A stretch of DNA of 54,593 bases from an uncultured Candidatus Poseidoniales archaeon (GTDB taxonomy: Archaea > Thermoplasmatota > Poseidoniia > Poseidoniales > Poseidoniaceae), in the NCBI GenBank assembly GCA_905182125.1, contig CAJJAV010000005.1, forward strand, positions 1 to 54,593, given 5' to 3'. The translations under genes and the position numbers were made by a program. The notes under the pieces were generated by a model. It was not told where the DNA came from, searched no databases, and was given only the letters and a program-made list of their open reading frames with translations. Shown one piece after another: positions 1-54,593 of this stretch. Position 1 is the stretch's first letter, and every line of letters begins with the position of its first letter.

Positions 1-359
1 TCATCTGTCACCAACACCACTTCTCGCCCTTCACGGGTGAGTTGCGAGGCCAAGACCATGAGAGAGAGGTCAACATCTTGAGGTGAGGCCTTTTCACCAA
101 TCAGGGTTGCCAAACCTCTGATTTGAGCCTCGTCGACGCTCACTGTTGTGAGCACTTTTTCCAATGAGGTGAGCAAAACAGGTTTGTTCTTGAACCGCTG
201 GAATCGAACCGTTCGCACTTCGTTGTGGACACCCGGCGTAACCAGGAATTCATGACGCCCGGAGTTTTTCAGAGCGGTAAAGTCTTTCAGAAAACGATCT
301 GGTGCCATCGAACCAAGATGGATAAAACAGTTGGAGTCAATTACCCATGTGTGGCTCAT
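1..359 (-). CDS. PIN-domain protein (3' end outside window)
   Basis: Reading the minus strand from the ATG at 357-359 gives an open frame to the window edge, about 119 residues. The start MSHTWVIDSNCFIHL has the first PIN aspartate after a hydrophobic strand. It is followed by a conserved glutamate (GVHNEV) and a later acidic cluster (PQDVDLSLMVLA, then VLVTD), the order expected of PIN-fold metal-dependent ribonucleases. Stand-alone PIN proteins are VapC-like toxins or rRNA/mRNA nucleases; no antitoxin gene is visible on the upstream side. A hairpin with a T-run lies directly before the start codon. The C-terminus is missing only because the window ends, so the exact subfamily cannot be told. 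Confidence 0.7.
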   Translation of the reverse strand, partial: MSHTWVIDSNCFIHLGSMAPDRFLKDFTALKNSGRHEFLVTPGVHNEVRTVRFQRFKNKPVLLTSLEKVLTTVSVDEAQIRGLATLIGEKASPQDVDLSLMVLASQLTREGREVVLVTD

Positions 360-360
360 A

Positions 361-396
361 AAAAGAACCCAAGTCAAGCACTCACTTGGTTCTTGG
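361..396 (-). terminator. Hairpin plus T-run between the DUF393 gene and the PIN gene
   Basis: Positions 363-374 pair with 384-394, an 11-12 bp stem with one bulged base and a 9-nt loop. On the minus strand the stem runs directly into a short T-run and then the ATG of the PIN gene. It could end the upstream operon or attenuate entry into the PIN gene. Confidence 0.55.
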
Positions 397-404
397 GCCT
401 ATGA

Positions 405-794
405 TTAGGGGGCGAGCGACGGAAAGATGCACATTTCAGGTTTGGCAAAGAATTTGTGACGGTATTTGGCTAGAAGCCGATAGACGATGTTCCGGAGCGG
501 CAGAGGGATGATCCATCCAAATGGGAACAACATGCGGTAGTGCCATTTGAGGTACAGCAGGCATCGCAATGCCGCAGCTGAGCGCATGTAGGGACGACCA
601 TTGCGGACAAGGAAAACTGAGTCGGCCTGTTGCATCTTTTCGGGGAAGGTGGCGATGATAGCCTGACCTTCTTCACTTTCGATGGCGATAAATTTCAAAC
701 TCTGTTGATCGTTCAACCGTGGATGAAGAAACACTGCAGAACGGGTGCATAAGCCACAATCGCCGTCCATCAACAGAACGTCGGGTTCAGACAT
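405..794 (-). CDS. DCC-family thiol-disulfide oxidoreductase-like protein (DUF393)
   Basis: The protein (about 129 residues) begins with a hydrophobic strand and the signature DGDCGLC (Cys13 and Cys16), the CxxC motif of the DCC/YuxK family, which is predicted to have a thioredoxin-like fold. The later W-H-Y-R and P-L-R-N-I-V-Y segments also match the family. Two in-frame ATGs exist, at 803 and 794. A GGAGG lies directly against the first and about 9 nt before the second, so 794 is preferred. It is the last gene of the operon that starts with the RND transporter, and the upstream DUF2071 gene ends just inside it. The substrate is unknown; a redox role is inferred from the CxxC. Confidence 0.8.
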   Translation of the reverse strand: MSEPDVLLMDGDCGLCTRSAVFLHPRLNDQQSLKFIAIESEEGQAIIATFPEKMQQADSVFLVRNGRPYMRSAAALRCLLYLKWHYRMLFPFGWIIPLPLRNIVYRLLAKYRHKFFAKPEMCIFPSLAP

Positions 795-1596
795 CGTTCT
801 CATCCTCCAGAAGGTTGAGGTGCCAAGTTACAACATCAACTCCCTCAGACATGTGGACCAGATCTGGTGCCGTGGCGTCCGCAATGCCAAGGTTGTAGCC
901 TTCAACCAGTGTGTTTGTTTTCACATCAGCCACCGCATCGGTATAGAGCCACTTGATGTGGTGTGTGTAGCCGTGACGCAGCCTGTTGTTGTGGGCTGTG
1001 TAGAGGCTGTACCGTTCAAACAGGAAGTATTCGAGGGTGCCCGGTTCTGCTTGACGAACTTTTGAGGTTGGCTTCGCTGAGCCTGAGAGGGCGCTTCCAC
1101 CTTTGGCTCGCTTTGAAGACCAAGAATAACCTGAAGCAAATGTTCCTGTAACCTTTGCTTTTGCATACTGGTAAGCGAGACCATATCGCCGATTGGCGTA
1201 AAAGCATGTGACTCTGCTCTGTGCATCTAAGGTAAGGAAAAATACGCCAGGTACGCCGTTCTTTATCACATAAGTACGAATGTTAAATTCACCAAAAGTG
1301 GAGATGCCCGGAACCGCAGGAAGGCCTGCTGGACGGACTTTTTCCATCACGAAAGGAATGCAACCAACGTAGGCTTTTCCGTCAAACAAATCGATGTCCA
1401 GACCATCTGGAAGGTGGGGGCGCAGAAGATCTGGTTCAACCTCCCAGTGGAGGAAGGTCAACTTCTTCCAGTTCTGCCGAAGAATCCAACGGCCTTCTGG
1501 CATAGGGAATGGAATATGATCAACAAGGAGACTGTCTTTCCTTGTCACCATGTTAATCCCATCACAGCCGAGGTTTTGAACCATCCCATATTTCAT
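787..1596 (-). CDS. DUF2071 (YqjF-like) protein
   Basis: This 269-residue protein matches the DUF2071/YqjF family from near residue 30. It shows the W-x-x-L-x-F-x-H-W segment, a P-L-L-P-x-G-L-like stretch (RPHLPDGLDIDLFDG), then YVGCIPFVMEKVRP and the conserved FGEFNIRTYV. The biochemical function of the family is not known. The start codon overlaps the stop of the ABA4-like gene (ATGA), and its own stop lies inside the DUF393 gene start region, so it is translationally coupled on both sides. The gene is common in bacteria, so acquisition by transfer is possible but not shown. Confidence 0.8.
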   Translation of the reverse strand: MKYGMVQNLGCDGINMVTRKDSLLVDHIPFPMPEGRWILRQNWKKLTFLHWEVEPDLLRPHLPDGLDIDLFDGKAYVGCIPFVMEKVRPAGLPAVPGISTFGEFNIRTYVIKNGVPGVFFLTLDAQSRVTCFYANRRYGLAYQYAKAKVTGTFASGYSWSSKRAKGGSALSGSAKPTSKVRQAEPGTLEYFLFERYSLYTAHNNRLRHGYTHHIKWLYTDAVADVKTNTLVEGYNLGIADATAPDLVHMSEGVDVVTWHLNLLEDENDV

Positions 1597-2066
1597 TCGG
1601 ATGTTCCTTTCGTTGGTTGAAGCGATGAATCAAGCGATTCAACCTTGTTCCACGTCGCAGCAAGACCCAATGTAACTCCGAGTGGGGCCATCAAAATGCA
1701 AAGAATGAGGATCGGTGTTGAAACATAGAGCGGTCGTTCTGCAGCAAGCATTCGAAGCCAAATATACCGTCCAAGAAAGAGGTCGAAGGCCAACAGATGA
1801 AGCCATGCGAGCATAACTGCATTTGGATCTTCGAACAAATTGATGACGATTTCAGGCGTCGGCATTTGAGTTCCAAACAAGAGCAAGATTGTACTTACTT
1901 CTGGTAGTGCGAGCAAGACATATGGAATCAAGAGCGGTATGAAACACCATCGCAAATCCCCAACAAAGCGGTGAGTCAACTGATGGTTTGGCGCCAACCA
2001 CATCAATGACCAGAAAGGAAGAATCCAGATTGAAGCGACCCAAAACATAATTTCTGCAAAATCCAT
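1593..2066 (-). CDS. ABA4-like (DUF4281) integral membrane protein
   Basis: A membrane protein of about 157 residues with four predicted helices. The third region, WLHLLAFDLFLGRYIWL, is the hallmark of the ABA4/DUF4281 family. Plant ABA4 is needed for neoxanthin synthesis, and bacterial relatives often lie near carotenoid genes. Three tandem ATGs follow a GGAGG. The third (2066) has the best spacing, about 8 nt; the first would be at 2072 and overlap the transporter stop. A role in carotenoid or membrane-lipid chemistry is inference from the family only. Confidence 0.75.
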   Translation of the reverse strand: MDFAEIMFWVASIWILPFWSLMWLAPNHQLTHRFVGDLRWCFIPLLIPYVLLALPEVSTILLLFGTQMPTPEIVINLFEDPNAVMLAWLHLLAFDLFLGRYIWLRMLAAERPLYVSTPILILCILMAPLGVTLGLAATWNKVESLDSSLQPTKGTSE

Positions 2067-2068
2067 CA

Positions 2069-4849
2069 TCATTCCTCCTCAACCATACCTGCGATGTACT
2101 TCGCAGCATCCTTCTTGAGGAATTGAGAGTAAAAGGCCGGCAAAATGACCAAACTCGACAACAATGCAATGCCGATTGCGACCACAAATGCTTGGCCAAA
2201 CAGTCGCAGAGGAAGCAAAGAAGACAGGTTGAGGACCGCAAAGCCACCAGCCGTCGTCAGGGCAGCCATCCACATGGCACGTCCGGTGGTTGCAGAAGCA
2301 TTAGCAACCCAGAAATGAGGTTCTGCCGTGGGGTTATGCTCGACTTCTTCTTCCAGTCGAATGGAAAAGTGCACGGCATAATCGACACCGAGTCCGAGCG
2401 AAAGCGCCCCGATGGTGACGGTTTGTGAATTAATTTGGTACCCTGTGAAGCCCATGAGCCCATAGACCCAAACAACAACCATCATCAATGGAACCCAAGA
2501 AACAAAACCACGAGCTGCTCCTTGTACGAGATCCCGTTGACGAACCGAATGGATGCCTACGAGCATAAATAAAATCACTCCAGCAACGATTCCGGTCGAA
2601 AGAATAGCTGAGTCCGCGACATCAGAGGTTGTTTGAGCAAGGATCAGACTTCGTCCGCCAACTCGAAGTGTAGCGTCGCCTTCCAAATCCTCCTCAGCAG
2701 CATCCAATGCGGTGATCATCCGATTGTTCAAATCGATTGTTGCTTGCCAATCAAGGGTTTCCGCTTGGAACGAAATCACGGTTTGTTGGCCGCTAGCGGC
2801 TAAGAAAGAGGCGCTAAGTTCGCGCCCTTGGGTGGTTGTCAAGAGGTACTCACCTAAGTCGTCCCAAGTGGTCTGGTTCGAATCATCAAGGCCCATCACA
2901 AGGGCGTTCAGGCTCGAATCCCGCACCTGTGCCTGCTGAAGAGCGTTCCAAAGTCCACTCGGGGCTCCGCTGACATCAGGGCTTTCCAACAGCACCTGTT
3001 CGGCAGCAAGCCAAGCCTCACGACCTTCAGGGGTGAACACATCGACATCGACCACGACGTAAAGCGGAGAGCGACTGTTTTGAAATTCATCTGACAGCAA
3101 CAAGAAATCTCCAACCACTGGGACATCCTCGTCGAATTGGTCGCGCTGATCGAAGCCGACTTCCAGTTGCTGGAAACCGAAGTACATCGGTGAAAGAAGA
3201 AGCAAGGCGATCACGCCAACCTTCATCGGTGAACCGGAGAGCCTTGCAAGACCGTTTGCAATTGGACCGATGGAAATGGAACTTGCTTTCTCGAGTTTGA
3301 GTTTCTTTGGCGGGAACATCAACATCAAGGCTGGAAGTGCCGTAATACTCAGTAAATAAACCAAGAAAAGACCGATGGCAATCACCGTTCCAAACACTTG
3401 AAGGAACGACAATGACGAAAACCTAAACGAAAGGAAACCGACCATGTCGGTGAAGATGGCTATGACGAGCGCAATCGAAGTCAGAACCGTTCCACGTCGG
3501 ACCGCAATTTGACGAGCCTCATAGGAAAAGTCCTTTAGCGTCTTCCGCTCTATAGAATCTTTCGCATCAAGAAGTTTCAATTCTTCACGGATTCGTATAA
3601 CGACGTGTAACCCATAATCAACACCAATCGCCAACAGAAGGACAGGGATTGAGTTCATGGCTGCATTGAACACCATGTTGACGCCAAGGAATTGCAACCA
3701 ACCCGACAGACCGTATGTAGCAAGGATGGCTGTGACGGTCAGGGAGATCACGAAGGCTGTGTCCCGGACAGATCGGAAGTTGAACCACAGAATCACAGCC
3801 AGAAGCAGCAGAGCGGCGCTGGTGAGTGTTCCAATCTCCTTACCGAGGTTCGAGTTTGCACCTTCACTGAATTGGGAAAAAGAAAATGTTCGAAGTCCCT
3901 CATCGCCTGTGGCGTCATGGAGCTCTGAAATCATGCCTTCGGACCAATTTGTGATTTGGGCTTGTACCTCTCCGAGGATTTCCAGATCATAATCTGCAGG
4001 TTCTGTGCTCACAACCAGCGTTGTCAAAACCGGTCCGGATGAGTTCCACGGGTCATCGCTGCGGTCAGCGACTGGAAGGGAACCCAAAATTGCAGTTCGA
4101 TAATCGATGGATTGCAAACCGGAAAGCAGACCGAGTTGACCGTTGAGTGGGCCGGTGACAGCCAGCACTTCGCCGACTTGTTGTTGCGTTCGGTCCAAAG
4201 GAAGCGAATCGCTCAAACCGAGCAGTGCGCCAATCGGGCCGGAGAGGTTTGCCCCACTGTCCAAGCGAGCAAGCCAGAGTTCTGGTTCACCTGCATCCCA
4301 GGATGCTAATTCTTCAGCAGAAATCTGGGAAGCTGATGGAATAAGGGCCGATGCTGCACTGAGAGCATCGAGGGCGCTGGTGAGGTTTTGGTCGTCAGCC
4401 AAAACCACCTGCAAAAGTGCGTTTTCGACGGGGATGAGCCAATCCGCCGACGCTGGGTCTTGGTAGACTTGCCACTGGTAGGCGTAGCCCGCCATGCCAC
4501 TGTTTGCTTGGGTACCAAACAATGGATAGTGGTAGGGTGCGAAATTGCTGTCATCCAGCATTGTGGCTTCTGTGTGCGCTAACTGCTCCCATGTGCTGTT
4601 GATCAGAAGGGATCCCGTTTCGATGTCATCGATCACACGGACAAAATCAATCGAGGCTTGGTATTCGCGTTCGATCTCTTCAAGCAGCCGGACGTTTTCA
4701 TCATCAGGGAAAAATCCATTTTCACTGTTGTCAAATTGGAGGTGCATAGCGCCCGATGAAAGAGCCAGGATCACTAAAACCACGAAAGCAAACACCGTTT
4801 TCGGACGGCTAACGCTCGCGTGGCTCATCGCTTCGAAGGGATTCTTCAT
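2069..4849 (-). CDS. MMPL/RND-superfamily transporter
   Basis: The 926-residue protein has the two-fold RND layout. It starts with one N-terminal helix, followed by a large exoplasmic domain of about 300 residues. Next comes a five-to-six-helix bundle containing IGVDYGLH, then a second exoplasmic domain and a second bundle with LGVDYAVH. The paired GxDY sequences in helix 4 of each half are the proton-relay region of MMPL/SSD-type RND proteins. Such proteins export lipids or hydrophobic compounds, but the substrate cannot be read from sequence. It is the first gene of a four-gene overlapping operon. A TATA box centred about 25 nt before the ATG implies a leaderless mRNA. Confidence 0.85.
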   Translation of the reverse strand: MKNPFEAMSHASVSRPKTVFAFVVLVILALSSGAMHLQFDNSENGFFPDDENVRLLEEIEREYQASIDFVRVIDDIETGSLLINSTWEQLAHTEATMLDDSNFAPYHYPLFGTQANSGMAGYAYQWQVYQDPASADWLIPVENALLQVVLADDQNLTSALDALSAASALIPSASQISAEELASWDAGEPELWLARLDSGANLSGPIGALLGLSDSLPLDRTQQQVGEVLAVTGPLNGQLGLLSGLQSIDYRTAILGSLPVADRSDDPWNSSGPVLTTLVVSTEPADYDLEILGEVQAQITNWSEGMISELHDATGDEGLRTFSFSQFSEGANSNLGKEIGTLTSAALLLLAVILWFNFRSVRDTAFVISLTVTAILATYGLSGWLQFLGVNMVFNAAMNSIPVLLLAIGVDYGLHVVIRIREELKLLDAKDSIERKTLKDFSYEARQIAVRRGTVLTSIALVIAIFTDMVGFLSFRFSSLSFLQVFGTVIAIGLFLVYLLSITALPALMLMFPPKKLKLEKASSISIGPIANGLARLSGSPMKVGVIALLLLSPMYFGFQQLEVGFDQRDQFDEDVPVVGDFLLLSDEFQNSRSPLYVVVDVDVFTPEGREAWLAAEQVLLESPDVSGAPSGLWNALQQAQVRDSSLNALVMGLDDSNQTTWDDLGEYLLTTTQGRELSASFLAASGQQTVISFQAETLDWQATIDLNNRMITALDAAEEDLEGDATLRVGGRSLILAQTTSDVADSAILSTGIVAGVILFMLVGIHSVRQRDLVQGAARGFVSWVPLMMVVVWVYGLMGFTGYQINSQTVTIGALSLGLGVDYAVHFSIRLEEEVEHNPTAEPHFWVANASATTGRAMWMAALTTAGGFAVLNLSSLLPLRLFGQAFVVAIGIALLSSLVILPAFYSQFLKKDAAKYIAGMVEEE

Positions 4850-4868
4850 GCCATGGCCTTTCTCGTGC

Positions 4869-4878
4869 GGCTTTTATA
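4869..4878 (-). promoter_or_regulatory. TATA box of the RND operon
   Basis: The minus strand reads AGTATAAAAGCC here, centred about 25 nt upstream of the ATG at 4849. That is the normal archaeal TATA-to-start distance, so transcription should begin at or next to the start codon. Confidence 0.6.
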
Positions 4879-4911
4879 CTGGTGTATCCAAGGGTCCATG
4901 AAGGAACTCAA

Positions 4912-4925
4912 TAAGAAAAAAAATC
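4912..4925 (-). terminator. Poly-T terminator after the thiolase gene
   Basis: Eight consecutive T residues on the minus strand, within a T-rich run, lie about 35 nt after the thiolase stop codon. Archaeal RNA polymerase terminates at such oligo-T tracts; no strong stem precedes it. Confidence 0.5.
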
Positions 4926-4956
4926 ACTCTTACAATGCCTTGCTAATGCGCTCTCA

Positions 4957-6177
4957 TCAAAGAGATTCAATGATCATGGCGATACCTTGACCGCCACCAA
5001 TGCATGCTGTAGCGACACCGTATCGGCCACCGCTTCGCTTCAACTCGTAAGCTAAGGTCAAGACAAGGCGAGTCCCCGTGGCTGCCAGGGGATGGCCAAG
5101 ACCAACAGCCCCGCCATTGACGTTGACTTTCTCGACATCGATGCCCAAGTCTTTGATGCAGGCAACTGCTTGACCTGCAAAGGCTTCGTTGATTTCCCAG
5201 CGGTCGATCTCTGCTGCGGTCAAGCCTGCTTTTTCCAGCGCCTTGAGGGACGAGGGAACTGGACCATACGCCATGATGGCCGGATCGAGGCCAACAATGC
5301 CCCAGGAGACAATACGTGCCAGTGGTTCATCGCCATCGGACTTGGCCTGTGATGCTGATTTGATCACAACGGCTGCTGCGCCATCAACGATGCCTGAAGC
5401 GTTTCCAGCGGTCACAAAGGATTCAGGACCGAAAGCTGTTGGGAGCGATGCGAGGCTTTCTTCTGTGCAGTTCTTGACGACGTGATCTTCGTCCAAATGT
5501 GTGATTGTTGTTTCACCTCGACGACTTTTAATGGTCACTGGGACAATCTCTTGTTCAAAGAGACCCGATTCAATGGAAGCAGTGGTTCGAGCGTGGGAGA
5601 GTGCGGCATACGCATCAATTTCTTCTCGCGTCACCCCTTTTCGCTTGCACAGTTCATCGGAAGTCTGAGCCATGAAGAGGCCACAGGTCATGTCCTGTAA
5701 GTTGGTCATCATGTAATCCTCGACTTTGGGCGAACGGCCCAATTTCCAACCATCGCGTCCACCACGCATCACGTGTGGCGCTTGACTGAGGTTTTCCATA
5801 CCACCTGACACGACAGTGGAAGCTTCTTGCAACATAATCATCTGCGCACCAGTGACAATCGATTGCACACCAGAGCCACAAATCCGAGACAGCGTCAACA
5901 TTGGTACTTCTTGCGGGATGCCACCTTTCAGACCAGCATGACGTGATCCATAGATTGATTGCGAGCAGGTTTGCAGAGCATAGCCCATCACGACATGGTC
6001 GACTGATGCAGGGTCGGTTCCTGTTCGTTCGAGCGCCCCTTTAATTGCAATTCCGCCGAGGTCTTGAGCGCTGAGAGATTTGAGCAAACCACCGGTTTTT
6101 CCATCCCCACGCTTCCCACCAACCCATTCACAAAATGGTGTTCTTGCTCCGCCTACGATCACAACATCTTCTGCCAT
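4957..6177 (-). CDS. Thiolase (acetyl-CoA C-acyltransferase)
   Basis: A 406-residue thiolase-superfamily enzyme that joins or cleaves acyl-CoA and acetyl-CoA. The nucleophile is Cys100 in SRICGSG. The C-terminal catalytic block is complete: NEAFAGQ, then GGAVGLGHPLAATG with the active histidine, then ACIGGGQG with the second cysteine. This is a bona fide bacterial-type degradative or biosynthetic thiolase, not the SCP-x-like thiolase of many archaea. The start at 6177 (MAEDVVIVGGARTPF) fits family N-termini; an upstream in-frame ATG at 6240 adds an unlikely cysteine-rich leader. No other beta-oxidation genes are adjacent. Confidence 0.93.
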   Translation of the reverse strand: MAEDVVIVGGARTPFCEWVGGKRGDGKTGGLLKSLSAQDLGGIAIKGALERTGTDPASVDHVVMGYALQTCSQSIYGSRHAGLKGGIPQEVPMLTLSRICGSGVQSIVTGAQMIMLQEASTVVSGGMENLSQAPHVMRGGRDGWKLGRSPKVEDYMMTNLQDMTCGLFMAQTSDELCKRKGVTREEIDAYAALSHARTTASIESGLFEQEIVPVTIKSRRGETTITHLDEDHVVKNCTEESLASLPTAFGPESFVTAGNASGIVDGAAAVVIKSASQAKSDGDEPLARIVSWGIVGLDPAIMAYGPVPSSLKALEKAGLTAAEIDRWEINEAFAGQAVACIKDLGIDVEKVNVNGGAVGLGHPLAATGTRLVLTLAYELKRSGGRYGVATACIGGGQGIAMIIESL

Positions 6178-6214
6178 GTTTGCCCGACTACGCAGTGGCT
6201 CATGAACCTCACTG

Positions 6215-7657
6215 TCACAAAAACAACAGCATGCAAACACCTGAAAAGGTGGTCAGGATTGGGATCAATACCAATTCAGTCTTTGACCGGAGACGGGCGA
6301 GGTTCGACAACTCAGTCCCTCTTTTGATCATAGCAGGCATGGCAGTAGCATCGTCGCCAAGCATGTGCAAACGAGCGTTTTTCGCAGGCCGTTTGTAATC
6401 GACTTCGCTTTTCTGTTCTAAATCCCAAAACGAATGAGAATCTGAATTTGGAGCAACGGGTGCCTCACCCTCATACAAATCCGAGACACCAGGCCACTCT
6501 AATTCCTCTGCAGGCCGAGTGGAAACCGTACCAAGCACGTAAACAGGGTTGCCAATTCGCAGGGCATGAATGGTCCATCGATGGCGCAGGACGTCCCCAC
6601 GCCGATACAAACGCCCAAGGGTCGAGCCCCAATACAAATCACGAACGATATCCCTGTGGGTGGATTCCCACCGCTTGACGTAACCGCCCCAATCTTTCCG
6701 AGCAAAGGTTGACGGCCGTGTGTACATCCCACCGGTACCATCGTGAACAATGAACGGTTTGTCATCGTGCCCCCCACGAACAGTGTGCCAGCGCTGGGTA
6801 GACTGCACCTTGCGCTGTCCGTTTCTGTAGGTGACTTTGCTTTCTCGAATGAGCACCTCATAAGTCCAATGATACGAGACACAACCCGGTACCATCCTGT
6901 TTGGATGACCGTCAACATGAACATCAAAAGCGCCAGAATATGTTGGGCGGACTTGACCAACAAGTTCTGTTGAACCTGCTGCTACAGAACGAATGGCAGA
7001 TGTCGAGGTGTCGATCATGACGCTTTGTTGCCGCTGCTTCAAGTAACCAACCACGAACCAAATAGATCCTGAAGCCATGGTGAGGTAAGGCAACAATAAA
7101 AATCGGTCATCTGAGGTTGTTGCGCTTTCCTTTGCTGCAGATATCCCGAGCACCGCGAGTACTGAGACTCCAATCAAAAAACAGAGCATGAACAAGCCAT
7201 AACTGGAGATCATAGCAGGCGTAGGTGTACCGATTCGTATCGGATGCTCCGGGAGAAGTTTGTTGCTCGGGTCAGCGTGATACGGGCGAGCCATGAACCA
7301 AGAGGTGGGCCCCGGTGCGGGAAGCACCCAATCGCTTGGATCATTGGTTGGGACATAGGAACTCTGCCCGTAAAACCAATCGGAGATGTTGGAGCCTGAA
7401 ACAAGCGCCTGAGCTTCTAAATCATCAGGCTGTGGCGCCTTTTTGCGAATTCGATACAATTCCGCCTCCAATGAGGTGGGCGAAAGAATGGCTAAAAGAA
7501 AAAACATGAGCAGTGAAATGAACACACCCTCGGGCGACACGAAAGGAGCGGCGACCATCACGATGAGAACAAGACAACAGCCAAGCCAACCACGCCATGT
7601 GTAGGGTAGCGTGAACTTGAAGAAGCCCCGATCGAGGTCGGCACCCTGCAGTTCCAT
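6215..7657 (-). CDS. GIDE-like membrane protein
   Basis: A 480-residue protein with a pair of helices near the N-terminus (about residues 24-60), two more around 155-205, and a hydrophobic C-terminal tail. The middle (about 215-400) resembles the GIDE domain of MUL1-type E3 ligases. It has a repeated 'G.V...' start, a Y-x-W-x-Y-E strand, the strand PFIVHDGTG followed by MYTRP, and a late ALRIGNPVYVLGTV strand. No RING finger is visible, so ligase activity is not implied. Prokaryotic GIDE-like proteins are uncharacterised membrane proteins. It lies upstream of the thiolase on the same strand. Confidence 0.55.
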   Translation of the reverse strand: MELQGADLDRGFFKFTLPYTWRGWLGCCLVLIVMVAAPFVSPEGVFISLLMFFLLAILSPTSLEAELYRIRKKAPQPDDLEAQALVSGSNISDWFYGQSSYVPTNDPSDWVLPAPGPTSWFMARPYHADPSNKLLPEHPIRIGTPTPAMISSYGLFMLCFLIGVSVLAVLGISAAKESATTSDDRFLLLPYLTMASGSIWFVVGYLKQRQQSVMIDTSTSAIRSVAAGSTELVGQVRPTYSGAFDVHVDGHPNRMVPGCVSYHWTYEVLIRESKVTYRNGQRKVQSTQRWHTVRGGHDDKPFIVHDGTGGMYTRPSTFARKDWGGYVKRWESTHRDIVRDLYWGSTLGRLYRRGDVLRHRWTIHALRIGNPVYVLGTVSTRPAEELEWPGVSDLYEGEAPVAPNSDSHSFWDLEQKSEVDYKRPAKNARLHMLGDDATAMPAMIKRGTELSNLARLRSKTELVLIPILTTFSGVCMLLFL

Positions 7658-7769
7658 GCCTCTCCATGTGGGGCTGTGGTTATGATTCCTATCCTTTCAA
7701 TCGTGAAGAATCAACCTTCAGGATGGGAAGGATTTCGAACCAGCGAAGTGCATCGAGAGGCTAAGGCTT

Positions 7770-8402
7770 TCAACCAAATATCTTGCTTTGATCCAATCCA
7801 TTGTTGGCAACCATCAGAGGGATTGCGACAATACCCATGCACATAGCGTTGCACACGACGACCATGACCGAACCGATTGTGGTGATGAGGCCAGGATCGA
7901 TCGAGGACATTGCCGTGTATTCTTCTTCGGTGATTTCTCCGCTTTCGAGCAGTTTATCATAAAAATCATCGTCCACCGCTGTGTTGAGCTCAACAAGACC
8001 TACGATGGCGAGAAGGAGAAGCATTGACAACGCCAACATCACGCCTTGGCGTTGATAATTCAGAATCATGAATCCACTGACCCCAAGACCCGCGCTGAAC
8101 ACCAACCCTAAAACTGAGGCTGCAATCAACGGTATCGGTAATTTCCAGAACACAGGGTTGACAAAACTAACCAAATCCAAGAGTCCAAAGACTGCATAAA
8201 TCATTACCAAAATCCCAATGACTTTTGGGGCAGAGGATGGATTTTGATGAATCATAATCGGCGGCTGGTTCTGATCAAATGGATTCATAGTCTGGCCCAT
8301 GATGATTGATTTAGGTTGAGCATTGGTCGTATCCCAAGGTACCTGCGAAGGGGTTTGGCCGTCTTCTTTGATGTGATCTTCATCCCAAGCAGGAGGTTCC
8401 AT
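7770..8402 (-). CDS. Small membrane protein, function unknown
   Basis: A protein of about 210 residues from the ATG at 8402 (MEPPAWDEDH), or about 219 residues from the alternative ATG at 8429. The soluble N-terminal 65 residues are rich in Pro, Gln and Asn. Four predicted helices follow (VIGILVMIYAVFGLLDLV, then LIAASVLGLVFSAGLGV, MLALSMLLLLAIVGLV and a last one after an acidic loop). The longer frame up to 8549 overlaps the divergent NAD kinase start and is unlikely. I do not recognise a named family. Confidence 0.6.
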   Translation of the reverse strand: MEPPAWDEDHIKEDGQTPSQVPWDTTNAQPKSIIMGQTMNPFDQNQPPIMIHQNPSSAPKVIGILVMIYAVFGLLDLVSFVNPVFWKLPIPLIAASVLGLVFSAGLGVSGFMILNYQRQGVMLALSMLLLLAIVGLVELNTAVDDDFYDKLLESGEITEEEYTAMSSIDPGLITTIGSVMVVVCNAMCMGIVAIPLMVANNGLDQSKIFG

Positions 8403-8501
8403 GCCCCGTTTACGAGCAGTGAAGTACATCAATGCTCGCGTTGAACGGAAAGGTGGTGTTGAAGAGGGAGCAGCCCGTGGCGTAAGTAAGGAGGACGAAG
8501 C

Positions 8502-9380
8502 ATGTCGGATGTGTTGGTTGTTTACAAGAAAAACTTCGAAGCCGTGCATGACGCAAGCCTCGACATTATCACCACTGAACTCCAGCGATGCAGTGAGGAA
8601 CTCGGAGGGCTCCGGCTGGACATCCGTGCACGAGAGAGGGTGCGACGAGCGGATTTCATTGGACGGGATTTAGTGATCGTTCTTGGTGGCGATGGCACGC
8701 TGACAAGCATCTCGCACAACATCGATGCAACCACACCCGTGATGGGTGTGAATTCCCATCCACGAGAAGACGACCCAGAGGGTAGTTTTGGTTTTTACAT
8801 GGATTCAAACGTCGAAACATTTGCTCAGGATGTCCGTCGTGCCTTGGCTGGAACAGCCATCGTCAATAATTTGCCGCGATTGCAAGCGATCATTGATTCA
8901 ACATCTGGAAACCGATTCACAACAGATCCTGCGATGAACGATCTCTTGATCGCCAACACCCATCAATACGCTCCAAGCAAGTACCACCTACGTCGTGGTG
9001 AAAAGAAATGTGAACAGCAAAGCAGTGGATTGTTATTTTCTACGTGGCTCGGCCAAGGCGCTTGGTTGAACCATGCACTTGGCATTGAGGAATTAGCTTC
9101 ACTCAAATCAAAGGTTTCCGCTGAAGACACCGAAGGCCATTACTTCGTGGTCGCACGGGACCTCCCCCATGAAGTACGTACAGAAACGCCCTGGGCGTGG
9201 ATGGATTGGACAAAAGCAGCGACAACAATCACTTCTGACATGCACAGAGGCTATGTCGTACCTGATGGTTGGGATGAAGTGCACTTCAACCGCGGTGCCA
9301 CGATTACGGTGAACACTGAGGCTCCAAGATTGCGCCTGCTAACGTTCCGTAAAACGATGGCTGAAAAATTGGCGAACTAA
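8502..9380 (+). CDS. NAD(+) kinase family protein
   Basis: A 292-residue protein with the NAD kinase signature: a hydrophobic strand followed by VLGGDGTL (GGDG at 62-65), then PVMGVNSHP. Phosphorylation of NAD to NADP is the family reaction. The second half is divergent from the bacterial/archaeal PpnK type. The NE/D motif is replaced by LLIANTHQY, and SSGLLFSTWLGQGAW stands where SGPGSTAY-like residues normally sit. This pattern is closer to the mitochondrial NADK2-like branch. It starts 100 bp from a divergent membrane-protein gene and converges on the 16S rRNA gene. Activity is probable but the divergent motif leaves doubt about substrate. Confidence 0.75.
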   Translation: MSDVLVVYKKNFEAVHDASLDIITTELQRCSEELGGLRLDIRARERVRRADFIGRDLVIVLGGDGTLTSISHNIDATTPVMGVNSHPREDDPEGSFGFYMDSNVETFAQDVRRALAGTAIVNNLPRLQAIIDSTSGNRFTTDPAMNDLLIANTHQYAPSKYHLRRGEKKCEQQSSGLLFSTWLGQGAWLNHALGIEELASLKSKVSAEDTEGHYFVVARDLPHEVRTETPWAWMDWTKAATTITSDMHRGYVVPDGWDEVHFNRGATITVNTEAPRLRLLTFRKTMAEKLAN

Positions 9381-9450
9381 CGCCAGTGTGAGAAAGGGAT
9401 CGAGAGAGGGTGTACGCCCATAGTGGTGTAAAAAGTAAAGTGGTATAGGC

Positions 9451-9505
9451 CAAAAAAAGGGGTGGAGACTGGAGTTCGACAAAGAACTCCAGCCTCCGGT
9501 TTTTC
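9451..9505. terminator. Bidirectional hairpin terminator between NAD kinase and 16S rRNA
   Basis: Positions 9464-9477 pair with 9484-9497: 13 of 14 positions pair, with a 6-nt loop. On the plus strand the stem is followed by TTTTT at 9500-9504. On the minus strand it is followed by a run of seven T (plus-strand A-run 9452-9458). It can therefore end both convergent transcripts. It could also serve in 3'-end processing of the 16S precursor. Confidence 0.75.
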
Positions 9506-9507
9506 TT

Positions 9508-11010
<1,503 letters not shown>

Positions 11011-11280
11011 TCTCTTGTTATGATCCTTGGGCTACTTGTCGCTGAAATTCATTTGAATTTGCTGTCCTAAAAAAATTGGCGAGAGTATAATGCACTAATG
11101 CTTCTTGCACAAATTAATGCGTCATAATCTCGATCACCTACCTGACTCTGAGCGAGCTTCCGTGGGTGGAAGGGTTCTCAGAATCGCAATCGCTTCGGCT
11201 CCACGTGTCAAGAGGATGGCGGCTGTCATCGTCCTAGGACTCTGCCGCCAACGCCGTTCTCAACTACGCAAGCAACTTGG

Positions 11281-11303
11281 CCACTCACCTCCCCTATATC
11301 AAG
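11281..11303 (-). promoter_or_regulatory. Candidate 16S rRNA promoter
   Basis: The minus strand reads GATATAGGGGAGGTGAGTGG, a TATA element immediately followed by a GGGAGGT block. The same arrangement occurs before the uL3 operon and the eL41/tRNA-Trp unit. Predicted start is about 25 nt downstream, near 11270. Confidence 0.5.
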
Positions 11304-11387
11304 ATAACCGACAGGTTCGGAGGGGGAAAAAAGGCTACTGCGCCCCAAATCTATCGGGCCAAAGGCGCATATGAGGGGGAATGATTC

Positions 11388-11410
11388 TAAAACGGCCCTG
11401 AACCGGGCCG
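11388..11410 (-). terminator. Hairpin terminator after the DUF2892 gene
   Basis: CGGCCC (11393-11398) and GGGCCG (11405-11410) form a 6-bp GC stem. On the minus strand it is followed by TTTT. It lies about 150 nt past the DUF2892 stop and just upstream of the candidate rRNA promoter. Confidence 0.5.
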
Positions 11411-11558
11411 AAAAGGCGGTTTAAAGACCGAATGAGGCCTTTGTTCATCTAAGCAGCGCATCAGGTTTAATCACCAGAGGGGGCGGCCCCTCGCAAAGGG
11501 CCAGAAAGAAATGCTCGTCAATGGAAGAGGTTCACGCTTTGATCCAAAAGAGGTATCA

Positions 11559-11783
11559 TCATCCTTCAATCCCGGTATCCTGGTTGGCTTTGAAGGAGGT
11601 TGGGCAGGTGTTCACTCCAAACACTCGATAGAATGGACACCATCCAAAAACAGAGGTCATGACGCTCCAGGCACCAAAGAGGAGGAAGACAACTTCCCAG
11701 CCTGCACTTGCAACATAATCAAAGAGAACGACACCAAGTCCAGCGGACAATCGTGTGACACGATCAAACAAGCCAATGTTCAT
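11559..11783 (-). CDS. DUF2892 (YgaP-type) membrane protein
   Basis: A 74-residue protein starting MNIGLFDRVTRL, with two hydrophobic segments and the ending CPFYRVFGVNTCP. The start, the two helices and the C-P-x-Y-R-x-x-G-x-x-T-C ending are the DUF2892 pattern found in small inner-membrane proteins and in the C-terminus of rhodanese YgaP. The ATG at 11783 is chosen because family members begin at this point; an upstream in-frame ATG at 11825 adds 14 residues. Function is unknown; the paired cysteines suggest sulfur or redox chemistry. Confidence 0.75.
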   Translation of the reverse strand: MNIGLFDRVTRLSAGLGVVLFDYVASAGWEVVFLLFGAWSVMTSVFGWCPFYRVFGVNTCPTSFKANQDTGIEG

Positions 11784-12028
11784 CTTTTCCCACCCTGCAT
11801 AACCTAAAATCAGGCTACTTTCCATATAAAGACCCGTTTTTTCCTTGTATGGACGCTATCAACCGCAAAGGAATGAGTTCATTAGCGATTCTCACAGAAC
11901 TATTTTCGATCAAGAATGTGCCTGAACATCATCTCCAAATGTTCAGTTTTAGTGTCATTTCTTTGGTGACTTCTCGTTCCAAAGCCACTGGTAGCACACT
12001 GTCTTTGAATGGTATTCAGCACGATAAA

Positions 12029-12583
12029 TTACTGAACCTTCCGAGGGCTTTCAAGGGCTTCAGGCCATGGGCGCTGATCGTCCCAATCTGCCCAGTGCTC
12101 AACCCATGTTTCCATGAACGGCTTGGCGTCGAAGCCCAGGTCGGCCATCACTTCGGACGGAAGCGCAGTCCCCCCCTTACGTCGCAAACCAGCGCGCACC
12201 AAGGCAGAGGAACACACCGTGTCCCCTTGTTCCACCGTGTGCTGGAAATAGAAGAATTTCTCGTCCATGCCAACCAGTTGAGTTCGAATCAAGGCCTTTC
12301 TAAAAGGGCGAACTCGTTTCCGGTAACGGATTGTCGAACCACCAACCACAAACGCCAGGTTGTGTGTTCTTGTGTAGCGCACCAAACCGATGGTGAAAGC
12401 CAATTGGTAACGGGCCATGTCAAACATCACAAAATGGCGCCCATTATTCACTTCAGGATAGACATCTAAGTCGCCAATCATTGGCCGATAGAAGGTATGG
12501 AATTCAGCACGCCAATCGACATCAGTTTTCTTGCCGAAAGCATGCCAAATGGCCATTCGCAACACTCGAAGGTAAGGGTACAC
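12029..12583 (-). CDS. Acyl-CoA thioesterase-like protein (hotdog fold)
   Basis: This 184-residue frame matches the THEM6/4-hydroxybenzoyl-CoA thioesterase type of hotdog protein. It has a motif resembling N-N-x-x-Y/F (PEVNNGRHFVMFDMARYQ), then the strands VVGGSTIRYRKRVRPF and KFFYFQHTVEQGD. The called start is GTG at 12583; an internal ATG at 12556 (MAIWHAFGKK) is equally possible. It probably hydrolyses an acyl-CoA, but the substrate is not predictable. A 206-residue frame on the opposite strand is its shadow. It is divergent from the hydroquinone reductase gene, with about 225 bp between them in which I see nothing definite. Confidence 0.75.
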   Translation of the reverse strand: MYPYLRVLRMAIWHAFGKKTDVDWRAEFHTFYRPMIGDLDVYPEVNNGRHFVMFDMARYQLAFTIGLVRYTRTHNLAFVVGGSTIRYRKRVRPFRKALIRTQLVGMDEKFFYFQHTVEQGDTVCSSALVRAGLRRKGGTALPSEVMADLGFDAKPFMETWVEHWADWDDQRPWPEALESPRKVQ

Positions 12584-12808
12584 AAGCGGTCGTTTCGACC
12601 AGCGTTGATGAATGCTCGCCCGTACTGCAACGAGTCAAGTGAAGCAAAACCACTCACATCAGAGCAGGGCCTCATTCCGAGTCAGGAAGTGGGCATGTGC
12701 TGATCCCAAGCATGTGGTAAATGAAGCAAGTGCCGAATAGATCTCTTTGCCCCACAGTATCAATGACCGTACCTCAGCCTCATTAGAGGCCGTTCGTTCG
12801 ACCACCAC

Positions 12809-13759
12809 ATGGAGCCAACAGATGAACAAGCAGGTGCCTGGACCAAAGCCTTTGATTCAGGGAAGTTTATTCGTAAATCAAGTGAATTTCGCGACCAAAT
12901 TGAACCCAATGGTACCTTTGATGTTGAAAGCAACAGATACCATCTGTATGTGTCGCATGCTTGCCCCTGGGCGCATCGAACCCTCATCGCCCGTACCCTC
13001 CTTGGCCTTGAAGATCATATCACCACAGATGTGGTGGATTGGAGAATGAATCCAAATGGTTCATGGTCATTCAACGAGGAAGAAGAAGGGGCTACAGCAG
13101 ATTCACTTCACAGAGAGGAGAGTTTGGAAGGCGTCTATGCTCGAGCCTTTCCAGGATGGAAGGAAAGTGGAAGGATTGGGACTGTCCCGGTACTTTGGGA
13201 CCGGAAACACTCAACCATCGTCAACAATGAAAGCCGTGAAATTATCAGGATGTTTGACGCATTGTCCCAGTCAGGGCTTGGAAACGGAACGAGCTTGTGC
13301 CCTGAGCCTTTGAAAAAAGAAATCGATGCAATGATCGATGCGAATTACGAAGCGGTCAACAATGGCGTCTACAAGTCGGGTTTCGCTCGCACCCAAGACG
13401 CCTATGATGAGGCAGTTACGGCTTTGTTCGACCGACTTGATGAATTAGAACACCACCTCAACGGTCGAGAATGGTTGGTTGGGCAAGGAACTGGTCAACT
13501 CACTGAAGCTGATGTGTGCTTGTTCCCAACACTTGCTCGCTTCGATTTGGTGTATGTGGTTCACTTCAAATGCAACTTACGCAGAATCATTGACTATCCA
13601 AATTTGCAAGCCTTCATTGAGCGAATAATTAACTTAGAGGGCATTCGGGAAACGTGCCATTGGCACCACATCAAAGCCCACTATTTCTGGTCCCATCAGA
13701 ACATCAACACGTTCCGGATCATCCCTCTGGGCCCACTCGATGGCGTTCACACCAAGTGA
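12809..13759 (+). CDS. Glutathionyl-hydroquinone reductase-like protein (GST superfamily)
   Basis: A 316-residue protein close in length to YqjG/ECM4-type enzymes (about 320-330). The thioredoxin-fold N-terminal domain has YVSHACPWAHR with the active-site Cys52. The tryptophan-rich W-R-M-N-P-N-G-S-W segment, GTVPVLWD and the helical C-terminal domain with LTEADVCLFPTLARFD also match. These enzymes reductively remove glutathione from glutathionyl-hydroquinones. Most archaea do not make glutathione, so the gene looks like a bacterial acquisition, and its thiol partner in this organism is an open question. It converges on the zinc-ribbon membrane protein gene. Confidence 0.85.
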   Translation: MEPTDEQAGAWTKAFDSGKFIRKSSEFRDQIEPNGTFDVESNRYHLYVSHACPWAHRTLIARTLLGLEDHITTDVVDWRMNPNGSWSFNEEEEGATADSLHREESLEGVYARAFPGWKESGRIGTVPVLWDRKHSTIVNNESREIIRMFDALSQSGLGNGTSLCPEPLKKEIDAMIDANYEAVNNGVYKSGFARTQDAYDEAVTALFDRLDELEHHLNGREWLVGQGTGQLTEADVCLFPTLARFDLVYVVHFKCNLRRIIDYPNLQAFIERIINLEGIRETCHWHHIKAHYFWSHQNINTFRIIPLGPLDGVHTK

Positions 13760-13888
13760 ATGGAAATCGATTTCTCACCCGCATAGCATTGGGAACCAGC
13801 CGGGCTTGATTCCGATACCAAACAGCCAGTCCAAAGCTGTCTACGGAACAATACCTCCAGCCCAGCATAAGAGTCGACTTGCATCGAA

Positions 13889-14797
13889 TCAACCACCGCC
13901 ACCGCCACCACCATCGCCGCTGTCTACGGTGTAGTACACTGTGTAAGCGCCCAATGAGTAATCACTGCTAAGAATGGCCTCAGACAGCACAAATCTTGAA
14001 CCCTGGCGACCCATACCCGGACTCCTGATCCACTCAACCCATGCGATATACTTGCGATTAGGATCAAAATACTGGGTTCGTGTGTACTTTTCAAGGGGTT
14101 CTGGTCTGAAAAAATCAACCACGATTCCGAGAGCAAATTTGACAGAAGGGATGAATGTGAAGAATCCAATGACTGAAAGAATCAGCGCTAAGAGAAGGGG
14201 TACTTCAGAATCACCAAAAAGCGTCAATGGGAGCATGAGCAGGAAAAGGCCCGAGAAAATGGTGAATCCAAGCGCAAACCAAAGACCAAAAAAAGTCCCG
14301 AATACATTCTCAACCATGGTTGTTCCACGGTGGCCTTTGCGCTGTTCCAGCAAATCATAGGAGTCCAATTCTCTATTATCGGCGAGGGACGTCAAGAGAT
14401 TGTCACGGTCCGCTGAGTACCAATCAAAGTGGTCTTGCGAAGCAGATGTCAACTCCGGTTTGAACTCAAATTCAGAATCGCAATAAGGGCATACATTCGC
14501 CTCCTCAAACGGCGCTTGAATCGAAAGATGTTCATCGCAATACGGGCAAGCTACATCATAGGATTTTTCCGGCCCCTTGTCGATGTTAAGGACCCGGTTG
14601 TGAAGCTTTTCAGGGTCAAGATCATCGTCGCGATGGTTGAATGATGGTTCACTTGAATCCGTTTCGGGCATCGTAAGATCCAAGCCAAGGCGTTTCGACC
14701 AATACACAGCGGGGTTGGTCTTTTTCTCTTTCATTGCCGGTAGAGATACATTCCCCTCGGAACCTTTGAGAAAATAGAATGGCCCTGCAAGAGGCAT
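13889..14797 (-). CDS. Zinc-ribbon membrane protein, function unknown
   Basis: The frame is 302 residues. Around residues 84-108 there are two CPYC knuckles (ACPYCDEH and NVCPYCDSEF), which form one zinc ribbon. Two to three membrane segments follow (VFGTFFGLWFALGFTIFSGLF, then FLLMLPLTLF and VPLLLALILSVIGFFTFI). The protein ends with a run of glycines. Two starts are possible: the ATG at 14797 sits about 26 nt downstream of a TATA box and would be leaderless, while the ATG at 14734 (MKEKKTNPAV) gives a shorter N-terminus. No family was recognised. Confidence 0.65.
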   Translation of the reverse strand: MPLAGPFYFLKGSEGNVSLPAMKEKKTNPAVYWSKRLGLDLTMPETDSSEPSFNHRDDDLDPEKLHNRVLNIDKGPEKSYDVACPYCDEHLSIQAPFEEANVCPYCDSEFEFKPELTSASQDHFDWYSADRDNLLTSLADNRELDSYDLLEQRKGHRGTTMVENVFGTFFGLWFALGFTIFSGLFLLMLPLTLFGDSEVPLLLALILSVIGFFTFIPSVKFALGIVVDFFRPEPLEKYTRTQYFDPNRKYIAWVEWIRSPGMGRQGSRFVLSEAILSSDYSLGAYTVYYTVDSGDGGGGGGG

Positions 14798-14817
14798 ATG
14801 CCTTTACCTGCTTGTGG

Positions 14818-14827
14818 TTATTTATAA
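14818..14827 (-). promoter_or_regulatory. TATA box of the zinc-ribbon membrane protein gene
   Basis: Minus strand TTATAAATA, centred about 26 nt before the ATG at 14797. This spacing favours a leaderless mRNA starting at that ATG. Confidence 0.55.
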
Positions 14828-14945
14828 GGATGGGACCGGCGGCCAGACAAACAATACGAAAACGGCATGCGTTGCTCAATCAAGATTGGCTTGGCGATAG
14901 GAATTGCTTGAAGCAAATACCCGATGGAGTGACACTTAATGTTGA

Positions 14946-16892
14946 TCAATCAGCGCCGAAGAACTGACGGATCATTGGGTGCATTTCCATGGCCTGTTCC
15001 TTCTGAATCTGTTCGTATGTCCTGAGGATGATACCAACAGCCAGCAAGAGACCCGTACCCGATGCGTTACCCACCGTACCGAGCAAGTCGGCACCAGCAG
15101 CTAACAGCCCGACGAATGCACCTGAGAAGTAGGTGACCGGAGGAATGTAATTCTCCAAGATTTTCTCAAGGATTTTCGGGTTCTTACGGAACCCAGGAAT
15201 CTGCATACCTGTTCGTTCAATTTGCTTGGCGACGTCCTTGGTACCCATGTTGGTAGTATCGATCCAAAACTTCGCGAAGACCATCGAACCAACCGTCATC
15301 AGGGCGACATAGAACACCACGTGAACCATGATTTGTGTCAGGCTATGCCCGAACACGTCCCCCTGTTGATTAAGCAATGGCAGCATCCAGTCGTTGACAC
15401 CGTTGACCATACTCGCATACCAGGCAAACCCTCCAGAAGCGGTGGTTTGACCTGCTTCATAGGTTCCTATGAAACTCGATGCTGACGCCCAACCTTGACG
15501 ACCGAGGATCGGTGTCTGAGAGAGCGTTGGGTGGCTCCAGAAGAGGAGTGAGAACATGTTGATGTTCGCAAGCAAAGCAGCCATTAAGATGACCGGAATG
15601 TTGGAAGCGTAGACCAAACGAATTGGGTATTTTCCACGATGACCACGTACCTTACCGTGGGTGAGTGGTAGTTCCAGTTTCGAGGATTCAGCATAAGCGA
15701 CAACTAAGAACACGACAATCGATGAGAACAAAGCCGCAATCGGATTGACGTGCGTCAGCAACATCGTTTCGAATCCATTGTTGGAAATCATATCGGCGTT
15801 CGTCGCTTCACGGAACATGTAGAAGATCATCGGCAGTGTGCCTGATGGAGGGTTCTGAAGGGAGTAAGGTACACCAGTGGTGGCTGCGAGAGGTGAGAGT
15901 GTACCGACGAAGGTTGATTGCGCCACACCAGCAGCGATGAAGAGGGATATACCAGATCCAATACCCCATTTGCTGACCAATTCATCAAGCAAGAACACAA
16001 GGTAGGAACCTGCGAACAACTGTGCTACGATGACAAAGTTAGCCCAACCAAGCCCGTAGGTATCGATCAACATTTCTGTTGGGTCGAGGAAACCGTAGGT
16101 CTGTGGAATAGATTCGATTGGGATCATAATCAGAACCAGAAGCTTCTGCACCCCTTGGTACATTGCTTTGTCTTCTGTGTCACCAAGGTCCAAGCGGATG
16201 ATCTTAGCACCAGCAAACAATTGCATGATAATCGAACCGGTAACGATCGGTCCAATACCCAAGTGCATGATGGTACCAGAAGCACCAGCCATGATGGAAC
16301 GGAACCCACTGAACAAGTCAAGCGCTTGGCCTGACAGTCCGTAGAGCATGACGTTGGTCATGGCGAAGTAGATGATGAGAACAAAAGTTGTGGTCCACAT
16401 CTTTTCATTAAACCGAACGTGACGCTCTGGCTTGGTAATGGTTGGGTACACATCGACGAAGCGTCGTAGAGCGTACAAACGGCTGCTTTTGTCGCCACTC
16501 CACATGAAACATGTGAGAACCGCTGCAGCACCGAATCCGAGCAAGAGGACTCCTACGAGGAAGAATCCAACGCCATCAGCATAACCGCCCCATATCTCGG
16601 GGAGCCATACTTCTGGACGGACGTAAAAGACCGCTGTTCCGACCATTACAAGCCATCCAAGAAGCTTACCATAGCGTCCGATAACAGGGACATCCTTGAG
16701 TCCCTCGATCATATCAAATTGGAAGCACGCCATGAGATAGGCGACGTAAACCAGGGAGAAGACAATCCCGAACAATGCGGCATCGCGAGCTGCACCGACG
16801 CTGTTCAAATCATCTTTCGACCAGTAAACAAGGAGACCCCAGTAGAGTACCCCTGTCAAGGCAACGGCCCATGGAATTGGCTTGTGCTTCAT
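14946..16892 (-). CDS. secY: Preprotein translocase subunit SecY with N-terminal membrane extension
   Basis: SecY forms the protein-conducting channel with SecE and Sec61-beta. The canonical part starts near residue 145 (TKPERHVRFNEKMWTTTF..., TM1). It includes a plug-like stretch (LSGQALDLFSGFRSIMAGASGT) and the family segment MHLGIGPIVTGSIIMQL. At 648 residues it is far longer than the usual 450-500. About 145 residues with four predicted helices precede TM1, and the loops before and after the middle helices are also enlarged. A strong GGAGG 8 nt before the ATG supports the long start. It is the last gene of the ribosomal operon; no adk follows, unlike in many euryarchaea. Confidence 0.93.
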   Translation of the reverse strand: MKHKPIPWAVALTGVLYWGLLVYWSKDDLNSVGAARDAALFGIVFSLVYVAYLMACFQFDMIEGLKDVPVIGRYGKLLGWLVMVGTAVFYVRPEVWLPEIWGGYADGVGFFLVGVLLLGFGAAAVLTCFMWSGDKSSRLYALRRFVDVYPTITKPERHVRFNEKMWTTTFVLIIYFAMTNVMLYGLSGQALDLFSGFRSIMAGASGTIMHLGIGPIVTGSIIMQLFAGAKIIRLDLGDTEDKAMYQGVQKLLVLIMIPIESIPQTYGFLDPTEMLIDTYGLGWANFVIVAQLFAGSYLVFLLDELVSKWGIGSGISLFIAAGVAQSTFVGTLSPLAATTGVPYSLQNPPSGTLPMIFYMFREATNADMISNNGFETMLLTHVNPIAALFSSIVVFLVVAYAESSKLELPLTHGKVRGHRGKYPIRLVYASNIPVILMAALLANINMFSLLFWSHPTLSQTPILGRQGWASASSFIGTYEAGQTTASGGFAWYASMVNGVNDWMLPLLNQQGDVFGHSLTQIMVHVVFYVALMTVGSMVFAKFWIDTTNMGTKDVAKQIERTGMQIPGFRKNPKILEKILENYIPPVTYFSGAFVGLLAAGADLLGTVGNASGTGLLLAVGIILRTYEQIQKEQAMEMHPMIRQFFGAD

Positions 16893-16959
16893 TGTTCATC
16901 CTCCTTTATTGGTTGTGTCACGTGGTTATGAAAATTGAGGTCCATTCTGTTGTAAGAAC

Positions 16960-17376
16960 TCAGTCTTCGTTCTGTTCTTCGTCGTCGCCAGAGTCCACGG
17001 ACCCACCGGCGGCTTCGATCTTTTCAACGGCCTTTGCACTTGCTTCCTCAACGATAACGGTGAGGGCAGAGTTGATTCGACCGCTGCCAAGGATCTTGTC
17101 AATCCCTAGTTCTGTGAGGTTGATGGTATCTTTACCATCCGCCATGTCTTCAAGTTGGCTGACGTTTACGGTAATGTAAACGGTCCGGAGTGTTGGGTGA
17201 CGGTTGAAACCGTGCATGCCCCAATGGTTGGGCATGTACTTGATTCTGGTCATTACGCGGTGCTTGTTGATACCAGCGTTTCCTCGACCACCACGCTTAC
17301 CTGCTCCACGACCAGCTTTCTTGCCACGGCCATGGTATCGGTTGCGTCCACGATGCTTGTTTGCTTTTGTTCCCAT
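16960..17376 (-). CDS. rpl15: Ribosomal protein uL15
   Basis: A 138-residue protein with the glycine- and arginine-rich N-terminus typical of uL15 (RGRNRYHGRGKKAGRGAGKRGGRGNA), then NKHRVMTRIKYMPNHWG and a C-terminal segment ending in acidic residues. It binds 23S rRNA late in large-subunit assembly. The start follows a stop/SD composite TGAGGTG shared with the end of uL30. Confidence 0.93.
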   Translation of the reverse strand: MGTKANKHRGRNRYHGRGKKAGRGAGKRGGRGNAGINKHRVMTRIKYMPNHWGMHGFNRHPTLRTVYITVNVSQLEDMADGKDTINLTELGIDKILGSGRINSALTVIVEEASAKAVEKIEAAGGSVDSGDDEEQNED

Positions 17377-17387
17377 TCATCATCACC

Positions 17388-17858
17388 TCAAATCATTCGC
17401 TCAACGAGCGCACCAATTGCTTCGCCCCGAGGGCCGAGAGCGCCTCCAACGACAAAGGAGCGCTTGATGCCGCCCCATCCTTTCGGACCTCGTGGAGGGT
17501 GGAGTCGGAAGACTCTCTTCAAATCTGGACATGCCTTAACTGTGGTTTCGCCTGAGACGATGGCCTTAGCGAAGGCAGCCATGTTTGCGTATTCTGTGTG
17601 TTCTGCAACAATCTCGTCAGTCAGTGGAGCGTCGCCGACCATTCGGCCACGACCGCTCAACATCTTCTCGACCAGTTCTTCAGTTGCTTCGCCCCATGTG
17701 ACGTAGTCCTTGGCCTTTTGGAGCATGCCACGGTACTGTTCATTGTCTGGGATGATCACTGCGTGGTTGACCTTTGTCAGGTTCAAGTGCAACATCGTAT
17801 CTTTGATGGTGCGCTCAACGCCCACGTTGCTTCGTGCTCGTACAACAATCCAACTCAT
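17388..17858 (-). CDS. rpl30: Ribosomal protein uL30
   Basis: A 156-residue archaeal-type uL30 with an extended C-terminal part, which is the long form found in archaea and eukaryotes. Diagnostic stretches are MSWIVVRARSNVG at the start, RTIKDTMLHLNLTKVNHAVI in the middle and FRLHPPRGPKGWGGIKRSF near the end. The ATG overlaps the stop of uS5 by four bases. Confidence 0.93.
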   Translation of the reverse strand: MSWIVVRARSNVGVERTIKDTMLHLNLTKVNHAVIIPDNEQYRGMLQKAKDYVTWGEATEELVEKMLSGRGRMVGDAPLTDEIVAEHTEYANMAAFAKAIVSGETTVKACPDLKRVFRLHPPRGPKGWGGIKRSFVVGGALGPRGEAIGALVERMI

Positions 17859-18625
17859 TCGAGCATCCTCCCTTTGTGGATGAACAATCGTTCACGTAAT
17901 TCCTCAGGAACACGGGTGGTGTTGAGGTTGTGCAGAGCGTTGAATGTCGCTGCTGCATAGTTGATTGTTGTGCGGGTTTGTCCCTTTGTTCGTGAAAGAA
18001 CGTCGGTGACGCCTGCAAGGTCAAGAACACGCTTACCGGTTTGACCGATAACGAGGCCTTTGCCCTTTGCTGCAGGCATCAAGGTAACTCGGGTTGAAGC
18101 CGAGCGACCATGAGTCTTGAAAGGAATCGAGGTACCTGGACCAGACGATGATTCCCAAGAGCCGTTTCCGCGTTGAACCGCAATGAGGTTCAGTTTTGCT
18201 GCGGTGATGGCCTTGCGAATTGCTGTTGCAACTTCCTTTGCCTTTGCCATACCCAAGCCGACGTAGCCGTCTCGGTTACCGACGCAAGCCATGACGTTGA
18301 AGCGGACACGTCGTCCACTGTCAGTCATCCGTTGAACCATGTTGACCTTGATGACGTCGTCTTCGAGGTTAGGGATCAGTGCATCGACAATTTCGACTTC
18401 ACGGATTGGCAGGCCAGTGGCCAATGCTTGCTCGTAAGTCAGGATTTCTCCAGCCATGACAGCGTGACCCAAGCGAGTGCGTGGGACCCACTTTCGTAGG
18501 GCGAGGATTGGATCGTCTTGGTTTCGGCGTCGTGGACGGCGACCTTCGACTTTTTCCTCAGGTTCTTCAGGCGCATATGCTTGCATAAGACCTGGGGCCA
18601 TTTGTTGAACTTCTTCTTCTGTCAT
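17855..18625 (-). CDS. rps5: Ribosomal protein uS5
   Basis: A 256-residue archaeal uS5. The double-stranded-RNA-binding domain lies around residues 75-140 (VDALIPNLEDDVIKVN, then RFNVMACVGNRDGYVGLGMAKAKE), followed by the C-terminal S5 domain (GTSIPFKTHGRSAS, then DVLSRTKGQTRT). It acts at the mRNA entry side of the small subunit and in accuracy. The charged N-terminal tail is longer than in bacteria. The stop overlaps the next start (uL30), and the start abuts the uL18 stop. Confidence 0.94.
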   Translation of the reverse strand: MTEEEVQQMAPGLMQAYAPEEPEEKVEGRRPRRRNQDDPILALRKWVPRTRLGHAVMAGEILTYEQALATGLPIREVEIVDALIPNLEDDVIKVNMVQRMTDSGRRVRFNVMACVGNRDGYVGLGMAKAKEVATAIRKAITAAKLNLIAVQRGNGSWESSSGPGTSIPFKTHGRSASTRVTLMPAAKGKGLVIGQTGKRVLDLAGVTDVLSRTKGQTRTTINYAAATFNALHNLNTTRVPEELRERLFIHKGRMLE

Positions 18626-19134
18626 CAGTATGCCTCCTCGATGGATTTCTTTGTGCTTTCAACGGCGCCAGCGATGTTGTCGCCGATGTGTGCTCCGTTA
18701 ATGCGGTCTTCTTCAGGCAAGACTTGTTCCCCGTGAGGAACTTCAAGGCCTGCGTCGACCATACCCTTGAGCGCTGCAAAGACACGACCGCCAACTGGGG
18801 TCGCTGCAAGGCCAACGTCAAGAACGGCTTCTTCGTAGCCATGAGCCATAGCGGCTTTGCCCATTGCAAAGCCAACAAGGTAGGATGCAGGGACTGACTT
18901 CTGAGAGAAGTCTTCAGGCCATCCGTACTTTTTGGTGAGGTCGGAACCTGTGACGGTCACCTTGACGAGGTCACCAGAGACTTCCCAGTCCACCAATTGG
19001 CAGGTTGTGCGGGTGTTGGACACTCGAACAACGGCGCGGGACTTGCGTCCACGCAGGAGCTTCAAGCGGCGACGGTAGTCGGTCAGACCGGCCTTTCGTC
19101 GGCGGAAGATGGATCGGCGTTGTGTACCTCGCAT
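18625..19134 (-). CDS. rpl18: Ribosomal protein uL18
   Basis: A 169-residue uL18, the 5S rRNA-binding protein. It shows FRRRKAGLTDYRRRLKLLRGRKSR and VVRVSNTRTTCQLVDWE at the N-terminus and HGYEEAVLDVGLAA further on. The ATG at 19134 overlaps the stop of eL19 in an ATGA arrangement; the GTG three bases upstream is less likely. Confidence 0.94.
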   Translation of the reverse strand: MRGTQRRSIFRRRKAGLTDYRRRLKLLRGRKSRAVVRVSNTRTTCQLVDWEVSGDLVKVTVTGSDLTKKYGWPEDFSQKSVPASYLVGFAMGKAAMAHGYEEAVLDVGLAATPVGGRVFAALKGMVDAGLEVPHGEQVLPEEDRINGAHIGDNIAGAVESTKKSIEEAY

Positions 19135-19595
19135 CACTCATCACCTCCGCTAAGGGTTACGCCTTCAATGGTCATCTGAGAGCGCAGGTGGGCAATGGAA
19201 CGGTATGAACCGCCCTTGGCCTTGAGGTAGTAGCGGCGGTATTGAGAAGAGAGCAAAGTGCCGTCTTCTCGCATTTCCTTGAGGACACGTCTCTGGGAGC
19301 GAATGGTGCGCATCCAACGGTTCTTTCGAGGGTTACGAGCGTTAGCAGTACCTGCCCGCTTTCCTTGTCCCTTGCGTCGTCCCTTGCGCTTTTGCAACAG
19401 ACGTGCACGGGCACGGACTCGGGAAGTTCCCTTGATTGGCTTGGCCTTAATCCAGCCTTCTTCGATGAATTCACGAATGTCGTCGGTCTGAACGGCCGAG
19501 GAAATTTGGTCAACATAGGATGGGTTGATCCACACACGGTGGACTCCACAGCCAAGTAGTCGTGCAGCGAGTCGCTTTTGGTTCGTGATTTGCAT
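19134..19595 (-). CDS. rpl19e: Ribosomal protein eL19
   Basis: A 153-residue archaeal/eukaryotic-type L19e. It has QKRLAARLLGCGVHRVWI at the start, a basic centre (KRKGRRKGQGKRAGTANAR) and TIRSQRRVLKEMREDG with YRRYYLKAKGG near the end. The gene is absent from bacteria, so it marks the archaeal type of the operon. The start at 19595 shares bases with the eL32 stop (ATGA). Confidence 0.94.
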   Translation of the reverse strand: MQITNQKRLAARLLGCGVHRVWINPSYVDQISSAVQTDDIREFIEEGWIKAKPIKGTSRVRARARLLQKRKGRRKGQGKRAGTANARNPRKNRWMRTIRSQRRVLKEMREDGTLLSSQYRRYYLKAKGGSYRSIAHLRSQMTIEGVTLSGGDE

Positions 19596-20206
19596 CAAAC
19601 ATCCCTCCTTCGGTTGAGCACACGGATTCCGAGTTCATCGGCTCGTGAGTAAATGTATTCTCGCTTGCGGCCTCCGACACTGCGGCCAACACGTGCGGCC
19701 TGGGTTTCGGGGTCCATTGGTTCGAGATCAGTTGTGTTTTGCACCATGACTTCTTGGAAGCCTGATGGGTGCAATCCACGTGCCGTAGCGACCTTGCCGT
19801 GTCCGACACGAACAAGGGAACCTCGGTACTTGTAGTTGCGTCGTTGCTTGCTGTCCATACCATGGGGAGCACGCCATCCGGAACGAGACAATCGCTTGTA
19901 TCGGAACCATTCGGTTCGTCGGAAAGACGGTGTGAGTTTCTTTTGTTCTGCACGGAGGGATAGCGCCGCCTTTATGTCCTCATCGAGGACAGGCTTTTGC
20001 TTAGCAACGTGGCCTTCAACAGCCTCTTCTTCCCAGTCCGATTCATCGTCCCATGCTTCGTCTTCGGCTTCAGCCACAGGAGCGGCTTCGCTTGCTTCGA
20101 CGAGTCGAGCGATGAGATCGTCCTTCTTACCAGAGACTGGCAAGCCTGCTTCTTTGAGGAGCTCCTTGAGTTGGGCAACGGTCTTTGTATCATAATCTTC
20201 TGCCAT
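19595..20206 (-). CDS. rpl32e: Ribosomal protein eL32 with N-terminal SAP-like extension
   Basis: A 203-residue protein. The C-terminal part (about residues 85-203) is eL32: FRRTEWFRYKRLS, W-R-A-P-H-G-M-D-S-K, then VRVGHGKVATARGLHPSGF. The N-terminal part (about 8-37) is TVAQLKELLKEAGLPVSGKK, followed by DDLIARL. This is a SAP-like helix-turn-helix motif of the kind that binds nucleic acid, and it is joined through a strongly acidic linker rich in Glu and Asp. Archaeal eL32 commonly carries extra N-terminal domains. What this SAP-like part binds is unknown. Confidence 0.92.
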   Translation of the reverse strand: MAEDYDTKTVAQLKELLKEAGLPVSGKKDDLIARLVEASEAAPVAEAEDEAWDDESDWEEEAVEGHVAKQKPVLDEDIKAALSLRAEQKKLTPSFRRTEWFRYKRLSRSGWRAPHGMDSKQRRNYKYRGSLVRVGHGKVATARGLHPSGFQEVMVQNTTDLEPMDPETQAARVGRSVGGRKREYIYSRADELGIRVLNRRRDV

Positions 20207-20211
20207 TCATA

Positions 20212-20754
20212 TCACTCCTTGTGGACGAGGTAAACCCCGTCTTGGAACACACGTCGATCACGGTTCTTGATCGTGGTGCTTCGTTCGATGTTTGCTGCTG
20301 TTTGGCCAACAAGTTCCTTGTCAATACCAGTTACAGTAACTTCCACCTTGTTGCTGACTTTCACATCAACACCCTTGAGGATTGCAGATCGTCGAGGAAC
20401 ACGTTCCCCGAAGTAGTTCTTGACGACGAAGGTGTCGCCATCAACTGCCATGGTCATAGGGAAGTGAGAGTAGAGAGCCTTCAACTTGTAAGTGAAGCCT
20501 ACAGTTACGCCCTGAACCATGTTGTTGATGTGTGCGTTCCATGTCCCAGCCAAAGCACGTTGCTTGCGGCGGGGCATGTCAACTCGCACAATAAAGCCAG
20601 TTTCACTTTCATAGACTTTGCATGAAGTGCTGACGAAGGTGCGGGACAAGTTCCCTTTAGGTCCGGTTATGGAGACGACGCCATCTTCACTGAGTGTTGC
20701 TGTGACGCCTTCAGGGATGGTTACGAAATGTTCGATTCTGTCGAGTTTTACCAT
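20212..20754 (-). CDS. rpl6: Ribosomal protein uL6
   Basis: A 180-residue uL6 with the two-fold L6 repeat: VTIPEGVTATLSEDGVVSITGPKG in the first half, then MNMVQGVTVGFTYKLKALYSHFP-type residues and a second repeat. The ATG at 20754 (MVKLDRIEHF) follows a TGAGGTG composite formed with the uS8 stop. The longer upstream frame is not plausible. Confidence 0.94.
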   Translation of the reverse strand: MVKLDRIEHFVTIPEGVTATLSEDGVVSITGPKGNLSRTFVSTSCKVYESETGFIVRVDMPRRKQRALAGTWNAHINNMVQGVTVGFTYKLKALYSHFPMTMAVDGDTFVVKNYFGERVPRRSAILKGVDVKVSNKVEVTVTGIDKELVGQTAANIERSTTIKNRDRRVFQDGVYLVHKE

Positions 20755-20764
20755 AATATTCACC

Positions 20765-21154
20765 TCAGTATACGTAAGCCAGAAGCTTACCACCAATACG
20801 GGCGTCTTTTGCATCGTAGTGATGCATGACACCGGAGTTCGTTGTTAAAATCAGAAGGCCAAAGTCTTGGGCTGGCAAGTAGCGTGTTTCCCATTGGTCG
20901 TATTCTTGGCGTTGGATGCTGTGACGGGGTTTGACCGTGCCGCATCGGTTGATAGCGCCGCGAAGTTCGACGGTGTAAGTGCCACCTCGACCGTTTTCGA
21001 TTCGGTCGATGGAGCCTACGTAGCCAGACTTTTGCATGATTTCTAAGACATTGCCTAACAACTTCGAAGCCGGTGCAAGTTCGACATTGAACTTACCAGC
21101 TTGTTCAGCGTTGTACATCTTAATGAGTGCGTCGTTGAGTGGATCAAATTGCAT
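20765..21154 (-). CDS. rps8: Ribosomal protein uS8
   Basis: A 129-residue uS8. It begins with DPLNDALIKMYNAEQAG, continues with IMQKSGYVGSIDRIENGRGG, and its C-terminal domain includes QWETRYLPAQDFGLLILTT, the S8 core that binds 16S helix 21. The SD is a strong AGGAGG just before the ATG. Confidence 0.94.
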   Translation of the reverse strand: MQFDPLNDALIKMYNAEQAGKFNVELAPASKLLGNVLEIMQKSGYVGSIDRIENGRGGTYTVELRGAINRCGTVKPRHSIQRQEYDQWETRYLPAQDFGLLILTTNSGVMHHYDAKDARIGGKLLAYVY

Positions 21155-21167
21155 TTCTTTCTCCTCC

Positions 21168-21320
21168 TTAATTCATTTTCTTGAAACCGATTGATGGTGC
21201 GATGTCGCGGAAGCATTGACGACAAACACGTAGTCCGTGTCGTCGAATCATTCCTCGTCGTCGTCCGCAGCGTCGGCAGCCAGTGGTTCGGCCGATTCGT
21301 TCTCCATGATCTCTTGCCAT
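21168..21320 (-). CDS. rps14: Ribosomal protein uS14 (zinc-binding form)
   Basis: Translating 21320 down to 21168 gives a 50-residue protein beginning [20 protein letters not shown] and ending in GFKKMN. The two CxxC pairs (CRRC and CRQC) are the zinc ribbon of the short C+ form of uS14. Position between uL5 and uS8 is the conserved place for this gene. It lies 3 bp past the uL5 stop codon. Confidence 0.95.
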
Positions 21321-21322
21321 AT

Positions 21323-21850
21323 TCATTCCTCCATGATTGTAAGACCGTAGTTTTCAACAAACCAGGCTCGAGATTCATCGGGCGTGACACGATGGTCCAT
21401 TCCGACTTTGCCCTTTGCACGTCGACGACGGCTGACACGGTGACCAGGTCGTTCGAGGACGACGGTGATGTCCATGCCGTAAATTCCAATATCTGGATCG
21501 TACTTTTGTCCAGGGAAGTCAGTGTAATCACTGATACCGAAGGAAAGGTTTCCTTCACGGTCAAAGTTCCAGTGTGGGATGGTGTTTTCACGGACCCAGA
21601 AAGCATCGGTCAAGAACTTCTTGATGATTTCTTCCTTGCGCATGGTAGCTTTGCAACCAATAGGTGCGCCAAGGCGTACTTTGAGGTCACGGTTTTGAAT
21701 GCGGCCGAGGGTTCGTTGTGGCTTGACACCAGTTACGATTTCCATAACGCTCTCAGCGTTCATGAGGCGCTCTCCGCCTTCACCGACACCGATGTTGACG
21801 CTCACTTTCGTGATGCGGGGAACAGACATTGGATTGATGGTATCGCTCAT
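21323..21850 (-). CDS. rpl5: Ribosomal protein uL5
   Basis: A 175-residue archaeal uL5 that binds 5S rRNA. Diagnostic stretches are [18 protein letters not shown] at the start, then [28 protein letters not shown] and [24 protein letters not shown]. The start overlaps the stop of eS4. Confidence 0.94.
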
Positions 21851-22548
21851 TCAACCACCTCGGTGTTTGGGAGGGTAGCATCACCGACTGCGAACACATT
21901 CGTAGCGACAGTACCAAACTCTTCGAATTGGACTTCATTGGGCATGCTGGAACGCTTGACATCGTACGAGGTCATGTTTGCAAAGCCGCCAACGTGAGCA
22001 CCACCAATGAGGTAGCAGCGAACGCCTTCAGAGAACTTGATGTGTTCAAGGATCTCTTGGCTCGGCAAAGCGAGTTTCAGTGAGCTTCCGGAGGAATACT
22101 CTGCAGCATCGTCAACGAGGATGTTTCGACCGTCGTTGAGGTTGAGTTGAGTCTTACCACCTTTGATGGTGCTCTTGCTTTCAATTCGGCAAATTTTCCA
22201 CTCAGCCTCAGCTGCGGAAATCTGGCGGTAACGAAGGCGGCCGTTGTGATCGAGCACACATCGGTAGTGGGCATCGCCAAGAGAGAGGACGTCCATCAAG
22301 CCAACACCACGGCGGGTGTCTTTGCAGATTCGTCCGTCGACCTTAGCAAGTCCGTTGTGGAGGATGTGTCGAACTTCACGGGTTGAATGAGCAAGACCGA
22401 GCACGTCACGGATGACGAGGTTGATCGGCATGCATAGTTCAAGTGAGTGTGCACCAGGTGCTGGGCGTGTGACCCAGATGGTGGTCTTACGTGGGAGTGG
22501 CCAGCTACGTGGCATGGCCAATCGCTTCAAGTGGTTACTGCTTCCCAT
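21847..22548 (-). CDS. rps4e: Ribosomal protein eS4
   Basis: A 233-residue S4e, an archaeal/eukaryotic protein. The N-terminal basic part has HLKRLAMPRSWPLPRK. The S4-type RNA-binding motif follows (REVRHILHNGLAKVDGRICKD), with KOW-like strands near the C-terminus. Its position between uL24 and uL5 is the archaeal arrangement. Confidence 0.94.
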   Translation of the reverse strand: MGSSNHLKRLAMPRSWPLPRKTTIWVTRPAPGAHSLELCMPINLVIRDVLGLAHSTREVRHILHNGLAKVDGRICKDTRRGVGLMDVLSLGDAHYRCVLDHNGRLRYRQISAAEAEWKICRIESKSTIKGGKTQLNLNDGRNILVDDAAEYSSGSSLKLALPSQEILEHIKFSEGVRCYLIGGAHVGGFANMTSYDVKRSSMPNEVQFEEFGTVATNVFAVGDATLPNTEVVE

Positions 22549-22553
22549 ATTCT

Positions 22554-22961
22554 TCAGCTCCTGTTCCCGGTGAGTTGTTGCATACGCAACTTGTCTGTCT
22601 CGTCCATACGAACAACGACGACATTGGAAGAGTGGACCGGAACCGCCTCTTCTTTGTTATCGGCCTTGGAGGCCTTGGCTCCCTCAATGTAGAGGCGCCC
22701 TTTTTCTGAATCGATCCGAATCACAGTTCCAACAAGTGGGTTTGCTCCTCGCTTACCGCCGTGTCGCTTTCCGCCACTGGCGAGATCGCCACGGACGACC
22801 TTTACGGTGTCTCCGACACGAACAGTAACGGTGCGAACACCGTCGAACCGCTCGTCTCGATCTTTGAGTTGGAGGCGTGCGGCTACCCGCTTGCGCTTTT
22901 CGTGTAGTGGCGCGTTAAAGTGCGCCTTGCGTTGTTTTCCTGGTTTCATACTCTTTACCAT
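22554..22961 (-). CDS. rpl24: Ribosomal protein uL24
   Basis: A 135-residue uL24. The archaeal N-terminus (KPGKQRKAHFNAPLHEKRK) leads into a KOW motif (RVGDTVKVVRGDLASGGKRHGG) followed by GTVIRIDSEKGRLYIEG. It helps start large-subunit assembly. The start follows a TGAGGTG composite with the uL14 stop. Confidence 0.94.
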   Translation of the reverse strand: MVKSMKPGKQRKAHFNAPLHEKRKRVAARLQLKDRDERFDGVRTVTVRVGDTVKVVRGDLASGGKRHGGKRGANPLVGTVIRIDSEKGRLYIEGAKASKADNKEEAVPVHSSNVVVVRMDETDKLRMQQLTGNRS

Positions 22962-22970
22962 GCTTTCACC

Positions 22971-23369
22971 TCAGATAATTTGTTTTGCATTTGCTGCAAT
23001 TCTTGGCCAGCGTTCGGCGGCTTCACGGGACACAGGCCCCTTGATATCCGAACCTTGGACGTCGCCCTTTTCGTTCGTGATCACGCAAGCGTTGTCTTCG
23101 AACTGAACCCAGGTTCCATCGACTCGACGGAATGGGCGGCGTTGACGAATAATGACTGCGTTGAACATTTGTCGACGGGTCTCAGGCGTACCTTTCTTGA
23201 CCGAGACCTTAGCAAGGTCACCAACGCCACCAGCTGGGTAACGTCGAATGGTGTTTCCGAGTTTGAGAATGTTGATGATTTGGACGATCTTAGCCCCAGT
23301 GTTGTCAGCAACATGCAATCGTGCAGCGGTTGGTAGACCACGGGTTTGGCGTCCTGCAATACCACGCAT
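22971..23369 (-). CDS. rpl14: Ribosomal protein uL14
   Basis: A 132-residue uL14. The signature is spread over LHVADNTGAKIVQII, AGGVGDLAKVSVKKG and FEDNACVITNEKGDVQGSDIKGPV. It contacts 16S rRNA in an intersubunit bridge. The ATG overlaps the uS17 stop (ATGA). Confidence 0.95.
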   Translation of the reverse strand: MRGIAGRQTRGLPTAARLHVADNTGAKIVQIINILKLGNTIRRYPAGGVGDLAKVSVKKGTPETRRQMFNAVIIRQRRPFRRVDGTWVQFEDNACVITNEKGDVQGSDIKGPVSREAAERWPRIAANAKQII

Positions 23370-23704
23370 CAGGCCTCACCACCATTGATTTCGATGACGC
23401 AGAATGAAACCGTCTTTGAAAGAGGGCGGCATTCCATAACCTTCACGGTGTCACCAACGGCGACTTCACCAATGCACGAGGGCAGGTGAGCGGAAAGGGC
23501 GCTTGTTCGCTTTTCGAAACGTTCGTACTTTTCCATGAAGCGAACGTTGTTTCGCTCAATGGTGATCGTTTTCTGCATACCGAGGCTAGAAATCGTTCCT
23601 TCAAGCACTTGGCCACGAAGGCGCAAGCTACCATAAAAGGGGCAATTTTCATCTCCGTCCCACTCGTCGGTGGGGTTTTTCACGTCTACTCCGATGTCTC
23701 GCAT
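23369..23704 (-). CDS. rps17: Ribosomal protein uS17
   Basis: A 111-residue uS17 from the ATG at 23704 (MRDIGVDV). It contains the OB-fold stretches CPFYGSLRLRGQVLEGTI, QKTITIERNNVRFMEKYERFEKR and GDTVKVMECRPLSKTVSFCV. The frame continues upstream to 23923 but that part is the shadow of the RNase P gene. It lies between the rnp1 and uL14 genes as in other archaea. Confidence 0.94.
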   Translation of the reverse strand: MRDIGVDVKNPTDEWDGDENCPFYGSLRLRGQVLEGTISSLGMQKTITIERNNVRFMEKYERFEKRTSALSAHLPSCIGEVAVGDTVKVMECRPLSKTVSFCVIEINGGEA

Positions 23705-23708
23705 AGTA

Positions 23709-23966
23709 TCAGTCCATCCTGTATTTTCGGTTGGTTCGGTCTTCTGGGCGCTGACCAACCAGTGCGCCTTGAACGACAACATCGCTGTTGTCGAGTTGGA
23801 ATGTAATGCAGGACTTGCCGATCCGGACGCAGGCGTCGTTTTCGAGCATGACCAGTGTGTTTTTGGTTTCGTCAAGGACAAGACCTGAGCGTCCGACAAG
23901 GGTTGGGTCATTGGATTCGACAACGTTCATCATCGAACCAATCCAGGTGCTGTTGTAAATGGACAT
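23709..23966 (-). CDS. rnp1: RNase P protein component 1 (p29/Rpp29 family)
   Basis: An 85-residue archaeal POP4/Rpp29 homologue, a Sm-like barrel subunit of RNase P that processes tRNA 5' ends. Visible core: WIGSMMNVVESNDPTLVGRSG, then VLDETKNTLVML and the late strand TFQLDNSDVVVQGALVGQRPEDR. The start MSIYNST at 23966 follows GGAGGTG. Its place between SUI1 and uS17 is the conserved archaeal context. Confidence 0.9.
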   Translation of the reverse strand: MSIYNSTWIGSMMNVVESNDPTLVGRSGLVLDETKNTLVMLENDACVRIGKSCITFQLDNSDVVVQGALVGQRPEDRTNRKYRMD

Positions 23967-23967
23967 A

Positions 23968-24267
23968 TCATCGCACCTCCACATTGAATCCTTCGTTCTT
24001 GAGTACGCCAGCAGCTTTCTTTTTGTGGTCGCCTTGAAGTTCGATAACTCGTCCTTTCACAGTTCCACCGGCTGCGCACTTGTTCTTGAGAATCTTAGCA
24101 AGCTTGTTGATGTCAATCGCCGAGTCATCAATGCCTTCCACCTTGGTGACAATTTTCCCATATCGTCGGCGGTCGGTTGAGAGGATGGCTCGTTGTTGCT
24201 CTTTGGCAATCTCTTGGCAAATGCACAGCTCATCAGGGAGTCCGCACACGTTACAAATAGCTGCCAT
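23968..24267 (-). CDS. Translation initiation factor eIF1/SUI1-like protein
   Basis: A 99-residue protein with an N-terminal zinc knuckle (CNVCGLPDELCIC) followed by the SUI1 domain: YGKIVTKVEGIDD, then LAKILKNKCAAGGTVKGRVIELQGDH. The ending G-F-N-V-E-V-R is also typical. It checks start-codon choice on the small subunit. The ATG at 24267 (MAAICNV) is preferred over one two codons upstream. Confidence 0.93.
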   Translation of the reverse strand: MAAICNVCGLPDELCICQEIAKEQQRAILSTDRRRYGKIVTKVEGIDDSAIDINKLAKILKNKCAAGGTVKGRVIELQGDHKKKAAGVLKNEGFNVEVR

Positions 24268-24291
24268 AATCAATCATCTCCTGTTGGTAAT

Positions 24292-24483
24292 TCACTGATT
24301 CATGTGCGTCTTAAGACGAGCGATGCTACGGCGTGTTGCCTTGTATGCACCGAGGCTGGATGGCGTACCACCCAATGCTTTCTCAGCACGGAGTTGCAAG
24401 AGTTCTTCTTGAAGTTCGAGCATGCGAGCTTCACGAGCTTCTGTGCTCATCGAAGTGATTTCTCTGTTGGATACGAAACTCAC
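24292..24483 (-). CDS. rpl29: Ribosomal protein uL29
   Basis: A 63-residue helical-hairpin protein: LELQEELLQLRAEKALGG and YKATRRSIARLKTHMNQ are the family signature. It sits near the peptide exit and helps dock the signal recognition particle. The start overlaps the uS3 stop by four bases. Confidence 0.92.
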   Translation of the reverse strand: MSFVSNREITSMSTEAREARMLELQEELLQLRAEKALGGTPSSLGAYKATRRSIARLKTHMNQ

Positions 24484-25157
24484 TTTGCCGCCTCCTTAGG
24501 AGCAGCAGCGCTTGCTTGTTCGGCTTGCTCTGCTTGGATGCGCAAATCTTCGTTGGAGAAGATGTTGATTTCGTGAGGTAGACGGGTGCCGGGTCGCATG
24601 ATAGCGACGGTGCATCCGATGGTACCGAGCTTCTTGACAGCAACTGAGTAACCGACATCCATGTGTTGTAGTGCGGTTTCACCACAGTACTTGACGTGGC
24701 CAAGAATGAATTTCTGTGTTCGGTTTCTCGAACCAGTCAACTTTCCTGCGACGGTGACGATGACACCACGGGCGCCAGCGTCCATGATGTTCTGTGCAGC
24801 GCTGTGCCCAGCACGGCGATAATACCAGCCACGCTCAAGAGCGGAAGCGATCTTTTCTGCCATAACTTGAGCGTTGAGGGTGGCCTTTTCGATTTCCTCG
24901 ACCTTCAGTCGTGGGTTCTCGAGATCGAATTCTTCATTCAAGCGCTTTTGGAGCTCGTTGATGATTTTTCCCTTTCGGCCAATGACCATTCCAGGGCGTT
25001 CTGCGTGAACGGTCACTTCGGTCCCTTGAGGGGTTCGGCGAATGTCAAGAGCGCCGAATCCGGAGCGCTTGGTGTTCGCCATCAAGAATTCCTTGACGAG
25101 GTGTCGTTCGACGTTGCGGTTAACGATGGTGCGTATAGTGCTTCTTTTTCCAGCCAT
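24480..25157 (-). CDS. rps3: Ribosomal protein uS3
   Basis: A 225-residue archaeal uS3 with the KH domain (GMVIGRKGKIINELQKRL) and the C-terminal S3 domain (GAKGVIV-like DAGARGVIVTVAGKLTGSRNR). The C-terminal tail is rich in Ala and Glu. It lines the mRNA entry channel. The ATG at 25157 follows a TGAGGTG composite formed with the uL22 stop. Confidence 0.94.
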   Translation of the reverse strand: MAGKRSTIRTIVNRNVERHLVKEFLMANTKRSGFGALDIRRTPQGTEVTVHAERPGMVIGRKGKIINELQKRLNEEFDLENPRLKVEEIEKATLNAQVMAEKIASALERGWYYRRAGHSAAQNIMDAGARGVIVTVAGKLTGSRNRTQKFILGHVKYCGETALQHMDVGYSVAVKKLGTIGCTVAIMRPGTRLPHEINIFSNEDLRIQAEQAEQASAAAPKEAAK

Positions 25158-25168
25158 AATCAATCACC

Positions 25169-25765
25169 TCAGAAGTCGTCCTCCAACTCATCCTCTTGTA
25201 CAGTGAAGTCTTCGAGGAAAATCTCGAGATTCACACGGTAATGGTTTGAAGGTGTTGCACGGCCACGGGCACGAGGAATGAATCCTCGCTTGATTTGACC
25301 ACGGTGGGCTGCGATGTGAGTGATTTCCATTTCTTCTGGATCCACATCTTCGTATTGGTGTCGTGCGTTTTCCATAGCGCTCTGAATCAACTTGATGATT
25401 GCTCGGGAAGCTTTCACGGGGTATCGGCCAGGACCGACGCCACCCTTACGGTGACCGACCATAGAAGGTCCGTTCCGCTTCTTCTTCTTGTTACCGCTTC
25501 CAAGTCGGAAAGGCACAGCCACTGCCTTTCGGCGGACGTCAGCTCGGTCGGAATCAATGCGAAGAACCTCGTTGAGGAACGCAATGGCCTGACCGGCCTT
25601 CATACGCTTGAGGTGGCGGCAAATTTCGAAACAGTGCTTGACGTGCATGTCCACGTTTGTGGAGCGTGCGGTTGCCAGGCGGCTACCTTGAAGGAGTTGC
25701 GTGTATCCCTTTTGCGGGAGTGCACGGCGCTTTGATCGGCGATCCATTTGTTGTGTCTTAACCAT
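25169..25765 (-). CDS. rpl22: Ribosomal protein uL22
   Basis: A 198-residue archaeal uL22 with the hairpin that reaches the exit tunnel. Diagnostic stretches are HCFEICRHLKRMKAGQAIAFLNEVL in the N-terminal half and MEITHIAAHRGQIKRGFIPRARGRA near the end. The ATG at 25765 (MVKTQQMDRR) is preferred over a GTG nine bases upstream. The C-terminus is acidic. Confidence 0.94.
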   Translation of the reverse strand: MVKTQQMDRRSKRRALPQKGYTQLLQGSRLATARSTNVDMHVKHCFEICRHLKRMKAGQAIAFLNEVLRIDSDRADVRRKAVAVPFRLGSGNKKKKRNGPSMVGHRKGGVGPGRYPVKASRAIIKLIQSAMENARHQYEDVDPEEMEITHIAAHRGQIKRGFIPRARGRATPSNHYRVNLEIFLEDFTVQEDELEDDF

Positions 25766-25775
25766 ACATAACACC

Positions 25776-26270
25776 TCACTTTAGCGGTACGTGCTTTGAC
25801 GACCGAGTTGCACCAACACCAGGGCCGCTGTGTGCGACGCCTCTGCGGGTAATTGCGAATTCTCCAAGGTAATGACCAATCATTTCTGGCTTGATCTCAA
25901 CAGGAACGAATGCTTTCCCGCTGTAGACAGAGATGGTCTTACCAACGAATTCTGGAAGGATAGGCATGTCACGTCGGTGGGTTCGAACTGTGGACCCATT
26001 GGACCGGCGCATACGGCTGAGGAAATGTTCGTTTTCCTCTGAGAAACCTCGAGCCATCGAGCGACGTGCTCGTGATGGAAGGAGGGTGATCACCGATGGA
26101 GCAGATGAATCTTCAACTGGCCATAGGGACATGTTGGACAACTCTTCGACCGTGTAACCACGGTAGGTGAATTCTCTCTTGACCCTGCCAGATGTTGTCG
26201 ACAACCGCTTGCGTGCCTTTCGGCGACTAGCTTTGGGTGTCATAAAGGACTTCTTATTCTTGCGTGCCAT
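25776..26270 (-). CDS. rps19: Ribosomal protein uS19
   Basis: A 164-residue uS19, somewhat longer than usual because of a basic N-terminal tail ([18 protein letters not shown]). The core contains [16 protein letters not shown], then [28 protein letters not shown] and [14 protein letters not shown]. It sits in the small-subunit head. Confidence 0.94.
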
Positions 26271-26281
26271 ACATCATCACC

Positions 26282-26998
26282 TCAAATTTTCTTTCCTCGT
26301 CCTCGACCGGATCGGCTTGGTGCGATCAGACCGACCTTAGCACCGGGTGGGGTGCCACGAGCGACTGAGTTCGGACCGTGAACGGCTTGGTGGTTTCCAC
26401 CGCCGTGCGGGTGGTCAACAGGGTTCATTGCAACACCGCTGACGTGTGGGAAGAGCTTACCACGGGCCTTGGCCTTGTAGTAAGCAGCACCTGCAGTTCG
26501 CAGAGGCATTTCATCTCGGCCGTGACCAGAGAGCACACCGATGGTCGCTCTGCAGTTGGCAGGGAGTTCACGAAGGCTTCCGGACGGCAAGCGTACACGG
26601 ACCTTGTCACCAATACGGGCTTCGACAAAGCAAGAGTTTCCTGCTGCGCGAGCGACCTTGCCACCGTCACCAGGACGAAGTTCAAGGTTGTTGATTGCTG
26701 TACCTTCTGGGATGTTGCCCAGAGCGGTGATGTTTCCTGGACGAAGAGCTGCACTGTCACCAATAGCGACAGCGGAGCCAATTGCCAGACCTTCTGTAGC
26801 GACAACCAAAGTGGTGTCGCCGTTCGGGAGTTTCATTCGAGCGAGTGGAGCCGTGTGGACCGGACTGTGAATCAATTCGGTGATTTCACCGACGACATCA
26901 CTTACACGGGGCATGCGGTTCGCACCTGGAAATCTATGACTCGCAACGCGGTAGCGTGGCGAGGAACCCATTCGTTGTGCACGTATTCTCTTACCCAT
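26282..26998 (-). CDS. rpl2: Ribosomal protein uL2
   Basis: A 238-residue uL2, part of the peptidyl-transferase centre. It has the OB and SH3-like domains, ending in GVAMNPVDHPHGGGNHQ with the conserved histidine near the catalytic site and the basic ending IAPSRSGRGRGKKI. Position after uL23 and before uS19 is universal. Confidence 0.96.
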   Translation of the reverse strand: MGKRIRAQRMGSSPRYRVASHRFPGANRMPRVSDVVGEITELIHSPVHTAPLARMKLPNGDTTLVVATEGLAIGSAVAIGDSAALRPGNITALGNIPEGTAINNLELRPGDGGKVARAAGNSCFVEARIGDKVRVRLPSGSLRELPANCRATIGVLSGHGRDEMPLRTAGAAYYKAKARGKLFPHVSGVAMNPVDHPHGGGNHQAVHGPNSVARGTPPGAKVGLIAPSRSGRGRGKKI

Positions 26999-27009
26999 GA
27001 TAAATCACC

Positions 27010-27267
27010 TCAGAAAGCTCCCAAACGCATTGCTGCGTCTTCTGCGTCATAGCCTTGGGCAAGCTTTACGGAAGCGTGCTTGCCATGCTTTGTGTTTCGT
27101 ACGTTGACTTTAGCGACTTCGACTTCGAAGATCGTTTCAATTGCACGAGCGATTTGTGCCTTGGTTGCACTTCGGCGAACAAGGAATTCGAGGCGTTGCT
27201 CGCTTGTGCGAGCTTCCATCGATTTCTCAGTGAGCCACGGTTGGAGGATAATATCGTATGCGTTCAT
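27010..27267 (-). CDS. rpl23: Ribosomal protein uL23
   Basis: An 85-residue uL23: NAYDIILQPWLTEKSMEA at the start and VEVAKVNVRNTKHGKHASVKL near the end. Three tandem ATGs follow the TGAGGTG composite; the third (27267) gives the best SD spacing. It marks the tunnel exit, where SRP and chaperones dock. Confidence 0.93.
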   Translation of the reverse strand: MNAYDIILQPWLTEKSMEARTSEQRLEFLVRRSATKAQIARAIETIFEVEVAKVNVRNTKHGKHASVKLAQGYDAEDAAMRLGAF

Positions 27268-27277
27268 CATCATCACC

Positions 27278-28159
27278 TCAGTTGAGTGCCTCCACGGCAT
27301 CCTTGGTAAACACGGTCAATCGACCGATGGCGCCACCGGGCGCCAAATCTTCAGCGCAAAGGTCACGGGCTGCGACCACATCGACACCAGGGAGGTTTCG
27401 AGCGGCTTGTGCAAGACCGGATTTTTCCTTCACAACAAGAAGAATAGACTTGGGGGTTTTGTGGACACGGCCACGCATTGTGGCTTTTCCAGCACGAATG
27501 TTTCGACCATCTCGAGCCCGGTTCAAATCATCACCAAGGCCGATTTCGTTGAAGATTGCGAGAACCTTACGAGTAGCGGAGCCATGGTTGAAGGTTTCAA
27601 TGCTGAACTCTTCTGTCTTACCGTCTCGAACCTCGGAGTAGTTACCGAGGATGATTGGAAGCGCAGAGATCTCTTCAGAGAAGCGATGGCCTCGAGCGCT
27701 CACAGTCGTCACAGAGGTTGTGGCGGTAAGAGCGGAGTTACGAGCAAGACGTCGTTCCTTGAGGTTGAGTTTTCGACCCCAGTTCTTTTCGACCTTAGGT
27801 CCGTGAGCACGTCGTCCACCTTTGGTGTGTGGATTTTGAGCTGCTCGGCTTTGACCTGTGCGACGCATAATACGAGACACACCACGGCCCTTCCCCCACC
27901 ATTCGACGGAGTGCTTCATACCGGCCATTGGCGCTCGCTTTCCGACGTGAGCACGGGATCCGTACTTTTGTCGGCGGTTTGCCCGGCTGGATGCGATTGC
28001 TAATTTGACGAGATCCAAACGAATCTCTGACTCGAATGCTGCTGGAAGAGCAACCTTCTTTCCGTCTGAAACCGAGATTTCGAAGACATCTGGAAGTCGA
28101 CCTGCATCGAGTTCTGTTTGGGAAATTGTATTGGTAATATCGAGAACATTCACCTTCAT
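27278..28159 (-). CDS. rpl4: Ribosomal protein uL4
   Basis: A 293-residue archaeal uL4, longer than the usual 250-265. It has SSRANRRQKYGSRAHVGKRAPMAG and KHSVEWWGKGRGVSRIMRRTGQS in the tunnel-lining loop, then ETFNHGSATRKVLAIFNEIG. In many organisms uL4 represses its own operon; whether it does so here is unknown. Confidence 0.94.
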   Translation of the reverse strand: MKVNVLDITNTISQTELDAGRLPDVFEISVSDGKKVALPAAFESEIRLDLVKLAIASSRANRRQKYGSRAHVGKRAPMAGMKHSVEWWGKGRGVSRIMRRTGQSRAAQNPHTKGGRRAHGPKVEKNWGRKLNLKERRLARNSALTATTSVTTVSARGHRFSEEISALPIILGNYSEVRDGKTEEFSIETFNHGSATRKVLAIFNEIGLGDDLNRARDGRNIRAGKATMRGRVHKTPKSILLVVKEKSGLAQAARNLPGVDVVAARDLCAEDLAPGGAIGRLTVFTKDAVEALN

Positions 28160-28161
28160 CT

Positions 28162-29181
28162 TCAGACCCCCTGCTTGGATGCTGTACTGACGTACGTAAT
28201 TTCGATTGGATGGAGCGTTTTGTCGCTGCCACGGGTGGCATCACGGAAACGAATCAAGCGCTTGGCAGGCCCAGGGACACTGCCTTTCACGAGGATGTAG
28301 TCGGAGTTCACTTCACCGTAGTGGAGGAAACCGCCAGCAGGTGTGATCGAGTGATCTTCTGTGCTGGCAATACGTAGAATGCGCTTGTTGTACTCAGTTC
28401 GTTGATGGTATCCGGTTTGTCCACCTTGACGGATGGACTTTCGAACATATCCGTCACCGAAAGCACCCATGTTACCGTGCTGACGGCGTTTCTTTGAGTT
28501 CTTGTGAGATTGCAACTTTCCACCGAATCGCTTGATGACACCTTGCCATCCGTAGCCCTTGGTAATAGCGACAATGTCTGTGAGTGCGCCTTCTTCGAAA
28601 GCGTCAGCAAAGGAATACTCTTCACCGAGTTTTTCCTTTGCATAGGCGAGTTGTTCGCCCATGTTACCACCATCAAGACCGACTTCCATCACATCAGGGA
28701 CCTTGGTAGGTACGCCTGTGACGGAGTTGGGCTGGGTGGCGCAAATGAGACGAACTTCGACCAAATCAGCATCCATGAGGTTCTCAAAGTGCTTTTCTGC
28801 ATCGTGTTCCTTGCGCACTGGGAGGCGCTTGAAGAGTTCAGCAAAAGCTTCTGCGATTTTTGCTGCGTCAGCCCAAACTTCACCAGCGGCTTGCTTACCG
28901 TAAGGAGTCATTGCATAGCCACGAACGCCAAGAATGCGCATCTTTGGGCATTCTACAACGGTGACTGGTATTCGAATTTCTTGTCCAGCGGATGGGCTGC
29001 TGGGGTTCAAATCACGAGAGAGAACGTGGGTCATGCCTGCTTTCCAGCCGGCAAATCCTTGCATTCTCACTTCGCTCGCATCGGTTGTGGGCCACGACTT
29101 CACATGTCCAAATGGTCGGTTCGCACGCTTTCGCGGGCTGAACGCCATTGATCCTCGTCGTGGGTGACTTTTCTTTGCCAT
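28162..29181 (-). CDS. rpl3: Ribosomal protein uL3
   Basis: A 339-residue archaeal-size uL3, the first gene of the 25-gene cluster. It starts AKKSHPRRGSMAFSPRKRA, continues with MTHVLSRDLNP and TVVECPKMRILGVRGYAMTPYG, and has the central RRQHGNMGAFGDGYVRKSIRQGGQ loop with the conserved glutamine-rich neighbourhood. A GGAGG lies 8 nt before the ATG. A structured leader of up to about 170 nt precedes it. Confidence 0.95.
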   Translation of the reverse strand: MAKKSHPRRGSMAFSPRKRANRPFGHVKSWPTTDASEVRMQGFAGWKAGMTHVLSRDLNPSSPSAGQEIRIPVTVVECPKMRILGVRGYAMTPYGKQAAGEVWADAAKIAEAFAELFKRLPVRKEHDAEKHFENLMDADLVEVRLICATQPNSVTGVPTKVPDVMEVGLDGGNMGEQLAYAKEKLGEEYSFADAFEEGALTDIVAITKGYGWQGVIKRFGGKLQSHKNSKKRRQHGNMGAFGDGYVRKSIRQGGQTGYHQRTEYNKRILRIASTEDHSITPAGGFLHYGEVNSDYILVKGSVPGPAKRLIRFRDATRGSDKTLHPIEITYVSTASKQGV

Positions 29182-29599
29182 GTCGGATTCCTCCAGGGTT
29201 TATACAGCGCATTGGCCCCACCGTAGGGGGGCGTACGAGGGCCCTCAGGTTGGGAGAAGCCGTGACACTGCGTTCCATTTCCACGAATGGGAAACGAGAC
29301 TGTTGGGGTCCTCGGGGGATGGCCCAGTGTGTCTGGCTGCTCACCTTTGAGCAACCTTCCGACTTACCTCCCGTATATGAGTGGTTCGGTCTCCAATTGC
29401 CGACCTGTACCGTGAATCGCTATGCTGATGGACGGTCTTGAAACCTTTCGATGCGGAGACCCATGGGGGCTTATTGAAAAAAGAAGATCACAAAAGCCCT
29501 TGGAAAGTCATTAAACTGCACTGCCCGATGCTTCGATGAATGAGATTCAATTGAATCCGCCTCAGTATGCTTTAGAACCCTCGACCAAATGGGAAAGCC
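29182..29599. other. Intergenic region: uL3 operon leader and divergent promoters
   Basis: No credible ORF. On the minus strand the uL3 side holds a candidate promoter at about 29360-29380 and then a leader. In the leader, TTCCCATT pairs with AATGGAA around a CGTGG loop (near 29276-29296), and GGCCC pairs with GGGCC across the C-run at 29212-29246. The plus side leads into the Hef-like helicase gene; I see only a weak AT-rich box near 29566-29577 there. No tRNA T-arm or other RNA signature was found. Confidence 0.5.
29360..29381 (-). promoter_or_regulatory. Candidate promoter of the uL3-SecY operon
   Basis: Minus strand CTCATATACGGGAGGTAAGT: a TATA element at about 29373-29378 followed at once by GGGAGGT. 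The same order is seen before the 16S gene and the eL41/tRNA-Trp unit. Predicted transcript start near 29350 gives a leader of about 170 nt. Confidence 0.5.
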
Positions 29600-31258
29600 A
29601 TGGCAACCGTCGTTCATCCGTTTCTCACGGACGGCGTCGAGGCTCGAGCCTACCAAATGAGAGCACTACGGTCTGCTCTCACCTCATCAACACTCATGGT
29701 AATGCCCACTGGCTTTGGGAAAACTGCCGTCGAATGGATGGCTATGGCTGAGGCCCTCAGGCTCAAGCGAGGAAAGGTCCTGCTCATCGCCCCGACAACA
29801 GGCCTTGTGGATCAACAGCGGCGGATGGCGATGGAAATGCTCGCTGTCAACAAGGATTCAATCATCACATACACCGGAGAGATCAGTCCGGCAAAACGCC
29901 CACCACTGTGGGAAAGGGGAAGCGTCATCATGGCAACGTCACAAGTTATTCGCAACGATGCCACGACAGGCACCATAGATCTCAGCGAGGTTGGCCTGTT
30001 AATTGTCGACGAGGCCCACCACAGCACTGGCAACCATGCCTATGCACAAGTTGGTGACCTTTACCTCAGCGCCAACCCTGAGGCGCTTGTTCTCGGTGCT
30101 ACGGCAAGTCCTGGCTCGACAGAGTCTCACATTCTCGAGGTGGCTCGAAGGCTCGGCATCGAACGCCTTGATGTTTGCAAAAAGGAAGACCCGTTGCTGG
30201 GCCCTTACACAGTGAAGTTGGACAACATCCCTCATCGATTGACCTTACCACCTGAACTCAATGCCCTCCTCCACCCCCTGCAAGCTCATCAAGACGAAGA
30301 AGCGGAACATCTGCGCAGACTGGGTTTCCTCGCTCCAACAGGCCACCTCTCTTCCAAACTGATCGAAGAAGCTCAACGAAGAGCGAGCACGGCGATTCAA
30401 CGGAGGGACCGACGCGGGTATGATGCCGCTCGACGCATAGGCGATTTGAGACGGACTCATTTGCTGTTGGACCTGTTGCGCACTCAAGGAACCACTTCCG
30501 CCTTGTCTTTTCTGCAACGAGCAGAGGACGATGGGCGAACTGGTGAACGAACCACCAATCGGTTTGTCGGCCTTCCTGCCATCCATGCCTTTCGAACCGC
30601 TGGAAAGGATGTTGGTGAATTGCATCCAAAACCTGCCTATGTGCAAACATTGGTTGAAAAACAAAGAACAGAGAACCCAGACAGCAAAATCCTCATCTTT
30701 ACTGAATACAGAGACACCGTCGAACATCTTGTCGAACGATTAAGCAGTCTTGAAGGAATCAACGTTGACAAGTTCATTGGCCAGTCGGGCAAGGGCAAAC
30801 GGAAAGGAATGACCCAGAAGGAACAACTTGCTCAACTAAATCGCTTTCGAGAAGGCGACCTCAACATCCTTGTTGCCACTTCAGTGGGCGAAGAAGGCCT
30901 CGATGTCCCCGCTGCTGATCTGGTGATTCTTTACGAACCCGTAGCAAGTGCTATCCGGGCGATTCAACGACGTGGACGTACCGCACGACAACGCGCTGGT
31001 AGCGTTCACACCCTCATTGCAACTGAAACCAGAGATGAGTACGTCAACATTGCGGCAGAACGGAGGGAAGCGAAAATGTACACATTGTTGCAACGCATCC
31101 ATGACCGAGGGCGGTTGCCTCGGCGTCCACCACCTCCACAAGATGTGCTTCAAGCATTCACGGTAGTGCACGATGGCATCGAGCACACACCACAGGCATT
31201 CATTGAGGCTGAAACCGACCGTTTAACCCCTGAACCCGAAGCGGAAATAGTCCCCTGA
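29600..31258 (+). CDS. Hef-like superfamily 2 helicase
   Basis: A 552-residue SF2 helicase of the archaeal Hef/FANCM type, which remodels stalled replication forks. Motifs: Walker A MPTGFGKT near residue 35, DEAH-type VDEAHH, GATASP (motif III), and in the second RecA domain ATSVGEEGLD and QRRGRTAR (motif VI). The helical insert between the two RecA domains typical of Hef is present. The ORF ends in an acidic, proline-rich tail at CCC-TGA. An open frame one base away continues directly into the nuclease gene, so it may represent the first half of one Hef protein. Confidence 0.88.
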   Translation: MATVVHPFLTDGVEARAYQMRALRSALTSSTLMVMPTGFGKTAVEWMAMAEALRLKRGKVLLIAPTTGLVDQQRRMAMEMLAVNKDSIITYTGEISPAKRPPLWERGSVIMATSQVIRNDATTGTIDLSEVGLLIVDEAHHSTGNHAYAQVGDLYLSANPEALVLGATASPGSTESHILEVARRLGIERLDVCKKEDPLLGPYTVKLDNIPHRLTLPPELNALLHPLQAHQDEEAEHLRRLGFLAPTGHLSSKLIEEAQRRASTAIQRRDRRGYDAARRIGDLRRTHLLLDLLRTQGTTSALSFLQRAEDDGRTGERTTNRFVGLPAIHAFRTAGKDVGELHPKPAYVQTLVEKQRTENPDSKILIFTEYRDTVEHLVERLSSLEGINVDKFIGQSGKGKRKGMTQKEQLAQLNRFREGDLNILVATSVGEEGLDVPAADLVILYEPVASAIRAIQRRGRTARQRAGSVHTLIATETRDEYVNIAAERREAKMYTLLQRIHDRGRLPRRPPPPQDVLQAFTVVHDGIEHTPQAFIEAETDRLTPEPEAEIVP

Positions 31259-31331
31259 GGAATCTATAGAAGATGGAGTTAAGAACTCCCCCCCGGCACT
31301 CAGTCCAATCGATCAGCGCCCTCGCCAACAG

Positions 31332-32264
31332 ATGGGCCTTGACCAGTTCATCACCCCAGCAGAACAAAAACCAGCAAAGACGCCACCAATCGAATCAGTG
31401 CCAGCATCAGGCAGTGAACAATCCGGACCCGTACTTGATGGAAAGGCGCACAGGGAACGCGAACAACTTGCTGCAGCCGCTGCTGCTGCCAGCATCACGG
31501 CGATGCAAGCTGGAACTGTACCAAAAGCAAGCATCATCCTCGATCATCGAGAAGCGAACTCAAGTTTAGCCCCTTACCTCAAGAGCATGGGGGCCCATGT
31601 AGCCTTCAAACACCTCACAAGCGGGGACATACGGCTCTCTGAAAGGGTGCTGATCGAAAGGAAAACTGCCCGCGACCTCGTCAGTTCATTGAGCGATGGT
31701 CGGCTTCTTCACCAGTGTCGTCGACTGAATGCTGCCGCTTTGCGCCCCCTCTTATTGGTTGAAATTGGTGATGGCCACGGCCAAGCTGTTCATCCTGATG
31801 CGGTGCATGGCGCTCTTGCCTACATCAGCCTCGACCTCGGCATGCCAGTCATGATGACGAAGAATCCAGAGGAGACCGCTCGTTTCCTTGTTGCTGCAGC
31901 ACGGCGAGAACATGACGTCATGGAGCGTTGGGCCTTTGAAAGTCTGCAGCGAGCACCCAATCTGGATGATGAACGGGCCATTGAACGAGCCACATCTGCC
32001 GCTGCAGCAGAAATCAAAGCGATTGAACTTGGTGAAGATGCCACGACACCGCTTGGTCAACGCTGGCCAAGTCATGCGAAGGAAGAACAGACCGCAGTGC
32101 TCGCCTCCATTGACGGAGTTGGGCCCACCAGGGCTGCGGCTTTGATCGATGCTTTCGGAAACATTGCGGGTGTATTCGCTGCCAGTAAGGAAGCGTTGCT
32201 TGGTGCAAAAAATATAGGTGCTACGACAGCGATGAGTGTCTATCGAATTCTTCACGAAGGCTGA
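31332..32264 (+). CDS. ERCC4-family nuclease with HhH domain (Hef/XPF-like)
   Basis: A 310-residue structure-specific endonuclease. The active site is visible as GDIRLSERVLIERKTARD (ERKxxxD motif) followed by DGRLLHQ. The C-terminal helix-hairpin-helix pair is IDGVGPTRAAALIDAFG and LLGAKNIGATTA. Residues 4-13 (DQFITPAEQK) resemble a PIP-type PCNA-binding peptide only loosely. The ATG at 31332 is the first in frame, but the frame is open back to 31251, directly after the helicase. Its stop is one base from the convergent HdrB-like stop. Confidence 0.88.
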   Translation: MGLDQFITPAEQKPAKTPPIESVPASGSEQSGPVLDGKAHREREQLAAAAAAASITAMQAGTVPKASIILDHREANSSLAPYLKSMGAHVAFKHLTSGDIRLSERVLIERKTARDLVSSLSDGRLLHQCRRLNAAALRPLLLVEIGDGHGQAVHPDAVHGALAYISLDLGMPVMMTKNPEETARFLVAAARREHDVMERWAFESLQRAPNLDDERAIERATSAAAAEIKAIELGEDATTPLGQRWPSHAKEEQTAVLASIDGVGPTRAAALIDAFGNIAGVFAASKEALLGAKNIGATTAMSVYRILHEG

Positions 32265-32265
32265 A

Positions 32266-33126
32266 TCAGCCGCCGATCACGAGTGCGCGAACTCGGAGTT
32301 GTGCGAAGCGATCTGGGAAATGGCCCAATGCAAACGCAATGAGTTCAGCAAGATGGACGATTGGCATTGAGGTGTCCTTTCCACTTACCTTTCCTGCTTT
32401 GGACTGATACGAATCAAGGTTGGAGTGGGAGATTGTGCAAGCGCTCACCATCATGTCTGCTCCGCTGCTTTTGGCATCGGCCAAAACAGAGGCGGTCATC
32501 TTCATCACTGGCTTTTGGATGGTCAACAAAGCAGGTGCACCGACGCTCTGGCACTTTGAGTCATAATCGACGGGTGTGCCACCAAGGGCCATGATCAGCT
32601 GTTCGAGGTACGACGGCATGAAGGGGTCGTCTCCGGCAGTTGCACCTTGACGTTGCATGTTTGGCCCATAGTAAGGGGCGACATTCAATCGAATAGGATT
32701 AATGACGGCATCTCGAATTTTATCGAGTCCGACTTCTTCGACCAGCAAATGCAACAAATGGCGTGGTTGTGATTCTCCTTGGTATTCGATGCCCGTGGTT
32801 CGAGCGATGAGGTTGTTGATGGTGTTTGCAAAGCCTACGTCGGACGCAAATTCATCGACGGTGTCGCACATGATTCCGTAACTTGTGGCGCAGGTGGTCA
32901 TGACATCAACGCCTTTGGTTTCGGCGAGGGCAAGGTTGCGAGCAACCAAAGCATGTTGCAATTTAGGAGAAGATTGCTTGATGATGTTGCCTCCATCGCT
33001 GGATGCTTTTGGGATTTCAATCAATTGGATCCCAAGGGTTTTGCACAGTGGTTGAAGGCAGTCCTCGACTTCTGAAGAGGCAGCCCGAGCGGTGTTTCCG
33101 GGGTAGTATGCAACTTTCAAAGCCAT
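32266..33126 (-). CDS. HdrB-like protein lacking most cluster cysteines
   Basis: A 286-residue protein aligning by eye over its whole length with HdrB/CCG-domain subunits of heterodisulfide reductase and thiol:fumarate reductase. It has the opening YYPG-x-T, VARNLALAE, HLLHLLVEEVG, NVAPYYG and ALGGTPVDY. The CCG cysteines that bind the two noncubane [4Fe-4S] clusters are largely replaced. PGC becomes PGN (Asn11), CCG becomes SDGG, CxxC becomes C79-x-x-Ser, YYGC becomes YYGP, the second CC becomes CQ, and the last CxxC becomes C230-x-x-Ser. It follows the ferredoxin-flavodoxin fusion by 10 bp with a TGAGGTG stop/SD, so the two are co-expressed. The fold is likely kept without clusters; the function is unknown. 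Confidence 0.8.
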   Translation of the reverse strand: MALKVAYYPGNTARAASSEVEDCLQPLCKTLGIQLIEIPKASSDGGNIIKQSSPKLQHALVARNLALAETKGVDVMTTCATSYGIMCDTVDEFASDVGFANTINNLIARTTGIEYQGESQPRHLLHLLVEEVGLDKIRDAVINPIRLNVAPYYGPNMQRQGATAGDDPFMPSYLEQLIMALGGTPVDYDSKCQSVGAPALLTIQKPVMKMTASVLADAKSSGADMMVSACTISHSNLDSYQSKAGKVSGKDTSMPIVHLAELIAFALGHFPDRFAQLRVRALVIGG

Positions 33127-33135
33127 AGAAACACC

Positions 33136-35097
33136 TCAGAACCTCTGGTCGATTTCGTTGAACAAGCTGATCACTTCATGATGCGCTTCGATCTTTCTGT
33201 TGATCATGTTCGGAATCTTTCCGACACCTGCTGGAGGGGCGACAAGAGCCTGTAGGCTTCGAATTGGAGGGGCCCCGGTTCGTGTGAATCCGAGGAACAT
33301 ACGGGCAGATACACCGTCAAAGATGTTGCTGATCAGTCCGACAGGTCCGAGAACTTGGCGGTAGAGAGTGGTTTCATTGACGTTGCCGCTCCACTTGACA
33401 CTGCGCCCATACCACTTGACGAGACGTCCATGTGGGCCAGTGTAGTTGGTGGCGTTGAGCAAGTGACTTCGTGCCGCATTCAGGGCTTTAGAAGCGGTGC
33501 GACCTTCAGAACCGTACCGGGCAATGGATGCCATGTCTGCTTCTGACCAGAGGCCATGTTCTGCATCCAACAACCCCGCAAGGGCGACTTTCTGTGCATC
33601 GCCAGTCCGAGGATCAAGGGTTCGAGTCCAATGCTGAAGAAGCACGCCAGGACCCTTGTATGATTCATCGAAGGGAACGGTGTCTGACATTGCATGGAGC
33701 AATTGGTAGGACGTTATGTCGGTCATGGCGTGAAGGGTTGAGGCGGTTTCAGAATCCATGGTACCCATGGCACTTCCATTGATCAGCGTTGCACCCTCAC
33801 GCGGATCTGCTCGCAGCCAAGGCTTGCTTTGGCTACGGTTTGCTTCAAAGGTGGAATAGTCAACCATCAAATCACGAATGACTGGGTAACCTGGCAGTGG
33901 TTCAATCTTGAGTTCGCCGCTTTCACCAACCAAGTCGCTGATGCAAGCCATGTCGGCTAACACCACTCGACCATTGACGCGCACGCCGCTCGTTGGGGAC
34001 CCGTTTCCATTTCCGCGTCGGAAGGAGAAGCTGCCGTCAACATCTTGTTGAATGGCTGTGAGGAGATCTTCGAGTGTTGCATGACCTGGAACAGCACAAG
34101 CGATTGTGTCCCATCCCGATTCATTGGCAGTGGGGCAGTATCTGAACAAAGAGAGCGTAATGGAAAGGTCTGCTTGGACGACCATACCCGGTGCGAAGTC
34201 CCCGTCATCAACTTCCTCTGAAGTTCCAGAGCCATAGGTGATCATCTCGTCGAGGAGAACTTCTTGGAGGGTTCCAGATTCGTCAACACAAGCGAGCATT
34301 GGAAGCGCTTGAGAGACCCATTGAGCCCAAGGTGTGTCGAAGTCAACATCGCAGAGTTGGATGTCTTGGACACGCTTTGCGCCGAGTTCGACATACTTGT
34401 CATCCCAGTCGGTTCCTGCTTTGCAGAATTCATCATAAGATGAATCGCCGATTGCACAGATGCTGAAGTGGACATTCGAGAGCGAAGGTTTTCCGCTGCT
34501 TACGGTGTTCCACAGCGTCTCTGCATTGTCTGGCATTTCGCCTTCGCCCCATGTCGAGGTGATGATCAGGGTGCGGGCATGGGCATTGAGTTTCCCTGCA
34601 TCGAACCCGTCCATGTCATACACGGTTGGAACCAATCCGTAGTTTGCTGCCATTTTGGCCGTCTTCTCTGCTAAACCGGCAGCGTTACCAGTTTGTGAAC
34701 CAAAGAGGATAGCAAGGCTTCTGTCGCCACCCATCAAGGCTTGGAAGGCATCGCTGCCTCCGGTTGCAACAGCCGCAGCCGGTGGTGCTTCAACTGCAGC
34801 AACAACAGGTGCTGCCGCTTCAATAGGTGCCACGCCGGCGTCACCGACCAGTTCGAATTTGATGACTTCGACAGGGCATGCTTCTGCTGCTTCGAGGATC
34901 ATTTCACCGTATTCAGCGCCGAATGTTCCAGAGAGAAGTGAACCGGCTGTGTTCCGGTCAAATTGCCCATCAGTCCTGACAGCTGCTAAGATTTGGGACG
35001 TCTCGTCGGTGATTTCAAACACCTCCGGACAGATGTCTTGACATGCATCACAGGTGATGCAATCTTCATCAATCCACACCTTTGCCACGATGGTCAT
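33136..35097 (-). CDS. Ferredoxin-flavodoxin-SdhB-like fusion protein
   Basis: A 653-residue multidomain protein. Residues 5-85 are a [4Fe-4S] ferredoxin (Cys13, 16, 19, 23 and 74). An Ala/Pro linker follows. Residues about 127-270 are a flavodoxin with the FMN loop LFGSQTGNA and the later loops STWGEGEMPDN and IGDSSYDEF. Residues about 308-415 match the N-terminal 2Fe-2S domain of SdhB/TfrB (SFRR, VNGRVVLA, then IEPLPGYPVIRDLMVD), but the cysteines of the usual C-x4-C-x2-C loop are gone (RGNGNGSPTSG). Residues about 460-550 resemble the SdhB C-terminal helical domain (YKGPGVLLQHWTRTLDPRTG), again without its cysteine clusters. Electron transfer through the ferredoxin and FMN is plausible; the rest looks like a scaffold. 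Confidence 0.82.
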   Translation of the reverse strand: MTIVAKVWIDEDCITCDACQDICPEVFEITDETSQILAAVRTDGQFDRNTAGSLLSGTFGAEYGEMILEAAEACPVEVIKFELVGDAGVAPIEAAAPVVAAVEAPPAAAVATGGSDAFQALMGGDRSLAILFGSQTGNAAGLAEKTAKMAANYGLVPTVYDMDGFDAGKLNAHARTLIITSTWGEGEMPDNAETLWNTVSSGKPSLSNVHFSICAIGDSSYDEFCKAGTDWDDKYVELGAKRVQDIQLCDVDFDTPWAQWVSQALPMLACVDESGTLQEVLLDEMITYGSGTSEEVDDGDFAPGMVVQADLSITLSLFRYCPTANESGWDTIACAVPGHATLEDLLTAIQQDVDGSFSFRRGNGNGSPTSGVRVNGRVVLADMACISDLVGESGELKIEPLPGYPVIRDLMVDYSTFEANRSQSKPWLRADPREGATLINGSAMGTMDSETASTLHAMTDITSYQLLHAMSDTVPFDESYKGPGVLLQHWTRTLDPRTGDAQKVALAGLLDAEHGLWSEADMASIARYGSEGRTASKALNAARSHLLNATNYTGPHGRLVKWYGRSVKWSGNVNETTLYRQVLGPVGLISNIFDGVSARMFLGFTRTGAPPIRSLQALVAPPAGVGKIPNMINRKIEAHHEVISLFNEIDQRF

Positions 35098-35137
35098 GTA
35101 AATCGCTCCTACTCACGTCAGTCGTAAGCAAAGTTTC

Positions 35138-35184
35138 CCACTGTGCAGTGGCCTTTGAAGGTTCGCCTTTCACCGTGTGAAAGG
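35138..35184. repeat. Two small palindromes upstream of the ferredoxin-flavodoxin fusion
   Basis: CCACTG-TG-CAGTGG at 35138-35151 and CCTTTCAC-CGT-GTGAAAGG at 35166-35184 are both perfect inverted repeats, 14 bp apart. They lie between the thermosome terminator and the SD of the fusion gene, in what should be its 5' leader or promoter. They may be operators or RNA hairpins. Confidence 0.5.
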
Positions 35185-35193
35185 AACGGGAGA

Positions 35194-35245
35194 AATAAGC
35201 AAAAAAATGCGTTGGAAAATACAGACCTATGAGGGTAAAAATGGA
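35194..35245 (-). terminator. T-tract terminator region after the thermosome gene
   Basis: Minus-strand T-tracts (five T near 35237-35241 and seven T at 35201-35207) follow the thermosome stop, as is usual for archaeal termination. No strong stem precedes them. Confidence 0.5.
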
Positions 35246-35252
35246 CTTAACT

Positions 35253-36875
35253 TCACATTTGGAAGTCGCCCATGCCACCCATGTCGTCGCCCATCGAGAC
35301 GCCCTTCGAGGAAATGACGTCGTCAATTCGCAAGATCATGATCGCAGTTTCTGTAGCAGACTGAATCGCTTGTTCAACAACTCGCATTGGTTCAACCACA
35401 TTGGCTTCCTTCATGTCGACAACGCCGCCTTCATAGACGTTGATTCCAGCGTGGGAATGGCCGTCAGCATGTGCTTTGCGCAATTCGATAAGGGTCGTCA
35501 CGGGATCCAGTCCAGCGTTCTCTGCGAGGGTACGAGGGATGATTTCAAGGGCTGAAGCAAATGCTTCGATAGCCATTTGTTCACGGCCGCCGACACCTTC
35601 TGCATAGGTCCGAAGATCACGAGAGAGGGCTGCGAGCACACTGCCGCCACCGGTAAGGACTGCGCCATCTTCCCAAGCGACTGAAACCACACCAACAGCA
35701 TCGTCAAACGCTCGGCGGATTTCATCGACCACGTGTTCGGTACCGCCACGGAGCAGAACAGAAACCGATTTTGCTTCTGGGCAGCCGGTGATGAAGGTCA
35801 TATCGGATTCACCGATCTTGCGCTCTTCAACCTTAGCGGCATGGCCCAAATCATCAGGAGACAAATCGTCCAAGTTGGTCACAATGCGACCACTGGTTGC
35901 CTTGGAAAGGGCTTCCATATCGGATTTCTTGGCTCGGCGGATTGCGAATATTCCAGCCTTGGCCATGTAATGCTGAGCCAATTCATCGATGCCTTTCTGG
36001 CAAACGAGAACTGTTGCTCCTGCGGCTTGGATTTTCTCGACAAGTCCACGGATGTAATTCTCTTCCTCTTCAAGGAAAAGAGCAAGTTGGCTTGGGTCGG
36101 TGATTTGAATCTTAGCGTCGACTTCAGTCTTCTTGACTTCAATCGCTGAGTTCACGAGGGCGATCTTAGCATCTGCAATGGTGCGGGGCATGCCTGCGTG
36201 GACGCGCTCTTTGTCGAGCAGAATACCGTCGATAAGGGATGAATCCTTGATGGACCCACCTTGCCGCTTCTCGACCTTGATATCGCTCAGATCAACGATG
36301 CGTTCATCGCCTTCAATAACACCAACAGCGTTCACTGCTCGGACACAAATGTCTGCCATGAAGCTCTTGACGGCCCCAGCGGACTTACCTGTCAAGGCCG
36401 TCTTTGCAACTTCGGTGAGCACAGCGTCATCATTGTGCGTTGCAATCCCGTGGTTTTGAAGCAATTCAACCGCTTTTTCTGCAGCAAGCCGGAAGCCTTC
36501 GCAAATCACAGTCGGATGCACGTTTTGTTCGATCAGGTCTTCACTGCGCTTGAGCAACTCGCCAGAAAGAACGACCGCTGAGGTGGTTCCATCATAGCAA
36601 TGCTGTTCTTGCGTTTTTGCAACTTCGATGATCATCTTGGCCGCAGGGTGGTCGATGTCCATTTCTTTGAGGATGGTTGCGCCATCATTGGTGATGACGA
36701 CATCGCCCATCGAATCGACGAGCATCTTGTCCATGCCCTTGGGGCCAAGTGTTGAGCGCACTGCATCTGCAACTGCTTTCGCTGCTGCAATGTTGTTTGA
36801 TTGGGCACTTCGTCCACGCGTTCGTTGGGTGCCATCTTTGAGGATGAAGATTGGGGCTTGGCCGTTTCCGTACAT
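35253..36875 (-). CDS. Thermosome (group II chaperonin) subunit
   Basis: A 540-residue archaeal chaperonin that folds proteins in a double-ring ATP-driven cage. It has [17 protein letters not shown], the ATP loop [31 protein letters not shown] and [13 protein letters not shown] near the end, with a Gly/Met-rich tail ([12 protein letters not shown]). One oddity is the usual VGDGTT/S motif reading CYDGTTSAV, with Tyr in place of Gly before the catalytic Asp. An SD (AAGGAG) lies about 10 nt before the ATG. It is followed by T-tracts and then by the fusion gene. Confidence 0.95.
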
Positions 36876-36957
36876 GATGAATCGCTCCTTGCAATCTCAG
36901 CGGAGGTCGAGACAGTCTTGAACCCTACGCTTGTTCAGCAACGAAGAAAACAGGGCA

Positions 36958-39900
36958 TCAAGCCATTCCGTTCTGCTCCAGCCACTTTTGGCCGTAGACT
37001 TCCCATTGCTCCATGGTCCAGCCTTCAGGAAGGCCGGCAGCAGGGATTGGAGGGGTCTTGGAGACTGGTGCAGCAGCGGCCGGGGCGGGCGCTGAAGGAG
37101 CGGGCGCCATAGCCGGTTGAGCAGCGGCGGGAGGCAGTGAAGAGGGCAAGGCACCAGGTACAGGCACTGTTGGAGCAGAAGCCACGGCTCCATAGGTCGC
37201 TTCCAGACTGTTTTCATAGCCTTCTTCGCCCCATCCACCGTATTCATCTTCCTCTTCTTCTGTACGTAAGATGTTCAAAATCACATACACGCCGACACCC
37301 ATCATTGCAACAAATCCGACCCACATCAAGATGCTTCCAACTGGTAAGCCGTCACCTGCGCCTGCTGCGCCGTCAGCATCGTTTGATTTCTTGATCAGAA
37401 TAACTTGGAGGTTGCTGTTTGCAGCATCACTGACAGTCTCTGAGCGGGCCCAGAGGGTCAAGTTGGTCGACAAAGAATCAGAACCGAGGTTCAGGAGTGT
37501 TGTTTCCGAGACTTCGAAGTACACGGTCACTTCACGCTCTTCCTCGACAGCAAGAACGAACGAACGGTCGTTGCTGGCGATTCGTGTTTGAACGTAGGCT
37601 GATGATTCACCGTTGTCCAAGTCGATGGTCACTGACTGGGCGGTTGTGTATTGGTTTCGCACCTTCACAGTCATGCTCCATTCTTCCGCAGGTTCTGCTT
37701 CATCAATGGTGATTGGTGCTGCCGGGAGGATCTTCAGCCAGTTTTGTGAACCGACGAGGTAGGTTGCCGAACCTTGAGCGCTGATCAGGGCATCATTGAC
37801 GCTTGTAGCGATGATGTCGAGGGTGAGTTGGCCAGAGGTTCCCGATTCGAATGAGAAGCGAACGGTCACGTTGTAGCTTGCTGCGGTTTCAATCTCAGGG
37901 GTGGCACCATCAAACAAATTGGTGAATTCGATGGTCATGCCCTCTGGAACATTCGCCGTCATGGTGAATCGGTCCGGGCTGTTGCCATCGTTGCGAACTT
38001 CAAACGCCATCGTCTGCGCAGGGTCACCTGGGATGTAAGATTGGTCTGCATCTTCATCAGAGATATCGACGGCCGCAGTGTCGAGGATCTCAACAGTGAG
38101 AACGATTGATTTTCTGACCAAGGGATCATCGACGCTGGTGGCAGTCACCGTGACTGCGTAAAGGCCGGGACTGAGACCGACAGGCATTGGGAGGTTCAAC
38201 TGGATGATGCCTTCGCCATCCCATGCATCAAGCACGGAGGTTTGAGCACCGGCGAGGTTTGCCCCAAGAAGCCAGTTTTGTTGAGTGAGTGAAAGGTCAT
38301 ACTGCTCATCGTCGTTGCCTTTATTGAACACGGTAATGTAGACTTTCTTAGCGATGCCATTGGCTGGAGCTTGGATGGTTACTTCCTCTGCCTCGAGGCT
38401 TAATTCCCGGAACACTGGCACCATGATGCTTCGAACGAGAACATCGTTACCGGCAAGCGAGGTTCCACAGGAAGGGCATGTTGCACGCAGATTGAAACTC
38501 ACATAAGGACTGTTTTCGGTCCCAAGCGCTGGCATAGCCATTGAATCAGCCGTGACATTGAGATTGAAGTTCGATGCTTGGCCCCTCAAGAGGACGATTG
38601 GGTTCTGGACAATCGCACCTTGTTCATCCATAACAAGAGCAGTCCAACCGAGGTCAGAAAAGGTTGTAGCGAGGTTAAACGCTGCGTCTTTGTTGCCTGA
38701 ATTGAGCAAACGGAATGGGATCAGTCCGGATTCACCCGGTGCAAGGGTCTGAGCGAGGATACCAACCGTACTGGTGAGCGCAACACCGTATTGCTCAGTG
38801 ACTGCAACAGGCATGGATAAACGGGATTTTTCGCCACCGTTTTGGTTGCTGGCATCTGTAAACCAAAGGTTCCAGGTTTGTTGTTGGACATCAGCACCGG
38901 GTGGAATAGAAAGGTTCACCCACACTTCAACGGTTTCGCCGGCTTTGAGGCCCGGCATGAGCACGTTGGTGTCGTGATCGTTGCTGTTTGGAACATCGAT
39001 GCGGATCATCTGCATTGCTGGGTCCATCCATGTCAGGTTGGTCACATTTGATTGTACACGAACCGAAGCGGTCGAGTACCCATTGTTGGTGACTTGACAG
39101 CGCAAAATCAGCAGGTCGTTTGGAGGGGCTGTGTATCCATTGTTCGGATTGTTACAATCCACGCCAAGGGTGTAATCTTGGACCTTACTGATACCGAATT
39201 GAATGAAGTCGTCAACGTGGAACCCTTGTGAAGCACCACCAGAGTCGGAGTGGAGAAGCAAGCCCATGCTCCAAGAGTTGCCACCGAGGAACAAATCCGG
39301 GTTGGAAAGGGTGGGGATTTGCGACCAGTCGGCCTGTGGATCCCAGCTGAGATTGGTCCATTGACCTGGGGCTTGACTCGGATTTCCGTTGCTTAAGTCC
39401 CAGTGAAGCGATTCCATGGCATTGCTGTAATTTCCGGAACTGCGCCACAATTCGATGCTCACGCTGTCACCGGATTGTACACTGCCCCATGCTTGGAGAT
39501 GGAATTGTGATGAAATATAATCACCAGCAAAGAAGGAGTTTCGACAAATCCAAGTTTGGTATGACTTGACGAGTTCATTGTCAATTTGACCACCTGAGCC
39601 ACACTGGCTGTTTGGATTGAGGTAAGCGTAAACGAGGCGATCATGGGCGCCCGATGGGTAGTTGCTGTCCGAATCAGGGGAATTCGCCCAATGGTCGGAC
39701 CCAACGGCTCCTCCAGCGTTTGTCTGCCACGAACCTTGGCCATAGGTCTCTCCTTGAGAACTTCCAGTTCCATCAGCCATGTACCGAGCCGGGAAGAATG
39801 ATGGTTGGCCCGTGAAGGAGGTGCCATCAAATGAATCGCTCATAATAGCGACAGGGACGGAAGTTTCTTTCATGTCATTGTCGTTTCGGTCATCACCGTT

Positions 39901-40371
39901 TGAGTCTTTGTCCGTCATTGCTCTGATGATCATACCCCCGGAGAGGTCGTTGGTGGTGGTGTCAAGGATGGAATGGGCTGCAGTAGCCGTCCAAGCAAAG
40001 GAGGCCGAGTCGCCTTGACCACCGATGAGATCATTGGAGGTCCAAGTAAAGGTCTCGACAACAAAGCCGATTGGGTGGACGATTTGAATCATGGCGTCGG
40101 TGCTCTTTCCGGAGAATGAGGAACCACCACGGGCAATGGTCATGGAAATCTCGATGGTTTGACCTTGGAAGATGTAATCGATGGTTGTCCCGTTGGATTG
40201 AACCCACGTATCAGCACTTGTGCTTGCGTTTCCTAGCGAAATTCCGGTCACGCGGAAATCATCGTTCGCACCAGCACGTGCTGACGCAGCGCTCGCAGGA
40301 GCGGCGATGCCAACAGCAAGGGTTTGCAACAACAAAAGGGCGACGAGGGTTAACGGAGACAAGCGACGCAT
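36958..40371 (-). CDS. Large secreted cell-surface protein with C-terminal membrane anchor
   Basis: A 1137-residue protein with an N-terminal signal peptide (MRRLSP, then a Leu-rich core and an Ala-x-Ala cleavage region near residue 31). A long beta-rich ectodomain follows, with many N-glycosylation sequons. It contains NEW3/CARDB-like Ig-type repeats, such as TVFNKGNDDEQYDLSLT and MAFEVRNDGNSPDRFTMTA. One helix near residues 1030-1055 (WVGFVAMMGVGVYVILNIL) anchors it, and the cytoplasmic tail is Pro/Ala-rich and ends in GWTMEQWEVYGQKWLEQNG. It is probably part of the cell envelope. An upstream TTG start at 40380 is less likely than the ATG at 40371. Confidence 0.75.
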   Translation of the reverse strand: MRRLSPLTLVALLLLQTLAVGIAAPASAASARAGANDDFRVTGISLGNASTSADTWVQSNGTTIDYIFQGQTIEISMTIARGGSSFSGKSTDAMIQIVHPIGFVVETFTWTSNDLIGGQGDSASFAWTATAAHSILDTTTNDLSGGMIIRAMTDKDSNGDDRNDNDMKETSVPVAIMSDSFDGTSFTGQPSFFPARYMADGTGSSQGETYGQGSWQTNAGGAVGSDHWANSPDSDSNYPSGAHDRLVYAYLNPNSQCGSGGQIDNELVKSYQTWICRNSFFAGDYISSQFHLQAWGSVQSGDSVSIELWRSSGNYSNAMESLHWDLSNGNPSQAPGQWTNLSWDPQADWSQIPTLSNPDLFLGGNSWSMGLLLHSDSGGASQGFHVDDFIQFGISKVQDYTLGVDCNNPNNGYTAPPNDLLILRCQVTNNGYSTASVRVQSNVTNLTWMDPAMQMIRIDVPNSNDHDTNVLMPGLKAGETVEVWVNLSIPPGADVQQQTWNLWFTDASNQNGGEKSRLSMPVAVTEQYGVALTSTVGILAQTLAPGESGLIPFRLLNSGNKDAAFNLATTFSDLGWTALVMDEQGAIVQNPIVLLRGQASNFNLNVTADSMAMPALGTENSPYVSFNLRATCPSCGTSLAGNDVLVRSIMVPVFRELSLEAEEVTIQAPANGIAKKVYITVFNKGNDDEQYDLSLTQQNWLLGANLAGAQTSVLDAWDGEGIIQLNLPMPVGLSPGLYAVTVTATSVDDPLVRKSIVLTVEILDTAAVDISDEDADQSYIPGDPAQTMAFEVRNDGNSPDRFTMTANVPEGMTIEFTNLFDGATPEIETAASYNVTVRFSFESGTSGQLTLDIIATSVNDALISAQGSATYLVGSQNWLKILPAAPITIDEAEPAEEWSMTVKVRNQYTTAQSVTIDLDNGESSAYVQTRIASNDRSFVLAVEEEREVTVYFEVSETTLLNLGSDSLSTNLTLWARSETVSDAANSNLQVILIKKSNDADGAAGAGDGLPVGSILMWVGFVAMMGVGVYVILNILRTEEEEDEYGGWGEEGYENSLEATYGAVASAPTVPVPGALPSSLPPAAAQPAMAPAPSAPAPAAAAPVSKTPPIPAAGLPEGWTMEQWEVYGQKWLEQNGMA

Positions 40372-40402
40372 AAACACCAACGAATCATGGGAGCATTGTG
40401 TT

Positions 40403-40413
40403 GCATATAGTCA
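40403..40413 (-). promoter_or_regulatory. TATA box of the large surface-protein gene
   Basis: Minus strand ACTATATGCAA lies about 36 nt before the ATG at 40371, giving a very short leader of about 10 nt. Confidence 0.4.
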
Positions 40414-40474
40414 TGGCCGTCTGATGACCCCGCAGGGGCAAGGGGGAAACACCAATATTTCCATCTTTTGAAGT

Positions 40475-41806
40475 TCACTCTGGTTTACGCAATCCAGTAA
40501 TCGAAGGTTGGTCGAACGAAGGCGAACCAGTGCTTTCAATCACGTGGTTGACTGCATCCATCTGCGGCGAAGAGGTGATTTCAGATACCTGCTCGAACGC
40601 ATCCACTGAACGCCCAAGATCATCAAGTGGGGAACGTTCATTCAACGCTTCAAGTGGAATCGTATCGATGGTTGATCGAACCTGTTGAATCGCGCCTGGT
40701 GCTTGAGTTAACGGAGCAGACCCTCCAATGCCGGCAAGCCCCTGAAGCGCGGTGGATGTTTGTGCTGCGGCGGAAACGGCCGCACCTGTTGCAACGGTGG
40801 TGATGGCACCCACGGCCATGGTGGCTCCTTTACCAACAAGCGAGGGTGAAGAGGGAGCTTTTGCTGCAGAATGAGGCTCTTGGGCCGGGTTGTGATCATA
40901 AATCCAGTCAGGTGGTTCAGCCCCCGCCCCAAGTGCGGCAAGGGTGGTGAAAGCAGCAAGAGGCATGACGGCCAAAGCCGTGAGCAAGTCGACGAAGGAG
41001 GTCTCAGGGATGGAGCGAATCGCAAAGAAAGATTCAAACAATTCTTTCTCGACTTGGATGCTCAAACTAATGTCTTCACCCATTGAACCAAGCACGGCGA
41101 CGTTCGCCATTCGACCAAGGATATACAACATAAAAATTGGCGTCAAGCTGGCCACCGCTCCCAACGAACCAAGCCACCGACGCGTCACTGTTGCAAGTCC
41201 GATGTACCGCCGGGCAATGAGCGGGAACACTTTCATGGCCAAAATGAAGCAGGCCAAGTACACCAGAATCGCCATTTCAAGACGACGGTCTTCTCGCATA
41301 ATGGTTTCTGGCACTGCGAGCACGAACGCTAACGGCACCGTTGCGAGCATAACCTGTAAAGGTATAGCCAACAGAACCAGACCGCCATGCGTAGCGGTGA
41401 TCCGATGGCCTGACAAATGGCGCTGATGGACCAACAGGGACAAGCGACCGTGAGCCGAAGTAGCGTACCGTTGACGGGCTTCTCGCCGAAGTGATGCGTC
41501 GCCTTGTCGGCGAGTTAACCGGAGGACTGAAAGCCATCCACCGCGCTCAATTACGCTCAAAGGCCGGAATCCACCTCCGAACGTCAGCGCCAACACAAGC
41601 GCCATCATGGCGTAAACCAGAGATGCCGTGAAAATCCAAGGAAGCATTTCCTTTCGGAAATCTAAATCAAGGCCTGAACCGTTGATTTGTACGTCGAAAA
41701 AATAAGTGAAAAGGAACGCCAAAAACGGGGTGATAAGCACTTGGCCAACCACCCGGAAGGTCAGCCGTAACAAACCAGAAATTGATTTTCTCGATGCGCC
41801 TCCCAT
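40475..41806 (-). CDS. Polytopic membrane protein, function unknown
   Basis: About 443 residues with six predicted helices in the first 300 residues. The cytoplasmic or external C-terminal part of about 150 residues is rich in Ala, Thr and Gln. Between helices 2 and 3 there is a basic, Arg-rich segment (SLRREARQRYATSAHGRLS). The start is set at the ATG at 41806 (MGGASRKS); a GTG at 41824 is the alternative. It follows the three-helix protein gene on the same strand. I do not recognise the family. Confidence 0.6.
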   Translation of the reverse strand: MGGASRKSISGLLRLTFRVVGQVLITPFLAFLFTYFFDVQINGSGLDLDFRKEMLPWIFTASLVYAMMALVLALTFGGGFRPLSVIERGGWLSVLRLTRRQGDASLRREARQRYATSAHGRLSLLVHQRHLSGHRITATHGGLVLLAIPLQVMLATVPLAFVLAVPETIMREDRRLEMAILVYLACFILAMKVFPLIARRYIGLATVTRRWLGSLGAVASLTPIFMLYILGRMANVAVLGSMGEDISLSIQVEKELFESFFAIRSIPETSFVDLLTALAVMPLAAFTTLAALGAGAEPPDWIYDHNPAQEPHSAAKAPSSPSLVGKGATMAVGAITTVATGAAVSAAAQTSTALQGLAGIGGSAPLTQAPGAIQQVRSTIDTIPLEALNERSPLDDLGRSVDAFEQVSEITSSPQMDAVNHVIESTGSPSFDQPSITGLRKPE

Positions 41807-41895
41807 GGCCCTCCCAGAATTCACTTAGACCTCAAAGATTCCCCCTCGGACTCCGTGGTGGTGAGGGTTTGAATGCCTTGGATAAAACGCCAGAA

Positions 41896-42483
41896 TTACT
41901 CTTCCTCGGATTGAGCAATGAGCGGATAGCCATCGCTGATCAACAGACGAAGGTAACCAAAGAACCGACCGTCCCTTCGCTTCCTTCCAAGGTCAGGACG
42001 GGCCATAATCAACAAACGTTTGTCACAATTGGAACATCGAACGTTGGTTACGCCCCAAACAGGAGTTGACCAAGCACAGCAGGAAGCCTCGCTGCTGCTC
42101 AGGTTGATGACCCCTTGGAGTTCTTCAGCCATCGCCCTCGTCCATGGTGGCTTGGCGCCACCGATGAGGGACTGCAAGCGATTGAGAACAAGCCATCCTG
42201 AGGCGAGCCAAAGGCCGAACCCAAACGCTGGATTGCCCCAACGAACCGAAGCAAGGCCAACCGCCATTGGCACAACCACCACAACAAGACTCAACCAGTA
42301 AAACATCCTCAGATGAAGGACCCTTTGATTCAGATGAGGGCCAAGGGGAACCGGTTCGGGGTGTGGGGGAAAATGAAGGTTGAAACCACGCCCTCGACTC
42401 ATCAAGAGCACTGGAAAACGAGGGAGAAAATGACCGAGGAACGCACCAAAAAGAAACAGGAGGAACTGACTGATCATGGCCAT
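41896..42483 (-). CDS. Membrane protein with C-terminal zinc-knuckle-like motif
   Basis: About 195 residues. An N-terminal helix and two more around residues 62-98 (FYWLSLVVVVVPMAVGLASV and FGFGLWLASGWLVLN) are followed by a soluble tail. The tail contains CC...CSNC (CCAWSTPVW, then VRCSNCDKRLL), which could hold zinc. The start is at one of two nearby ATGs, 42483 or 42477, 10-16 nt past the aminotransferase stop, so it is probably cotranscribed with it. Function unknown. Confidence 0.6.
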   Translation of the reverse strand: MAMISQFLLFLFGAFLGHFLPRFPVLLMSRGRGFNLHFPPHPEPVPLGPHLNQRVLHLRMFYWLSLVVVVVPMAVGLASVRWGNPAFGFGLWLASGWLVLNRLQSLIGGAKPPWTRAMAEELQGVINLSSSEASCCAWSTPVWGVTNVRCSNCDKRLLIMARPDLGRKRRDGRFFGYLRLLISDGYPLIAQSEEE

Positions 42484-42492
42484 CAAAACACC

Positions 42493-43644
42493 TCAACTGG
42501 AGTTGAGTAAACGATCCAAGGTTGATTCAACCTTATCCATTCCTCGAGTGATGTCCTCTTGACTGATGGTGTAAGCGAAACGAAGGTGACCTTCTCCTGA
42601 TGGTCCAAAGGCGGAACCTGGTGAGCACAACACGCCATCTTTCAGGAATTCAAGCGCCAAGTCCTGTGAGTTCATCCCCGGTACGGTGATTTTTGGGAAC
42701 ACGTAAATCGCCCCTTGCGGTTTATGACATTCCACACCGGGCATGGCATTGAGTCGATCAACAATCAAATCACGACGTTGTTTGAATTCAGCAGCGACCA
42801 TGTCCGGATAATCGCTGGCATGCACCATCGTTGCCAAAATCGCATGCTGCATAGCATCGTTCGAACATGCTGCGATGTAATATTGCATTTTCGTGACCTG
42901 TAGCATCGCCTCAAGGTTGGATGAAATGATGTAGCCCATGCGCCAACCTGTCATAGCGAACGTTTTGGAGAAGGAATTGACGATAAGAACCCGGTCATAG
43001 CCAGCCCCCATGAAGGAGACGTGGGGCCCATCGAAGACAATGCGATCATAGACTTCATCACTGATGATCCAGAGGTTGTGTTTCTTAGCGAATTCAAGCA
43101 ATTCATTGCGTTGAGATACATCCAGAGTGCCACCGGTCGGGTTGCTTGGGAAATTGTAGAGAATGGCGACGGTCTGTTCATCGACCAGTGCTTCAAGATC
43201 GCTTACTTGAGGGATAAACTCGTTTTCAAACAGGCAAGGATAGAATTTTGATTCGCCGCCTGCAATGGACACGTCTGGACCATACAGTGGAAAGTATGGC
43301 TCGGGTAAAAGCACATTGTCACCGGGATTGACGAGGGTAAGGAACAGGTTCAGCAAGGCATTGGTACCGGACATGGTGATGCACACATTGGCTTCATCCA
43401 AACCTGATTGATAGGAGTCCCAAGATTCCGCTATTTTCGCGCGGAGCGCCGGCAAACCCGCCGTGGTCGTGTACTTGTTTTTCCCGTCCAACATTGCTTG
43501 ATGAAAAGCCTCGATTGCAATGGCTGGAGGTTGGAAGTCTGGTTCGCCCAAACCAAAGGAAATGACATCATCGCCGGCCAAGTCGAACATTTTGCGAACG
43601 CCAGTTGGTTGTATTCCCAACGCTCGGTCGCTGAAGTCGCCCAT
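42493..43644 (-). CDS. Class I/II aminotransferase (aspartate/aromatic type)
   Basis: A 383-residue PLP enzyme of fold type I that moves amino groups between amino acids and 2-oxo acids. Visible are ISFGLGEPDF, YTTTAGLPALR, the NFPSNPTGG substrate loop, SDEVYDRIVF and the PLP lysine in SFSKTFAMTGWRMGY, followed by LRFAYT with the carboxylate-binding Arg. It belongs to the subgroup containing AspC/AlaT-like and aromatic aminotransferases; substrate preference cannot be told. It is first in a three-gene run with two membrane proteins. Confidence 0.92.
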   Translation of the reverse strand: MGDFSDRALGIQPTGVRKMFDLAGDDVISFGLGEPDFQPPAIAIEAFHQAMLDGKNKYTTTAGLPALRAKIAESWDSYQSGLDEANVCITMSGTNALLNLFLTLVNPGDNVLLPEPYFPLYGPDVSIAGGESKFYPCLFENEFIPQVSDLEALVDEQTVAILYNFPSNPTGGTLDVSQRNELLEFAKKHNLWIISDEVYDRIVFDGPHVSFMGAGYDRVLIVNSFSKTFAMTGWRMGYIISSNLEAMLQVTKMQYYIAACSNDAMQHAILATMVHASDYPDMVAAEFKQRRDLIVDRLNAMPGVECHKPQGAIYVFPKITVPGMNSQDLALEFLKDGVLCSPGSAFGPSGEGHLRFAYTISQEDITRGMDKVESTLDRLLNSS

Positions 43645-43716
43645 GCATTCCCGTTTCGTTGTTGGCTTTTGAAGGCGAGGGTGGATGACCTCGCTGTCAG
43701 TGATTTCTTTGGAGCC

Positions 43717-45918
43717 TTAATCGCCGCCGTCGAAATCCTTCAGGTCATCCTCGATCAGCACAGCATCAACCACGGAAGCGATATCTGCATCTGCAGCGAG
43801 CACAGCGTCGATTGAATCGTTGGCATCCATCGAGGTGATGGAGAGGGGGGGGTCGATTCGAGCGCCTCGTGCAACCCCAAGAAGGCAGAACAAAACCAAA
43901 ACGCCGGCAAGAGCGACATACTGTGAGGTCGACCAACCGAAGCTTGCTCCGTCCATTGCCGCACCTGTGCCTTGTACGGTTGCAAACACTGGTAAGGATT
44001 GAACACCCTGATCGTTAAGGGCACGCACTTCGATGGTGTTGTTGCCTTTGGCCATGGCGTCGTGGTCGAGAGCGACGGTCCATTTGAAACGTTCAAGCGC
44101 ACTGAGTTCGCCACTTGATTGGTTGAATGAAGTAGGTTGCCATGCCCCTTCACCAATTCGGAATTCAACAGCTTCAACCGAACCGGTTTGGCCCCATGCT
44201 TCACCAGAAAGGATGTGAAGCCCAGAGGTGTTGTCCATGGCTTCGCTGAGGATGTGAACCTGAGTGCCAACATCGACTTGGCCGGTGAGGCCGCTGTCAT
44301 GAAGGTAAAACGACAATTCTGTGGCTGCTAAAGCATCGATCATGCCCCATCCGAAGTCTCGGTTCCAAAACGGATCGACATCAGGTTGACTTGGCTCGCC
44401 GCGTCGTTCTGCTGTGAGTTTGATAATTTCTTTGACTTCTGCTGGAGAGAGTTCCGGGTTTGCTTCAAGCATCAAGGCAATGATACCTGTTACAGCGGGG
44501 GCTGCATAAGAGGTTCCAGAGCCACGCCCTGTGTATCCGTTTTCTGATGCATCACCGCCGAGGAAGTTCACACATGTGCCTGATGTGACGCACCCTTCTG
44601 CTTGGATGATGTTCGTGCCCGGTGCTGAAATTTCTGGCTTGAGTTCATTGAGTGGGTTGCCATCGGCGTTGTCACGGCGAGGCCCACGCGAAGAGTACGA
44701 GGCAACGGTGTCGTCTTCTCTGTCAACGGTGTTGATGTCGTCGGTTGCACCAACCGTGATGGCCAAGTTGGAGGACCCCATTCCAGAAAGACCGTCGTTG
44801 TCAGGTCCATCGTTTCCAGCAGCGACGCTGACCACGATGCCCGCCTCCATGGCTTCATTGAGAATTCGACTGTGCATGTCTTCGCCGTCTGAGCCACCGC
44901 CTTCGTGGGAAGTGATGCCCCAGGAGAGGGAAATGATGTCAATGCCGTAGTTGCTTTCATTGGCGCCTTGCCAAGCCGTGTCTTTGTTATCGATGATCCA
45001 TTGAATGCCATTCATAGCAGATTCATAGAACTCTTGCTCGAGGACATAGTTCTCAAACGGTCCTGCGCCAGCATCGGTTCCAATGCGCACATCAACAAGG
45101 GCTGCATCGGGGGCTGAGCCGTAGAAACCAGTTTGTTCACCTGCTGCGTTGATGCCGGTGGCGGCTGCCATGCCCATGCAGGCCGTGCCGTGTTGGTTGC
45201 CGTCATCGGGATCAAAGGTTCCATCCGTTTCCCGTCCAGGGTTGGTGAATACGCATGTAGGGTCGGTTGGATTGTAACAGACTGCATCGTAACCGGACAC
45301 GAACTTCTCGCTCAGCCCGGGGTGTTCATTATCGACACCAGTGTCAACCATGGCGATGTTGATCCCAGCACCGCTGACACCCAAATCCCAAGCACCCATC
45401 GGATAGACAGAGGAGTTGCTTGCTTTGACCGCAGGCGTTTGAACGTCGCCATAAAACACAACGCTACCATAGTGTTCCACCATCACGACATCCGTAAGGC
45501 CAGCCAGAGTTGGGGCGAGAGCCACTTCAATCTGGCCCAACAACACAGCGTTGACGGATTCGATCACGTCGTTCACCGTAAGGTTGAGCGCTTGAAGGTC
45601 TGAAAGGTGGAGGTCGGTGACGGGTACACCGTAAGAAAGACCGATGCCGGTCGTACCCTGAATCAATTCAAGGCTGTCATGGATTCCATTTCGATTGTCA
45701 TCCAAAACGGTGCGCTCCCACCAAGCCATTGTGTCTCCAACCCAAGCAGGTGTAGTCTGTGCGGGTGTTTCAAATGAGGCATCGACAGGCATCCAAACCA
45801 GTCCTGCTTGATCCATAGCCATCCATTCTGAACGGTTTTGGTCGGCATGAATGGTCAACGAACCCGTCACGGGGGCCATCAACAAAGCGAACATAATGAG
45901 TGCAGTGATGCGGCGCAT
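43717..45918 (-). CDS. Secreted subtilisin-like serine protease (S8)
   Basis: A 733-residue protein with a signal peptide (MRRITALIMFALLMAPVTG), a propeptide, and the S8 catalytic triad: Asp in MVDTGVDNEHP, His in NQHGTACMGM and Ser in GTSYAAPAV. A beta domain with an Ig-like stretch follows, and a helix near the end (YVALAGVLVLFCLLGVARG) anchors it. The enzyme probably degrades extracellular protein at the cell surface, consistent with the heterotrophic life proposed for Marine Group II. The ATG at 45918 is chosen because the signal peptide begins there. Confidence 0.92.
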   Translation of the reverse strand: MRRITALIMFALLMAPVTGSLTIHADQNRSEWMAMDQAGLVWMPVDASFETPAQTTPAWVGDTMAWWERTVLDDNRNGIHDSLELIQGTTGIGLSYGVPVTDLHLSDLQALNLTVNDVIESVNAVLLGQIEVALAPTLAGLTDVVMVEHYGSVVFYGDVQTPAVKASNSSVYPMGAWDLGVSGAGINIAMVDTGVDNEHPGLSEKFVSGYDAVCYNPTDPTCVFTNPGRETDGTFDPDDGNQHGTACMGMAAATGINAAGEQTGFYGSAPDAALVDVRIGTDAGAGPFENYVLEQEFYESAMNGIQWIIDNKDTAWQGANESNYGIDIISLSWGITSHEGGGSDGEDMHSRILNEAMEAGIVVSVAAGNDGPDNDGLSGMGSSNLAITVGATDDINTVDREDDTVASYSSRGPRRDNADGNPLNELKPEISAPGTNIIQAEGCVTSGTCVNFLGGDASENGYTGRGSGTSYAAPAVTGIIALMLEANPELSPAEVKEIIKLTAERRGEPSQPDVDPFWNRDFGWGMIDALAATELSFYLHDSGLTGQVDVGTQVHILSEAMDNTSGLHILSGEAWGQTGSVEAVEFRIGEGAWQPTSFNQSSGELSALERFKWTVALDHDAMAKGNNTIEVRALNDQGVQSLPVFATVQGTGAAMDGASFGWSTSQYVALAGVLVLFCLLGVARGARIDPPLSITSMDANDSIDAVLAADADIASVVDAVLIEDDLKDFDGGD

Positions 45919-46021
45919 GTGGGTTCCTCTGTCCAATGGGTGGCGCCTATGCATCATCAAGATATGGTATGACTGATATGTCGTTAAAGACCATGCTGAG
46001 CGCTCTTTGTCTGTTGAAAGG

Positions 46022-46094
46022 TGGGGGCAGAGGGATTTGAACCCCCCCCAGCTGGTTTGGAGCCAGCGATACTACCAAGCTATACTATACCCCC
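46022..46094 (-). tRNA. tRNA-Trp (CCA anticodon)
   Basis: A 73-nt cloverleaf on the minus strand. The acceptor GGGGGTA pairs with TGCCCCC, with one G-T pair. The anticodon stem GCTGG/CCAGC encloses the loop CTCCAAA, so the anticodon is CCA. The T-arm carries GGTTCAAATCC. There is no intron, unlike tRNA-Trp in haloarchaea. The 3' CCA is not encoded. It lies 22 nt downstream of the eL41-like gene. Confidence 0.95.
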
Positions 46095-46116
46095 AGTGGG
46101 TAATTCACTGTCAAGA

Positions 46117-46224
46117 TCAGTTCTTGGCAGCCTTACGAGCACGCTTTCGTCGGCGCAACTTCTTCTTGCGCCACTTCCACCGTTGATTCCCGGTTTTCTT
46201 CCAAGCACGTGAGCCTCGCTTCAT
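46117..46224 (-). CDS. Probable ribosomal protein eL41-like
   Basis: A 35-residue, extremely basic protein (MKRGSRAW..., ending RARKAAKN). The central KWRKKKLRRRKR stretch resembles the eL41 pattern of a single Lys/Arg-rich helix; eL41 in other species is about 25 residues. The ATG at 46224 has GGAGG at a suitable distance, and a longer frame to 46326 is less likely. A TATA element lies about 30 nt upstream. It is probably cotranscribed with the tRNA-Trp gene. A basic, uncharacterised ribosome-associated peptide is the alternative. Confidence 0.55.
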   Translation of the reverse strand: MKRGSRAWKKTGNQRWKWRKKKLRRRKRARKAAKN

Positions 46225-46232
46225 GGTGAACG

Positions 46233-46260
46233 AGCCTCCGACCGTCCCTCCATATATGAG
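46233..46260 (-). promoter_or_regulatory. Promoter of the eL41/tRNA-Trp unit
   Basis: Minus strand CTCATATATGGAGGGACGG, followed by TCGGAGG. The TATA element is centred near 46255, about 31 nt before the ATG. The downstream G-rich block resembles those of the uL3 and 16S promoters. Confidence 0.5.
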
Positions 46261-46390
46261 AGCATCGGGTTGAACAACTGATGATGCAGTGGCCAATTCC
46301 CTCGGATTGCCAATGAGGGGTGCCATGTCGACATCCGTTATTTACCAACCCTGAGGCACAAACTGGGCCACATACCGTAGTGAAAGAGTA

Positions 46391-46398
46391 GATATAGT
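46391..46398 (+). promoter_or_regulatory. TATA box of the DUF898-like gene
   Basis: GATATAGT centred about 25 nt before the ATG at 46419, again indicating a leaderless transcript. Confidence 0.45.
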
Positions 46399-46418
46399 CG
46401 AGTATCGGAATTTAAATT

Positions 46419-46907
46419 ATGCAAAAAATCAGCGACGACGGCAAATGGCTATGGAACGGAACCGAATGGATCCCAAACGAAGAACCACAAGCACCGGTTG
46501 CTGCAGCACCCATGCCAGTCCCAGCAATGACCATACCTGCTGCGGCCAGCCCTGGTGCTTCAGCGCCGATGGAACCCATGGCACAGAATCACATGAGCGC
46601 CGGTGGCGTTTGGGCAATCCAAACAGCTGACCACGGTCTTTTCTTCACCAAACTTATCGCCTTTTTCATCAAAGCGTTTACGATTGGTTTTGCAATGCCA
46701 TGGGGTGCGTGCATGGTCATCAACAAATGGTGCAACAATGTTCGCATTGATGGACGTGCCATTAAATTCACAGGCACCCCAATGGGTCTGTTTGGAATCT
46801 GGATGAAAGTCTGTGCTCTTAGCATTGTTACCCTTACATTGTACTATTGGATTGTTGGGAAGAAGCAAGTTGCAAAGTACATCGATGGCCACCTCGAATG
46901 GGCTTGA
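46419..46907 (+). CDS. DUF898/YjgN-like small membrane protein
   Basis: A 162-residue protein. The first 16 residues (DDGKWLWNGTEWIPN) form a W-x-W-x-G-x-x-W motif like that in DUF2510-type proteins. A Pro/Ala/Met linker follows, then two helices and the block RIDGRAIKFTGTPMGLFGIW with an ending T-L-x-L-Y-Y-W-I-V-G-K-K-Q. This block recalls the repeat unit of YjgN (DUF898). Function unknown. It starts 195 nt after the divergent eL41 gene. Confidence 0.6.
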   Translation: MQKISDDGKWLWNGTEWIPNEEPQAPVAAAPMPVPAMTIPAAASPGASAPMEPMAQNHMSAGGVWAIQTADHGLFFTKLIAFFIKAFTIGFAMPWGACMVINKWCNNVRIDGRAIKFTGTPMGLFGIWMKVCALSIVTLTLYYWIVGKKQVAKYIDGHLEWA

Positions 46908-46921
46908 AGTTGGTGACTTTG

Positions 46922-47530
46922 ATGAACAGAATGATACCGTTTGCGCTCGCCATTTTATGTTCTTTTAGCAGCTTAGCAGGGTGCATCGAACCTGAGATGG
47001 AGATGATGCCAGAAGAAATTGAACTCTGCAGTGAAGGCAACAACCCCGAATGGCATGTTGGTTGTCAGTTCCCAAGTTTCGAGTTTGAAGATCAGAACGG
47101 AACTCAATGGAACGAATCGTCTGCGAATGGGACGGGCCGCTGGGTCGCGTATTTTTCGGCCTCCTGGTGCACGCATTGCAAGCCAACAGTCGATGCTCTT
47201 GATCAATCCATTATGCCGAACCATTTGCTCATTTTTAACAAGCAAGCGGGCAATGACAGTTCGAACATGACAGAATGGCATCAAATGATTGAAGGTGAAC
47301 TCAATCGCTCGGTCGACCGACCGTTCTTGCACAGCCCACTGTTGTCACAAAACCTGTCGGTTGCTTCGATTCCTCATGTGTTGTTGATCGAGAACAACAC
47401 CATTCTCTCTGCTCGAATCGGTTTGTGGGACAGCGCCCATGAAATGAGCATGTGGTTCAACGCTACTGCCCCAACAACGGGATACACTCAAGCCATGGGC
47501 TCAGACATGTCTGATATGGACATGGAATGA
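46922..47530 (+). CDS. Thioredoxin-fold lipoprotein
   Basis: A 202-residue protein with a lipoprotein signal (MNRMIPFALAILCSFSSLAGC, with the lipobox LAGC). A thioredoxin-like domain follows, with the active-site region FSASWCTHCKPTVDALDQ (CTHC) and a cis-Pro loop SIPHVLLI. Several N-x-S/T sites are present. It probably acts as an extracytoplasmic thiol-disulfide oxidoreductase. The ATG at 46922 is preferred because GGTGA precedes it; an upstream ATG at 46898 overlaps the preceding gene. The C-terminus is rich in Met, Asp and Ser. Confidence 0.8.
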   Translation: MNRMIPFALAILCSFSSLAGCIEPEMEMMPEEIELCSEGNNPEWHVGCQFPSFEFEDQNGTQWNESSANGTGRWVAYFSASWCTHCKPTVDALDQSIMPNHLLIFNKQAGNDSSNMTEWHQMIEGELNRSVDRPFLHSPLLSQNLSVASIPHVLLIENNTILSARIGLWDSAHEMSMWFNATAPTTGYTQAMGSDMSDMDME

Positions 47531-47627
47531 CCCACCACTGGTGTTCTTTCTGGTATTCAAATTTCAAATTCGGATTTCCAAACATACATGACTTGCCAGT
47601 CCTACGGATCTTAGCACCTGCATCCGA

Positions 47628-49343
47628 TCAAGGCAGAGTGGGTTGAATCAGGTGTTCGATGCACGAGAGGATTTGGTTATTCTCATCCTCCATGCGCACT
47701 GCAAACCGCACGAATTTTGAGTCGATGGTCACGCCCATGTTTTCCGCATCCCTCACATATACACCCCGTTCACGGCACGATTGAACAAATGCTCCTGAGG
47801 AAACTGAGATGTTTGTTGGCAGTTCAGTGAGGATATAATTTGCGACACCTGGATAGACTTTGAAGCCTAAAGAAGCCAGTGATTGAGACAAATGAGTTCG
47901 ATTCCGATGAATAATCTCGTATTGCGCTGCATAATATTCTGGTTGATCGAGTGCCGTAATCGCTGCTAATTGCGCAGGAAGACTCACGGCCCATGGTGGT
48001 ATGAAACGACGCAGGAATGGGGCTTGTGACGTCACGGCGTACGCCACCCGCAGCCCTGATAATGCGTAGCATTTACTCATGCTCTTACAGATGATCAGTT
48101 CTTCAATTTGGCTCGTAAGGTCTTCAAGAGAGTCACCGTCTTGGAGGTATTCGATGTATGTCTCGTCAATCCAGATGGTCTTGCATTGGGACTCGCCTTC
48201 CACGATCTCGCGAACGATGCCCCTCATTTCATGAGAATAAACTCCAGTTGGACTGTTTGGATTGACAAAGATCACAGCATCGTGTTTTCTTGATTCTGCA
48301 ATCAGGCCTGCTCGGTCAATTTCAAAACCATCCTCGGGGTACAAGGGGAAGTGAGTGACGTTGCATCCGATCACGTGGGAGAGGATGTGTAAGTATTCAC
48401 CATACATTGGCGATAAAATCAGAACATTCGAATGTTCCTGGACTAATTTTGGCAAAAGGGAAAACATCAGAGAGGAGGACCCTGAAGAAACCAGCACGTG
48501 ATCAGAGGGTACGTGACGCACGCTTGATATTTTTTCAATCAATTCTTGGCATTGGGTCGGTGGTGATTCTTGACAACATGATTCTATGTTCTGTGAAATG
48601 ACCTCGATCACTTCAGGACATGGCGGGAATGGACTGTCGAGAACATCAGCAACGACGAGTTTGTTTCTAAGATGAAAATCAAACCCTGATGCATCCCATG
48701 ATGCGCCTCCATGGTAACATGGATCATCTTCTTCGATGTGATCCTCAACCTCCATGGCATCGACAAGGTTTTCAGTGTAGGCAAGAGCTTGGGCAATTGA
48801 TAGATGCATTGGATGGAAAATGACTTCTCCTGCAGTCACGTGATGCTTTTCAAGAACCGTCATTCCAAATTTCTTGTACATTTGCAGCACATCGGTGTGA
48901 CCCATTGCGATCAGGTCAGTCGCTCCCTCGGTGATGGAAAAACGAAGGGCTGCCTGCATGAGGGTGAAAGCGTGACCTTTGCCTCTGAATTCCTCTTTGA
49001 TTGTCAGCGCTCTTATTTCAAATGTTTTTGAGTCATCACACGTCGACAAATGTAACAATTCATTCATCACCTCCTCTGAATAATACGTGGCCAGGCGAAA
49101 CCCTTCAGCCCGTTCAGGAGCATTGATGCTGACGTAACCAACAAGAGAATCATCCGAGAGTAAAGCAATAAAATACTGCCCTGGATCTTCTAGTTGACCA
49201 CTGTGGTCGACACCATATTGGTTGAGCTCAACTGAATAGACCTCATGGCGAAGTGTGGATATTTCGGCCCATATGGTTGCAAAGGAGCCTTTTTCATCTT
49301 GCAAGTTCAGGTTGGGACGACCAAATTGTACGAGCCGTGGCAT
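47628..49343 (-). CDS. GNAT acetyltransferase fused to PLP aminotransferase
   Basis: A 571-residue two-domain protein. Residues about 20-180 form a GNAT-type domain (FEIRALTIKEEFRGKGHAF with the acetyl-CoA loop RGKGHA at 120-125). Residues about 210-571 are a class I/II aminotransferase. It has NPNSPTG at 361-367, WIDETYIEYL, the PLP lysine K424 in CKSMSKCYALSGLRVAY, and GVTIDSKFVRFAVR near the end. The second domain resembles histidinol-phosphate aminotransferase and CobD. The fusion suggests one pathway with amino transfer and N-acylation steps; the product is unknown. The gene is divergent from the TPR protein. Confidence 0.8.
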   Translation of the reverse strand: MPRLVQFGRPNLNLQDEKGSFATIWAEISTLRHEVYSVELNQYGVDHSGQLEDPGQYFIALLSDDSLVGYVSINAPERAEGFRLATYYSEEVMNELLHLSTCDDSKTFEIRALTIKEEFRGKGHAFTLMQAALRFSITEGATDLIAMGHTDVLQMYKKFGMTVLEKHHVTAGEVIFHPMHLSIAQALAYTENLVDAMEVEDHIEEDDPCYHGGASWDASGFDFHLRNKLVVADVLDSPFPPCPEVIEVISQNIESCCQESPPTQCQELIEKISSVRHVPSDHVLVSSGSSSLMFSLLPKLVQEHSNVLILSPMYGEYLHILSHVIGCNVTHFPLYPEDGFEIDRAGLIAESRKHDAVIFVNPNSPTGVYSHEMRGIVREIVEGESQCKTIWIDETYIEYLQDGDSLEDLTSQIEELIICKSMSKCYALSGLRVAYAVTSQAPFLRRFIPPWAVSLPAQLAAITALDQPEYYAAQYEIIHRNRTHLSQSLASLGFKVYPGVANYILTELPTNISVSSGAFVQSCRERGVYVRDAENMGVTIDSKFVRFAVRMEDENNQILSCIEHLIQPTLP

Positions 49344-49492
49344 GTTTGGTGCATTCCCCTTCGGTTCTTCAATGATGGCTTTTCAGCCAAGAGCATAAAG
49401 ACTGAAATCCTCTCATTTGGGTTGTCCTTGGGTCCTCAATTCCATCGAAATCGACCCGATTCCTTAAGTGAAACGCCGGAATAAGGGAGTAC

Positions 49493-51250
49493 ATGGACCT
49501 ATCACCGACGGATTATGACTTTGGAAAAAAATCGAATTACGCCTTCGCAACAACCATCACTTGCGCCAACGATGAAGCACGTAAAATGTTCATCGAAGGT
49601 TTCGGCCACATGCTCAACTACAACCACGAACAAGCAATCGCATGCTTCAGCAAGTGCGCTGAACTTGACCCAACGTGTGCCATGGCATGGTGGGGGATTG
49701 CATACTGTGTGTCTTCCAACTACAACTGGAGCCCGGGACTGGGATCTGGCCACGACTCAATTCAGACTGCCGTTTCACTCAAAGATGGCTGCACTGAACT
49801 TGAACAAGACCTCATTGATGCACTGGCAACACGCCACTCCGCAGCAGCACGCGACGCAGCAGACCCCTCAGTCCTCAACATGGGCAACGACCCAGAATTG
49901 AACGTTGCATTCGCTAAAGCAATGGAACCCCTTTACAGAAAGTACAGCGGCAACTTGGATGTCGCCGCAATCTACGTCGAGGGGCTCATGAACTTGAAAG
50001 CCTGGCAACTCTGGGACAAGAATGTTGCTACAGGTGAAATCACCCCTGCTGACGACAACACCTTGCTGTTGGTCAAGATCATGGAAGATGCATTCGAGAA
50101 CGTCGAAGGTGCAAAGCAACACGTTGCATTGTGCCACTTGTACTGCCACGCTTTGGAATTGTCACCCTTCCCTGAACGAGCCCTACCAGCAGCTGATGTG
50201 CTCCGCACCGTCATGCCAGGTATGGGCCACCTTGTGCACATGCCATCTCACATCGATGCTTGGGTCGGGCAATGGAAAGAGGCAATTGAGTGCAACATCG
50301 CAGCGGTTGAAGCCGACGACAAGTACGTCGAACTCACCGGCAATGATTCTCAATTCTACAAGTTCTACCGAATGCACAACCATCACTTCGTCGTGTGGTG
50401 CGCTATGTTCGAAGGGCAATACGAAACTGCGCTCAAGTACGCTCGCAAGGCGGTCGATACACTGCCCGCAGGCGACGAAAACTCCGGTGTACAATTCATG
50501 CTCGCCGGCATCATCCCAATGGGTGCAATCTTCTTGGAATCCTACGTCACCATGCCATGGCACGTGATGATCCGATTCGGCAAGTGGGACGAAATCATTG
50601 CTGAACCAATGTACAGCGACAAGGATGTCTTCCCCTCCACCATCGCAACCCAACACTACGCTCGAGGTGTGGCTTACGCCTCCAAGGGCATGGTTGCTGA
50701 GGCAGAAGCAGAACAGGTCCTCTTTGATGAGGCACTCAAGAACCCAGCGCTTGCTGGCCGTGTGCTTCACAACAACCTGATGTACCAAGATCCAAGCGAC
50801 GGTCCATGTATTCTCTTGGTCAACGCAGCAGTCTTGGCTGGTGAAATCGAATACCGCAAGCAATTCTTGGCCAAGGCCCGTGGTGAAGCATCTGACTTCA
50901 CCGTAGCCTTTGACCACCTACGCCGTGGTGTTGACCTCTCGCTCAACCTTGCCTACAACGAACCTTGGGGCCAGATGCAACCTGTGCGTCACATCCTTGG
51001 AGCACTTCTCCACGAACAAGGCGAAATCGAAGAAGCAGAAGCCGTTTATCGCGCTGACATCCAACTCTGGAAGGACAACATGTGGGGCCTCCTCGGTCTC
51101 AAACTGTGCCTCGAAGCACGAGGCGACGCTCCTGAAGAACTCGCTCAAGTCACCGCTCTGTTCAACGAACGCAGTTCTCGAGCTGATATCGTACCTGCAA
51201 AGACCTGCTTCTGTGCTCAAGACAGCATCGAAAAAAGTTGCTGCGACTGA
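49493..51250 (+). CDS. TPR-repeat protein (TTC38-like)
   Basis: A 585-residue helical-repeat protein. TPR-like signatures are visible in the first 60 residues (MLNYNHEQAIACFSKCAELDPTCAMAWWGIAYC) and again around residues 285-335 and 480-520. The overall layout resembles TTC38-type proteins that bind other proteins. The C-terminus carries a cysteine cluster (CFCAQ and SCCD). The SD GGGAG lies about 4 nt before the ATG. It is followed by a 315-bp AT-rich intergenic stretch. Function unknown. Confidence 0.7.
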   Translation: MDLSPTDYDFGKKSNYAFATTITCANDEARKMFIEGFGHMLNYNHEQAIACFSKCAELDPTCAMAWWGIAYCVSSNYNWSPGLGSGHDSIQTAVSLKDGCTELEQDLIDALATRHSAAARDAADPSVLNMGNDPELNVAFAKAMEPLYRKYSGNLDVAAIYVEGLMNLKAWQLWDKNVATGEITPADDNTLLLVKIMEDAFENVEGAKQHVALCHLYCHALELSPFPERALPAADVLRTVMPGMGHLVHMPSHIDAWVGQWKEAIECNIAAVEADDKYVELTGNDSQFYKFYRMHNHHFVVWCAMFEGQYETALKYARKAVDTLPAGDENSGVQFMLAGIIPMGAIFLESYVTMPWHVMIRFGKWDEIIAEPMYSDKDVFPSTIATQHYARGVAYASKGMVAEAEAEQVLFDEALKNPALAGRVLHNNLMYQDPSDGPCILLVNAAVLAGEIEYRKQFLAKARGEASDFTVAFDHLRRGVDLSLNLAYNEPWGQMQPVRHILGALLHEQGEIEEAEAVYRADIQLWKDNMWGLLGLKLCLEARGDAPEELAQVTALFNERSSRADIVPAKTCFCAQDSIEKSCCD

Positions 51251-51565
51251 GCATTGTGCAATCTTAACCAGATCGCACCCTTTGGGTATAGAGATCCTCT
51301 CATGGTTTTTTGAATGAATAGGGGTAAGTACAAATATTCCGTTTCCGAGTTTTCATCATGAGCGGAAGTAGACTTTTTCCCGGAATACCAACTTTTTGGG
51401 CACAAAGAGGTTGTTTGATGAGTATTGCCGACTCCATGAGGCTGAAAAGCGGCTCAAAGCCAGTCACAATGGCAGAAAAAAACCTTTTGAGCCCCGTTTG
51501 ACACTTCATGTAGGTGTTTGGATTTAAATCATGGAACTAACTAGCCATACATTGCAGGTGGGTGT
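51251..51565 (+). other. AT-rich intergenic stretch before the helicase gene
   Basis: No ORF of credible length. An imperfect inverted repeat joins GCGGCTCAAAG (near 51450) with CTTTTGAGCCCCG (near 51481) across about 22 nt. A TATA-like GATTTAAATC lies at about 51520-51529, some 40 nt before the helicase ATG. GCAGGTGGGTGT directly before the ATG can act as SD. Composition becomes AT-rich here and stays so to the end of the window. Confidence 0.5.
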
Positions 51566-54500
51566 ATGGATGATAAAGAATCAACTGAGCGTTCAGAGGC
51601 GTGGCGAGACATAATTAACGGTTTGAATGGATTCAGAACGAAAAATGATAATTTTCAACTTGTTCCAACAAGATTGTATAATCGACAAAGAAGGGGATGT
51701 CCAGAAATTCACAAGATTAAGGTGATTGAGCAAGATCTACGTAGGAAAGGTCTCAGTACCAATAATCACATTGAGGAAATCAAAGGGGGGGCTAAGTTCC
51801 AGACAGGGGACGGTACAAAACATCCGATTTTTAAGCTTAGGTTCGGGGATTGGCGCATTTTATTTTCATTTCTAAAAGACGATCCGGAATCCGCAGCCAA
51901 GGTTGAATTATTCTACTTACATTCAGTATTCCCACGTAAGGATGGTTATACCAAAATACTGAAAACCATCCATAAACAAAAAAATGTCAAAATTGAGTTT
52001 GAGCCCATTGTAAATACCGAAATCAAATCATCAATTGTCAAAAATGAAAGTTGGAAAACAAATAAAATCGATCCGTTCATACCGACTGATGAAAGGGAAT
52101 ATGAAGACCTCAAGTTATTGCTAAAGGATACGGAAATGGCAGTACTTCCAACGATTGATCAAATTGAAGCAATTTCTAGACCAACCCGACCTTTATTCAT
52201 AAACGGGCAAGCAGGTACAGGAAAAACCACTGGAATGGCATGGATCCTCACATTGTTGGTGCCTAATCAATTGAAAAAAGTAGATGGAAGAACACGAATT
52301 CTTGTTACAGCAATGACGCAAAATGTTGTAGATAAATTAGACGCAAACACAACATTATTGTCGGAGCACAGAAGTGAATTCCTCGAAAGCCAGTTTAAGC
52401 TCAAAAAGAATCAATTGATAGAATACTATGCTGAGGTGAAGGATCTCAAAAAAGAAACAAAAAAGAATCCAAAAAAGGCCTTGACTGCGAGTGGATCTGA
52501 TCTCGTATTTCTAAATTTCAATAATATCATGGAAGTTATTTTGATGTCCAGTGAGGGAAAAATAAAATCTGAGCATGACTCTTTACGCGCTCAAATTGAG
52601 AACCCGGCACATTGCACCGTAGATTTCAACCCGTTGGATGCGACATCTGTAAGAAATAGAGAGCACACCTGCCCTTATTGTGACGCACAGTCAGGGGACC
52701 CGAATTTCCACCATGCAGTAAACGCCATGGATCGATTATCTCCTGAATGGAAAGCTCTAACATCTCAATTAACTCGTCTTAGTTCATTAAGAACAATCCT
52801 CGCAAAAATGGACGCACAGGAAGTTGATGTTACACGGGTCAACTACAGTAAGTTTCTAATCGAATTTTTCGGTAAACGCAAGTTTGATCTGAAACCCGAA
52901 TTTGCATGGTACGGGATTCGTACACTAATTAAAGGATTTGCTGTAAAAAATGGTCATAAACCATTGAACAAAAAAGCATTTTTGGATTTGGTCCCTGATT
53001 CTTTAAAATCAGATTTTATCGGAAAGGTAGAACAACTTTACTTCTGTTATGACTCATATCGAGCATGGTTGAAAGACAATGGACTGAGGGATGATATTGA
53101 TTTAGCCATCGATACATCATATGTCTTACAAAATTACTCTGCCTTGATTGAAAGTAAATTTCAACATATATTTTTAGACGAAGCACAAGATTTGACCCAT
53201 GCTGAATATCAAGTATTACTCGTATTCCATTCTTTACAAGCGGAACATTGTCCTTGCCGGTGACCCATTACAAACTATAAATCCAACCGGTTTTGATTGG
53301 AATCGTATCAAAGACCTGATGTATCTTGAGGCAAATGTTGAAGCTCAAGACCCACAAGTACTGTCGCATAACTTTAGAACACCCACTAAAATCGTCAACA
53401 TTTCAAATGGAATTTTGAAATTACGAGAGAACTTTCTCACTAATGAAAGAGTGAGTGTTCAGGTATCCCATGAAGAAGGACCGAAGCCAGTTTTGATCTA
53501 TCTCTCTGGAACCTCTGATCATGACATTGATTCTTCGCTCGTGGATGATCTCTTTACCAGCAAAAGCAATTACAATGTGCTTTCACGTAGATCTGACGAT
53601 GAAGGTGTTGAGGAATTATTGAAGAAGGATCCCTTTTCAACCAAGAACATCGAACTCAATCATAATATAATGACGGTGACGGAAATCAAGGGTGGCGAGC
53701 ATGAAAACATCGTTTTGTACAGAGCGGGCGAAATGGAATCGAGCTTGCTAAATGATTTATTGAAATCAAAAAAAGATCTTTCCGGTATCAGTCACGAAAC
53801 TAAAATGGGATTGAAATTTATTGTCAATCAATTATACATTCTAACAACGCGATCTACAAAGCGGATGTACATCATCGAACAAGATCCGCATAAAGGCAGG
53901 ATTTGGGAAACGTTATTTTCAGAAGACCTCGAAATTGCCGAAGATCCTAGAGCACGACTAAACGATCTGTTGATGATTGCTTCCGAAGATTTTGATTTAG
54001 AAACATATGCAGGCAATCAGTTGAGGTTATACGATGAAACTCATAATCGAAAGTTCTTGAAGTGGATTAAGGATGCTTTTGAATCTGCAAAGCAATCAGA
54101 AATTAAGCCTTCAGCTCGAGAACTACTGTACAAGGCTTCAGCGCTTGATAGTGAAATTGATGGTAACTTCGAACAAGCGGGAGACCATTGGATGAAAGCC
54201 AATCTATTGAGAAGGGCATTTGAAAACTATGTCAAAGCTAAGAAATGGGCTAAAGTGAGATCTACAGCCTACAAAGACATACTCCATTTCGAGCAAACTC
54301 TAACATTTTTGGAGAAGGGAAAGGTAAACTCAATCAACGACATTACTCCGCTTCTTGGTGAAGTAAAGAATCAACAGAATCAATCCCTTTCTTGGTTGAA
54401 CGAAGATGATGAAATGAGATTGAAACAATATTTGTTTGATGCGATTATTCGAAGGGATGTCGAGAAAAATACCCTTCACATTCCCCAACTCCTGGCAGAT

Positions 54501-54593
54501 CTTGGTATCAATAACCTTGCTCCTAATTTAGATGAAGTGATCGATTTACTCTCTACTTTTGTGACCAAAGAAAAAGCGACTCAACTCAAGAAT
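51566..54593 (+). pseudogene. RelE/ParE-like domain fused to UvrD-type helicase, frameshifted, 3' end outside window
   Basis: From the ATG at 51566 a frame runs to TGA at 53261-53263. The same protein then continues one frame over from about 53238 to the window edge without a stop. Residues about 85-130 resemble a RelE/ParE toxin (FKLRFGDWRILFSF, then ELFYLHSVFPRKDGYTK). A superfamily 1 helicase follows: GQAGTGKTT (214-222), then a zinc-finger-like insert with CPYC and HH (368-382), and FLDEAQDLT (about 536-544). After the shift come LAGDPLQTI, HNFRTPTK, EIKGGEHENIV and LTTRSTKR. The C-terminal part is helical and repeat-like. The split lies between motifs II and III, so it is either a sequencing slip or a broken gene. 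Confidence 0.75.

Follow-up and report, generated by a model that had tools for sequence, protein, structure and literature searches.

A ferredoxin-flavodoxin fusion on an SdhB scaffold that has lost its cluster ligands in Candidatus Poseidoniales

Poseidoniales, an order without cultured members, has been described as the archaeal group of highest abundance in ocean surface waters (PMC6461757). The window analyzed here, by which we mean the whole stretch of 54,593 nucleotides from one uncultured representative of this order, encodes a protein (P0001; Table 1) in which two redox modules precede a homologue of the succinate dehydrogenase (SDH) subunit SdhB that lacks its cluster cysteines, and this raises the question of what such a scaffold is retained for and what the attached carriers do on it. 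The answer that we favor, and consider probable, is a cluster-free pseudo-complex II that serves to dock tethered carriers of low potential and in which ferredoxin (Fd) has repeatedly given way to flavodoxin (Fld), sparing iron. Below, SdhB* and HdrB* denote the SdhB-like part of P0001 and the neighboring protein P0002, respectively, together with their relatives.

Table 1. Coordinates of the fusion protein, its partner and their parts in the window, and of the orphan SdhA homologue elsewhere in the genome.
Feature	Position	Strand	Basis or remark
P0001, Fd-Fld-SdhB* fusion, 653 aa	33136..35097	(-)	ORF and profile matches
[4Fe-4S] single-cluster ferredoxin domain, residues 1-85, ligands C13, C16, C19, C74	34843..35097	(-)	Pfam Fer4_13
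P0001 linker, flexible, Ala/Pro/Glu-rich, residues 86-113	34759..34842	(-)	pLDDT < 50
Flavodoxin (FMN) domain, CysJ/CPR-like, residues 122-275	34273..34734	(-)	Pfam Flavodoxin_1, NCBIfam cysJ, FMN-loop motifs
SdhB-type N-terminal domain (Fer2_3), 2Fe-2S ligands lost, residues 312-417	33847..34164	(-)	Pfam Fer2_3, ligand columns
Former 2Fe-2S ligand loop, residues 361-382 (RGNGNGSPTSG...VLAD)	33952..34017	(-)	ligand-column alignment
SdhB-type C-terminal helical domain, cluster ligands lost, residues 440-547	33457..33780	(-)	ligand columns, NCBIfam PRK05950
P0001 C-terminal tail, residues 555-653, homologous to E-type SdhB tail	33139..33435	(-)	alignment with G310/G396 SdhB
P0002, HdrB/SdhE-like, 286 aa, 9 bases downstream of P0001	32266..33126	(-)	TIGR03288, MFR SdhE, Foldseek
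P0002 first CCG domain; site 1 now N11, S43, D44, S82, keeping C79	32767..33126	(-)	ligand columns
P0002 second CCG domain; site 2 now P155, S194, V195, S233, keeping C230	32269..32694	(-)	ligand columns
SdhA*, orphan SdhA homologue	own genome C26:10156-11739 (L221:3157-4776 +)		unlinked, on another contig

P0001 was matched above the gathering scores by the Pfam profiles Fer4_13 (residues 9-80, 41.8 bits) and Flavodoxin_1 (residues 130-256, 96.6 bits), and by Fer2_3 at residues 315-417 (42.6 bits; cut-off = 27). The NCBIfam SdhB models PRK05950 (68.1 bits) and dhsB (59 bits) extend to residue 547, and the SdhB framework of Fer2_3 plus helical domain is present, though both of these scores lie below the curated cut-offs; the homology reaches the C-terminus, where P0001 aligns with the E-type SdhB tails of G310 and G396. 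A Foldseek comparison of the predicted structure with the PDB placed SDH or fumarate reductase (FRD) entries at all of ranks 1-10 (chains taken as the SdhB subunit from chain letter and length), and below rank 10 SDH/FRD chains mixed with P450-reductase and NOS FMN domains. In the profile and PDB searches, the flavodoxin domain was matched best by the FMN domain of CysJ and cytochrome P450 reductase; the cysJ model covers residues 125-269 only, which correspond to its FMN part (124 bits; cut-off = 668), and the Pfam scan of P0001 identified no CysJ-type FAD or NADPH domain. Judged by its sequence, P0001 is a [4Fe-4S] ferredoxin, a flavodoxin and a full-length SdhB homologue in series.

A sequence-only reading of this locus had proposed that the ferredoxin cysteines and the FMN loops are kept, that an SdhB-like framework follows with the loop of its 2Fe-2S cluster altered to RGNGNGSPTSG, and that the C-terminal helical part has lost its cysteine clusters as well; our analysis bears out each of these points. 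The four Fd ligands were invariant in 27 of 27 aligned rows, and the four-Cys pattern occurs in 90 of 96 Fd domains, the other six comprising four with a shorter loop and four Cys and two that contain X. The FMN P-loop and the second FMN-loop motif (STWGEGE.PDNA) are present in P0001 as in its relatives, with the exact FMN-loop pattern found in 134/148 flavodoxins of the second slot and 32/41 of the first, and with variation by E/D or similar in the remainder.

To locate the ligand columns of SdhB*, 154 distinct relatives were aligned with six SdhBs whose cysteines are intact, namely the canonical SdhB of the same genome and five from beyond the order. At the 12 reference columns, which hold Cys in 6/6 reference SdhBs at eleven and in 5/6 at one, the relatives have 0, 0, 3 and 0 Cys for the 2Fe-2S cluster, and 1, 1, 0, 0 and 0, 1, 0, 0 for the two further cluster motifs of the helical part. 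The second ligand column is a gap in 149/154 relatives, and two former ligand columns are now Ser471 and Glu519, both invariant in 154/154. Since Cys is almost absent from these columns across 154 relatives, the loss is neither a sequencing error nor peculiar to one genome. The dN/dS ratio was 0.004-0.064 for SdhB* in nine pairs and 0.022-0.038 for HdrB* in the eight computable pairs (NG86; several dS values exceed 1 and are saturated), and with ratios this far below 1 the proteins are not decaying. Profile, fold, ligand-column and selection evidence thus agree on redox modules joined to a dead SdhB scaffold, and the pair of genes, like the loss of cysteines, recurs throughout the order. The overall interpretation of the sequence-only reading is partly supported, and four observations go beyond it: degeneration extends to the HdrB-like partner, a homologue of SdhA that lacks its active-site residues (SdhA*) lies elsewhere in the genome, the Fd/Fld head has been swapped repeatedly, and members with a single carrier occur.

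Matches to P0001 were identified in 185 of 193 Ca. Poseidoniales genomes, of which five are weak (G131, G143, G149, G157 and G173; best E 1e-27 to 1e-46) and could be fragments or other flavodoxins. All 34 genomes that are at least 90% complete have the gene, which is therefore probably part of the core metabolism of Poseidoniales. Gene neighbors are conserved in the 12 loci tabulated, with the pair lying between thermosome and helicase ORFs (named by eye). Of 270 relatives, 80 were kept, and these are labelled Poseidoniales, Poseidoniaceae, Poseidonia, Euryarchaeota or uncultured euryarchaeote, save for one contig labelled Rhodobiaceae (L144), which bears this archaeal gene and is probably mis-binned.

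The partner, P0002, was matched by TIGR03288 (131.8 bits) and MFR SdhE (123.9 bits), both under cut-off, and its model (pLDDT 86.5) superimposes on HdrB (5odc_B) with a TM score of up to 0.87, placing it in the CCG fold. The two CCG cluster motifs were absent from P0002 at both sites. Ten columns hold Cys in all of the six SdhEs taken from outside the order, and these columns correspond in P0002 to positions 11, 43, 44, 79 and 82 (site 1) and 155, 194, 195, 230 and 233 (site 2). Among 153 relatives, Cys occurs at the site 1 columns in 10, 10, 62, 153 and 10, and at site 2 in none at 155, 194, 195 and 233 and in 152 at 230, where the remaining row has a gap. All five site 1 cysteines are intact in 10/153; the other members read NSDCS (86), NSCCT (52), NSDCA (4) or NGDCA (1). 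Intact members occur in both families and the intact state needs two changes on the tree, which makes separate losses of site 1, one per family, probable. Docking of P0001 on this HdrB-like protein, as suggested by the sequence-only reading, is plausible by analogy, because SdhB and SdhE genes adjoin in E-type SDH operons outside the order. In two loci (L177 of G005, and L097) SdhB* and HdrB* share one open frame in a TfrB-like layout, possibly through an assembly error.

The conservation of C79 and C230 could indicate that the scaffold still conducts, with the two residues forming a redox dithiol in an Fd- or Fld-dependent disulfide reductase that has no Fe-S clusters. Each is the first Cys of the CxxC of its site, one per site, and they persist while four of the eight other CCG ligand columns hold no Cys at all and four hold it in 10-62 of 153 rows; HdrB itself reduces a disulfide. 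Disulfide reduction driven by Fd or Fld and free of Fe-S would, however, need a flavin at the site, and we regard this explanation as unlikely, though it is the one that fares best beside the non-conducting dock that we prefer.

The scaffold carries an exchangeable head. Among 154 distinct members, the architectures were Fd-Fld-SdhB* (95), Fld-Fld-SdhB* (41), Fld-SdhB* (12) and Fd-SdhB* (1), with five members cut at the 5' end. The sole member seen with Fd and no flavodoxin (L183) comes from a genome (G019) without any PF00258 match. A quick-method tree built from SdhB* together with HdrB* (146 rows) requires at least 25 changes in Fd presence, and its well-supported branches alone require 20 for the Fd-Fld state. 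In five of five hand-picked close pairs with differing architecture, the head is replaced between flanks: the DNA on either side of the head keeps an identity of about 82-100%, whereas the N-terminal few hundred bases fall to about 45-75% in the four pairs that exchange Fd for Fld and to 68-79% in the fifth, where one carrier is lost, with identity recovering beyond. Because identity falls at the N-terminal bases amid near-identical flanks, these sequences indicate that the head is exchanged between homologous flanks. A quick tree with 27 of the 95 Fd-Fld members mostly sets the flavodoxins of slot 1 apart from those of slot 2 (10 and 5 changes; clades not clean), so exchange of an old cassette fits better than repeated local duplication as the source of the slot 1 flavodoxin.

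Loss of Fd from the fusion is associated with extra flavodoxin genes. A PF00258 gene outside the fusion was found in 41/51 Fd-less and 12/98 Fd-bearing genomes (150 of 193 genomes counted), the exceptions being the 10 Fd-less genomes that have none and those 12 Fd-bearing ones. Across 16 phylogenetically independent pairs, a mean of 12.8 went in the same direction and 0.0 in the opposite one (median p = 0.00024). The extra genes inspected came from Fd-less genomes and from one genome with an unclassified fusion (G173). They include a CysJ-like NADPH diflavin reductase of 606-652 amino acids, whole in seven loci (L244, L245, L247, L254, L256, L257 and L259) and interrupted by the contig end in L255 of G173; the single one scanned scored 517 bits against CysJ, below the cut-off. 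Short flavodoxins of 150-199 amino acids are encoded in six further loci (L246, L248, L249, L251, L252 and L253). In the one of these scanned with Pfam (L249:624-5501, from the closest relative, G012, which is Fd-less), the short flavodoxin occurs with FecCD, Peripla_BP_2 and ABC_tran. By eye, transporter-like neighbors also accompany the short flavodoxins of several other Fd-less genomes. On this co-occurrence, iron is the most likely driver of the Fd/Fld swaps.

The same association could also fit a structural or regulatory protein in which Fd and Fld sense iron or redox state and do not carry electrons. No DNA-binding or signalling domain was identified in P0001 among the Pfam matches or the 25 listed of its 38 NCBIfam matches, and conservation of both the Fd ligands and the FMN loops is in keeping with a carrier; a sensor is improbable next to the carrier dock.

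The commonest architecture and its flexible linkers would also suit an obligatory internal relay from Fd to the flavodoxin FMN, or the reverse, with the SdhB part merely holding both. Members with two flavodoxins, with Fld alone or with Fd alone on the same scaffold weaken this explanation: since either carrier can occur alone and every architecture keeps the dock, an obligatory Fd-to-FMN relay has little probability. The same occurrence of single carriers implies that the partner presumably accepts both and that the scaffold provides a place, as the dock reading has it.

As regards the electron source, POR_N was found in 21 of 21 genomes, and Fer4_13 above cut-off occurs once per genome, within the fusion, in 18/21, with two weak matches below cut-off elsewhere. 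In the four genomes of the genus searched for other small ferredoxins, there are Fer4_7 ORFs of 80-136 amino acids and Fer2 ORFs of 106-139 amino acids. With these present, a role of the fusion Fd as the sole ferredoxin of the cell is unsupported, and the fusion Fd need not be the acceptor of the 2-oxoacid oxidoreductase.

To gain insight into the origin of the pair, we searched other lineages of the phylum. Four of their loci (L209, L210, L212 and L218) encode SdhA, SdhB and SdhE together, the latter with both sites intact, and the highest score of an SdhE against the HdrB* profile was 237.9 bits (L214). With the SdhB* profile at 1e-8, 80 of the 81 searched genomes of the order gave a single match each and the six from the class's sister family gave none; 36 other genomes of the phylum matched at 36-87 bits. 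A canonical SdhAB, with SdhA adjoining SdhB (147.8 bits), is present in the same genome as P0001. P0001 as a substitute for an absent canonical SDH was discarded, as canonical SdhB exceeds the cut-off in 39/40 genomes.

By eye, no sdhA gene was seen next to P0001 in the window or in the 12 tabulated loci. The unlinked SdhA* (TIGR01812, 263.7 bits; cut-off = 567.3) scores 192 bits against an outside SdhA (G216), 147, 146, 134 and 112 bits against the remaining outside SdhAs, and 130 bits against the canonical SdhA of its own genome. It was counted by eye in 175/193 genomes at E < 1e-100 among the matches listed (at most seven candidates per genome), a threshold chosen to leave out further matches at about 1e-42 to 1e-68, which are presumably fragments or canonical SdhA. 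In 19 of 19 sequences, SdhA* is without two His (the presumed flavinylation residue and that of HYxMGG) and two Arg (of RGEGG and of HGANR) that all seven SdhAs compared possess; the FHPT His is kept in 10/19 and the first Gly of the FAD motif in 19/19. SdhA* may be a third subunit and the partner of SdhB*. Two genomes of family f2 have a second SdhA-like gene with intact active-site residues (L236 of G026, near the canonical copy, and L231 of G003). The same genome as P0001 also encodes, on contig C15 (L222:2854-4896 +), a HdrD/GlpC-like protein of 680 amino acids with a hydrophobic N-terminal half and, by eye, intact Fe-S and CCG motifs, possibly a quinone-linked electron-transfer protein.

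The presence of SdhA, SdhB and SdhE homologues together could speak for a succinate dehydrogenase or fumarate reductase that is still active through an unusual electron path, but the loss of the SdhB ligands, the four active-site residues missing from SdhA* and the separate canonical SDH make this very improbable. An assembly, frameshift or pseudogene artefact, to which the in-frame stop of one member (G076) might point, is refuted: 154 distinct relatives, drawn from many assemblies, share the feature, both proteins are under selection, and the window protein itself has no such defect. A sequencing error or local oddity is excluded on the same grounds.

We propose that P0001 and P0002 descend from SdhB and SdhE of an E-type (CCG) succinate dehydrogenase. 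In a Ca. Poseidoniales ancestor with a separate canonical SDH, SdhB would have lost all of its clusters and SdhE its second, the first SdhE site disappearing later, separately in two families. The two folds would have been retained as a non-conducting dock that supplies a place and not an electron path, although, as a few members have CCG site 1 intact, not every dock is free of clusters. One or two low-potential one-electron carriers, [4Fe-4S] Fd or FMN Fld, would have been fused to its N-terminus through flexible linkers, and these tethered carriers, with the cofactors they presumably hold, would be the redox-active part. The dock probably holds interchangeable carriers at a fixed partner, for which the orphan SdhA* flavoprotein is a candidate. 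Electrons would presumably come from a 2-oxoacid:ferredoxin oxidoreductase of the POR/KOR type or, in lineages that lose Fd, from the NADPH diflavin reductase. Repeated cassette exchange from Fd to Fld would most likely serve to save iron. The model is weakened by the unlinked position of SdhA* in its own genome and by the moderate quality of the predicted P0001 structure (mean pLDDT 68.7, with blocks of 44-87 in the SdhB part and residues 561-653 below 50).

More tentatively, and as a possibility that we would not yet call likely, a complete, catalytically dead E-type complex II (SdhA*, SdhB* and SdhE*) may have become a cluster-free electron-carrier station, combining an FAD subunit without its dicarboxylate site with a metal-free core that bears exchangeable Fd and Fld, in which the invariant C79 and C230 replace two non-cubane clusters and the iron supply of the ocean leads to repeated recombinational cassette exchange. 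A respiratory Fe-S module has here shed its clusters stepwise with its fold still under strong selection, and the many state changes of the head form a natural series of Fd-to-Fld replacements on one fixed scaffold. Iron-sparing carrier replacement at sea thereby becomes directly testable from metagenomes with iron data.

For Marine Group II, Pereira et al. (2019; PMC6741140) give apparently the same gene order, naming the products an SDH cytochrome b subunit and a sulfite reductase flavoprotein. By gene order this seems to be the P0001-P0002 pair; the domain architecture, ligand loss and Fd/Fld exchange go unmentioned in the accessible part of that paper. No description of an Fd/Fld-SdhB* fusion was found in the literature searched, most subscription papers and all preprints being outside its reach.

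Among known systems, the E-type (CCG) SdhBs of the phylum (L215/G310, L216/G396 and L218/G236) share the Fer2_3 core and the helical domain with P0001, and those of G310 and G396 also the C-terminal tail. P0001 differs from them in having lost the cysteines of the ligand columns, in carrying Fd/Fld in front, in having no linked sdhA and in the presence of a canonical SDH elsewhere in the genome. P0002 resembles SdhE/HdrB (TIGR03288, MFR SdhE and 5odc_B) in fold, length and position beside an SdhB homologue, whereas in HdrB* site 2 is lost in all 153 rows and site 1 in 143/153, with C79 and C230 retained. Unlike CysJ and cytochrome P450 reductase, the flavodoxin of P0001 has no FAD/NADPH domain and is tethered to SdhB* instead. 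Finally, TfrB, the B subunit of thiol:fumarate reductase and an SdhB-HdrB fusion, has the same two folds in one chain; TfrB retains its clusters and, to our knowledge, has no Fd/Fld head.
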